Shown here: positions 1-33,033 of the stretch, piece by piece | How the letters are laid out: each line of letters begins with the position of its first letter | How positions within the stretch are numbered: the first letter of the stretch is position 1 | Assembly: GCF_900187365.1 (NCBI RefSeq) | Contig: NZ_FYDG01000021.1 | Coordinates: 1-33,033, forward strand | Source of the DNA: Rhodoblastus acidophilus | Lineage (GTDB): Bacteria > Pseudomonadota > Alphaproteobacteria > Rhizobiales > Beijerinckiaceae | Reading direction: 5' to 3' | Length of the DNA: 33,033 nt | Position numbers and translations under genes: made by a program | Notes under the pieces: model-generated | Told to the model about the DNA's origin: nothing | Databases searched by the model: none | What the model saw: the letters and a program-made list of their open reading frames with translations, nothing else

Positions 1-1
1 C

Positions 2-100
2 TTATGGGCCGCGATCCGGAAAGCCTTTCAGAGCTTCACTCCAGACGAATGCCGCAACTATCTCGCCGCAGTTGGATATGACGCATATGATCCAATATGA
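2..100 (+). pseudogene. IS630-type transposase, C-terminal end only
   Basis: The window opens inside a reading frame that ends at the TGA at 98-100. The 32 visible residues include FTPDECRNYLAAVGYDA, which matches the usual C-terminus of IS630-family DDE transposases. The start and catalytic residues lie outside the window, so it cannot be told whether the element is complete. A 6-bp hairpin overlaps the stop codon. Function (cut-and-paste transposition at TA sites) is from family knowledge only. Confidence 0.7.
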
Positions 101-113
101 GCGGCCACCGCTC
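99..113. repeat. Short hairpin at the IS630 end
   Basis: GAGCGG (99-104) and CCGCTC (108-113) form a perfect 6-bp stem around a 3-nt loop and overlap the transposase stop. It could be a terminator or part of the terminal repeat of the IS. There is no T-tract. Confidence 0.35.
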
Positions 114-145
114 TAAGAGCGTCGGCAGAACACAACCTGCGCGTG

Positions 146-161
146 ATTATTAATTAATAAT
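146..161. promoter_or_regulatory. 16-bp AT palindrome upstream of the glycoside hydrolase
   Basis: ATTATTAATTAATAAT is a perfect palindrome in the AT-rich stretch between the IS630 end and the glycosidase gene (start at 276). Its symmetry and position fit a regulator-binding or promoter site. No regulator is identified. Confidence 0.3.
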
Positions 162-275
162 ACAACTTAACCGCGCATATTTAAACGCGCGATGGCCTAA
201 AGCGCGGCACGCGCGCAATTGGTCAGCCGACCGCCGTCGCAGAAACGTCGATGTATCTTGATTGAGGCAACAAAA

Positions 276-1838
276 ATGTTCTCTCGACTAATGACGGCGC
301 TGGCAGTCCTAACACTGGACGTCGCCAGTTGCCTGCCGAGCTTCGCCCTGAATGGCGACCAAATCGGTGGCTTTGGCTTCAACGTCACCGAAAGCCTCTT
401 GAACCCTGCAGAGCCTGGCGTCACGAAGGATCAGGTGGACCGACAGGCCGCACGATTGACCTATGACGCCCGAATGAGCGGTGCAAAAACCCTGCGCTGG
501 TTCTCCACGGACGTATGGCCGCAATGGCAATGCACGAACGATCCCGAGAACGCTGATGGTACGATCGATCCCAATTGGCAATCAGTCGCCGACTCCTTAT
601 TGACGAATGCGCAGCAGAACGGACTCCGCGTAGTCGTCGTTCTCGCGAATGCCACCAACAGCGGTTTCGGTGGTGTGGCGCCAAACTCCTCACCGGCAAC
701 CCTGAAAACATGGGCCAACCATCGCGCCGCCGTACAAGGCTTCGACAAATATCCGGCGTCCGCCCATGATTGCACAAATGTGCCTCCCTATTTTTCGTTT
801 TCTGAGGCCAGTTGGTTCAGCAATCCCCTGCTTAGTGAGCGTCTGACTCAACGCTTTGTCACGATGGCACGATTTCTTGCGAAATACCCCGGCTTAGGTG
901 GGATCGAATTATTTAACGAACCTGACTACGCATTGACGCACACCAGTTCCTTCTGGGTGCCGGTTACAAAAATGCTGACGTCTGTTAAAAATGCGGATCG
1001 CGCATTGGCGACAATTCCCGTCTATTCAGGCGTCGCGTGGTGGAACGCCACTATCATTCAGCAGGCACGCGCCTCCGGTGCCTGGAGCCTTGAGCCTTTC
1101 ATAACAGTTCACAATTACACTGATGCACGACAAACAGAATCAAAAATTAACTCCGACCTAAATGGACTGGTTGATTATCTTACAACTATTGCGCCAGACA
1201 AGCCCATCATCATTGGAGAGGCCGGCTCTAGTGTGAGCTTGTCGCAGTTGTCGGATAATGCGAAGATGCTTCGCGTGCTTTTGGGCATATATTCACGCCG
1301 ACACGTGGGTCTTTGGGTTTGGGGAGACTGGTTTCCCGACTCCGACACGGATATGAAGTGGGATTTCAATCACCGCTCCGTCGCTGGCCCAAGCCAAGCG
1401 CCCTTCTTTTTCGATCAAAATCGGACGGCGAGTTACTCCACAGGCAGATCGGTGCCGCTCTCAGGAGGACAACCGTTCACGCTTTCCGCAAACGTGGTCA
1501 GCGATCCTGATGCAAAGATCAATGGCGTTTGGGCGATCAGCTTGAATTCTGAACGTTTTGTTGGATTTTCACGCGCGGGCATCTTTGCAAAGCCTTCCAG
1601 CCTTCCTGGCATCTTCGCAGAGCCGCAGCCGACCTATTTCTTCGATCAAAAAACGACCCCGATGCGTTGGGCGCAGATTGATCGGCAGGGAACGCAATGG
1701 CAGCTGCGCGTTTTCCAATGCTCGAAAAGTGGCGGAGCTCATACGCCAATCGCCCTCCTCGGCTTGATCGAAGGCACCAAGCGCGCCAACGTCGATCAGT
1801 GCCCCTATTCGATCGAAGCTATAAACGCAGAATTGTGA
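276..1838 (+). CDS. Secreted clan-A (GH5/GH39-like) glycoside hydrolase
   Basis: A predicted exported glycosidase of 520 residues. The start at 276 is preferred over an in-frame start at 219 because GAGG lies just upstream and the protein then begins with a signal peptide: a positive N-terminus, a hydrophobic core and a likely cut after SFA near residue 24. A TIM-barrel-like domain follows. Two glutamates are spaced as in clan GH-A: E215 in GIELFNEPDY (acid/base) and E315 in PIIIGEAGSS (nucleophile). The C-terminal 150 residues look like an extra beta-rich module. The substrate cannot be told from sequence. It converges on the pseudopilin genes gspG-gspK, so it is a plausible T2SS substrate (inference). 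The upstream neighbour is an IS630 end. Confidence 0.75.
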   Translation: MFSRLMTALAVLTLDVASCLPSFALNGDQIGGFGFNVTESLLNPAEPGVTKDQVDRQAARLTYDARMSGAKTLRWFSTDVWPQWQCTNDPENADGTIDPNWQSVADSLLTNAQQNGLRVVVVLANATNSGFGGVAPNSSPATLKTWANHRAAVQGFDKYPASAHDCTNVPPYFSFSEASWFSNPLLSERLTQRFVTMARFLAKYPGLGGIELFNEPDYALTHTSSFWVPVTKMLTSVKNADRALATIPVYSGVAWWNATIIQQARASGAWSLEPFITVHNYTDARQTESKINSDLNGLVDYLTTIAPDKPIIIGEAGSSVSLSQLSDNAKMLRVLLGIYSRRHVGLWVWGDWFPDSDTDMKWDFNHRSVAGPSQAPFFFDQNRTASYSTGRSVPLSGGQPFTLSANVVSDPDAKINGVWAISLNSERFVGFSRAGIFAKPSSLPGIFAEPQPTYFFDQKTTPMRWAQIDRQGTQWQLRVFQCSKSGGAHTPIALLGLIEGTKRANVDQCPYSIEAINAEL

Positions 1839-1913
1839 AGCCGTGATCGCAGACGCGGGTTCTGGGACGGCACGCTAAGCTAGGAGCTGAACCAGACGGA
1901 TATAAATCTTGCG

Positions 1914-1949
1914 CCAAAGGTGGCGATGTTTCAACATCGCCACCTTTGG
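1914..1949. terminator. 17-bp perfect hairpin between convergent genes
   Basis: Positions 1914-1930 and 1933-1949 are exact reverse complements with only TC between them. The hairpin lies 75 nt past the glycosidase stop and 39 nt before the gspK stop on the other strand, so it can act on transcripts from both sides. There is no clear T-tract on either side. Bidirectional terminator or mRNA-end stabiliser is the simplest reading. Confidence 0.6.
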
Positions 1950-1987
1950 TCAGACAGCGCCCTACGGAGAAATTCTGCTGAAGGTGC

Positions 1988-2896
1988 TCAACACTGCGGC
2001 AGCTCTGGCACGCTCATGGTGTCAAGTTCGCGCGAAAATCGCGACGCGCCCAAGTGGACTTCTCGCAAAATATAAAATTCGCCATCACCGGCTTGGAAGT
2101 CAACGATGGTTTCGCTCAAACCGCGCGCGCCATTGGACAAGCGGACCTCCACATGAACCATGAAAACATCGTGCGCAACATCCCGACTGTATGCGCTTGG
2201 AAACCGGGTATCATTACGATTTAACGAATTGGGGAATGGCGCGGCGGCGAGAATTGCGATCTGTTCCCGGGAGCCACCAAGCAGCGCCGCCAGTAAGGCC
2301 GGTGGTGCGCGACGCGAGTCGAGACCGTCTACGTGTGAATAAACCGTAGCAAACGGCAAAATCGCCTGAACTGAAGCTTGACCAAGATTTGCGACCTGAT
2401 CAAGCTCCAGCGCGGTCTGGAATGGCCCGCCCTTGGAACGGAATGGTTTGCCGGCGACCGGCGCGGCAGCACCAAAAATGGCGGGCGTGCGGAACTGCAC
2501 GACTGCACGCGCCGCAGCTAAAGCTTGTGCGGGGCCGAGTCCCGCGAGGCCACGGAATGCGTCGCGAAGCAACTCTTCGGTCGCGGCGTTCAAATCAATC
2601 TTGCCACCCTCGTCCTCGATCGAGATTGCGAGCGCAGCATCCTCAATCGAGCAAAAGCCAGGCACACCATTATGCGGCGGCGCTTCGCTCGCGAAACGTT
2701 CACGCGCCAAGCGAACGATCGCAACATTTGTCCCAGCTGCAGCTAGAAGCCTCGCCTGTTCAGTGTTAGCGGCGCTGAAGGCAGTCTGAAGCCTAAACCG
2801 GCCCGTGGCGCTAAAGGAGAGCACAATCGCCGCTATGGCGCCTAGTCCCCAGATCACCACGAGCAGCGCGTAGCCCCTATGGCGCTCCGATCTCAG
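1988..2896 (-). CDS. gspK: T2SS minor pseudopilin GspK
   Basis: Likely the tip pseudopilin that starts pseudopilus assembly with GspI and GspJ. The frame extends upstream of the GTG at 2860 and encodes a prepilin leader, RSERHRG before YALLVVIWG. The start is therefore set at a CTG (2896) that overlaps the gspG stop; an ATG is absent and the exact codon is uncertain. Residue +5 after the cut is Val rather than Glu, as is usual for GspK. A hydrophobic helix follows, then a large soluble domain with IDLNAATEELLRDAF and a helix-rich GLGPAQALAAARA segment typical of the family. It overlaps gspG by 4 nt, so the two are probably translationally coupled. Confidence 0.8.
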   Translation of the reverse strand: MRSERHRGYALLVVIWGLGAIAAIVLSFSATGRFRLQTAFSAANTEQARLLAAAGTNVAIVRLARERFASEAPPHNGVPGFCSIEDAALAISIEDEGGKIDLNAATEELLRDAFRGLAGLGPAQALAAARAVVQFRTPAIFGAAAPVAGKPFRSKGGPFQTALELDQVANLGQASVQAILPFATVYSHVDGLDSRRAPPALLAALLGGSREQIAILAAAPFPNSLNRNDTRFPSAYSRDVAHDVFMVHVEVRLSNGARGLSETIVDFQAGDGEFYILREVHLGASRFSRELDTMSVPELPQC

Positions 2897-3360
2897 CGCG
2901 GACCTCCAGCGCGAGTAAGAGCCCCAACATCAACTCCCTTACCGGTTGGTCCGAGTGAGCCGATGTCGTAAGGGCCGTTCTTTCCAGGCGCATGATAAAG
3001 ATAGTCGTGCCCCCAGGGATCGCGCGGCGTCGTTGTCGTCTTCAAATAGGGACCGTTCCAGCCAGCAAGCCCCGAAGGTGCACGCACCAGTGCGGCGAGC
3101 CCTTCTTCGTCGGTCGGATAGCGACCGGCGTCGAGATAAAAGAGATCGATCGCGCTGGCGAGATTCTCCATCTGGATCTGTGCGGTCTTCACCTTGGCTT
3201 CCGACAAATAATTCAACACGCGTGGACCGATTAGACCGACAACCATGCCGATAATCGCGAGAACAACCAACATTTCGACTAGCGAAAAACCAGCGCGGCG
3301 GGACGGGCGATGGGCGGCGCGCCATGCGGCGCGCTCGCGGAGGGCGGCAAGAGAAGACAC
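2893..3360 (-). CDS. gspG: T2SS major pseudopilin GspG
   Basis: The 155-residue main subunit of the pseudopilus. A GTG start at 3360 is chosen because GAAGGAG lies 7 nt upstream; the frame stays open further upstream but that part has no family character. The prepilin cleavage site is G24|F25 in RRAGFSLVEM, with Glu at +5 (E29) and a hydrophobic helix to about residue 46. The C-terminal domain has the expected DAGRYPTDEEGLAALV and WGHDYLY motifs, the calcium-site region of GspG. It is the first gene of a two-gene unit with gspK and lies away from the main E-F-H-I-J operon. Confidence 0.92.
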   Translation of the reverse strand: MSSLAALRERAAWRAAHRPSRRAGFSLVEMLVVLAIIGMVVGLIGPRVLNYLSEAKVKTAQIQMENLASAIDLFYLDAGRYPTDEEGLAALVRAPSGLAGWNGPYLKTTTTPRDPWGHDYLYHAPGKNGPYDIGSLGPTGKGVDVGALTRAGGPR

Positions 3361-3614
3361 AGACGAACTCCTTCGTGCGTCGGTTCGAGAACAGGTCGTC
3401 ACTCGTAGCGAAGCCGGCCTAGGGTTAATGGACGATAAAAGATGGCGGAACCGCGAGTCGAGTTTGCACCCGAACTGAGGCCAGCGAGTGCAGGCGCCTT
3501 TGATTAGATGCAAAGATCCGCGACCGACCCTATCTGCAGACATTTTCTGCTGAATTTGGGGAATGAGGCAAACGAAGCAGGACTGCGTAACCGGCGGAGA
3601 CATTCCAGAACGCT
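3361..3614. promoter_or_regulatory. Upstream region of gspG-gspK
   Basis: About 250 bp without a supported gene. It must hold the promoter for gspG-gspK on the minus strand. Only the gspG ribosome-binding site (GAAGGAG, about 3368-3374) is clear. No operator or hairpin stands out. Confidence 0.3.
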
Positions 3615-4244
3615 TCAAACCTCTTGTCTTTCTTGCGCCAAGATTAGATCCGCGTCCAGCGGCGCTCTGCACGAGACGGCGGTCATCACTTCCAAAGCCA
3701 ATGTCGCCGCTACGATCGGATCGAGTTTCGGGCTTGCGTCTTCAACCAAAATTGCAACGGCTAGACCACATGCAGACAAGGTCTCCTGGGGCGAAGACAA
3801 ATGGTTAACCCTAGAGATTTGCTTTATGCGCTCTCGAAATCTTGGTGCCGCAATAGGGGGCCACTCGTTGGGATAGTGGCTATTATCAACCGACAATGAC
3901 GGGTATGCAGCCTCAACTGTTCCTGCGGTCTGTGACGCGCGTAAGCTAGAGCCGTGGGGAAGTTTGCTAACGTTCGCTCCCAGACGGTCAACAACGGCGC
4001 TTATTTGGCCCGCAATTGACCCGTCACCTTCAAACAACAGAATAAACGCTTTAATAAATTCGAATTTGTCCTTCTCTAAACAATCATACCCAACGGCCCA
4101 TGACGACCACTCTCCAGTGATTGCAGCTGCAGCGCAAATGATCGTTTCAGTCTGCCGGTTGGAAATGGATCCATAGTACCCCCGCAGGCACGCCACTATG
4201 TCGTGCGCTGCACGTTTCTCGCGCTCACCAACTTGCGGCGTCAT
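3615..4244 (-). CDS. Hypothetical protein, 209 residues
   Basis: Not recognised. The predicted protein is soluble, with no signal peptide or membrane segment. It is mostly helical by composition, and its N-terminal half resembles a helical repeat (ACLRGYYGSI, AAAAITGEWSSWAVGYDC, KAFILLFEGDGS). The start is an ATG at 4244. Codon use is less GC-biased than in the T2SS genes and the AT-rich DNA upstream is followed by IS remnants, so it may be acquired. It could also be a non-coding frame. Confidence 0.5.
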   Translation of the reverse strand: MTPQVGEREKRAAHDIVACLRGYYGSISNRQTETIICAAAAITGEWSSWAVGYDCLEKDKFEFIKAFILLFEGDGSIAGQISAVVDRLGANVSKLPHGSSLRASQTAGTVEAAYPSLSVDNSHYPNEWPPIAAPRFRERIKQISRVNHLSSPQETLSACGLAVAILVEDASPKLDPIVAATLALEVMTAVSCRAPLDADLILAQERQEV

Positions 4245-4613
4245 TGTCCAACCTAAACTTTTGCAATGTTGAAATGTTGTTTATTTTTAAGCGACAGCGC
4301 TATCCGCCGGCGCACCTAGTCGAATGAATTCACCTTTTTACCTCTCGCACCTTAGGTGTAATAGGCCACTAATTTACCCCCCACCTGCGGCCTGCTGCCA
4401 AAACCCCTGGCCAACATTTCGCTTCGTCGGACCAGCCTAAAGCCTACAGGTGACGCCTAGCCCAATTGCACCAAACCACCCGCATCGAATTGGATCTAAT
4501 ATCTATGAATATGTTAGAGTTTGAAAAATAGCAATATGCTATTCAGTTTTGACGAACAATACCGTAGCGAAATAAAATCCGCACCATTGTTTTAGGCTCC
4601 GGACTCATAAGCA
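4245..4613. other. AT-rich gap without a supported gene
   Basis: About 370 bp with lower GC than its surroundings. No coding frame is convincing. A short palindrome, CACCTTAGGTG (4348-4358), is present. The right side borders the IS5-type remnant, so part of the gap may be old IS DNA. Confidence 0.4.
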
Positions 4614-4676
4614 TTAGCTGACAGTCGCCGCGATGCAGACGGTTGCGAGGAAATTGACGGCGTTTCGGTCATATGT
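4614..4676 (-). pseudogene. IS5-family transposase, C-terminal scrap
   Basis: Twenty codons ending at TAA (4614-4616) read YDRNAVNFLATVCIAATVS, the typical end of IS5-group transposases. The rest of the gene is gone; the sequence to the right belongs to an IS66 fragment. It marks the first of a run of IS fragments up to 8718. Confidence 0.6.
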
Positions 4677-4696
4677 AAGCGTCTTTTCAGCGCCGT

Positions 4697-5050
4697 TCAC
4701 TCTGCGGGCTTGAAATTCCAAGGCATGAGCGCCTGAATGTCCTTGTTGGGCCATCGGTTGGCGATTTGCTCCAGGATTTTTTCGCCCAGGCGTGTGGATC
4801 GACGCCGTTCATCTTGCAGGTTTGAAGCATGGTGGCGATGGTCTCCCAGGTCTGCCCGCCGGCGGCAGAGCCGGCGAATAACGCGTTTTTTCCTGTAATT
4901 GCCTGGGGCCTGATGGTGCGCTCAACGATATTGGAGTCCAGTTCGACGCGGCCGTCTTCAAGGAAGCGTCCGAGGACCGTTTGGTGCGATCGGCCATAGC
5001 GGATTGCCTCGGCCAATTTCGCCTTGCCGGAGATGCGCGGCAGCTCGCGC
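4697..5050 (-). pseudogene. tnpC: IS66-family transposase TnpC, 3' part, frameshifted
   Basis: This is the C-terminal third of an IS66 TnpC transposase. Visible family motifs are LPRISGKAKLAEAIRYG, the DDE-region RVELDSNIVERTIRP, and NALFAGSAAGGQTWETIA. The frame changes near 4771 at a run of six A: one frame reads WAKK and the neighbouring one continues with the expected ILEQIANRW and ends at TGA 4697-4699. A one-base loss explains this. The 5' part is missing because an IS256-type end begins at about 5051. It cannot encode an active transposase. Confidence 0.8.
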
Positions 5051-6122
5051 GAGAGTGTCGGAATTTCCGTGTGATGGCCATTTGGAAACAAATGGAGGCA
5101 TCATATGGCAAGACGGAAATCCCCGCTTGTTCCCGATCAGCTGCTTGACCAGCTTCTGGCCGGCGCGGATCCCAAGAGGCCTTTGCGAAAGATGGTCTTC
5201 TCGACGAACTGAAGAAGGCGCTCGCCGAACGGGCGCTGAACGCGGAGGTCGACCACCACCTTGACCAAGGCGAGCAGGACGGCCGGTCCAATTGCCGCAA
5301 CGGTTACGGGCACAAGACCGTGCTGACGGATACCGGCAAGATCGACGTCGCGGTCCCGCGCGACCGGTTGGCGACCTTCGATCCGCAGCTGATCGCCAAA
5401 TACCAGAGGCGTTTCCCGGGCTTCGACGCGAAGATCGTCTCAATGTACGCGCGCGGCATGAGCGTGCGCGAGATCCAGGGCCATCTGCGCGAGCTTTACG
5501 GCGTCGAGGTTTCGCCCGATCTCGTCAGCGCGGTAACCGACGCCGTGCTCGACGAGGTCGCGGAATGGCAAAACCGACCGTTGGAGCCGCTTTACCCCCT
5601 CGTTTTCTTTGACGCCATTCGGGTCAAGGTGCGCGACGAGGGTGTGCTCCACAACAAGGCGATCTACGTCGCGCTGGGCGTGCGGCCGGACGGAGCCAAG
5701 GAGATCCTCGGCCTTTGGATCGAGCAAACCGAAGGCACCAAATTCTGGCTGCGGGTGATGAACGAGCTGAAAAACCGCGGCGTTGAAGACGTGCTGATCG
5801 CCGTCGTCGACGGCCTGAAGGGATTTCCGGAAGCGATCACGGCGGTGTTCCCGGACGCCCAGGTTCAGACCTGCATCGTGCATCTGATCCGCAATGGGCT
5901 GGACTTTGTCTCCTAGAAGGACCGGCGCGCCATCGCCTCGGCGCTGAAGCAGATCTATCGCGCCAAAGACGCCGCTGCGGGCGAGCGGGAGCTCGACGCC
6001 TTTGCCGACGGACCCTGGGGACAAAAGTATCCGGCGATCGCCCAATCCTGGCGGCGTCACTGGAGCGAAGTCATTCCATTCTTTGCGTTTCCCGACGACG
6101 TGCGCCGGATCATCTACACACG
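5051..6122 (+). mobile_element. IS256-family element, truncated on the right
   Basis: The left boundary is put at about 5051, where IS66 homology stops and a terminal-repeat-like stretch (GAGAGTGTCGGAATTTCCGT) begins. The transposase frame starts at 5104. Homology is lost at about 6119 and no right terminal repeat was seen. It appears inserted in the IS66 copy and was later cut by the IS21-type element. Confidence 0.65.
5104..6119 (+). pseudogene. IS256-family transposase with frameshift and amber stop
   Basis: A mutator-type DDE transposase of about 340 codons, broken three ways. It starts MARRKSPLVPDQLLDQLLAG. Around 5180 one base is missing, so the next frame carries AFAKDGLLDELKKALAER. 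The core (5320-5916) includes FDAIRVKVRDEG and [11 protein letters not shown], which hold the first two catalytic aspartates. At 5914-5916 a TAG replaces the tyrosine codon of DFVSYKDR, after which the same frame continues through [14 protein letters not shown] to 6119, where homology ends before the last catalytic Glu region. It is non-functional. Confidence 0.85.
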
Positions 6123-6280
6123 GATGAGATTGACAAGCCGTTTGCCCCCCGTCGTACTATGATGCCCAAGCGCGGGCGACCTCGGGGCAAAGAGCGGAGC
6201 CTCCGGCCGCCAACTCCGCCAGGCCGCCTTTACAGTCCTGCCGGCTTGAGGCGTCCGCGCGACGAGTTCGGCCGGGTTTG

Positions 6281-7152
6281 CCGCTCGGCGACAAACCGAA
6301 CCTACACCGAGATGGCGACCCATTACGCGACCGCCATCCTGCCGACGCGGCCCCGCAAGCCGCGCGACAAGGCCAAGGTCGAGCGCGCCGTGCTGATCGT
6401 CGAACGCTGGCTGCTCGGACGGCTGCGCCGGCGCAACTTTTTACAGCCTGGCGGAACTGAACGCCGCCATCGCCGAAATGCTGAGGCAACTCAATGACGA
6501 GCGAACGATCCGTCGCCTCGGCGTCACCCGGCGGCAATTGCTGGAGGACATCGACCGGCCGGCGCTCAAGTCCCTGCCGATCGAACCCTACGAGTTCGCG
6601 CAATGGAAAACCTGCCGGGTCGGCGTCGACTACCACGTCGAAGTCTCCAGCCATTATTACTCGGTTCCGCACCGCTTCGCCCGCGCCGAGGTCGAGGCCA
6701 GGCTCACCGTCCGGACGGTGGAAATCTTCCTCCGGGGCGAGCGGGTCGCCGCGCATCTGCGCATGAGCGGCAACCACGGCCACACCACGGTGGCCGACCA
6801 CATGCCGTCCAGCCATCGCCGCTACAAGAACTGGACGATGGACAAGATCCGCGCCGACGCCGGGCGGATTGGGCCGGCGACGGCGGCCTTGTGCGAGCAG
6901 ATCATCGAGCATCGCCCCCATCCCGAGCAAGGCTTCCGCGCCTGTCTGGGCATCGTTCGTCTGGCGAAATCCTATGGCGAGGCGCGGGTCGAGGCGGCGG
7001 CCGAGCGCGCCATCGCCATCGGGGCGCGCACCTATTCCTCGGTCAAATCCATCCTCGACAAGAAGCTCGATCGCCGGCCCGCCGAACAGCGCGCCGCGGA
7101 GGCGCCGGTGATCGTGCACGCCAACATCCGCGGCCCGCGCTACTACAATTAG
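6281..7152 (+). pseudogene. istA: IS21 transposase IstA, C-terminal part, frameshifted
   Basis: Homology begins at [11 protein letters not shown] and runs through [13 protein letters not shown], the end of the integrase core where the last catalytic Glu lies. At about 6440 one extra T shifts the frame: the first frame reads RRNFLQPGG and the next continues [14 protein letters not shown] to the TAG at 7150-7152. The C-terminal half is well kept (VDYHVEVSSHYYSVPH, RPHPEQGFRACLGI). The N-terminal HTH and the first catalytic residues are missing. Confidence 0.85.
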
Positions 7153-7163
7153 GAGAGACGCTG

Positions 7164-7910
7164 TTGCTCAAACATCCAACGCTCGACCAACTCCACGCCC
7201 TCGGCCTGCACGGCATGGCCAAGGCCTTTGTCGAAATCTCGGCTTCCGATGAGGCCGGCGGTCTCAACCATCCAGAATGGCTCGGCCTTCTGCTCGATCG
7301 CGAAGCCTTGACGCGCCAGGACAAGCGAATGGCCGGACGGCTGCGCGCTGCGAAATTGCGCCAGCAGGCTTGCGTCGAAGACATCGATTATCGCAGCCCG
7401 CGCGGCCTCGATCGCGCCATGATGCAAAAACTCATCAAGGGCGACTGGATCGACGCCCACGACAATTTGGCCCTGGTCGAGCCAACAGGGGTCGGAAAGA
7501 GTTGGATTGCTTCGGCGCTTGGCCACAAGGCCTGCCGGGATAACCGCTCCGTCCTGTATCAGCGAGTTCCTCGGCTGTTCGAGGAACTCGCCCTTGCGCG
7601 CGGCGACAGACGCCATGCGCGCTTGCTGTGATCGCTCGGGCGCGCCGATCTCCTGGTGCTGGACGACTGGGGTCTTGAACCGCTCGACGCCGCGGCGCGA
7701 CACGATCTGCTGGAAATCCTCGAAGAGCGCTATGGGCGCAAATCCACGCTCGTCACTTCTCAGCTTCCCGTAGATCGCTGGCATGAAATCATCGGTGATC
7801 CCACTTACGCGGACGCGATCATGGATCGCCTCGTCCACAACGCACATCGCATCGAGCTGACCGGAGAAAGCCTGCGGCGCGCTCGCGCCAAGAGCGCGAT
7901 CACCTCTTGA
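7164..7910 (+). pseudogene. istB: IS21 helper ATPase IstB with internal TGA
   Basis: A DnaC-like AAA+ ATPase that assists IstA. A TTG start at 7164 has AGGAG 8 nt upstream and lies 11 nt past the istA stop. The Walker A motif (PTGVGKSW) and, past the break, the Walker B motif LLVLDDWG are present. A TGA at 7629-7631 stands where family members have a sense codon between ARLL and SLGRADLL; CGA to TGA is the simplest change. Without the stop the protein would be 248 residues, the normal length. Confidence 0.85.
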
Positions 7911-7962
7911 CCAGGCCCCGTTCCAGGCGCCAAAAAACCTAAGCCAGCATGCCCCACGACCC

Positions 7963-8052
7963 GGGCGCCATCATCCCGTTACCGGGGGGCGGCATCATCC
8001 AGGAATCGATGGGCGCCATTATCTCGTAATTGCCGGGCGCCTTCGCAGGAAT
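7963..8052. repeat. IS21 right-end repeats
   Basis: Four related units start GGGCGCC or GGGCGGC and mostly continue with CATCATCC or CATTATCT: 7963-7979, 7987-8005, 8011-8030 and a weaker one at 8035-8052. IS21-family elements carry such multiple terminal repeats as transposase-binding sites. They also create a spurious extension of the IS30 reading frame on the minus strand. Confidence 0.6.
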
Positions 8053-8058
8053 CGACAC

Positions 8059-8187
8059 AAGTTCGCGGCTGATTGTGCACTTTGGCCGGCCGAGCGCCTC
8101 GGCGATGGCGCCGATCGAGCGTCCGGCCGCACGCAAGACGCCGATCTGGTCCCTTTCCTCCTCGGAAAGGTGTGAATAGGATCGCAT
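8059..8187 (-). pseudogene. IS30-family transposase, N-terminal fragment
   Basis: An ATG at 8187 with GGGAG upstream opens MRSYSHLSEEERDQIGVLRA and a helix-turn-helix up to CTISREL, the standard N-terminal DNA-binding region of IS30 transposases. Homology stops at about 8059. The frame then runs on through the IS21 repeats to 7939, adding about 40 meaningless residues. The catalytic domain is absent. Confidence 0.8.
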
Positions 8188-8286
8188 GGCAACACTCCCA
8201 TTGGTCCTGAACAAGCCAAGCCGATATCAAATCGGCAGGGGGGTTGCACTTCGCTTCGGAACTCAGGCGCAAGCCGCCAGAATGGT

Positions 8287-8514
8287 GTCCGGCGTACGCT
8301 TACTGAAAACTATTATCTGCCGGGAGAACTGGAGCGCGAGCTCGCGGTCTTCTTCGAGCGCTACAACAACGACGGCTATCACGAAAGACTCCACAATCTC
8401 ACGCGGGCCAACGTCTATCGCGGCCGCGCCGAAGAATTTTTACACGAACGAGAAAAAATCATACGCCAGACCATCGAAACCCGCCGCTTGCAGCATCACG
8501 CACAAGCCGAATAA
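8287..8514 (+). pseudogene. IS3-family transposase OrfB, C-terminal fragment
   Basis: The frame with NYYLPGELERELAVFFERYN, GYHERLHNLTRANVYRG and a basic end (RRLQHHAQAE) matches the C-terminus of IS3-family OrfB integrases, including the last catalytic Glu region. There is no start codon. The likely right end of the element follows at about 8563-8574 (CTGACGACGGACA). It belongs to a different IS3 copy from the one at 18758. Confidence 0.75.
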
Positions 8515-8583
8515 CATGAGCCAGATCCTCCGCTCCTAAAATGCTCAGTTTGTCCCAATTTTTCTGACGACGGACAGGGCCTG

Positions 8584-8718
8584 ATGAATAATATCGTTTT
8601 CGTGGGACAGGATGTCCATAAGGCGACTATCGCGAGCGCAGTTTCGCGATCCGATGGATCCGATGGAAATCTCACGATCGCACATTCAAACGGTGAGCGG
8701 ACCAAACATCCATGTTAG
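8584..8718 (+). pseudogene. IS110-family transposase, N-terminal scrap
   Basis: An ATG at 8584 begins MNNIVFVGQDVHKATIASAV, the RuvC-like start of IS110 (DEDD) transposases with the first catalytic Asp in GQDVHK. Homology fades by about 8650. The frame ends at TAG 8716-8718 inside the 3' end of gspO on the other strand. Confidence 0.7.
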
Positions 8719-9327
8719 CCAAAAGCCCAGAGCGATATGGGGCCCAAAGGGTAGAGGATCATCACGACGCGCCAGTTTGCCGTTTCGCCAAGCGAGCGCG
8801 GCGGAAAGCAGGGCCGAAAGCGTAGACGTTAGGAGGCACGACAGCAGCCCCTCGCCTCCTAACCAAAAGCCCGAGATCGCGAGAAGCCGCACATCTCCAC
8901 CACCTAGGCCCGCTCGTCCGGATAACACTTTGTAACTCCAACCAAATAGCCAGAACATCACATAGGCGCCTAGCCCCGAGCCAAGATATTCCACGATCAC
9001 CTCGGGCGGGCGGGAAAGCGCCGCAACGACGGCGAGACCTAGCAGCGGTCCATCAGGCACAACGAAGTATAGGCTGTCGATCATTGCGATAATGCCGAGC
9101 AGCACGAAGAGTATAAAACTCACGAGGACGAAGTCGGGAGACGTCGGCAATCCGCTCGCAAGCCCCAACCATCCCCCGACAAACATCCATATAAAAGGCG
9201 TCAGAGCTTGAGCATCCGGTCGCGCAATCAGAGCCGCCCAAGCAAACATTTTCAGACGCCGGCCGCGACGGCGCAGCCTCGCTGTCTGTATTCCCCAACC
9301 ATCTTTCAGAACGAGAATGCCGACCAA
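8686..9327 (-). CDS. gspO: Type IV prepilin peptidase (A24), GspO
   Basis: The membrane aspartyl protease that cuts the leader of GspG, H, I, J and K. The protein is short (213 residues from a TTG at 9327; an ATG at 9249 would give 187) and lacks the N-terminal zinc/methylase domain of the long PilD form. Several hydrophobic segments surround the two catalytic aspartates: D84 in IDSLYFVVPD and D145 in LGGGDVRL. N-methylation may be done elsewhere or omitted. It is separated from the pseudopilin genes by IS debris; its 3' end touches an IS110 scrap, so recombination reached the edge of the gene but left it intact. Confidence 0.85.
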   Translation of the reverse strand: MVGILVLKDGWGIQTARLRRRGRRLKMFAWAALIARPDAQALTPFIWMFVGGWLGLASGLPTSPDFVLVSFILFVLLGIIAMIDSLYFVVPDGPLLGLAVVAALSRPPEVIVEYLGSGLGAYVMFWLFGWSYKVLSGRAGLGGGDVRLLAISGFWLGGEGLLSCLLTSTLSALLSAALAWRNGKLARRDDPLPFGPHIALGFWLTWMFGPLTV

Positions 9328-9442
9328 CGCGCGCTGCCTTGAGAAATAGCGGGTTATGGAATGAAATCTACGATTGCTGAGAACGATGCCCCAGGCTTCT
9401 GCATCCTCCAGTGTCGTTGGCCACGCTGAAGCGTCTCAGCAG

Positions 9443-9592
9443 TCAACAATGACGTAATGTAAGCGTGGTGTCCGAATCGATTCCGGACAGGCAGAGGTCG
9501 TCGGCGCTTCTATCACGACGCGTTTTCGCATGGGACATACGCATGGCACGATACATGTCAAACCGGCAGGCCCACTCAAAATCGCGCAACAT
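9443..9592 (-). CDS. Possible 49-residue protein
   Basis: An ATG at 9592 follows AGGAGG directly, which is closer than normal spacing; an in-frame TTG is the next codon. The product is charged, without a membrane segment, and not recognised. It lies upstream of gspO on the same strand. It may only mark a ribosome-binding site in a leader region. Confidence 0.2.
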   Translation of the reverse strand: MLRDFEWACRFDMYRAMRMSHAKTRRDRSADDLCLSGIDSDTTLTLRHC

Positions 9593-9644
9593 CCTCCTTT
9601 TGTAACAACTCCGTCGGCAGCCGGATCGTTTTAACTTTTAACAA

Positions 9645-9663
9645 TGGGGCGAAAGCTGCCCCA
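9645..9663. terminator. Small hairpin, possible terminator
   Basis: TGGGGC (9645-9650) pairs with GCCCCA (9658-9663) across a 7-nt loop. It lies just downstream of the tiny ORFs on the minus strand. There is no strong T-run, so the call is weak. Confidence 0.3.
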
Positions 9664-9684
9664 AATAGTTCAACGAGTGCGCCG

Positions 9685-9798
9685 TCAAGCCGAACGTCCG
9701 GCGACATGACCTAACAAGACCCTAATCGCGATGATTAAGCGTTGGCGTACGATAAGCCCAATCGTTCTGTAGCCGCCGCGCAACATATCGTCTATCAT
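9685..9798 (-). CDS. Possible 37-residue basic hydrophobic peptide
   Basis: ATG at 9798 to TGA at 9685. The middle (IGLIVRQRLIIAIRVLLGHV) is amphipathic with Arg residues, as in small membrane-active peptides. It follows a 22-residue ORF by 2 nt and the zinc-ribbon gene, so it could be the third gene of one transcript. No family is recognised. Confidence 0.25.
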   Translation of the reverse strand: MIDDMLRGGYRTIGLIVRQRLIIAIRVLLGHVAGRSA

Positions 9799-9800
9799 AA

Positions 9801-9869
9801 TTACCCTGAGCGTTTGAACAGGGCTTGTCGGATTTCCTGGACATAGCCCTCCGCGATGACTTGGGCCAT
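9801..9869 (-). CDS. Possible 22-residue peptide
   Basis: ATG at 9869, 2 nt past the stop of the zinc-ribbon gene, to TAA at 9801. The residues (MAQVIAEGYVQEIRQALFKR) form a likely amphipathic helix. The tight spacing is the only support. Confidence 0.2.
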   Translation of the reverse strand: MAQVIAEGYVQEIRQALFKRSG

Positions 9870-9871
9870 TT

Positions 9872-10108
9872 CTAATTGACTCTCGGGGCTTCACCCAACC
9901 ACACCGGCTGAGCGACGATATCTCTTCCGCCGCATAAGGGGCAGATCATCAGCTGACTGATCTTTTCCAACGTTGTCGCTGATGGCAAGAAGGTGATTGG
10001 TGCCGTCCAGCTTTCGCCGCAACACTGGCACGATGCGCGAACTACTTCTACGCCACGCATCATGAGATCGTCCACTGTAATCCCAGACGGATGAATGTTT
10101 TGCATCAT
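9872..10108 (-). CDS. Small zinc-ribbon-like protein
   Basis: A 78-residue protein with two Cys pairs, CQCCGESW and CPLCGGRD, about 25 residues apart, a pattern that fits a single zinc ribbon. There is no signal peptide. It starts at an ATG (10108) with GAGAG upstream. The family is not named; such proteins often bind nucleic acid or a protein partner. It heads a run of two tiny ORFs toward gspO. Confidence 0.55.
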   Translation of the reverse strand: MMQNIHPSGITVDDLMMRGVEVVRASCQCCGESWTAPITFLPSATTLEKISQLMICPLCGGRDIVAQPVWLGEAPRVN

Positions 10109-10220
10109 TCGCTCTCAACGTTGCGCCCCGTCTCCAAAGGGAAGCGTGCCAGCCTCGTTACCGCCTTTTCGCACGACGCGATCATGTGGTATACAGATTC
10201 CGATACTGGAGACAACGTCA

Positions 10221-10376
10221 ATGACAGATGTCCGAATACCAGACCCGGGCCCCATACTCGCATGCGCATTCATCGGCACTTTCTTTGCCATCATCATGCT
10301 TATATTTATTCCTATTTCTGCCCTTGCAATTATTGTCGATCAGGTCACTGCGCTTTTTTGGCCGAAAAGGCGATAA
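10221..10376 (+). CDS. Small single-span membrane protein (51 residues)
   Basis: ATG at 10221 with GGAG 10 nt upstream. The product has a short polar N-terminus, a hydrophobic stretch from about residue 12 to 45 (ACAFIGTFFAIIMLIFIPIS and beyond) and a KRR end, so one or two membrane passes with a cytoplasmic tail. An in-frame upstream ATG at 10095 is less likely because that extension is basic and low in hydrophobicity. The family is not recognised. Confidence 0.45.
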   Translation: MTDVRIPDPGPILACAFIGTFFAIIMLIFIPISALAIIVDQVTALFWPKRR

Positions 10377-10801
10377 AGTAGAACTTGTAAGATGACGATA
10401 AAAATTCCAACCTCACCCTCGTTGAGATCTGCACGCGCTAACGCGATAGTTATGGCGAAGCTAGATCGGTTACGTTTGGAACCATGCGCCTCTGTTGGCT
10501 GCTTAACAAACGCTAATGCTTGTCGGCATGCTATTCATTCAGGAATGCCTACCGCGTTGCTCAAACGCGCAGATTGGCGCTGATCCATGGTCATCGATCA
10601 AAAGCGCCTCCTGTCACACGCGTCGACGTGTGTCGCACTCACAAACAGGGCTCGCGGATACGCTTGCACCTGCAAACTGGCATTATGCCGGTCACGAAGA
10701 CCTTTAGTTGCAATGAGTGTTCCCTTCAAACATTTTACCCTTAGCCGATCTGGCGTGACAGCACAAAAACGTGTTGTACGCTGCAGGATGAGGATGGCGC
10801 A
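10377..10801. other. Gap upstream of gspC
   Basis: About 425 bp with only short frames (for example 10392-10583 and one ending at 10814) that lack ribosome-binding sites and family character. It should contain the gspC promoter; none is clear by eye. Confidence 0.35.
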
Positions 10802-11290
10802 TTGGATCGAGTAAAATTTATCACATTCGTGGGCCTTGGGATCCTGGACTTGGCTGCAGCCGCGTACGCCCTCAAAGCCTGTACGCGCGAACTGGATAAT
10901 GTTTCACTCAACGTACCTCCCGCGCTGTCGCTCGCGCCCGCCCCAGCGAAACTCTCTCCAGATATCAAACAGGAATCGAGCGTTGAGGCTCTCAACCGAC
11001 CCCTGTTTGTAAAATCGCGTCGACCGCCGGTGGGAGAGCCACAAGCGACCAATGATTCGGAGGCGAATCCGCTTGGCATCAAAATGCGGGCGGTCGTGAT
11101 GGAGGGTCAGCGACCACGCGCATATCTAGTCGCGGGTGACGCCACTGATGGCAAATGGTTACAAGTCGGTGACCAAGTCGACTCTTGGAGAATTGACGTG
11201 ATTTCCGCAGATGCAATAACATTACGGCGCGCAGAAAGATCGGTTTCCATTGGCTTTGATTACTCTGGTGCTGTAAAAACGGCTCGATAG
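10802..11290 (+). CDS. gspC: T2SS inner-membrane protein GspC
   Basis: Predicted link between the inner-membrane platform and the secretin. It has 162 residues from a TTG start at 10802 (GAGGATG upstream; two nearby ATGs are out of frame). A single membrane helix (about residues 5-22) is followed by a Pro/Ala-rich linker and a homology-region domain from RPLFVKSRRPP through WLQVGDQVDSWRIDVIS to the end. The C-terminal PDZ domain of enterobacterial GspC is absent, as in short GspC/N forms. It is a stand-alone gene between gspO and the E-J operon. Its usual partner gspD is not next to it. Confidence 0.75.
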   Translation: MDRVKFITFVGLGILDLAAAAYALKACTRELDNVSLNVPPALSLAPAPAKLSPDIKQESSVEALNRPLFVKSRRPPVGEPQATNDSEANPLGIKMRAVVMEGQRPRAYLVAGDATDGKWLQVGDQVDSWRIDVISADAITLRRAERSVSIGFDYSGAVKTAR

Positions 11291-11464
11291 ATATCTGTAC
11301 AACCATCGCCGTTGCCTCCGATAGGACAACTTGCGTCATCAATTATATCGAAGCCGACGCATTCGAATGCGGAACATTATTTTGGTGCAAACACGATAGT
11401 CATTCATAATAGTCAATGACAATTGATGGTCCTATAACCAGCAAATACGCTATTCATGCTAAAA

Positions 11465-11707
11465 TTATTGAAGACGAGCGCGTCTTTGACGAAAATAGGC
11501 AAATTGCTTCGGTCTGATGGCGAGATCACCAAAGCGACCCACGCCATTTAAAAGTCCGTGGCGGGCGACCGTCGGCTGCGCAAAAGGCTCAAGAGGCGTC
11601 CCCATTCCTGAATGCCCACGAGAACCATCCGGCAACTTGCGTTCCGCCATGGCGGATAGGCCCGCTTTGTTCCCTTTGCCGACGGTCGTTTCGATTTGCG
11701 TCCACAT
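11465..11707 (-). CDS. Hypothetical protein, 80 residues
   Basis: Not recognised. An ATG at 11707 has GGAGGGG about 6 nt upstream, a strong ribosome-binding site, which favours this strand over the opposite frame. The product is soluble, Gly- and Arg-rich, without Cys or a signal peptide. It lies downstream of gspJ on the same strand, about 140 nt away. Confidence 0.35.
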   Translation of the reverse strand: MWTQIETTVGKGNKAGLSAMAERKLPDGSRGHSGMGTPLEPFAQPTVARHGLLNGVGRFGDLAIRPKQFAYFRQRRARLQ

Positions 11708-11847
11708 CGGCACCCCTCCAGAATCAGGCCGCCGACAGTCAATTACAACCGACTCTCGCGACTCAAATTCTTCTCGGACGGACACTCAAGGATGCGGATA
11801 AGGAATGATCCCCGACTCTTATATTCTTTCCCCATTTTGTGGCTTCT

Positions 11848-12453
11848 TCACCGCAGCGGGAGTGCGACGGTGACCGCGCTTTCCACCGGCCCGCTCGTCC
11901 CGCGTAGGCGGACGATTAAACGCACGAGGCGGGGAGGCGCCGGCGCCGCGTGCCAGTCATCGCGCCAGCGCGGCCTTTCGCCCAGCGCTGGCGAGCCAAA
12001 ATATGAGAACCGCAGGTCTAACAAGGCGTCGCTCAGCCGTATGCTCCGCATTCCTTGCCGGGTCACTCCAAAATCACTCTCGCGAAACACCTGGGTCCAC
12101 GCGTCGAGCGCGCGCATATCATCGCGCCCGATCTCCGTGGTCACCAGCCCGCCCCAATTTGCCATTCCATCGCTCAAAGCTACGAACCGGCACCACTCTG
12201 GGCCGCCATCAAAAGCGACAATGGAGGAGCCATCGGCGCGCGGTAGTTTTGCTGGGAATGCTCTTGCTAATTGACCTGCTAGCGCACGAACGATCAGATT
12301 GGCCTCGTCGAGTGAAGCCCCAACACGCGCGCTCTCCCAAGCGCGAGTCCCTAGCCTCAAGCCGCCGGCAAGCGTCGCAATCACGGCCGCGAGTAGACTG
12401 AGCGTCACAAGAATTTCAAGCAAGGTGAAGCCATCGCAGCGTCGAGGTCTCAA
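11848..12453 (-). CDS. gspJ: T2SS minor pseudopilin GspJ
   Basis: A 201-residue pseudopilin that forms the tip complex with GspI and GspK. The leader is MRPRRCDG cut before F9, with Glu at +5 (E13) in GFTLLEI. The soluble part carries the family's LRFSYFG and a C-terminal RLIVRLRG strand. It is the last gene of the operon; its ATG overlaps the gspI stop by 4 nt. Downstream DNA to 11708 is short and without a clear terminator. Confidence 0.9.
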   Translation of the reverse strand: MRPRRCDGFTLLEILVTLSLLAAVIATLAGGLRLGTRAWESARVGASLDEANLIVRALAGQLARAFPAKLPRADGSSIVAFDGGPEWCRFVALSDGMANWGGLVTTEIGRDDMRALDAWTQVFRESDFGVTRQGMRSIRLSDALLDLRFSYFGSPALGERPRWRDDWHAAPAPPRLVRLIVRLRGTSGPVESAVTVALPLR

Positions 12454-12860
12454 GGAAACGGCTCCTGCTGCCGCGCGACGAGCTTTTCCGTGATGAGTGT
12501 GAGACCGAACGCGCCGCCAGTCTGAGGCAGAATATCCAGCCGCAGGCGGTAACCGACCAAGGTTATACGTCCAGCAGGTCCTATGGCCGAGCGATCCTCA
12601 ACGGTGTGCAACCGCCAGCGTAGGCCATCGATGTAGCTGCCTGAGCTTCCGCCAGGCGCGAGCGGCAGCGAAACCCCAATTTCGGCAAGATGCGAGGTTC
12701 CGTCCAGGGAGGCGCGCGAGAGGAAATCGGCGCGCCGCTGGTTTTCGGCGCCAACGCTGAGCGCACGTAGCAACTGGCCGAGCGCCAGAGTCATGATTGC
12801 GAAGGCGACCAACGCTTCGATCAATGTGAACCCTCGTCGCTGGTCTAGTCGGAGACGCAT
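12450..12860 (-). CDS. gspI: T2SS minor pseudopilin GspI
   Basis: A 136-residue pseudopilin of the tip complex. The ATG at 12860 is chosen over one at 12881 because GGAGGAG stands 4 nt upstream. The leader is MRLRLDQRRG, then F11 with Glu at +5 (E15) in RRGFTLIEALVAFAIM. The rest has the short beta domain usual for GspI. It overlaps the gspH 3' end by 16 nt and gspJ by 4 nt. Confidence 0.9.
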   Translation of the reverse strand: MRLRLDQRRGFTLIEALVAFAIMTLALGQLLRALSVGAENQRRADFLSRASLDGTSHLAEIGVSLPLAPGGSSGSYIDGLRWRLHTVEDRSAIGPAGRITLVGYRLRLDILPQTGGAFGLTLITEKLVARQQEPFP

Positions 12861-13300
12861 ATGGCTCCTCCGGTCAACCAATTGACGGAGATTCTCGCTG
12901 AGCGTCCTTCCAGACCCAAAACGATGTCGCCCCCGCTGGCGCCGCCGTCTGGAAAAAACCTGATTCCTCCTTGGCCAGAGGCTGTTTCGTTACGCGCCAA
13001 CGTGAGCGTGATCGTCGCGTCACTCGGCAGCCGACCTTGTCCGTTAACTGAAGAGAAATAGGTCTTGGCGCCGACGTCGATCACGACAAGAGTGGGTTCG
13101 TGATTGGCCGCTGCGCGCGCCTGCGCCGCCCTGAGCGTTCCGCAAAGCCCGCGGACAGCCACCTCCAGCCGCAGCCGCGGGGATTTTGGCTGCAACAATT
13201 GCGCCGCGATAGAGCCGACAAGTGCGACCAAAGCGAGAGCGGCGAGCATTTCAAGAAGCGTAAATCCAGCACGCAGATTTTTTGCGCGCGAAATTCTCAT
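12845..13300 (-). CDS. gspH: T2SS minor pseudopilin GspH
   Basis: A 151-residue pseudopilin that joins the tip complex to the GspG filament. Leader MRISRAKNLRAG, then F13 with Glu at +5 (E17) in GFTLLEM. The C-terminal part contains IRFFPDGGASGG, the typical GspH/FimT signature. It overlaps gspF by 4 nt and gspI by 16 nt, so the whole run is translated in a coupled way. Confidence 0.9.
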   Translation of the reverse strand: MRISRAKNLRAGFTLLEMLAALALVALVGSIAAQLLQPKSPRLRLEVAVRGLCGTLRAAQARAAANHEPTLVVIDVGAKTYFSSVNGQGRLPSDATITLTLARNETASGQGGIRFFPDGGASGGDIVLGLEGRSARISVNWLTGGAICVSD

Positions 13301-14514
13301 TTCAAAGCCATGTCGTTGATACTGAGCACGGCGTCCATCACCGTAAGAATCAGCGCGCCGACTAAGCCGGCGATCACGATGGTGAGAAGCGGCGTGAGCA
13401 GACTCATCAACCTTTCGATTGCCGCTTGCGTGTCACGTTCGAATAAAGTCGCAAGGCGCAAAAGCATGGCGGCGGATTGGCCCGTCTCCTCGCCAATGGC
13501 GACCATTTGGGACGCCACCGACGGAAACAGTTCAACGTCCCGAAGAGCGGCGCTGAGCCGCGCGCCGCTGCGCACCTCGTCCAGCGCATGAGCGAGCCGG
13601 CCACGCAGATAAGCGTTGTTCACGGAAAGCCGCGCGCTGTCGAACGCCGGCAACAGCGGCGCTCCGGCCTTAAGAGTTGAGCCGAGCGCGCGTGCGAACC
13701 GGGCCGCTGCAAATTTCTGCAGCGAAGGCCCGAGCGCCGGCAACCTCAGCAGGGCGCGGTCGAAGGCGATCCGCAGCGCCGGCCGGCTGATGATGGCTCG
13801 TGCAGCCCCGGTGAGTCCGATCAACGCCGCCAGGGCAACAAGGCCCACCTCCTGGCCATGGGCTTCGACGTCCATTATAAGTCGCAGTCCTGACGGCAGC
13901 GGCCTGCCGTTGTCAGTGAAGATTGGAGCAATATTGGGAATGAGCGTGCCCAGCACCACCGAAACCGAGCCAATCGCCATGACAACAAGAAGCGCAGGAT
14001 ATACAAGCGCGCTCTGAACGCGTCCGCGCAATTCTTGGCGCCGCTCAAGCGTCTCGGCGAGCTCGCCGAGCGCCGCGCCGACGCGGCCGACGCTCTCGCC
14101 TTGCCGCACCACCTGAACGTAATCCTCTCCGAATACCTCGGGATGGCCGGCGAGCGCCTGCGACAGGGATGCGCCATCGACTATTTGTCGCAAAAGTTCT
14201 TCGACAATGCGGCGTAACGCAGACGACTCGGTTTCGCTGGCGAGCAGGCGGAGGCTCTGATCTAGCGGAATGTCGGCCTGCTCCAACGTGGCGAATTCTC
14301 GAGTGAACGCGGCGAGCCGCTTGGCGCCGGGATGGCGGGCGCCCCGCCGCAGTCGGAGCAAGATTGAAATGGACTCCGACGGCAAGCGCCATTCGAAGGG
14401 CGTCAGGCCCTGACGCCAGAGGCGTTCCTCGGCTTCAGCGCGCGAGATGGCTTCAACGTCGCCTTGGCGTAACTCGCCTCTGGAATCGAAGGCCCGATAG
14501 GAAAAGCGTACCAT
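13297..14514 (-). CDS. gspF: T2SS inner-membrane platform protein GspF
   Basis: The polytopic platform protein that the GspE ATPase acts on. The start is set at 14514 (MVRFSYRAFDSRGELRQG), the canonical GspF opening, giving 405 residues, the usual length; an in-frame ATG at 14547 lies inside gspE. Two T2SSF domains are visible, the first around FATLEQADIPLDQSLRLLA and the second around RFARALGSTLKAGAPLLPAF. Hydrophobic segments lie between them and at the C-terminus (LTIVIAGLVGALILTVMDAV). It begins inside the gspE stop region. Confidence 0.93.
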   Translation of the reverse strand: MVRFSYRAFDSRGELRQGDVEAISRAEAEERLWRQGLTPFEWRLPSESISILLRLRRGARHPGAKRLAAFTREFATLEQADIPLDQSLRLLASETESSALRRIVEELLRQIVDGASLSQALAGHPEVFGEDYVQVVRQGESVGRVGAALGELAETLERRQELRGRVQSALVYPALLVVMAIGSVSVVLGTLIPNIAPIFTDNGRPLPSGLRLIMDVEAHGQEVGLVALAALIGLTGAARAIISRPALRIAFDRALLRLPALGPSLQKFAAARFARALGSTLKAGAPLLPAFDSARLSVNNAYLRGRLAHALDEVRSGARLSAALRDVELFPSVASQMVAIGEETGQSAAMLLRLATLFERDTQAAIERLMSLLTPLLTIVIAGLVGALILTVMDAVLSINDMALK

Positions 14515-14515
14515 C

Positions 14516-16231
14516 TCAGCCGATCCGAGTCTCGCGAAGAACTTCATCGACGCTCGTCTCTCCGCTCCAGGCCTTTCTCATACCACTTTGGTACATTGTG
14601 ATCATTCCGCTCGCCCGCGCGGCCGCCTCTAGCTCGCTGCCAGCAACGTTCTGGCACACCAATCGCTGAAGACGCTCATTCGTCACCAAAAGCTCGGAGA
14701 TGGTGGAGAGCCCTGAATAACCGAGGCCCCGACATTGTGGACAGCCATTCGGACCGAGCAACCGAGGAGGCGTCTCGCAGACGATCTCGGCGGAAAGGCG
14801 TTCCCGCCATGCATCCGCTTCCGCGAGCGGCTCAGCGCACGCTTGGCACAGGCGCCGCACCAAGCGTTGCGCCACCACCGCTTTCACAGTCGTAGCGATA
14901 AGATAGTTCTCCACGCCCATATCGATTAAACGTGTGATAGAGGCTGATGCGCTGTTGGTGTGCAGAGTAGAAAAAACGAGATGGCCGGTGAGTGAAGCCT
15001 GGATGGCGATCCGCGCGGTCTGGGCGTCCCGGATCTCTCCAATCATCACGATGTCGGGATCCTGTCGAAGAATAGCACGCAGCGCCTCAGGAAAACCGAA
15101 GCCAATGGCAGGTTGCACCTGAACTTGATTGATTCCGGCTAGCTGGTATTCGACGGGATCTTCAACCGTAAAAATCTTTACATCTGGACGCGCCAGCTCG
15201 CGAAGCACGGTATAAAGCGTTGTGGTCTTGCCGCTGCCGGTCGGACCGGTGACGAGTACAAAGCCGTTCGGAAGCCGCATGATGTCGCGTAACGCGGCGA
15301 TTGTGTGCGGCTCAAAACCCAACTCCTCAAAATCCAGCACGACGCGGCTGCGATCAAAAATACGTAGTACAATGCTTTCGCCGTGCACCGTAGGTAGAGT
15401 CGAGACGCGGAAGTCGATGTCAACACCGCGGATTGGAAGAGTTATCCCGCCGTCCTGCGGCAATCGACGTTCTGCGATGTCCAGTCGCGCCATGATCTTT
15501 ATGCGCGAGGCGATGGCGGCCTTGAGTCCCGGAGGAAGCACATCAATGGTCTGCAGTGCGCCGTCGATGCGGTAGCGAAGTTGAACGCCTGCGGGCTTTG
15601 GCTCCATGTGGATGTCGGTGGCGCGCGCCTCTATTGCGTCAGCTATAATTTGATTGACGCGCCGCACGACCGGCGCCTCGTTGGCGATGTCGCGTAGCCG
15701 CTGCAAATCGACCTCGCTTGCCTCATCCGCGCGAAGATCCTGGCCGAGCGCCTCCGTGGCGCCGTGCCCGACGCCAAAAACTTGAGCCCACAATTGCTCG
15801 AAGACGGCGGGGCTCGCGAGACGTCTCTCGATGTTTAAGCCCGTGGCGTAAGCGAGCGCGTCGAGGGCATCGTGGTCGAAGGGATCGATCACGGCGACGC
15901 TGAGGCGTTCGCCCTCGGCTCGAAGTGGCAACACGCAATTCGCGCGCAGGAACTTTTGCGGCGCCAGTTCGGATGCGGCGATGTCCACCAATGCGTTGGT
16001 GGGGGTTACCTCGCTCAAATTTAAGAAGGCTGCAAGATGCGCCGCGAGATCGGCCTCTGCGATCAGCCCGAGTTTCGTGAGGACGCGATCAAAACGTTCG
16101 CCGCTTTGGCGCGCGACACGCAACACCCGCTGTAGCGCCCGTTCGTCGAGCGCGTCCTGGCCTTGAAGGAAAGCGCCGAATTCTTCTGCAAAGCCATCCG
16201 GCGCGCCCCTCGAGACTGTCTGCACCGTCAC
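14516..16231 (-). CDS. gspE: T2SS assembly ATPase GspE
   Basis: The cytoplasmic hexameric motor of the secretion system, 571 residues from a GTG at 16231. Domains in order: N-terminal GspE/PilB domain (about 30-155), N2 domain with ATDIHMEPK, and the ATPase core. Walker A is GPTGSGKTT (329-337), the Asp box IFTVEDPVEY (353-362), Walker B DIVMIGEIRD (393-402) and the His box near 415-426. The zinc-binding C-module has C462, C465, C497 and C500. All catalytic motifs are intact. It is the first gene of gspE-F-H-I-J and is divergent from the DUF1190-gspL-gspM operon. Confidence 0.95.
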   Translation of the reverse strand: MTVQTVSRGAPDGFAEEFGAFLQGQDALDERALQRVLRVARQSGERFDRVLTKLGLIAEADLAAHLAAFLNLSEVTPTNALVDIAASELAPQKFLRANCVLPLRAEGERLSVAVIDPFDHDALDALAYATGLNIERRLASPAVFEQLWAQVFGVGHGATEALGQDLRADEASEVDLQRLRDIANEAPVVRRVNQIIADAIEARATDIHMEPKPAGVQLRYRIDGALQTIDVLPPGLKAAIASRIKIMARLDIAERRLPQDGGITLPIRGVDIDFRVSTLPTVHGESIVLRIFDRSRVVLDFEELGFEPHTIAALRDIMRLPNGFVLVTGPTGSGKTTTLYTVLRELARPDVKIFTVEDPVEYQLAGINQVQVQPAIGFGFPEALRAILRQDPDIVMIGEIRDAQTARIAIQASLTGHLVFSTLHTNSASASITRLIDMGVENYLIATTVKAVVAQRLVRRLCQACAEPLAEADAWRERLSAEIVCETPPRLLGPNGCPQCRGLGYSGLSTISELLVTNERLQRLVCQNVAGSELEAAARASGMITMYQSGMRKAWSGETSVDEVLRETRIG

Positions 16232-16393
16232 CCCATGTCTTCCGTTTATCCTGCGCGATCATCAATCTTGCGTCCAGACGCAGGTATTGGTTAAATCTTT
16301 ATCGAATCGCAAAGTTCGGCCGATCGAGTGGTCCATCATTGTGTCATTGCAAAAGTCGGAAATGCAAGCGTTCTGATAGGATTGCGCACGAAT
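16232..16393. promoter_or_regulatory. Divergent promoter region of the two T2SS operons
   Basis: The 160 bp between the gspE start (minus) and the DUF1190-like gene (plus) must drive both operons. A GGAAG site lies upstream of the gspE GTG. No operator was found by eye. Shared control of both sides is inferred from position. Confidence 0.4.
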
Positions 16394-16972
16394 ATGCGAG
16401 CGATCAAAAAGTGGCTTTGTGTTTTTTTGTTCCTGCTGTCCAGCGCTACGGCTAGGTCAGAGGTAGGGCGGCTGTTCGCCTCACCCGAGGCGTGCCACAG
16501 CTCCGGGGCTTTCTCCGCAGCCGATTGCGCAGCTGCGTTCGACCGCGCCACTTTGTTGATGAACGAACAGGGACCGCATTTTTCCAACCGGATTGACTGT
16601 GTATTGAGCTTCAAAATGTGTGAGCGTAAGGCGGGCGTCTATCAGCCTGCGATGCTTGGGGTTGAAATTCGCAAGGAGGCGCACGAGACGATCGTTCTCC
16701 CGACGCTTGCCGTGGAAACGCCACCTGGAATGTTTAAAAATACTACTCACAAGCCCGATCGCCAAGTCGCCGATCTGCCGAGGTCGCGCCTGCCCGCCCC
16801 CTCACCGTACGGCGCTCTCTTGGTTGACGGTAGCATTCTTGTACCCAGCGAACCGCCGACTTTGGCAAAGTATCGCAGGATGATCGAGGCTAGCCAGCTA
16901 GATAAACGCGCAGCGAAGGCAGAATTGGCTCAGCCGCCCGCTGCCGTCCACAGCCGCGAAGAGAAGTTTTGA
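16394..16972 (+). CDS. Secreted DUF1190-like Cys-containing protein
   Basis: A 192-residue exported protein. An ATG at 16394 is chosen over 16328 because it starts a clean signal peptide (MRAIKKWLCVFLFLLSSATA). The mature N-terminus has LFASPEACHSSGAFSAADC and RIDCVLSFKMC, with C34, C45, C69 and C76; this Cys pattern and the wording around it resemble DUF1190 (YgiB-type) proteins, so the call is by pattern only. The C-terminus is Pro-rich and charged. Its stop overlaps the gspL start by 2 nt, so it is coupled to gspL-gspM. A periplasmic accessory role in the T2SS is inferred from that coupling. Confidence 0.6.
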   Translation: MRAIKKWLCVFLFLLSSATARSEVGRLFASPEACHSSGAFSAADCAAAFDRATLLMNEQGPHFSNRIDCVLSFKMCERKAGVYQPAMLGVEIRKEAHETIVLPTLAVETPPGMFKNTTHKPDRQVADLPRSRLPAPSPYGALLVDGSILVPSEPPTLAKYRRMIEASQLDKRAAKAELAQPPAAVHSREEKF

Positions 16973-18105
16973 AAAGCGCTCTCGAGCCCGGTGGGCCCCA
17001 TTTGAAAATCGGATCGAGCCTACCGTCGCTTGGTCTCGCCTTACGACGGTTCCTCGAATGGGAGCTTCGTGAAGCAAAGAAGCTGCTGCCAAGGGCCTTA
17101 CACTCGTGGGCACTCAGACACGGCCCCCGTGCAGCCGTTACTTGCCCCGGCGCCGCTGAACTCGTAGTCGCGGACGCCCCGAACTCACCAGGTTTTCGCA
17201 TCGCAGGCGCCGAGATCGCCGCGGGTTCGCTTGAAGACGCCCTGTCACGCCGCAAGGTGTCGCGCGAGGAACTCGCCATCGTGCTGGAGCTGCCAGCGAA
17301 ATCTTTCCTGACACGTCGCTTAGAACTTCCGAGGGCTGCGCTCTCGCAGCTCGACGCCGTCGTGGCCACGGAGATCGAGCTTAAAACTCCGTTCGATCCC
17401 GGCGCTCTATTTATTCAGACTTCGATCGCGCATTATGCCGATTCAAACAAGTCGACTGTCACGCTCACGCTCCTTCGGCGCGATTTCGCGCTCGCCGCTC
17501 TGGATGGTTCGGGCCTAACAATTGATGACCTTTCTGTTATCCGCTCTGCGGGAGGCGCGGGACGATTTGAGATCACGCTCGGTAAGGTGAACAATCACCG
17601 ACGTTTTTTCGGCGCCGCCGGCGCCCTGGTGGCGCTGGCCACCTTGCTCGTGGCTATCGGTCTCAGCGTTGATTTCTGGCGTCAAGGCGAAAAGACGGCC
17701 GAACTAGACGCGAGCATCGCGGAGCTCGCAGCGGAAGCTTCAAAAATCCGACCAAGCGCCGACCGAGCGAGGAAAGAGAGCTACCTAATCGAGCAGTTGC
17801 ATGAGGCGCGTCGGCGCAACTCGCCTCTGACTGTGCTCTGGGAAGAGATCAGCCGATTGACTCCTGACAGCGCGTGGATCTCTGACCTGCGACTCACCGA
17901 GGACAAGGATGGTGAGCGCAGCATTGAACTGGTGGGACTCGCACGTTCCGCGGTCGATCTGCCGCTGCTCTACGGTCGCTCTCGCTATTTTTCGGAGGCG
18001 ACACTCACTGCACCCATTACCTTAGATACCAGAGAAAGGATGGAGAGCTTTTCGCTCCGGCTCAAAATTCGGCGGGCGCCGCCGCTTAAGGAAACCTCAC
18101 CATGA
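16969..18105 (+). CDS. gspL: T2SS inner-membrane protein GspL
   Basis: Anchors the GspE ATPase to the membrane and pairs with GspM. It has 378 residues from a TTG at 16969, whose last two bases are the first two of the preceding TGA. The N-terminal part (to about 200) is the reduced actin-like cytoplasmic domain, with LPAKSFLTRRLELP and ATEIELKTPFDP. A membrane helix (about 213-235) and a periplasmic ferredoxin-like domain (PilN-like, ending around 370) follow. It overlaps gspM by 4 nt. Sequence divergence is high, so the call rests on domain order and context. Confidence 0.8.
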   Translation: MKSALEPGGPHLKIGSSLPSLGLALRRFLEWELREAKKLLPRALHSWALRHGPRAAVTCPGAAELVVADAPNSPGFRIAGAEIAAGSLEDALSRRKVSREELAIVLELPAKSFLTRRLELPRAALSQLDAVVATEIELKTPFDPGALFIQTSIAHYADSNKSTVTLTLLRRDFALAALDGSGLTIDDLSVIRSAGGAGRFEITLGKVNNHRRFFGAAGALVALATLLVAIGLSVDFWRQGEKTAELDASIAELAAEASKIRPSADRARKESYLIEQLHEARRRNSPLTVLWEEISRLTPDSAWISDLRLTEDKDGERSIELVGLARSAVDLPLLYGRSRYFSEATLTAPITLDTRERMESFSLRLKIRRAPPLKETSP

Positions 18106-18680
18106 GTCTTCTCGATCGAGTGCGCGGCTTTCCGGTGCCATTCCTCGCTGTTAACGCTCTAATTCTGGCTTGCATATATTTCCTAATGATCGCGCCTATT
18201 TTGGACGCCGTCGCAGAAAGTGAGGCTGGACTTGATTCGCGCCGAGAAACCCTAACTCGCTATCGCGCGGTGATCTCCCAAGCGACGGAAATCGCGAACT
18301 CTGCGAAGCGTTTGACTAAGGACAACGACAACGGCGAGTTCCTCACGGGCGACAACGAAGGTCAAGTTGCCGCAAACCTCCATTCAAGGCTTAAGGCCGC
18401 CGCTGACGCCGCGAAAGTCAACGTGCGTTTGCTACAAATGCTGCCAACGAAAACTCTACAAGGCTCAGCGCTGACCGGAGCCAGGCTCGAGGTCACCGGT
18501 TCGCTACCCGCCATTCATAGCTTGACGAGGACGTTGGAGACCACAATGCCACTTTTGTTGATTACCGAGGCCGATCTGCGTCCGGAAACTTTGGCCTTGG
18601 GCTCGACCGATGACAAAAATGCGCTGATCGCCGCGCAATTCAACGTGTTTGCCGCGGCCAAGCCTTTCGTTTCGCCGTAA
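18102..18680 (+). CDS. gspM: T2SS inner-membrane protein GspM
   Basis: A 192-residue bitopic protein: short cytoplasmic N-terminus, one membrane helix (about 13-32), a coiled-coil stretch rich in Glu/Arg, and a C-terminal periplasmic ferredoxin-like domain (LEVTGSLPAIHSLTRTLE). This matches the GspM type found outside the gammaproteobacteria. The ATG at 18102 overlaps the gspL stop. It is the last gene of the operon; the next expected gene (gspN or gspD) is absent and an IS3 element begins 77 nt downstream. Confidence 0.8.
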   Translation: MSLLDRVRGFPVPFLAVNALILACIYFLMIAPILDAVAESEAGLDSRRETLTRYRAVISQATEIANSAKRLTKDNDNGEFLTGDNEGQVAANLHSRLKAAADAAKVNVRLLQMLPTKTLQGSALTGARLEVTGSLPAIHSLTRTLETTMPLLLITEADLRPETLALGSTDDKNALIAAQFNVFAAAKPFVSP

Positions 18681-18757
18681 AGCTCTCGTATCGAGTTCAT
18701 GCAAACTGTCCAAGCATTACGCGGGTGTAGACGCTAAGGAAAGCTTCCTCTCAAGAT

Positions 18758-18784
18758 TTGAACCGCGCCGGGTTTGCCGGAGGC
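18758..18784. repeat. IS3 terminal inverted repeat, orfB side
   Basis: 27 bp starting TTGAACCGCGCCGGG, an exact reverse complement of 19423-19449. It marks the orfB-side end of the element. Confidence 0.9.
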
Positions 18785-18797
18785 GCTTTTGATCTAA

Positions 18798-19064
18798 TCA
18801 CGCCGCGATGGCGGTCTGATTGAGAGAGGCGTAATAGCGCGCCTCTGCCTCGGCTGGCGGGATGTTGCCGATCGGCTCCAGCAGCCGGCGGTGATTGAAC
18901 CAGTCGACCCATTCGAGCGTGGCGAACTCGACGGCCTCGAAACTCTTCCAAGGCCCACGCCGATGAATGACCTCGGCCTTGTAAAGCCCGTTGATCGTTT
19001 CGGCGAGCGCGTTGTCGTAGGAATCGCCAACGCTGCCGACCGATGGCTCAATGCCTGCGTCCGC
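18798..19064 (-). pseudogene. IS3-family OrfB, C-terminal remnant
   Basis: The open frame to TGA 18798-18800 reads AGIEPSVGSVGDSYDNALAE, WVDWFNHRRLLEPIGNIPP and ARYYASLNQTA, the end of an IS3-family integrase with the last catalytic Glu. It has no start codon and directly follows the orfA stop because of the internal deletion. Confidence 0.85.
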
Positions 19065-19070
19065 CGACCA

Positions 19071-19394
19071 TCACTTCGACCGGCGGTCGAGCTCCGCCAG
19101 CGCAAAATAAGCCGACGCCTTGCGCAGGATCTCGTTGGCCTGCTTGAGTTCGCGGTTCTCGCGCTCCAGCGCCTTCAGCTTCTCGGCGACGTCGGTCGGC
19201 ACGCCGGCGCGCTTGCCGGTATCGACTTCAGCCTCGTTGACCCATTCCCGCAGGGTGTGCGGCGAACAGCCAATCTTCGACGCAACCGACGACACCGTCG
19301 CCCAGCGCGAGGCATGCTCGCCTTCGTGATCCAAAACCATCCGCACCGCGCGGGCGCGAACCTCGGGTGAAAATTTATTGGTCGTAGTGCTCAT
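19071..19394 (-). CDS. IS3-family OrfA
   Basis: A 107-residue DNA-binding subunit of IS3 transposase. It has a helix-turn-helix ([19 protein letters not shown]) and a C-terminal leucine-zipper-like segment ([20 protein letters not shown]). Complete from ATG 19394 to TGA 19071. With orfB deleted it cannot form OrfAB by frameshift, but OrfA alone may still bind the ends and repress related copies (inference). Confidence 0.9.
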
Positions 19395-19422
19395 GACGGC
19401 TCCATCCTATTTGGAAGTTGGA

Positions 19423-19449
19423 GCCTCCGGCAAACCCGGCGCGGTTCAA
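19423..19449. repeat. IS3 terminal inverted repeat, orfA side
   Basis: 27 bp, an exact reverse complement of 18758-18784. It lies 29 bp before the orfA start and probably holds the element's promoter. Confidence 0.9.
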
Positions 19450-19607
19450 TCGCTGAGTCCATCGCCCTGACAAAGCGCGCTTTAGGCAAATGGAGGCAAG
19501 CTCTCGCAGACCTAGATCCTACCACGGCAGTTACGGAATATGTGCGTCAAAACAGTGCAATGTTTGACGTGCCGCAACTCACCATCTGCCATAATGCCTT
19601 AATTTAG
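19450..19607 (+). pseudogene. Orphan gene 3' end cut by the IS3 element
   Basis: Directly at the IS border an open frame runs 52 codons to TAG 19605-19607. Its residues look protein-like (LTKRALGKWRQALADLDPTT, then VRQNSAMFDVPQLTI) and do not match an IS. No start codon lies in the first part, and no matching 5' half was seen on the other side of the element (18681-18757), so the rest was lost or moved. The family is not recognised. Confidence 0.4.
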
Positions 19608-19643
19608 CTGCCAAACGGCACACCAAAATAGTAGCTAAACGGC
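19605..19643. promoter_or_regulatory. Candidate operator pair upstream of the 65-residue gene
   Basis: TAGCTGCCAAACGGC (19605-19619) and TAGCTAAACGGC (19632-19643) are two related copies 27 nt apart, just before the gene at 19657. A third related copy lies upstream of the XRE regulator at 20156. The likely ligand is that regulator (inference). Confidence 0.4.
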
Positions 19644-19656
19644 CCACATAACGCTC

Positions 19657-19854
19657 ATGGACATCAAGTTTCTGGTGGAAAACGCCCAAATCAATCTGGC
19701 CCTCGCAGAAGCCGAACTCTGCGAGGCAAACAACATGGCGGCTTTGACGCGAGCGCTCCAGCACATCCGAGAGGCGTTGAAGGCGTTGGGCCTGAAACGA
19801 ACAATCGGAACCGAAGCAAACTTGAACTCCGAACGCGAAAGAGCCGAAGCCTAA
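19657..19854 (+). CDS. Small helical protein, 65 residues
   Basis: ATG at 19657, TAA at 19852-19854. The product is a predicted helical hairpin (INLALAEAELCEANNMAALT, then RALQHIREALKALGLK) with a charged tail. No family is recognised. It converges on the XRE gene (27 nt between stops) and both have similar TAGCTAAAC-type sites upstream, so the two genes may form one regulatory unit. Confidence 0.5.
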   Translation: MDIKFLVENAQINLALAEAELCEANNMAALTRALQHIREALKALGLKRTIGTEANLNSERERAEA

Positions 19855-19880
19855 AGGCGAGCTAGGTTTTTGAGCGTCGA

Positions 19881-20138
19881 TCAAGCCGCATCGAGCTGAT
19901 GGCCAGATGCCGATTGATCCGACAACCACGTAAAGAACGCAAACGGCGGCACATTCAACACACTACACATTTTCGATAGCAACGCTGCTCCAATACGCGA
20001 CTCGCCACGCTCAAATGCCAAAAGGCGGCTCTCCGTTACGCCGACGACTTCGGCCAACATGCCCAACGATAAGTTATTCCTAATGCGCAAACTGCGAAGA
20101 TTTGCTCCTATCCGAACATCAATTTCATTGTCGACCAT
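19881..20138 (-). CDS. XRE-family transcriptional regulator
   Basis: An 85-residue protein that is almost entirely one helix-turn-helix domain (about residues 9-63): GANLRSLRIRNNLSLGMLAE, VVGVTESRLLAFERGESRI and LLSKMCSVLNVPPFAFF follow the lambda-Cro/XRE pattern. It has no sensor domain. Starts at ATG 20138. It likely represses itself and the neighbouring small gene through the repeats at 20156 and 19605-19643. Confidence 0.8.
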   Translation of the reverse strand: MVDNEIDVRIGANLRSLRIRNNLSLGMLAEVVGVTESRLLAFERGESRIGAALLSKMCSVLNVPPFAFFTWLSDQSASGHQLDAA

Positions 20139-20155
20139 GACATATCACCTTCAGG

Positions 20156-20176
20156 TAGCTAAACCGCCGTTACGGC
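20156..20176. promoter_or_regulatory. Candidate operator upstream of the XRE gene
   Basis: TAGCTAAACCGCC (20156-20168) resembles the sites at 19605-19643 and runs into the palindrome GCCGTTACGGC (20166-20176). It stands 18 nt upstream of the XRE start, where an autorepressor would bind. Confidence 0.4.
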
Positions 20177-20762
20177 AATCTCAGGTTTTAATTACCCCAA
20201 TCTGAACCGATAGTGAACAGAAACATCTATACCCGCCATGCGTGCGCCCTCACGGAACCGCCCGTTATGGAGTCTTACTGCGGTACGCAAACGATAAAAA
20301 TACTTTAAACACAATTATATAACTATCTTTTTTCCAGCCACCTTCTGCCGTTGATGGAGTTGTGTCGGTGGTTTCAGTTTGTCGTACGTTGACGCAGATG
20401 TTCAACTTCCAGTTGATAACCAATTAGCCGCCACATTGAGCGTGATTCGATACGAGTGCAGAAAATGTCTGATTATGTACTGAGAGTCCTCTCTGATTGG
20501 GGTCTCTGGAGTCAAGCTGCTCCTGTTCAACCTTTCAGTGGGTGATCGTTTCGTTCACGTGGGTCACGCGCTTCTCTCCGCGGTCAGCGCAGGGCTGCCG
20601 CATAATGGGGTCAGGAAGGCGAAACGCCTCAATCTGTCCACGACCTCGTCGGCTTTGGACCGACGGGTTCGCGACTCTTAACGAGGTCGCTTCGCCCTTC
20701 GTCCCCACGGGAACGATCTGCTTCACCCTGCGGGCGAATTCATCAAAATCCTATTGGTCGTC
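20177..20762. other. Stretch without a supported gene
   Basis: About 590 bp. The first half is AT-rich. The second half (20497-20790) is open on the plus strand for 97 codons, and on the minus strand for 63, but neither has a ribosome-binding site or a recognisable motif. It may be the outer flank of the IS110 copy that ends at 20763. Confidence 0.35.
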
Positions 20763-21217
20763 TCAAGCTGCAGTCGGCTGGCTGTTCTGAATGGGCTCCT
20801 TGCCGAAGCGAAAGTCTGTTTCGTCGTTCCACATACGATGGAGCACGACCGCGAGCTTGCGGGCAACCGCGACGCGGGCCCGAGCCATGCCGCGATTTTT
20901 GGCGATCTTCATGCCCCATGCTCGCAGGCTTGACCATTTCTGGCTGCGCACGAGCAAGCTATGCGCCGCCTATAGAGCGCGGTGCGCGCGAGTTCGTCGC
21001 CGCATCGGCTGATTTTGCCTTGGATGTCTGTTTCGCCCGACTGGTAGCGCGCTGGCGTGAGACCAAGATGGGCGCCGACGTCGCGCGAATGCCGGAAACG
21101 TTCCGGTCGATCAATTGTTGCGCGATATGCAAGAGCGGTGATCGGACCAACGCCTGGAGCGCTCATCAGCCTGCGGCAGATTTTCTCTTGGCGGACGATA
21201 GCAAGAACTTGCTTGGT
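20763..21217 (-). pseudogene. IS110-family transposase, C-terminal half, frameshifted
   Basis: The Transposase_20 (helix-hairpin-helix) domain is clear: RRLMSAPGVGPITALAYRAT, VGAHLGLTPARYQSGE and GKISRCGDELARTALY. Near 20975 one base is missing: after ALY the expected EAAHSLLVRSQKW continues in the neighbouring frame to the TGA at 20763 (MARARVAVARKLAVVLHRMW). The N-terminal DEDD domain is absent, replaced by an antitoxin-like ORF in frame. Confidence 0.85.
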
Positions 21218-21445
21218 CAGAGCCTGCACGAACGCCTCGCTGTCTCGCACCGAAAGCGCCAGATACTGATGTTCCTCGATGGCGCGCCGCGCCGCGTCCT
21301 GCAAACTTGTCAGAACGAAATCCGTCACTGAGCGTCCTTGCAAGGCCGCGGCGTGTTCGATCAGGCGCTTTTGATCGACGGTCACGCGCGTCTCGAGGCG
21401 CTCTGCCCTGAAGCGGCTCACCGCGGGACTCTTTGCTTCAGCCAT
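20909..21445 (-). CDS. DUF1778 (TacA-like) antitoxin fused in frame to an IS110 tail
   Basis: The ATG at 21445 has GAGGGAGG 7 nt upstream. Residues 1-76 match a DUF1778/TacA-type antitoxin: a ribbon-helix-helix (RLETRVTVDQKRLIEHAAAL), then GRSVTDFVLTSLQDAARRAI and the typical end RDSEAFVQAL. From residue 77 the frame enters IS110 DNA without a stop and carries its helix-hairpin-helix domain up to a frameshift, ending at 20909 (178 residues). In family pairs a GNAT-type toxin gene follows the antitoxin; none is seen here, so it was probably displaced by the IS. Whether the chimera is expressed is unknown. Confidence 0.65.
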   Translation of the reverse strand: MAEAKSPAVSRFRAERLETRVTVDQKRLIEHAAALQGRSVTDFVLTSLQDAARRAIEEHQYLALSVRDSEAFVQALTKQVLAIVRQEKICRRLMSAPGVGPITALAYRATIDRPERFRHSRDVGAHLGLTPARYQSGETDIQGKISRCGDELARTALYRRRIACSCAARNGQACEHGA

Positions 21446-21675
21446 TTTGCAGCCTCCCTCTGCCGACTGATGCACGGCCATTGGCCGCACATCGTAAGAC
21501 AACAGATGCTGCATTTTTCAATGAGGACGCCGCCGTCACGGCCTATGCATAACTTTACAACTTGTCTTGGCCCTAAGAAGCCATGCTTCGTCGCGTCGGA
21601 CGCTGGACATGTCATGCTGTCTGCCCACGTCGCGAGAATGCTCTTCGACGATCAGAACACTGCGATGAATGTCGG

Positions 21676-21933
21676 TCATCGCCAGTCCAGCAGACGCCGA
21701 GTCGCGGAATCTGGCTTATCTGCGGGTTTGATTCGCTTGCGAATTTCCGCACGAACCCGAGCCCAATGTCCTGGCGGGCGATCGACGTCGATGATTTTGT
21801 GGTTCAGCTCTCCGATGACCCAGTTGCGGGCTTCAAGATAGGCATCGTCTCCGAATCGCTCGATCAGCGCAGAGGCGTCACGCTTGATCAGGGCGCGTTC
21901 GATTTTTCTCCGCCGCCACCAGTCGAATATCAC
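21676..21933 (-). CDS. Hypothetical protein, 85 residues
   Basis: Not recognised. A basic, soluble, probably helical protein (MIFDWWRRRKIERALIKRDA, then ALIERFGDDAYLEARNWVIG) starting at ATG 21933. The composition is similar to small conserved alphaproteobacterial proteins of unknown role. It stands alone between the antitoxin chimera and the small secreted proteins. Confidence 0.55.
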   Translation of the reverse strand: MIFDWWRRRKIERALIKRDASALIERFGDDAYLEARNWVIGELNHKIIDVDRPPGHWARVRAEIRKRIKPADKPDSATRRLLDWR

Positions 21934-22087
21934 CTGAGCGTTCCCTTGCGCATTGCCGCAAGATTACATGATTTCTACGAGCTGCAAATCTCACGCATGA
22001 GCGCTTGACGCAAAATCATCGCCCAAGGCTTGGCTTGTGTCACGTTTTGCTGCAGCCTGCTGGCGCTGTCGATGACGAGGACGTTCG

Positions 22088-22264
22088 ATGAAAATTTTTC
22101 TCGCTAGCCTTTTGACCTGCTGCGTCATTACCCTTACGCCTGTGGCATTTTCGACGATCGCCGAGGCTGGCTGGGGCCATCGCCATCAGCGTTCGCACCA
22201 TCAGCGTGGCGAGACGTGCTGGCGAACCAACCGCCATACCGGCGCGCATTTTCGCATATGCTGA
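22088..22264 (+). CDS. Small secreted His-rich protein (58 residues)
   Basis: ATG at 22088 to TGA at 22262-22264. It has a signal peptide (MKIFLASLLTCCVITLTPVA, likely cut after AEA near residue 27), then a short mature part with several His (GWGHRHQRSHHQRGETCW). His and Cys suggest metal binding in the periplasm. No family is named. It lies 27 nt before the next small secreted gene on the same strand. Confidence 0.5.
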   Translation: MKIFLASLLTCCVITLTPVAFSTIAEAGWGHRHQRSHHQRGETCWRTNRHTGAHFRIC

Positions 22265-22291
22265 TTCCTCGGTTTTCGTAGGATCACTGAC

Positions 22292-22555
22292 ATGGTGGTG
22301 CGCCCCCTGTCTTGGTTGCTTATCGTGAGCGCTTTGATACTTTGCTTGGCATCGGCTTACGCCTGCGAGGGATGCGGATGCAGGGGAGGTCCAGGCTACC
22401 GGCTCGCCAACGGCAACTGCGTCAGCTGGGCGCAACATGAAAAGCACAAAACCGGTGGCGATTTCCCCGTCGGCTCGCACTGTGAACATCCGCAGGGCTG
22501 TCGTCTTGAGACCCTTCAGGGCGTAAAGCTGTTGGGAAATGGTGCCTCGAAATGA
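22292..22555 (+). CDS. Small secreted Cys-rich protein (87 residues)
   Basis: ATG at 22292 with AGGAT upstream. A signal peptide (VRPLSWLLIVSALILCLASA) precedes a mature part with CEGCGCRGGPGYRL, C44, and a CEHPQGC motif. It resembles small extracellular proteins with a sequence of the type GPGYR..NG.CVSW. The Cys pattern suggests disulfides or metal binding. It probably forms a unit with the His-rich gene just upstream. Confidence 0.6.
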   Translation: MVVRPLSWLLIVSALILCLASAYACEGCGCRGGPGYRLANGNCVSWAQHEKHKTGGDFPVGSHCEHPQGCRLETLQGVKLLGNGASK

Positions 22556-22562
22556 GGTGTAT

Positions 22563-23003
22563 TCACTGACCGCCGCACAGCTCGGCCGCTTTTCGCCAAT
22601 CCTCCCAAATGGCCGATTGTGCGTCCTCCAAGCCTACTTGGCCTTGACAGACCAAGGATGAGAGGCACCTTTCGACGACGTCCTTATCACGCGCCTCTTC
22701 GATCGGCTGCAGCGCCAAATTCTGTTGATCGACGACGGCCCCGCCAAGCGCGAGGGGTATGATGTGGTCAAGCTGGTAGCGGTTTCGGTGGTCGATCGGC
22801 TCGCCAATCGCCGCCAACATTTTGGACTTGATCCGCTTCGTTTCGGAAACGTAGAGACGGATGCTTTGCGTCCAGCCAGGCGTGCAGATGGTCGTCGCGA
22901 TGGTCTCTTGCCTGACCTCCAAATTGAGCGCGGGTCTTTTTACGTCCTCCGAATAAGAGGCGGATGCGAACAAACATCCGGAAATGAAGATGAATGAGCG
23001 CAT
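22563..23003 (-). CDS. Exported HNH-nuclease-like protein
   Basis: A 146-residue protein with a signal peptide (MRSFIFISGCLFASASYS). ATG 23003 is preferred to the TTG at 23012. The mature part has HRNRYQLDHIIPLALGGAVV followed by NLALQPIEEARDKD, an HNH-like core (D-H at DHI, N at NLALQP) seen in small periplasmic proteins annotated as HNH nucleases. The third metal-site residue is not obvious, so nuclease activity is uncertain. It converges on the Cys-rich gene with only 7 nt between stops. Confidence 0.6.
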   Translation of the reverse strand: MRSFIFISGCLFASASYSEDVKRPALNLEVRQETIATTICTPGWTQSIRLYVSETKRIKSKMLAAIGEPIDHRNRYQLDHIIPLALGGAVVDQQNLALQPIEEARDKDVVERCLSSLVCQGQVGLEDAQSAIWEDWRKAAELCGGQ

Positions 23004-23133
23004 ATCTTTCAAGCGGCCTCGGTGGCTGCTTTAGCCTGTGCGAGCTTCTGCTTGCCCCTGTCCTCAGTCCGAACTCCAATATGGATGACCTGCGTCCGCG
23101 TTGTTTTATCAACGCATTGTCGCTTCCCTCTGT

Positions 23134-24858
23134 TCATAGCCCATCCCATTCGGGAATTTGCTGGTCTCGCCAAAGCCGGAGCCTTTGAAAACGCATTCCT
23201 TCAAAGATGTCGCCCAATTCCAGGCCGTCGTTTTGCCAAAGCGTCGGAAGGCTGGTTTTCGCTTCGCTGATGAACTGCGGCGCCAGATGGTCGGCGCGCT
23301 CATAAGCGTCGCGCCACCACGACAATACGCTGTCGCGGCTCCGGCTAAGGAGATCGGCCGTCGGAAGCTTGTCCTTTTTCTTCTTCTGATTCAAGGCTCG
23401 ATGCGAAGGCATCAGATTCCAGAGGTCGCCGCACGGCCAAGCCGACCATGGAAAAGCGTGGTCCATGTCGAGCGTCTGAGTGGTCAATTGTTTTCCACTC
23501 CACACGCAATATAGCGAGCCCTGGTCCATCAGGGACAACGCGCGCGTTCTCGCGATCGCCACGTCACGGTCCGGTTCAATCCACGTCATGGCGGCCGCGA
23601 TTGCGCCGTCATTTAGAGTTCTTGTCATGCGCTGGGCATAGCCCTTGATGATCCGGATCCATTCCGCGACGATCGATGGCTCAATCCAGGCGCTGTAGCG
23701 CTGCATCGCGCGCCAGATGTCGCGCGGCACGAGCAGCGCGCCGAAGGAAGCGAGATAGGTCGCGTCCAGCGTCAGAGTTCCGCACGACCAGGTTTTCGAG
23801 CCGGCGACATAAGGAAAAATCGCCCCCCCTTTGGCGTAGGTCGTGAAATGTGCTGGGTTGTCGCGGATCGTGACTGCGGCCGCCTTGAGCGCGGAATGAA
23901 CGATCTTCGTATCCTGCGATGAAAATGTCGCGCCTGGCCGCAGATTGATGGCCGGCACGACGCCGGCCAGAATGGCGCGCGTGGATTCCTTGCAAAAATC
24001 GAGACGTTCGCCGCCTTTGATGTTGAGGCTGCTCTGCGGCAGATCGGCAGCGAGCAGCGGCAGATAAAGCCTGAGCCAATTGAGCGCGACGAGCCCCAGC
24101 GGCACGGCGACATGATCGTCGCCCTGATCCTTGGCCATGCCGGCGGCGCCGTCGGCGGCGCGGCAGAGCGCCCGCAGCAGTCCAAGCTTGTACGTCGACG
24201 TCTTGCTGTCGTTGAGGATGATGTGGCGCAAAATCGGCAAGGCGTTGGTGCCGTCGTCCGGCAAGCGCAAGGCGATCTGATGCCATTGGACGTCTTTGCG
24301 CCCAAGCAGATCGGCAACCTTCTGACGCGGCAGCACGACGAGGCCATGGGCGCGCGCAAGGTTTTCGATATCTTCAACATCAACGGCGTGAAAGCCGCGG
24401 CCTTGGTCTTCGACTCCGTCGCGGATCGTCATCACGATCAGACCGCCCGATCGGGTCAGCGAGACCAGCTTGCGAAATGCGCGTGTCCGGTCGGCCGCTG
24501 GCAAGTGCATCCAGACGGCGCCAAGGTGGACGACGTCGGCGGAAACGCCCAACGCCATCGTGGCCGTCAATGACGGCAGGCGGTCGCTCAGCCATTGTAT
24601 GGCCGGCGTGTCGTGGCGCTTCTGAGCTTCGACGCGCATGTTCTTCGATGGCTCCACTGCGATGACGCGGTAGCCTTTCGAGGCGAACCACGCGGCGTCG
24701 CGCCCGCTGCCGGCGCCAATGTCGATCACCAGGCCAGGAGCCTCCGGCAGTAGATGCGAGAACCAACCGTGCAGGTTTTCCGGCTGCAAGCTTTCATATT
24801 GATCGACGACCGCGCTCGCGTTGCGATCGTACCCGGCGATGGTCTGGTCGATTGTCAC
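23134..24858 (-). CDS. SAM methyltransferase - HNH fusion protein
   Basis: A 574-residue protein. The N-terminal 160 residues form a class I SAM-dependent methyltransferase: motif I is VIDIGAGSGRD (44-54), with the acidic end of strand 2 at AVEPSKN. No DNA-methyltransferase catalytic motif (NPPY or PC) is seen, so the methyl acceptor is unknown. The middle (about 200-440) is of unknown fold. The C-terminal part has an HNH-like site: CVWSGKQL (451-458), DMDHAFPWSAWPCG (464-477) and NLMPSHRALNQKKK (481-494). Its start overlaps the 3' end of the upstream HNH gene by 4 nt. The two form an operon that looks like a defence or modification-linked nuclease unit. Confidence 0.75.
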   Translation of the reverse strand: MTIDQTIAGYDRNASAVVDQYESLQPENLHGWFSHLLPEAPGLVIDIGAGSGRDAAWFASKGYRVIAVEPSKNMRVEAQKRHDTPAIQWLSDRLPSLTATMALGVSADVVHLGAVWMHLPAADRTRAFRKLVSLTRSGGLIVMTIRDGVEDQGRGFHAVDVEDIENLARAHGLVVLPRQKVADLLGRKDVQWHQIALRLPDDGTNALPILRHIILNDSKTSTYKLGLLRALCRAADGAAGMAKDQGDDHVAVPLGLVALNWLRLYLPLLAADLPQSSLNIKGGERLDFCKESTRAILAGVVPAINLRPGATFSSQDTKIVHSALKAAAVTIRDNPAHFTTYAKGGAIFPYVAGSKTWSCGTLTLDATYLASFGALLVPRDIWRAMQRYSAWIEPSIVAEWIRIIKGYAQRMTRTLNDGAIAAAMTWIEPDRDVAIARTRALSLMDQGSLYCVWSGKQLTTQTLDMDHAFPWSAWPCGDLWNLMPSHRALNQKKKKDKLPTADLLSRSRDSVLSWWRDAYERADHLAPQFISEAKTSLPTLWQNDGLELGDIFEGMRFQRLRLWRDQQIPEWDGL

Positions 24859-25760
24859 GAGAAGCGCTCACGATGGCGCTGAAGATAAGAGCGGTTTGGC
24901 CAGTGCGCTTCATTTTTCGGCAGGATAATGCCGCTCATTTGCCGCTCGAACAGCCGCTGCAGCTCGCTGGGAATCTTGTTGTGCGAGATAAGCAGCCGGT
25001 AGTCATCCGATATCCGGATCAGGCCGCGGTCAAACAGCCAATGAACTGTGCCCGACAGGGCAAGGCCGCTCTGGACCACGTCAGGACCGTCTCCTTCGAC
25101 GGGCCAGATGTGCGCGGCTTGCACTTCCACCTTGCCGCCGCCGTTGACAATTTTGAGTCCGGTGATGGCGCAGGTGTTGTCGTAGGCCGTGCACACGGCG
25201 GACGGGAACGCAGCGTCGCGGATCTTGCGATTGAGCAGGATTTGCCTTATTTGGCGCTCTTGCGCTTCCTCCGGCGCGTCGATCAGCGCGCGCGTGTCAG
25301 CGTCGCAGTGATCGGGATCGAGTTCGAGCTTTATGGCGTTCGCCGGGTCGAAGACGTCACTGAGTCCTGCTTTGACGATCGCCGCGAAGTCCGCTGTCGA
25401 GACCGGCCGCACCGAACGTCCCTGGATTGCGGCGCCTCGGCCTTTCTGCGGAGCGCTCCGCATTATCTCTTCATAAGGTTGCCCGTCAGCGCGGTTTTGC
25501 GGGACGGCGCGGTCAAAGTCGAGAAAGCCGTCGAGCAGCGCGTAGGACGAGCCCGGATCCTTGGGGTCGGGTTCAAGCGCCTTCAGCCGGGCGACCGCGA
25601 AATAACCTGGGGCGCCGTCACCCCTGCGAGGCTTACGAAAAAGAATCCAGTCGCCAACGGCCGCCTCCGCGACCTTCAAGTAATTGTTGGGGAAATGATA
25701 TCGCCGGGGAAGAAGGTCGTCATAACCAGAGTCCGGCTTCGCATCGAAAATGATCGGCAT
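24855..25760 (-). CDS. HNH_2-type endonuclease with unknown N-terminal domain
   Basis: A 301-residue predicted nuclease. The ATG at 25760 (MPIIFDAKPDSGYDD) is listed; a TTG at 25778 with GAAAGG upstream would add 6 residues. The N-terminal domain (YHFPNNYLKVAEAAVGDWIL, GYFAVARLKALEPDP) has the look of a PUA/EVE-type base-reading domain, which is an inference. The C-terminal HNH_2 core has CAITGLKI, VQAAHIWPVEGDG (H217) and TVHWLFDRGLIRI (H240, D244, R245), all expected residues. It overlaps the methyltransferase-HNH gene by 4 nt and is the first gene of the pair. Confidence 0.8.
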   Translation of the reverse strand: MPIIFDAKPDSGYDDLLPRRYHFPNNYLKVAEAAVGDWILFRKPRRGDGAPGYFAVARLKALEPDPKDPGSSYALLDGFLDFDRAVPQNRADGQPYEEIMRSAPQKGRGAAIQGRSVRPVSTADFAAIVKAGLSDVFDPANAIKLELDPDHCDADTRALIDAPEEAQERQIRQILLNRKIRDAAFPSAVCTAYDNTCAITGLKIVNGGGKVEVQAAHIWPVEGDGPDVVQSGLALSGTVHWLFDRGLIRISDDYRLLISHNKIPSELQRLFERQMSGIILPKNEAHWPNRSYLQRHRERFS

Positions 25761-25941
25761 CTGGGTCGCTTCATGCAATGTCGCCTTTCATTTTTGTTGA
25801 TGTGTCGGCGAAGGTCAACGCTGAAAGCCGTGAAGCGCGATCCCTTCGCGACCTATTGAGTGTTTTTAGGCTCCGAGCCGGCATTCATGGCTTGGCTTAT
25901 GTTCGCCTCTCGTTCTAAGTTGCAGAACTTGGCTTTGAGAA

Positions 25942-26853
25942 GTGAATTTCGTGCTCAGCACCATTGTCGTTCCCAATCGCAATTCCTGGCGTCATTGCCG
26001 CGCAAAAGCGGCCCTGGGCGGCAAGCACGGCCTGAAACTGCTGACGATCGATCAGCTTGCGGCGCGTCTGGCTGGCGGCTTTCTTCAACCCATTGATCCC
26101 GAGCACTTGGCCACGGCGGTCAAGGAGTCGATCGGCCTGGGGTTGGGCGAACTCGACGCGATCAAGACCTTGCCCGGTTTTCAGCGCGCCGCAGCCAACA
26201 GTCTGTCGAAAGCCTGGAGCGCCGGCCTTAGTCTGGAAAACGAGGCGAAGGCCGCCATCGACCCGGCGACCCGGACCAGACTGGAGGCGCTCGCGCTGTT
26301 GGAGCGAGAAGTGCTGGCGCGGTTGCCCAAGAACGAGCTGACGCCCAACGATCTCGTCGCGCGCGCGCTCGGGCGCATAGGTTTCGCGCGCGTCCTGTTC
26401 GGGCCGATCGAGGTTCAAGGCCGAACGGAAATGTCCCCGGTCTGGCGCCCGCTTCTGGCTGCGCTTGCCAGAGTAACCGAGGTCGCATGGGTCGCCGAGG
26501 CGCGGCGCGTTCCGCCCTGGCTGACGGAAATGGACGTGAAAACCCTGGAGCGCGCCCCTGAACGACCCGCGCGACGCGCCATCTCCTGCGCCAGTCCCCG
26601 GCATGAAATCCTGGAGGCGATGCGTTGGGCGCGCAGTCTCCTCGCCAAAGGGATCGGGGCGCACGAGATCGCCATCGCGACGGCGTCTCCGGCCGGGTGG
26701 GACGATCATGTCCTCGCGCTGGCCGCGACCGCCAACATCCCCATTCATTTCATTCACGGCCGCGCCGCGCTCGATAGCGCCGAGGGACAACTCGCGGCCG
26801 CTTTGGCCGAGGTTCTTCTGCGCGGCTTTCCGCAGAGATACTCTCCGCCTTGA
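25942..26853 (+). pseudogene. AddB/PD-(D/E)XK-type repair protein, N-terminal part only
   Basis: A GTG at 25942 opens MNFVLSTIVVPNRNSWRHCR, typical of the AddB-like proteins with an inactive helicase start and a C-terminal PD-(D/E)XK nuclease. Further matches are GLKLLTIDQLAARLAGG, EILEAMRWARSLLAKG and ANIPIHFIHGRAALDSAEGQ. Homology ends at about 26840, then 4 stray codons lead to a stop. The nuclease domain is gone. The break coincides with the 3' end of the opposite ABC ATPase gene, so one recombination event cut both. It has no role as it stands. Confidence 0.7.
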
Positions 26854-29446
26854 TGTCGGCGATGAGCTGCTCGATGAAGGCCAGGTCCGACTCGAATGCG
26901 GCTGGATCTGGGGTTGAGACGGTTTCTGACGCCGGATTGTCATGGCTGTGCGTATTGGCTTTTGTCATTCCATCATGGAATCGGATCGCGAGCGCGTCGG
27001 ACAGATGCACCAGGCGCAGCTTTTGAGTCTCAATCCTGTCGACGCCGCGCCGGACCACGTCGCAAAAGATGTGTTCTTCTACGAGGCGCTCATAGCTGTC
27101 TCGCAGGCGCCCATAAAGGTGCTTCACCTTGAATTCGTAATCGGACGGGCTCGACGCGTGGAGCTTCTTCAATGGCGAGAAGTCGTTCCGGATTCGCGCG
27201 AGGCGCTTAGTGACGCTCAGCCCTTTCCACGACACCCCGGCGGGATCGACCTTGCCAGCGTTGGCGCTGTCGGCGAAGAGCGCGATGGTTTCGGTCGTTA
27301 CGCCGAGATCATCGGCTTCTCGGCATAAATCGTTGAAGAAGATCAAGTCGTGCGTAAAGACAATTACCTGGCGCTTATGCGCCTCGGCCACGATGCGGGC
27401 CGCGACCTTCAATCCGCGATCACGGTCCAAGGATGAAACGGGATCGTCGATGACGATCGGACCCGCTCCTTCCGTTACAGCGATTTCCGTTAGAAATGCA
27501 GCAAGCGCGAGCGCGCGCTGCTCGCCTTCGCTGAGAATTTCGGAGGTCAATTTTGTTAGCGTGGTGCCTGGATTGGTTTGGAACGCGGCCTTGGTTTGTC
27601 CGCTCTTTCGCGCTAAACCAACCTTGAGGTGCGTTATTTCCAAAGTTTTACGTTCGAATTCGAAATGGTCTGTCACAATTTTCGTCAAATGCGTGTCGAC
27701 GAGTTCATTCGCCTTCTGAGTAATGCCCTTCGTCTGAACCTCAGCAAGCGCTGCGGTATATAGCGCATCCTTCTTGAGAAGATCACGGCGTTTGATCACA
27801 CGATCACGACCTGCCGCGAGGATCTTGCGATCGGCGAGCTCAGCCCGCTCGGTCTCCAGCTTCGCGCGCTCACCACTCTGATCAGCCTTCGCCAACGCAT
27901 CGGCCTCGGCGGATAGCACCGTCGACAAGTCTTGCAGGGCGCCATGCGGGGAGACCAGAGCTGCGACGGCTAACGGGGACGGTGGCGTCTCAGGTGTCCG
28001 AAGCGAGGCCAGAGCGGTCGCACGTCTGGCTTCTACTTCCTTCTTGAAGGACGTAACCGCATCTGCGAGTTCCGCATTGCGTTTACGGATCTGTTCGAGC
28101 CGGGTTGCCCAATCCTTCGACGCGAATATCTCGACCTGAGGCAGCGACGCGATCGCCTGGGTGACCGCAGTTTCAGCCTGGTCAGCAGTTGCAGCGAGCG
28201 ATCCGCTGACGAACGCCTGAAAGCGGCCCATGCGGTCCGACGCTTCAGCGCTGAGCGGTTGCTGGCAGAGAACGCAGGTTTCGGTCGCCTCCGGCGTACG
28301 GAGGACCGGAAACTCACGGCCGGCATAGGCGTCCGTGATTGAATAGTCGCGGGCAGCAAGCCAGAGCCGCCGCCAAGTTTCACCACCAACACCAGGGAGA
28401 GGTTCACTTGAGAAAAGGTCGGCGGCCTTCGTGCCCGCAGCTGTCCGCGCGTCGATGGACTGCTGCTTGAGGTTACGATATCCGTCAAGCTGCTTGTCGC
28501 TGAATGCCTGACCAAGGCTGGCAGATTCGGACGCTAGGTTTTTGACCCATGTGGAAAGCGCGGTCACGTCGGCAGCTGACGCGGTGTTAGCGGCGAGTAT
28601 ACGGGTCAGCTCGTCGATGCGCTTCTCGTCATCAGGTGAAAACGTGGCCGCAGCGTCGATCTGCGCATCTGTCGTCTTGCCGTTGAGGCCGGCATAGAAG
28701 GTCTGGGCCTTTGTCGTTCTGGGTGTCTCGAAGGCAACGGTAACAAGAGCGACCTGATCCGTAATGGGCTTACGCTCAGCTTCCAGCTTATCCCTGAGGG
28801 TGAGGCAAAGCTCATTCAGTTTGTGAGGCAAGGCCAAGCCGAAAGGAAGAAACTGGATCTGGTTTCCCCCATCGACATAAAGTTGTGCCGCATTGCTGTC
28901 GAACACTGCGACCTGCAGCAGGGCCTCCGACGCGGGCGCGCCAGCGGTCCAGGGCACGACGACATCACCGCCGCCCAGGTCGACGATAATTTCGGCTTCT
29001 TGCGGCCCCCCGCTTGATCCGTAGACGTCAGCGAGCACCTTGAGCTTGGCTGGATTGTCAGTGCGGGTGCGACAGGCTGTGCGGAAGATTCGGACGAAGC
29101 CGCTCTTGCCGCTGCCATTGCGACCATACACAATCGTCATGCCATTGGGTGTGAACGACAGCGCGGCGGCCGGCACGAGACGGTTGACGTTCTTGACGTT
29201 GCGAATACCTTTGATCTGAAGAGGCGATCCGCTCGCGACAGACGCAAGGTGAGCTTTGCTCAATGGGGTCGGCGCCTGGGGCTTCGCGGCCAGAGGAAAA
29301 CCTGCTTTCTCTTTGATAAGATTAAGCAATTCTGTTTCGTCTTGTCCGCTCAGGCTGGCCGCCCCTGCAAGGCGACGTAGGGCATCTTGGCGCCATGGGG
29401 CCAGCTTGGTCGCAGACCAATCCAGGATTTCTTCGACCGCCCCCAT
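26750..29446 (-). CDS. Zn-hook ABC ATPase of the RloC/AAA_13 type
   Basis: An 898-residue Rad50/SMC-like ATPase. It has an N-terminal Walker A GRNGSGKSG (108-116), then coiled coil with a zinc-hook-like CVLC (C391, C394), a second coiled coil, signature LSEGEQRALA (638-647), Walker B and D-loop PIVIDDPVSSLD (663-674) and H-loop FTHD (697-700). The C-terminal region (YGRLRDSYERLVEE, RRGVDRIETQKL, MTKANTHSHDNP) is shared by AAA_13-type defence ATPases; an anticodon-nuclease triad as in PrrC/RloC is not clear. From about residue 868 (26843) the frame reads antisense of the AddB-like gene, giving an alien basic tail of 30 residues. ATG 29446 has GAGAGA upstream. Confidence 0.8.
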   Translation of the reverse strand: MGAVEEILDWSATKLAPWRQDALRRLAGAASLSGQDETELLNLIKEKAGFPLAAKPQAPTPLSKAHLASVASGSPLQIKGIRNVKNVNRLVPAAALSFTPNGMTIVYGRNGSGKSGFVRIFRTACRTRTDNPAKLKVLADVYGSSGGPQEAEIIVDLGGGDVVVPWTAGAPASEALLQVAVFDSNAAQLYVDGGNQIQFLPFGLALPHKLNELCLTLRDKLEAERKPITDQVALVTVAFETPRTTKAQTFYAGLNGKTTDAQIDAAATFSPDDEKRIDELTRILAANTASAADVTALSTWVKNLASESASLGQAFSDKQLDGYRNLKQQSIDARTAAGTKAADLFSSEPLPGVGGETWRRLWLAARDYSITDAYAGREFPVLRTPEATETCVLCQQPLSAEASDRMGRFQAFVSGSLAATADQAETAVTQAIASLPQVEIFASKDWATRLEQIRKRNAELADAVTSFKKEVEARRATALASLRTPETPPSPLAVAALVSPHGALQDLSTVLSAEADALAKADQSGERAKLETERAELADRKILAAGRDRVIKRRDLLKKDALYTAALAEVQTKGITQKANELVDTHLTKIVTDHFEFERKTLEITHLKVGLARKSGQTKAAFQTNPGTTLTKLTSEILSEGEQRALALAAFLTEIAVTEGAGPIVIDDPVSSLDRDRGLKVAARIVAEAHKRQVIVFTHDLIFFNDLCREADDLGVTTETIALFADSANAGKVDPAGVSWKGLSVTKRLARIRNDFSPLKKLHASSPSDYEFKVKHLYGRLRDSYERLVEEHIFCDVVRRGVDRIETQKLRLVHLSDALAIRFHDGMTKANTHSHDNPASETVSTPDPAAFESDLAFIEQLIADIKAESISAESRAEEPRPKRPRVVPRRYRARRGRE

Positions 29447-29546
29447 TGGTGAATCTCTCTATCCGTTTAGTGCTGAAAACGGTTAGAGCGTAGCCCTAGC
29501 TATGGGTTCGTCAACCACAATATCGCCATTTTTTCCCGTCCCAATC

Positions 29547-30675
29547 TTACAAAATCCCCCAGGCGCGATAGCGCCGCCGCCCCGTAAGCTCTCGCAAGCC
29601 CAGCTCGGCGATGAGGTTCTGCCCGGCCCGGGCCGAAACGTTCAGCGCCTTGGCCAGCAATTCGGGAGTGACGATCGGCTTCTCCAGGGCAAGGTCGAGC
29701 GCTTGCGGCAAATGTGACGTGCCCCGCCGACCCTTCAAGCGACCCTCGCGCGAGGCCCGCGCCAGCAGCCAGCGGTCGTGATCCTTCATGCCCTGTTCGG
29801 CGGCGGCCTGGATCGCGCGGCGAGCCAGAACAGTATTTTGGCGACGGGCTCGCCCTGCTTGCGCCGGAGGCGGCCCGCCGCCCGCGCGCCCGAATTCACA
29901 CACATCAGATGGCTCGCGGTCTTACCGCGCTGGCGCAACAGCGCGGCGACGAGCAGGCGGCCGAGCCAATCCACATGCTGCAGCGGCTCGATGTCGTCCC
30001 ATAGGACAGCGGCGATTGCGGCCGCCAGCACCGGCGGCAGATCGGCGGTCCCGGCGACGCCGTCGCGCCATTGGTCGAGCCTCTCGTTCTCGTCCCAATC
30101 GAGATCGTAGACCAGCGGGTCGCGGTCTTCGCGCGCGACCACGGGTTTGCGTTCGAGCGCAAGGTTCGTCCGCGCCAGTGCGGCGTCAAGGGCGGCAAGT
30201 TCGGCGGCAAGCGGATCGTCGTCCGCCGGATCGTCGGCGTCGGCAAACAGAGCCCCCGCCCCTTCTTCGTCCTCATCCGCAACGGCCGTCTCCGCCCTTC
30301 CCTCCCCTTCCGGCAAAAACCCGCCGCCGCGCAGAGTGGCGAGGCCGGCCGGCGACAGCGCCCAGTCTGGCGCCGCGGCGAAAATCTGGCGACGCGCCGC
30401 CAACACCGCGCGGCCCGGAGCAACTCCGACGTCGGGGCGCGGGCGTCCATATGGGCGTCGTGGAGGACGAGGTCTTCGAGATGGGCGAGTTCGCCTTCAA
30501 TCCAGAGCGAAGCGCAGGCGTCGGCGAAATGCGTGCGTTCGATAAAGCCCTGGCGGATCGGGCTGGCGCGCAGGCGCTCGTCGAGTCGGGCGAGCGCGTC
30601 TTCGGCGTGCGCCAGCGGCCCCGCGAGCGCGCGCCACGGCAGGGAGTCGAGAAAGCCGACGCTCAACGGAGGCAT
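29547..30675 (-). pseudogene. RHE_PE00001-type HTH protein, two frameshifts
   Basis: A plasmid-borne rhizobial family with a DUF1612 core and a C-terminal HTH. It starts at 30675 (MPPLSVGFLDSLPWRALAGP, then IRQGFIERTHFADACASLWI). Near 30405 one base is missing: after LLRAAR the next frame gives AARRQIFAAAPDWALSPAGL. Near 29830 a second shift leads from KILFWLA to AIQAAAEQGMKDHDRWLLAR and the HTH (VTPELLAKALNVSARAGQNL, GLRELTGRRRYRAWGIL). All parts are in order, so the gene was complete before two indels. It lies beside an integrase, as usual for the family. Confidence 0.8.
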
Positions 30676-31159
30676 CGAGAGGCCGGCTTGGCGAAGCGAG
30701 GATCGTTCATGACGATTTTTCCGAAAGCTCGGCCGGCTTGGGTTACATTTCTCATGATTTCAGCATGTTGTCCGGTCGCTCCTGAAATCCGCAGCTAAAA
30801 ATCCGGCGCGAATTTTAGCTGCGCGCTTCAATTTGAAATCGGCAATTAAAACCGACAAGCGGACCGGCGATTTGCCCCCAATCGAGCCTTTCCACGATGC
30901 TTTGAGCGAACGGCAAACGCCTGCGATCCCTCGCTATATTTCGTTATTCAGAAGCTATCATGCCTTTGGCTTCCGTCATAGCCGCATCTTGTCGGCAGGC
31001 GTTTTGACTATCGATAAGGATAGCTTATTATTCTGCAATACTCTGCAGCATATCTATTTGCTCATCTCGAAATGAATAAATGCGCAAAGACGCACGATCC
31101 GCGTTATATATTTGCGTTAAAACTCAGCTCGTACGCGTTCCCGTAACGTTACACGCCGT
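30676..31159. other. AT-rich gap between the RHE_PE00001-type gene and the integrase
   Basis: About 480 bp. One plus-strand frame (30833-31075) lacks a ribosome-binding site and protein character. It holds an 11-bp inverted repeat at 30790-30823 and a smaller one around 31008. Base composition is lower in GC than both neighbours. Confidence 0.4.
30790..30823. repeat. 11-bp perfect inverted repeat
   Basis: CGCAGCTAAAA (30790-30800) and TTTTAGCTGCG (30813-30823) are separated by 12 nt. The position, about 115 nt upstream of the RHE_PE00001-type start, fits an operator for that HTH protein; as RNA it would be a hairpin. Confidence 0.5.
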
Positions 31160-32227
31160 CTACAGGCCCGCCGCTTTGGTCAAATTCACTCGGAAGCGGT
31201 CGCGGCGACGCTGGTAGCGCTGGGTCATTTCGGCGCTGGCGTGGCCCAGCTGCTTTTGCACATAGCGCTCGTCGACGTCCGCCGAGGAGGCGAGGCCGGC
31301 GCGCAGCGAGTGCCCCGCGAATTTTTCCGCGCGCTCGGCTTCGGTCAGATCGGGCTGGACGCCGGCGGCGAGCGCGGCGCGCTTGACCAGGCGCGCGACA
31401 TGGCAGTCGTGAAGCCGATCGGCGCCGACTTTGCGGCCCTCGCCGGTTACGCGCCGAAACAGCGGCCCATGGCCGATGCGGGCGAATTCCAGCCAGGTCA
31501 TCAGCGCGGCGACCGGGCATGTGGGCTCCGACTCGCCGCGCCCGACCTCGCGCCACCCCGTCTTGCCGCGCAACGTGATCAGCACGCCCTTGTCGAGGAT
31601 CTCGACCCAACCGGAGCCGTCCTCGGTCTGGCCGCGCCCGCAGTCCAGGCCGACGATCTCTGAACGGCGCAGGCCGCCGGCGAAGCCGATCAGCAGAATG
31701 GCGCGATCGCGCAGGCCCCGCAGTTCGCCGCGGTTCAGCGTTTCCAGCATGGCGATCAGATCGTCGCGGAGCACCGCCTCCTTCTGCGCCGGCGGCGCGC
31801 CATGGGTGTTGCGGACGCCGGCGAGCACGGTGGCGATGTGGCGGTCCTTGCGGTCGAGGGGCGCGCCGCGCTGCGTGTAGCTCCAGGTCAGGGCCGACAG
31901 GCGGCGCTCGATCGTCGCGACTGAATTCGCTTGTCCGTCGCGGCTGGCCGCGCCGGAGGCGCAGGCCGCGATGTAGAGGCCGACGACCTCGGGATCGGGC
32001 GGCATGACCTCGAGACGCTGTCGGCGACACCAGGTGGAACAATGCCTCCAGTCGGCGGCGTAGGCCCGCTTGGTGTTCGCCGAACTGGCGGCTTTGGCGT
32101 AATCGCGGGCGCGCGCGGCCAGCGGCTCCAGATGCGGCGACAACGCGGAAGAAGGCGGCCCCGGCGAGCAGTTGGCTGCGCGATGGCGTGGCGGGAGGAT
32201 TTGCGTCGTCGGCGGAAAGATGGCCAT
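31160..32227 (-). CDS. Tyrosine recombinase / integrase
   Basis: A 355-residue site-specific recombinase with an N-terminal SAM-like core-binding domain (about 35-140: SANTKRAYAADWRHCSTWC) and a catalytic domain with the full residue set: R187 in GGLRRSE, K222 in LRGKTG, H306 and R309 in GHSLRAG, H329 in QLGHASAEM and the nucleophile Y338 in MTQRYQR. The ATG at 32227 shares one base with the vapC stop (TAATG), so it is translated with the toxin-antitoxin pair. It resembles plasmid and integrative-element recombinases that resolve or integrate; its att site is not proven. Confidence 0.9.
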   Translation of the reverse strand: MAIFPPTTQILPPRHRAANCSPGPPSSALSPHLEPLAARARDYAKAASSANTKRAYAADWRHCSTWCRRQRLEVMPPDPEVVGLYIAACASGAASRDGQANSVATIERRLSALTWSYTQRGAPLDRKDRHIATVLAGVRNTHGAPPAQKEAVLRDDLIAMLETLNRGELRGLRDRAILLIGFAGGLRRSEIVGLDCGRGQTEDGSGWVEILDKGVLITLRGKTGWREVGRGESEPTCPVAALMTWLEFARIGHGPLFRRVTGEGRKVGADRLHDCHVARLVKRAALAAGVQPDLTEAERAEKFAGHSLRAGLASSADVDERYVQKQLGHASAEMTQRYQRRRDRFRVNLTKAAGL

Positions 32228-32616
32228 TATCGCGCCGCCGCGATGTCGGTGCGAGAAAAGTCGTCGCCGATGAAGAGCAAGGGTTCGTCAGCGCGTTTCG
32301 CCAGGGCGTAGGACAGGCAATCGGCGAAATTCAACGCCGCGGGATGGCGGCCCTTGCCGTAGATCAGCCAGGCCTGTGTCGCGAGATCCACTAGATCGGC
32401 GTCGATCGCGATGACGTCGGCTTCGATCCGATGGAGCCAGAGATCGACTTCGGCCAGAACATGGTCTCCGCGCCGACCGACCATGACCATGCGCGCTTCC
32501 AGCACGCAAGTGGCTGGGACCAAGCGGACCGGATCGGCGGCGAGCGTCGTTTCGAGCGCCGCCGCTTCGGGCTCGTTGCGCAGCATCGCCACGATCGCGG
32601 AGGTGTCGATGACCAT
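32227..32616 (-). CDS. vapC: VapC-type PIN-domain toxin
   Basis: A 129-residue RNase of the PIN family. The acidic site is complete: D4 in MVIDTSAIVAML, E40 in CVLEARMV, D99 in NFADCLSYALA, and D118/D119 in IGDDFSRTD. Family members cut tRNA or rRNA when free and are held by VapB. The ATG at 32616 overlaps the vapB stop by one base (TGATG). The 3' end overlaps the integrase start, an uncommon link. Confidence 0.93.
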   Translation of the reverse strand: MVIDTSAIVAMLRNEPEAAALETTLAADPVRLVPATCVLEARMVMVGRRGDHVLAEVDLWLHRIEADVIAIDADLVDLATQAWLIYGKGRHPAALNFADCLSYALAKRADEPLLFIGDDFSRTDIAAAR

Positions 32617-32873
32617 CAGGTGGGGAGTCCATGTTCGTCGTAACCGATGATGTCCTCGTCGCTCCGACCGTCGACCTCCGGCAAGCGCGCCACGCGTTCG
32701 CGGATCGTGCGCATGTCGTCGAGAAGGCGCTCCCGCGCGGTCTCGCCGTGCCCCATGCGGCGCAGGCGCTCGCTGAGGGCCTGGTGGATGGCGGCCGTTT
32801 TGCTGATGCCCTGCCGGCGGGCGAGTTCGTCGGCGAGGGCGACGGTCGCGGCGTTCTTGATGTTGAGGGACAT
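32616..32873 (-). CDS. vapB: VapB-type antitoxin (Rv0623/PSK_trans_fac family)
   Basis: An 85-residue antitoxin. The ATG at 32873 (MSLNIKNAATVALADELARR) is chosen as in family members, with GGAG 7 nt upstream; a GTG at 32885 is possible. The N-terminus forms the DNA-binding part (GISKTAAIHQALSERLRR) and the acidic C-terminus (LPEVDGRSDEDIIGYDEHGL) binds the toxin. It should autorepress the vapB-vapC-integrase operon. Confidence 0.9.
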   Translation of the reverse strand: MSLNIKNAATVALADELARRQGISKTAAIHQALSERLRRMGHGETARERLLDDMRTIRERVARLPEVDGRSDEDIIGYDEHGLPT

Positions 32874-32934
32874 GGAGGGCTCCACAAATCTACCTTTAAG
32901 TCATTTTCTACCACAAAGACCGTAGGTCGTCAAA

Positions 32935-32963
32935 ACGTCCGATAAGGCAACATTATCGGACGT
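32935..32963. repeat. 11-7-11 inverted repeat upstream of vapB
   Basis: ACGTCCGATAA (32935-32945) and TTATCGGACGT (32953-32963) are perfect inverted copies with a 7-nt centre. The layout matches a core site of a tyrosine recombinase (two 11-bp arms, 6-8 bp crossover region). It lies 62 nt upstream of vapB, so a VapBC operator is the other reading. Confidence 0.5.
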
Positions 32964-33033
32964 CTCTATTTTCCGACGGATGCGGCGGTTTGCGCCGCTC
33001 CGGCTTACAATAACCGCCGCAGCTTGTTAAACA

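Follow-up and report, generated by a model that had tools for sequence, protein, structure and literature searches.

Modification-dependent endonucleases, in which a domain that reads modified bases is joined to a HNH nuclease, are among the closest described systems for the genes analyzed here. Two characterised examples are VcaM4I, an EVE-HNH enzyme (PMC7897488; structure 6yex), and TagI, an SRA-HNH enzyme (PMC6212794; structure 6ghs). The Asn of the H-N-H motif in TagI is reported as non-catalytic, yet all three H-N-H residues are given as essential from conservation and mutagenesis (PMC6212794). A loose parallel for a methyltransferase fusion beside a nuclease is mentioned in PMC7641849, where a nuclease gene comes after fusions of DCD to a methyltransferase. 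In the literature searched (titles and abstract openings) there was no description of a methyltransferase-HNH_4 fusion, and phrases such as methyltransferase-HNH were absent.

We have analyzed a stretch of 33,033 nucleotides of Rhodoblastus acidophilus (from here on, the window), in which an earlier note, made from the sequence, had pointed out a HNH_2 nuclease gene that overlaps by 4 nt a second gene coding for a class I methyltransferase with a HNH site. Both ORFs were found on the minus strand with a GTGA junction, and Pfam matches to HNH_2, Methyltransf_25 and HNH_4 agreed with that description (Table 1). Relatives over the full length, at ca. 33–55% identity, were found for P0001 and for P0002, so the two frames are not due to chance. 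For P0001 the ATG at 25760, which agrees with the end given in the earlier note, is preferred over the TTG, being closer to the start positions of its relatives. Among the other ORFs scanned in the window there were a gene of the PDC-S06 type with AAA_13 (E 5e-169), one ORF with an IS110-type end and one tyrosine recombinase, and for these ORFs it was fair to call the region rich in defence and mobile genes.

Table 1. Features of the gene pair in the window.
Feature	Position	Strand	Basis and details
P0001, HNH_2 nuclease with EVE/YTH-like PUA N-terminus	24855-25760	minus	ORF, translation, Pfam HNH_2; 301 aa from ATG
P0001 from the alternative start TTG	24855-25778	minus	
PUA/EVE-like putative modified-base reader of P0001, residues ~9-140 (TTG numbering)	25359-25754	minus	AF2 model and Foldseek
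HNH_2 domain of P0001, residues 203-255 (TTG numbering)	25014-25172	minus	Pfam; relatives' profile
Ser237 codon AGC at the Asn position of the P0001 H-N-H motif	25068-25070	minus	HNH_2 alignment
GTGA overlap, P0001 stop TGA / P0002 start GTG	24855-24858	minus	4 nt, sequence
P0002, methyltransferase-TYK-HNH_4 fusion	23134-24858	minus	GTG start; 574 aa
Class I SAM methyltransferase domain of P0002, residues 1-198	24265-24858	minus	Pfam, Foldseek, SAM motif
Mostly helical TYK domain of P0002, residues ~199-440	23539-24264	minus	Conservation; AF2 helices
HNH_4 (Cas9-type) motif of P0002	23362-23508	minus	Pfam (residues 451-496, E 3.4e-5), alignment

P0002 is a member of a stable, undescribed nuclease family. 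Its AlphaFold2 (AF2) model, built from 71 rows, had a pLDDT of 90.5 and a pTM of 0.76; the alignment used (A3) lacks 10 of the 80 loci described below, for which no frame of 540–660 aa came out of the simple ORF call. Pfam placed Methyltransf_25 at residues 44–139 (5.7e-11), and the nearest solved structures found by Foldseek for this domain were small-molecule, protein-N-terminus and tRNA methyltransferases. The SAM motif is conserved in this alignment, with D46 and G48 in 71/71 rows and E69 and D92 in 67/71. DNA methyltransferases carry a motif IV of the NPPY type or, in the case of C5 enzymes, of the PC type. No (D/N/S)PP(Y/F/W)-type motif appeared at this position, where P0002 has DVVHLGAVWMHL instead; W116 is present in 69/71 rows and H118 in 62/71. 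A classical DNA methylase identity for P0002 is rejected on motif IV, as the earlier note had anticipated when it described the methyltransferase as lacking DNA-methyltransferase motifs.

The region that follows, named here TYK, is an undescribed helical domain. Seven of its residues (K219, T222, W391, E393, P394, E399 and W400) were identical in 71/71 rows. Pfam scans of nine C-terminal parts, that of P0002 and those of eight relatives, gave no family besides HNH_4. Searches of the TYK domain against PDB profiles gave chance-like matches to globins and weak ones to Cas9 (E 0.31) and to a HNH endonuclease (E 0.71), and with the whole P0002 model the Foldseek matches listed were either methyltransferases or long poor alignments, leaving the TYK domain unplaced. 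In the HNH_4 part, D466, H467, N481, N490 and K494 were present in 71/71.

A scan of the contigs of species genomes gave 353 relatives of the C-terminal part of P0002. The best 80 of the 353, taken by similarity and not as a random draw (some of their contigs end near the fusion), span nearly all both the methyltransferase and the nuclease, the exceptions being broken copies or copies at contig ends. Closer to the window, 18/398 genomes matched in the sample of its phylum and 6/385 in that of its class, counting in both cases its own genome and some remnants. In its order 35/397 genomes matched P0002, its own included, and among the matches listed for the other 34 none went beyond residue 203, i.e., they cover the methyltransferase part. 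At least 80% of P0002 was present in nine plasmid records. The parts also exist separately. TYK-HNH genes devoid of the methyltransferase were found in plasmids of cyanobacteria, Deinococcus and Hymenobacter, and several stand-alone methyltransferases of the P0002 family lie on large contigs, of the size of chromosomes, where the surrounding genes were read as ordinary. One long "fused" frame found among the stand-alone methyltransferases (L010) looks like a stop-to-stop artefact.

P0001 matched HNH_2 in Pfam (E 2.5e-9), and the HNH half of a profile made with its relatives (A4, seven rows) matched VcaM4I (6yex, E 1.6e-7) and TagI (6ghs, E 7.5e-6). The AlphaFold2 model of P0001 was built from 8 rows and is usable only for about residues 1–140, with ten-residue pLDDT means of 61–91 across the N-terminal domain, the HNH half being too poor for use. 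The best Foldseek matches of this N-terminal domain were 2p5d, 2eve and 2hd9 (E 4e-4 to 9e-4, prob 1.00), followed among others by DrmA, human THYN1 with 5mC DNA, the N-domain of an archaeal McrB and YTH domains including that of YTHDF2; Pfam EVE did not match at E<=1. The predicted fold thus supports that the N-terminal domain of P0001 is a PUA domain of the EVE/YTH type and a putative reader of modified bases, the function that the earlier note had guessed for it. As to the nuclease half, the motif histidines H223 and H246 are present, and Ser237 leaves the canonical H-N-H set incomplete. Asn is kept at this position in 14/14 other rows of the HNH_2 alignment. Since the motif Asn is essential in TagI, the copy of P0001 found in the window may be weak as a nuclease, judging from this replacement.

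The pairing of HNH_2 genes with the fusion is recurrent and far above chance, but optional. By a six-frame profile scan, a HNH_2 nuclease was found in 11/80 fusion loci (L047, L048, L055, L072, L095, L096, L102, L107, L111, L113 and L114), always directly adjacent, at most some 300 bases away, and the rest of the flanks of the 80 loci (up to 7 kb) had none. In the other 69/80 no HNH_2 gene was found, some of the contigs ending near the fusion. In the same flanks about 0.05 HNH_2 genes were expected by chance, on the density of Pfam HNH_2 in 56 genomes of the class of the window, its own left out (10 matches), and assuming independence; even with a density ten times higher, independent loci would be very unlikely to give 11. 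The profile was derived from neighbours in the first sample, so that other types were possibly missed, and in the locus analysis ORF calling followed a simple rule, the longest frame first. Four damaged cases were counted as paired, L114 and L107 with an internal stop and L055 and L096 with no intact N-terminus.

In the phylum sample 14 fusions besides that of the window are intact, and none of them had a HNH_2 gene within its region (6.9–12.5 kb); nor did three fusions of the class sample, two of which are probably L045 and L061 of the 80. Two Azospirillum plasmids have one gene between HNH_2 and the fusion, and seven other plasmid records with the fusion (L031-L034, L037, L038 and L146) had no HNH_2 nearby. 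Seen from the other side, 0/10 neighbourhoods of P0001-type genes from plasmids and viral contigs (L131-L140) contained the fusion. The values of 0/14 and 0/10 indicate that the partnership is optional, and a fixed two-gene system is rejected by frequency (11/80 and 0/14). Of the one coupled unit proposed in the earlier note, the pairing is supported, being far above chance and always adjacent, and one fixed unit is not supported. The note had also named rare adjacency in other genomes as the observation that would speak against it; adjacency was far above expectation and, by frequency, occurred in a minority of loci.

The pairs are diverse in their arrangement. On a FastTree tree of 82 fusion rows, 13 of them paired, the pairing needs at least 11 changes, gains or losses alike (22/78 inner branches had support under 80 and L096 was absent). 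The GTGA junction of the window is found also in L102, L113 has a 1-nt overlap (TGATG) and, by eye, L107 shows a 1-base gap after the TAA of its own frame, which has an internal stop earlier; the overlapping junctions occur at distant places of the fusion tree. The orientation of the HNH_2 neighbour relative to the fusion is variable, and so is its N-terminal part, for which we distinguished types named after their motifs: YHFP (window, L048, L113), IFKP (L035, L036, L102, L107), YWWVNQ (L072, L095), THKPWF (L111, L114) and an EVE-like type with a start of type IV restriction kind (L047, and decayed in L055 and L096). In the phylum sample, a frameshifted fusion (L190) had a YHFP-type remnant directly downstream, and an intact YHFP-type gene was located about 3 kb from the remnant L191.

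TYK-HNH genes that lack the methyltransferase were paired with HNH_2 in 5/8 plasmid loci. Four of these (L040, L041, L142 and L145) are near-identical Tolypothrix/Nostoc pairs, i.e., one lineage, divergent and with a small gene between, and the neighbours in L040 and L041 have a sulfur-binding-like N-terminus. In the Deinococcus locus L144 the HNH_2 gene overlaps by 8 bases the TYK-HNH gene, which has an in-frame stop, and L039, L141 and L143 had no HNH_2 partner. Stand-alone methyltransferases of the P0002 family had HNH_2 in 0/29 short and 0/12 longer loci. It is therefore the nuclease part that the association seems to go with, and this speaks against a simple mechanism in which a mark is written and read.

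We have clustered the neighbours in 91 loci, and HNH_2 was the only recurrent specific one (14 loci, including those on plasmids). The next cluster, in 11 loci, was read as ABC transporters, and clusters in more than 4 of the 91 loci were only the fusion itself, the HNH_2 proteins and these transporter-like proteins. These clusters give no support to the AAA_13 (PDC-S06) gene of the window as a third member. Leaving aside 8 HNH_2 genes, a fusion fragment (L069) and an ORF overlapping the HNH_2 gene of L114, the 142 first neighbours come down to 132. Among them no Pfam family was present in more than 2, most of the 25 families shown were ordinary, and no PADLOC family was found in more than 2 at E<=1e-10. 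As the first-neighbour families shown are mostly ordinary and hardly recur, these neighbours do not bear out a general location of the fusion in defence islands. Around 12 stand-alone methyltransferases, clusters reached at most 5/12 loci.

A different context appeared in one genome (L192/L196), where a broken TYK-HNH gene has DndBCD on one side and, on the other, a methyltransferase associated with phosphorothioation (TIGR04096); two genes past the latter, a P0002-family methyltransferase is found. Five further TIGR04096 regions, some clipped by contig ends and with genome G1279 left out, had no TYK-HNH. We take the connection of TYK-HNH to Dnd as a lead only.

The explanation that we tentatively favor is that the window carries an optional two-nuclease module against invaders, formed by P0001 and P0002. 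P0001 would act in the manner of modification-dependent endonucleases: a modified base would be bound by the EVE/YTH-like PUA domain, and the HNH_2 domain, of the TagI/VcaM4I kind, would cut nearby. P0002 would be a second nuclease, able to act alone, in which the helical TYK domain would carry the Cas9-type HNH_4 that cuts or nicks DNA. Its methyltransferase may regulate or protect, for instance through methylation of an unusual substrate, nucleic acid or protein, or as a sensor of SAM. We infer DNA as the target, the role in defence, the cooperation and the substrate of the methyltransferase. Defence is the most likely role, and the patchy presence of the fusion family, its carriage by plasmids and its decayed copies speak for a role in conflict. 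Against the module stand the pairing in a minority of loci, the mostly ordinary first neighbours, the missing motif Asn in the P0001 of the window and the relation to the Cas9 type, which is weak in sequence. Besides, the readers differ and the orientation varies, so that neither one mark nor one operon logic is fixed. Whatever the mechanism, a methyltransferase, a new helical domain and a Cas9-type HNH with conserved active-site residues make up a widespread, unnamed nuclease architecture, directly beside which reader-type HNH_2 nucleases recur. If the cooperation is true, this would be a restriction module whose readers can be exchanged and whose methyltransferase belongs to none of the DNA-methylase classes.

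It is rather unlikely that P0001 and P0002 are two independent solitary anti-invader genes, brought side by side by chance under shared selection and transfer and with no mutual action. Each family is mostly found without the other (69/80 loci, 14/14 intact fusions and 0/10 P0001-type neighbourhoods), the orientation is not fixed and the partners differ in their N-terminal domain, all as expected of independent genes. However, HNH_2 appears solely at the adjacent position (11/80) and nowhere else in the flanks, overlapping junctions are found at distant places of the tree and the fusion has no other specific family as a recurrent neighbour. Also unlikely, in our opinion, is that the undescribed methyltransferase-TYK-HNH_4 family works with interchangeable reader-type HNH_2 partners, the methyltransferase being a non-classical enzyme for self-protection or triggering, and that the readers (the EVE-like YHFP, IFKP, YWWVNQ, the EVE-like type with type IV-type start and THKPWF, to which the relatives devoid of methyltransferase add a sulfur-binding-like type) are exchanged while the second nuclease stays.

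That P0002 is a restriction-modification enzyme in one polypeptide, with an unusual self methylation and a HNH that cuts unmarked DNA, P0001 being an add-on against modified DNA, is quite improbable. A methyltransferase and a nuclease do share one chain, with active-site residues conserved in both, and most loci have no constant partner gene. This enzyme would however have DVVHLGAVWMHL in place of the (D/N/S)PP(Y/F/W)-type motif IV, the solved structures nearest to it are of methyltransferases that act on small molecules, protein termini and tRNA, and the nuclease part exists also without the methyltransferase. A role of P0002 outside defence, either as a metabolic methyltransferase that has acquired a nuclease or as a selfish gene of the homing type, seems very improbable. 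The stand-alone methyltransferases, several of them on chromosome-size contigs among genes read as ordinary, fit such a role, as do the mostly ordinary families shown for the first neighbours of the fusions; but the 34 matching genomes of the order had, among the matches listed, none past residue 203, and plasmid carriage, broken copies and the HNH_2 association speak for conflict. Hardly credible is that the P0002 methyltransferase marks invader DNA for the PUA domain of P0001 to read since, although the genes of this putative writer and reader overlap, members of one fusion family are paired with neighbours of several N-terminal types, and TYK-HNH genes lacking the methyltransferase are paired as well, neither of which is predicted by a single written mark.

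P0001 and P0002 were compared with several known systems. From classical type II and IIG restriction-modification P0002 differs in having no DNA methyltransferase motif IV. As for the linkage of methyltransferase and nuclease, the two are fused in the best 80 loci, broken and contig-end copies aside, and forms devoid of the methyltransferase also exist. Residues 25–175 of P0002 matched mad2 of MADS (PADLOC PDLC04134, E 6e-14), but only over positions 276–420 of the 492 of the model, and among the three window proteins scanned with PADLOC the nearby AAA gene matched mad3 with 4.6e-15 as against 5e-169 for PDC-S06. The nuclease end of P0002 has a Cas9-type signature (D-x-D-H ... N ... N ... K) and passes the cut-off of Pfam HNH_4, while matches to Cas9 models were weak (P0002, E 0.09; L192 relative, E 2.9e-6). 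The motif itself also resembles that of the HNH of Cas9. Unlike other Cas9-type HNH domains, it is joined to a methyltransferase through an undescribed domain.

The HNH half of P0001 matches the phosphorothioate-DNA-binding HNH nucleases (NF045808), of the kind reported for ScoMcrA, with 79.5 bits, and the Tolypothrix neighbour in L040 does so with 128 bits along almost the entire protein; both are below the cut-off of 180, and the N-terminal half of P0001 had no match to this model. With TagI it shares the layout of a base reader plus HNH and the HNH match (E 7.5e-6), the reader being SRA in TagI and EVE/YTH-like in P0001. As in VcaM4I, an N-terminal domain of the PUA superfamily precedes a C-terminal HNH in a protein of about 300 aa; unlike VcaM4I, P0001 has no Pfam EVE match, carries Ser in place of the motif Asn and overlaps the gene of a methyltransferase-HNH protein.

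Four further features of the window lie around the gene pair formed by the PUA-HNH_2 protein and the methyltransferase-TYK-HNH_4 fusion. The small HNH-like protein carries an apparent signal peptide, and the single ORF with matches to both an antitoxin and a transposase end is perhaps a junction. The AAA_13 ATPase contains a CVLCQQ motif resembling a zinc hook, and the plus-strand ORF at 25942-26853 seems to be truncated at the end of the ATPase gene.

Features of the window near the gene pair and their profile matches
Feature	Position	Strand	Match
Single ORF	20909-21514	-	TacA1 antitoxin and IS116/IS110 transposase end (Pfam)
Small HNH-like protein	22563-23012	-	HNH_5, weak, E 0.037 (Pfam)
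ORF	25942-26853	+	TIGR03623 'probable DNA repair protein', weak, E 0.0018
AAA_13 ATPase	26750-29446	-	PADLOC PDC-S06, E 5e-169

Among the relatives, Belnapia arida carries several fusion copies within a single genome, found at loci L043 (fusion at two places, one of them apparently split) and L073 (one copy). On plasmids of Roseomonas and Azospirillum (L031, L032, L035) the fusions have genes of the His-Xaa-Ser system nearby, either hxsB and hxsC or hxsD.

At loci L192 / L196 of genome G996 a broken TYK-HNH is flanked by a TIGR04096 phosphorothioation-associated methyltransferase and DndBCD, and a methyltransferase of the fusion's family lies two genes past the TIGR04096 gene. A protein encoded by Escherichia phage phi458 (OP434518, 2935-3501) has 33% identity to the methyltransferase domain of the window's fusion.
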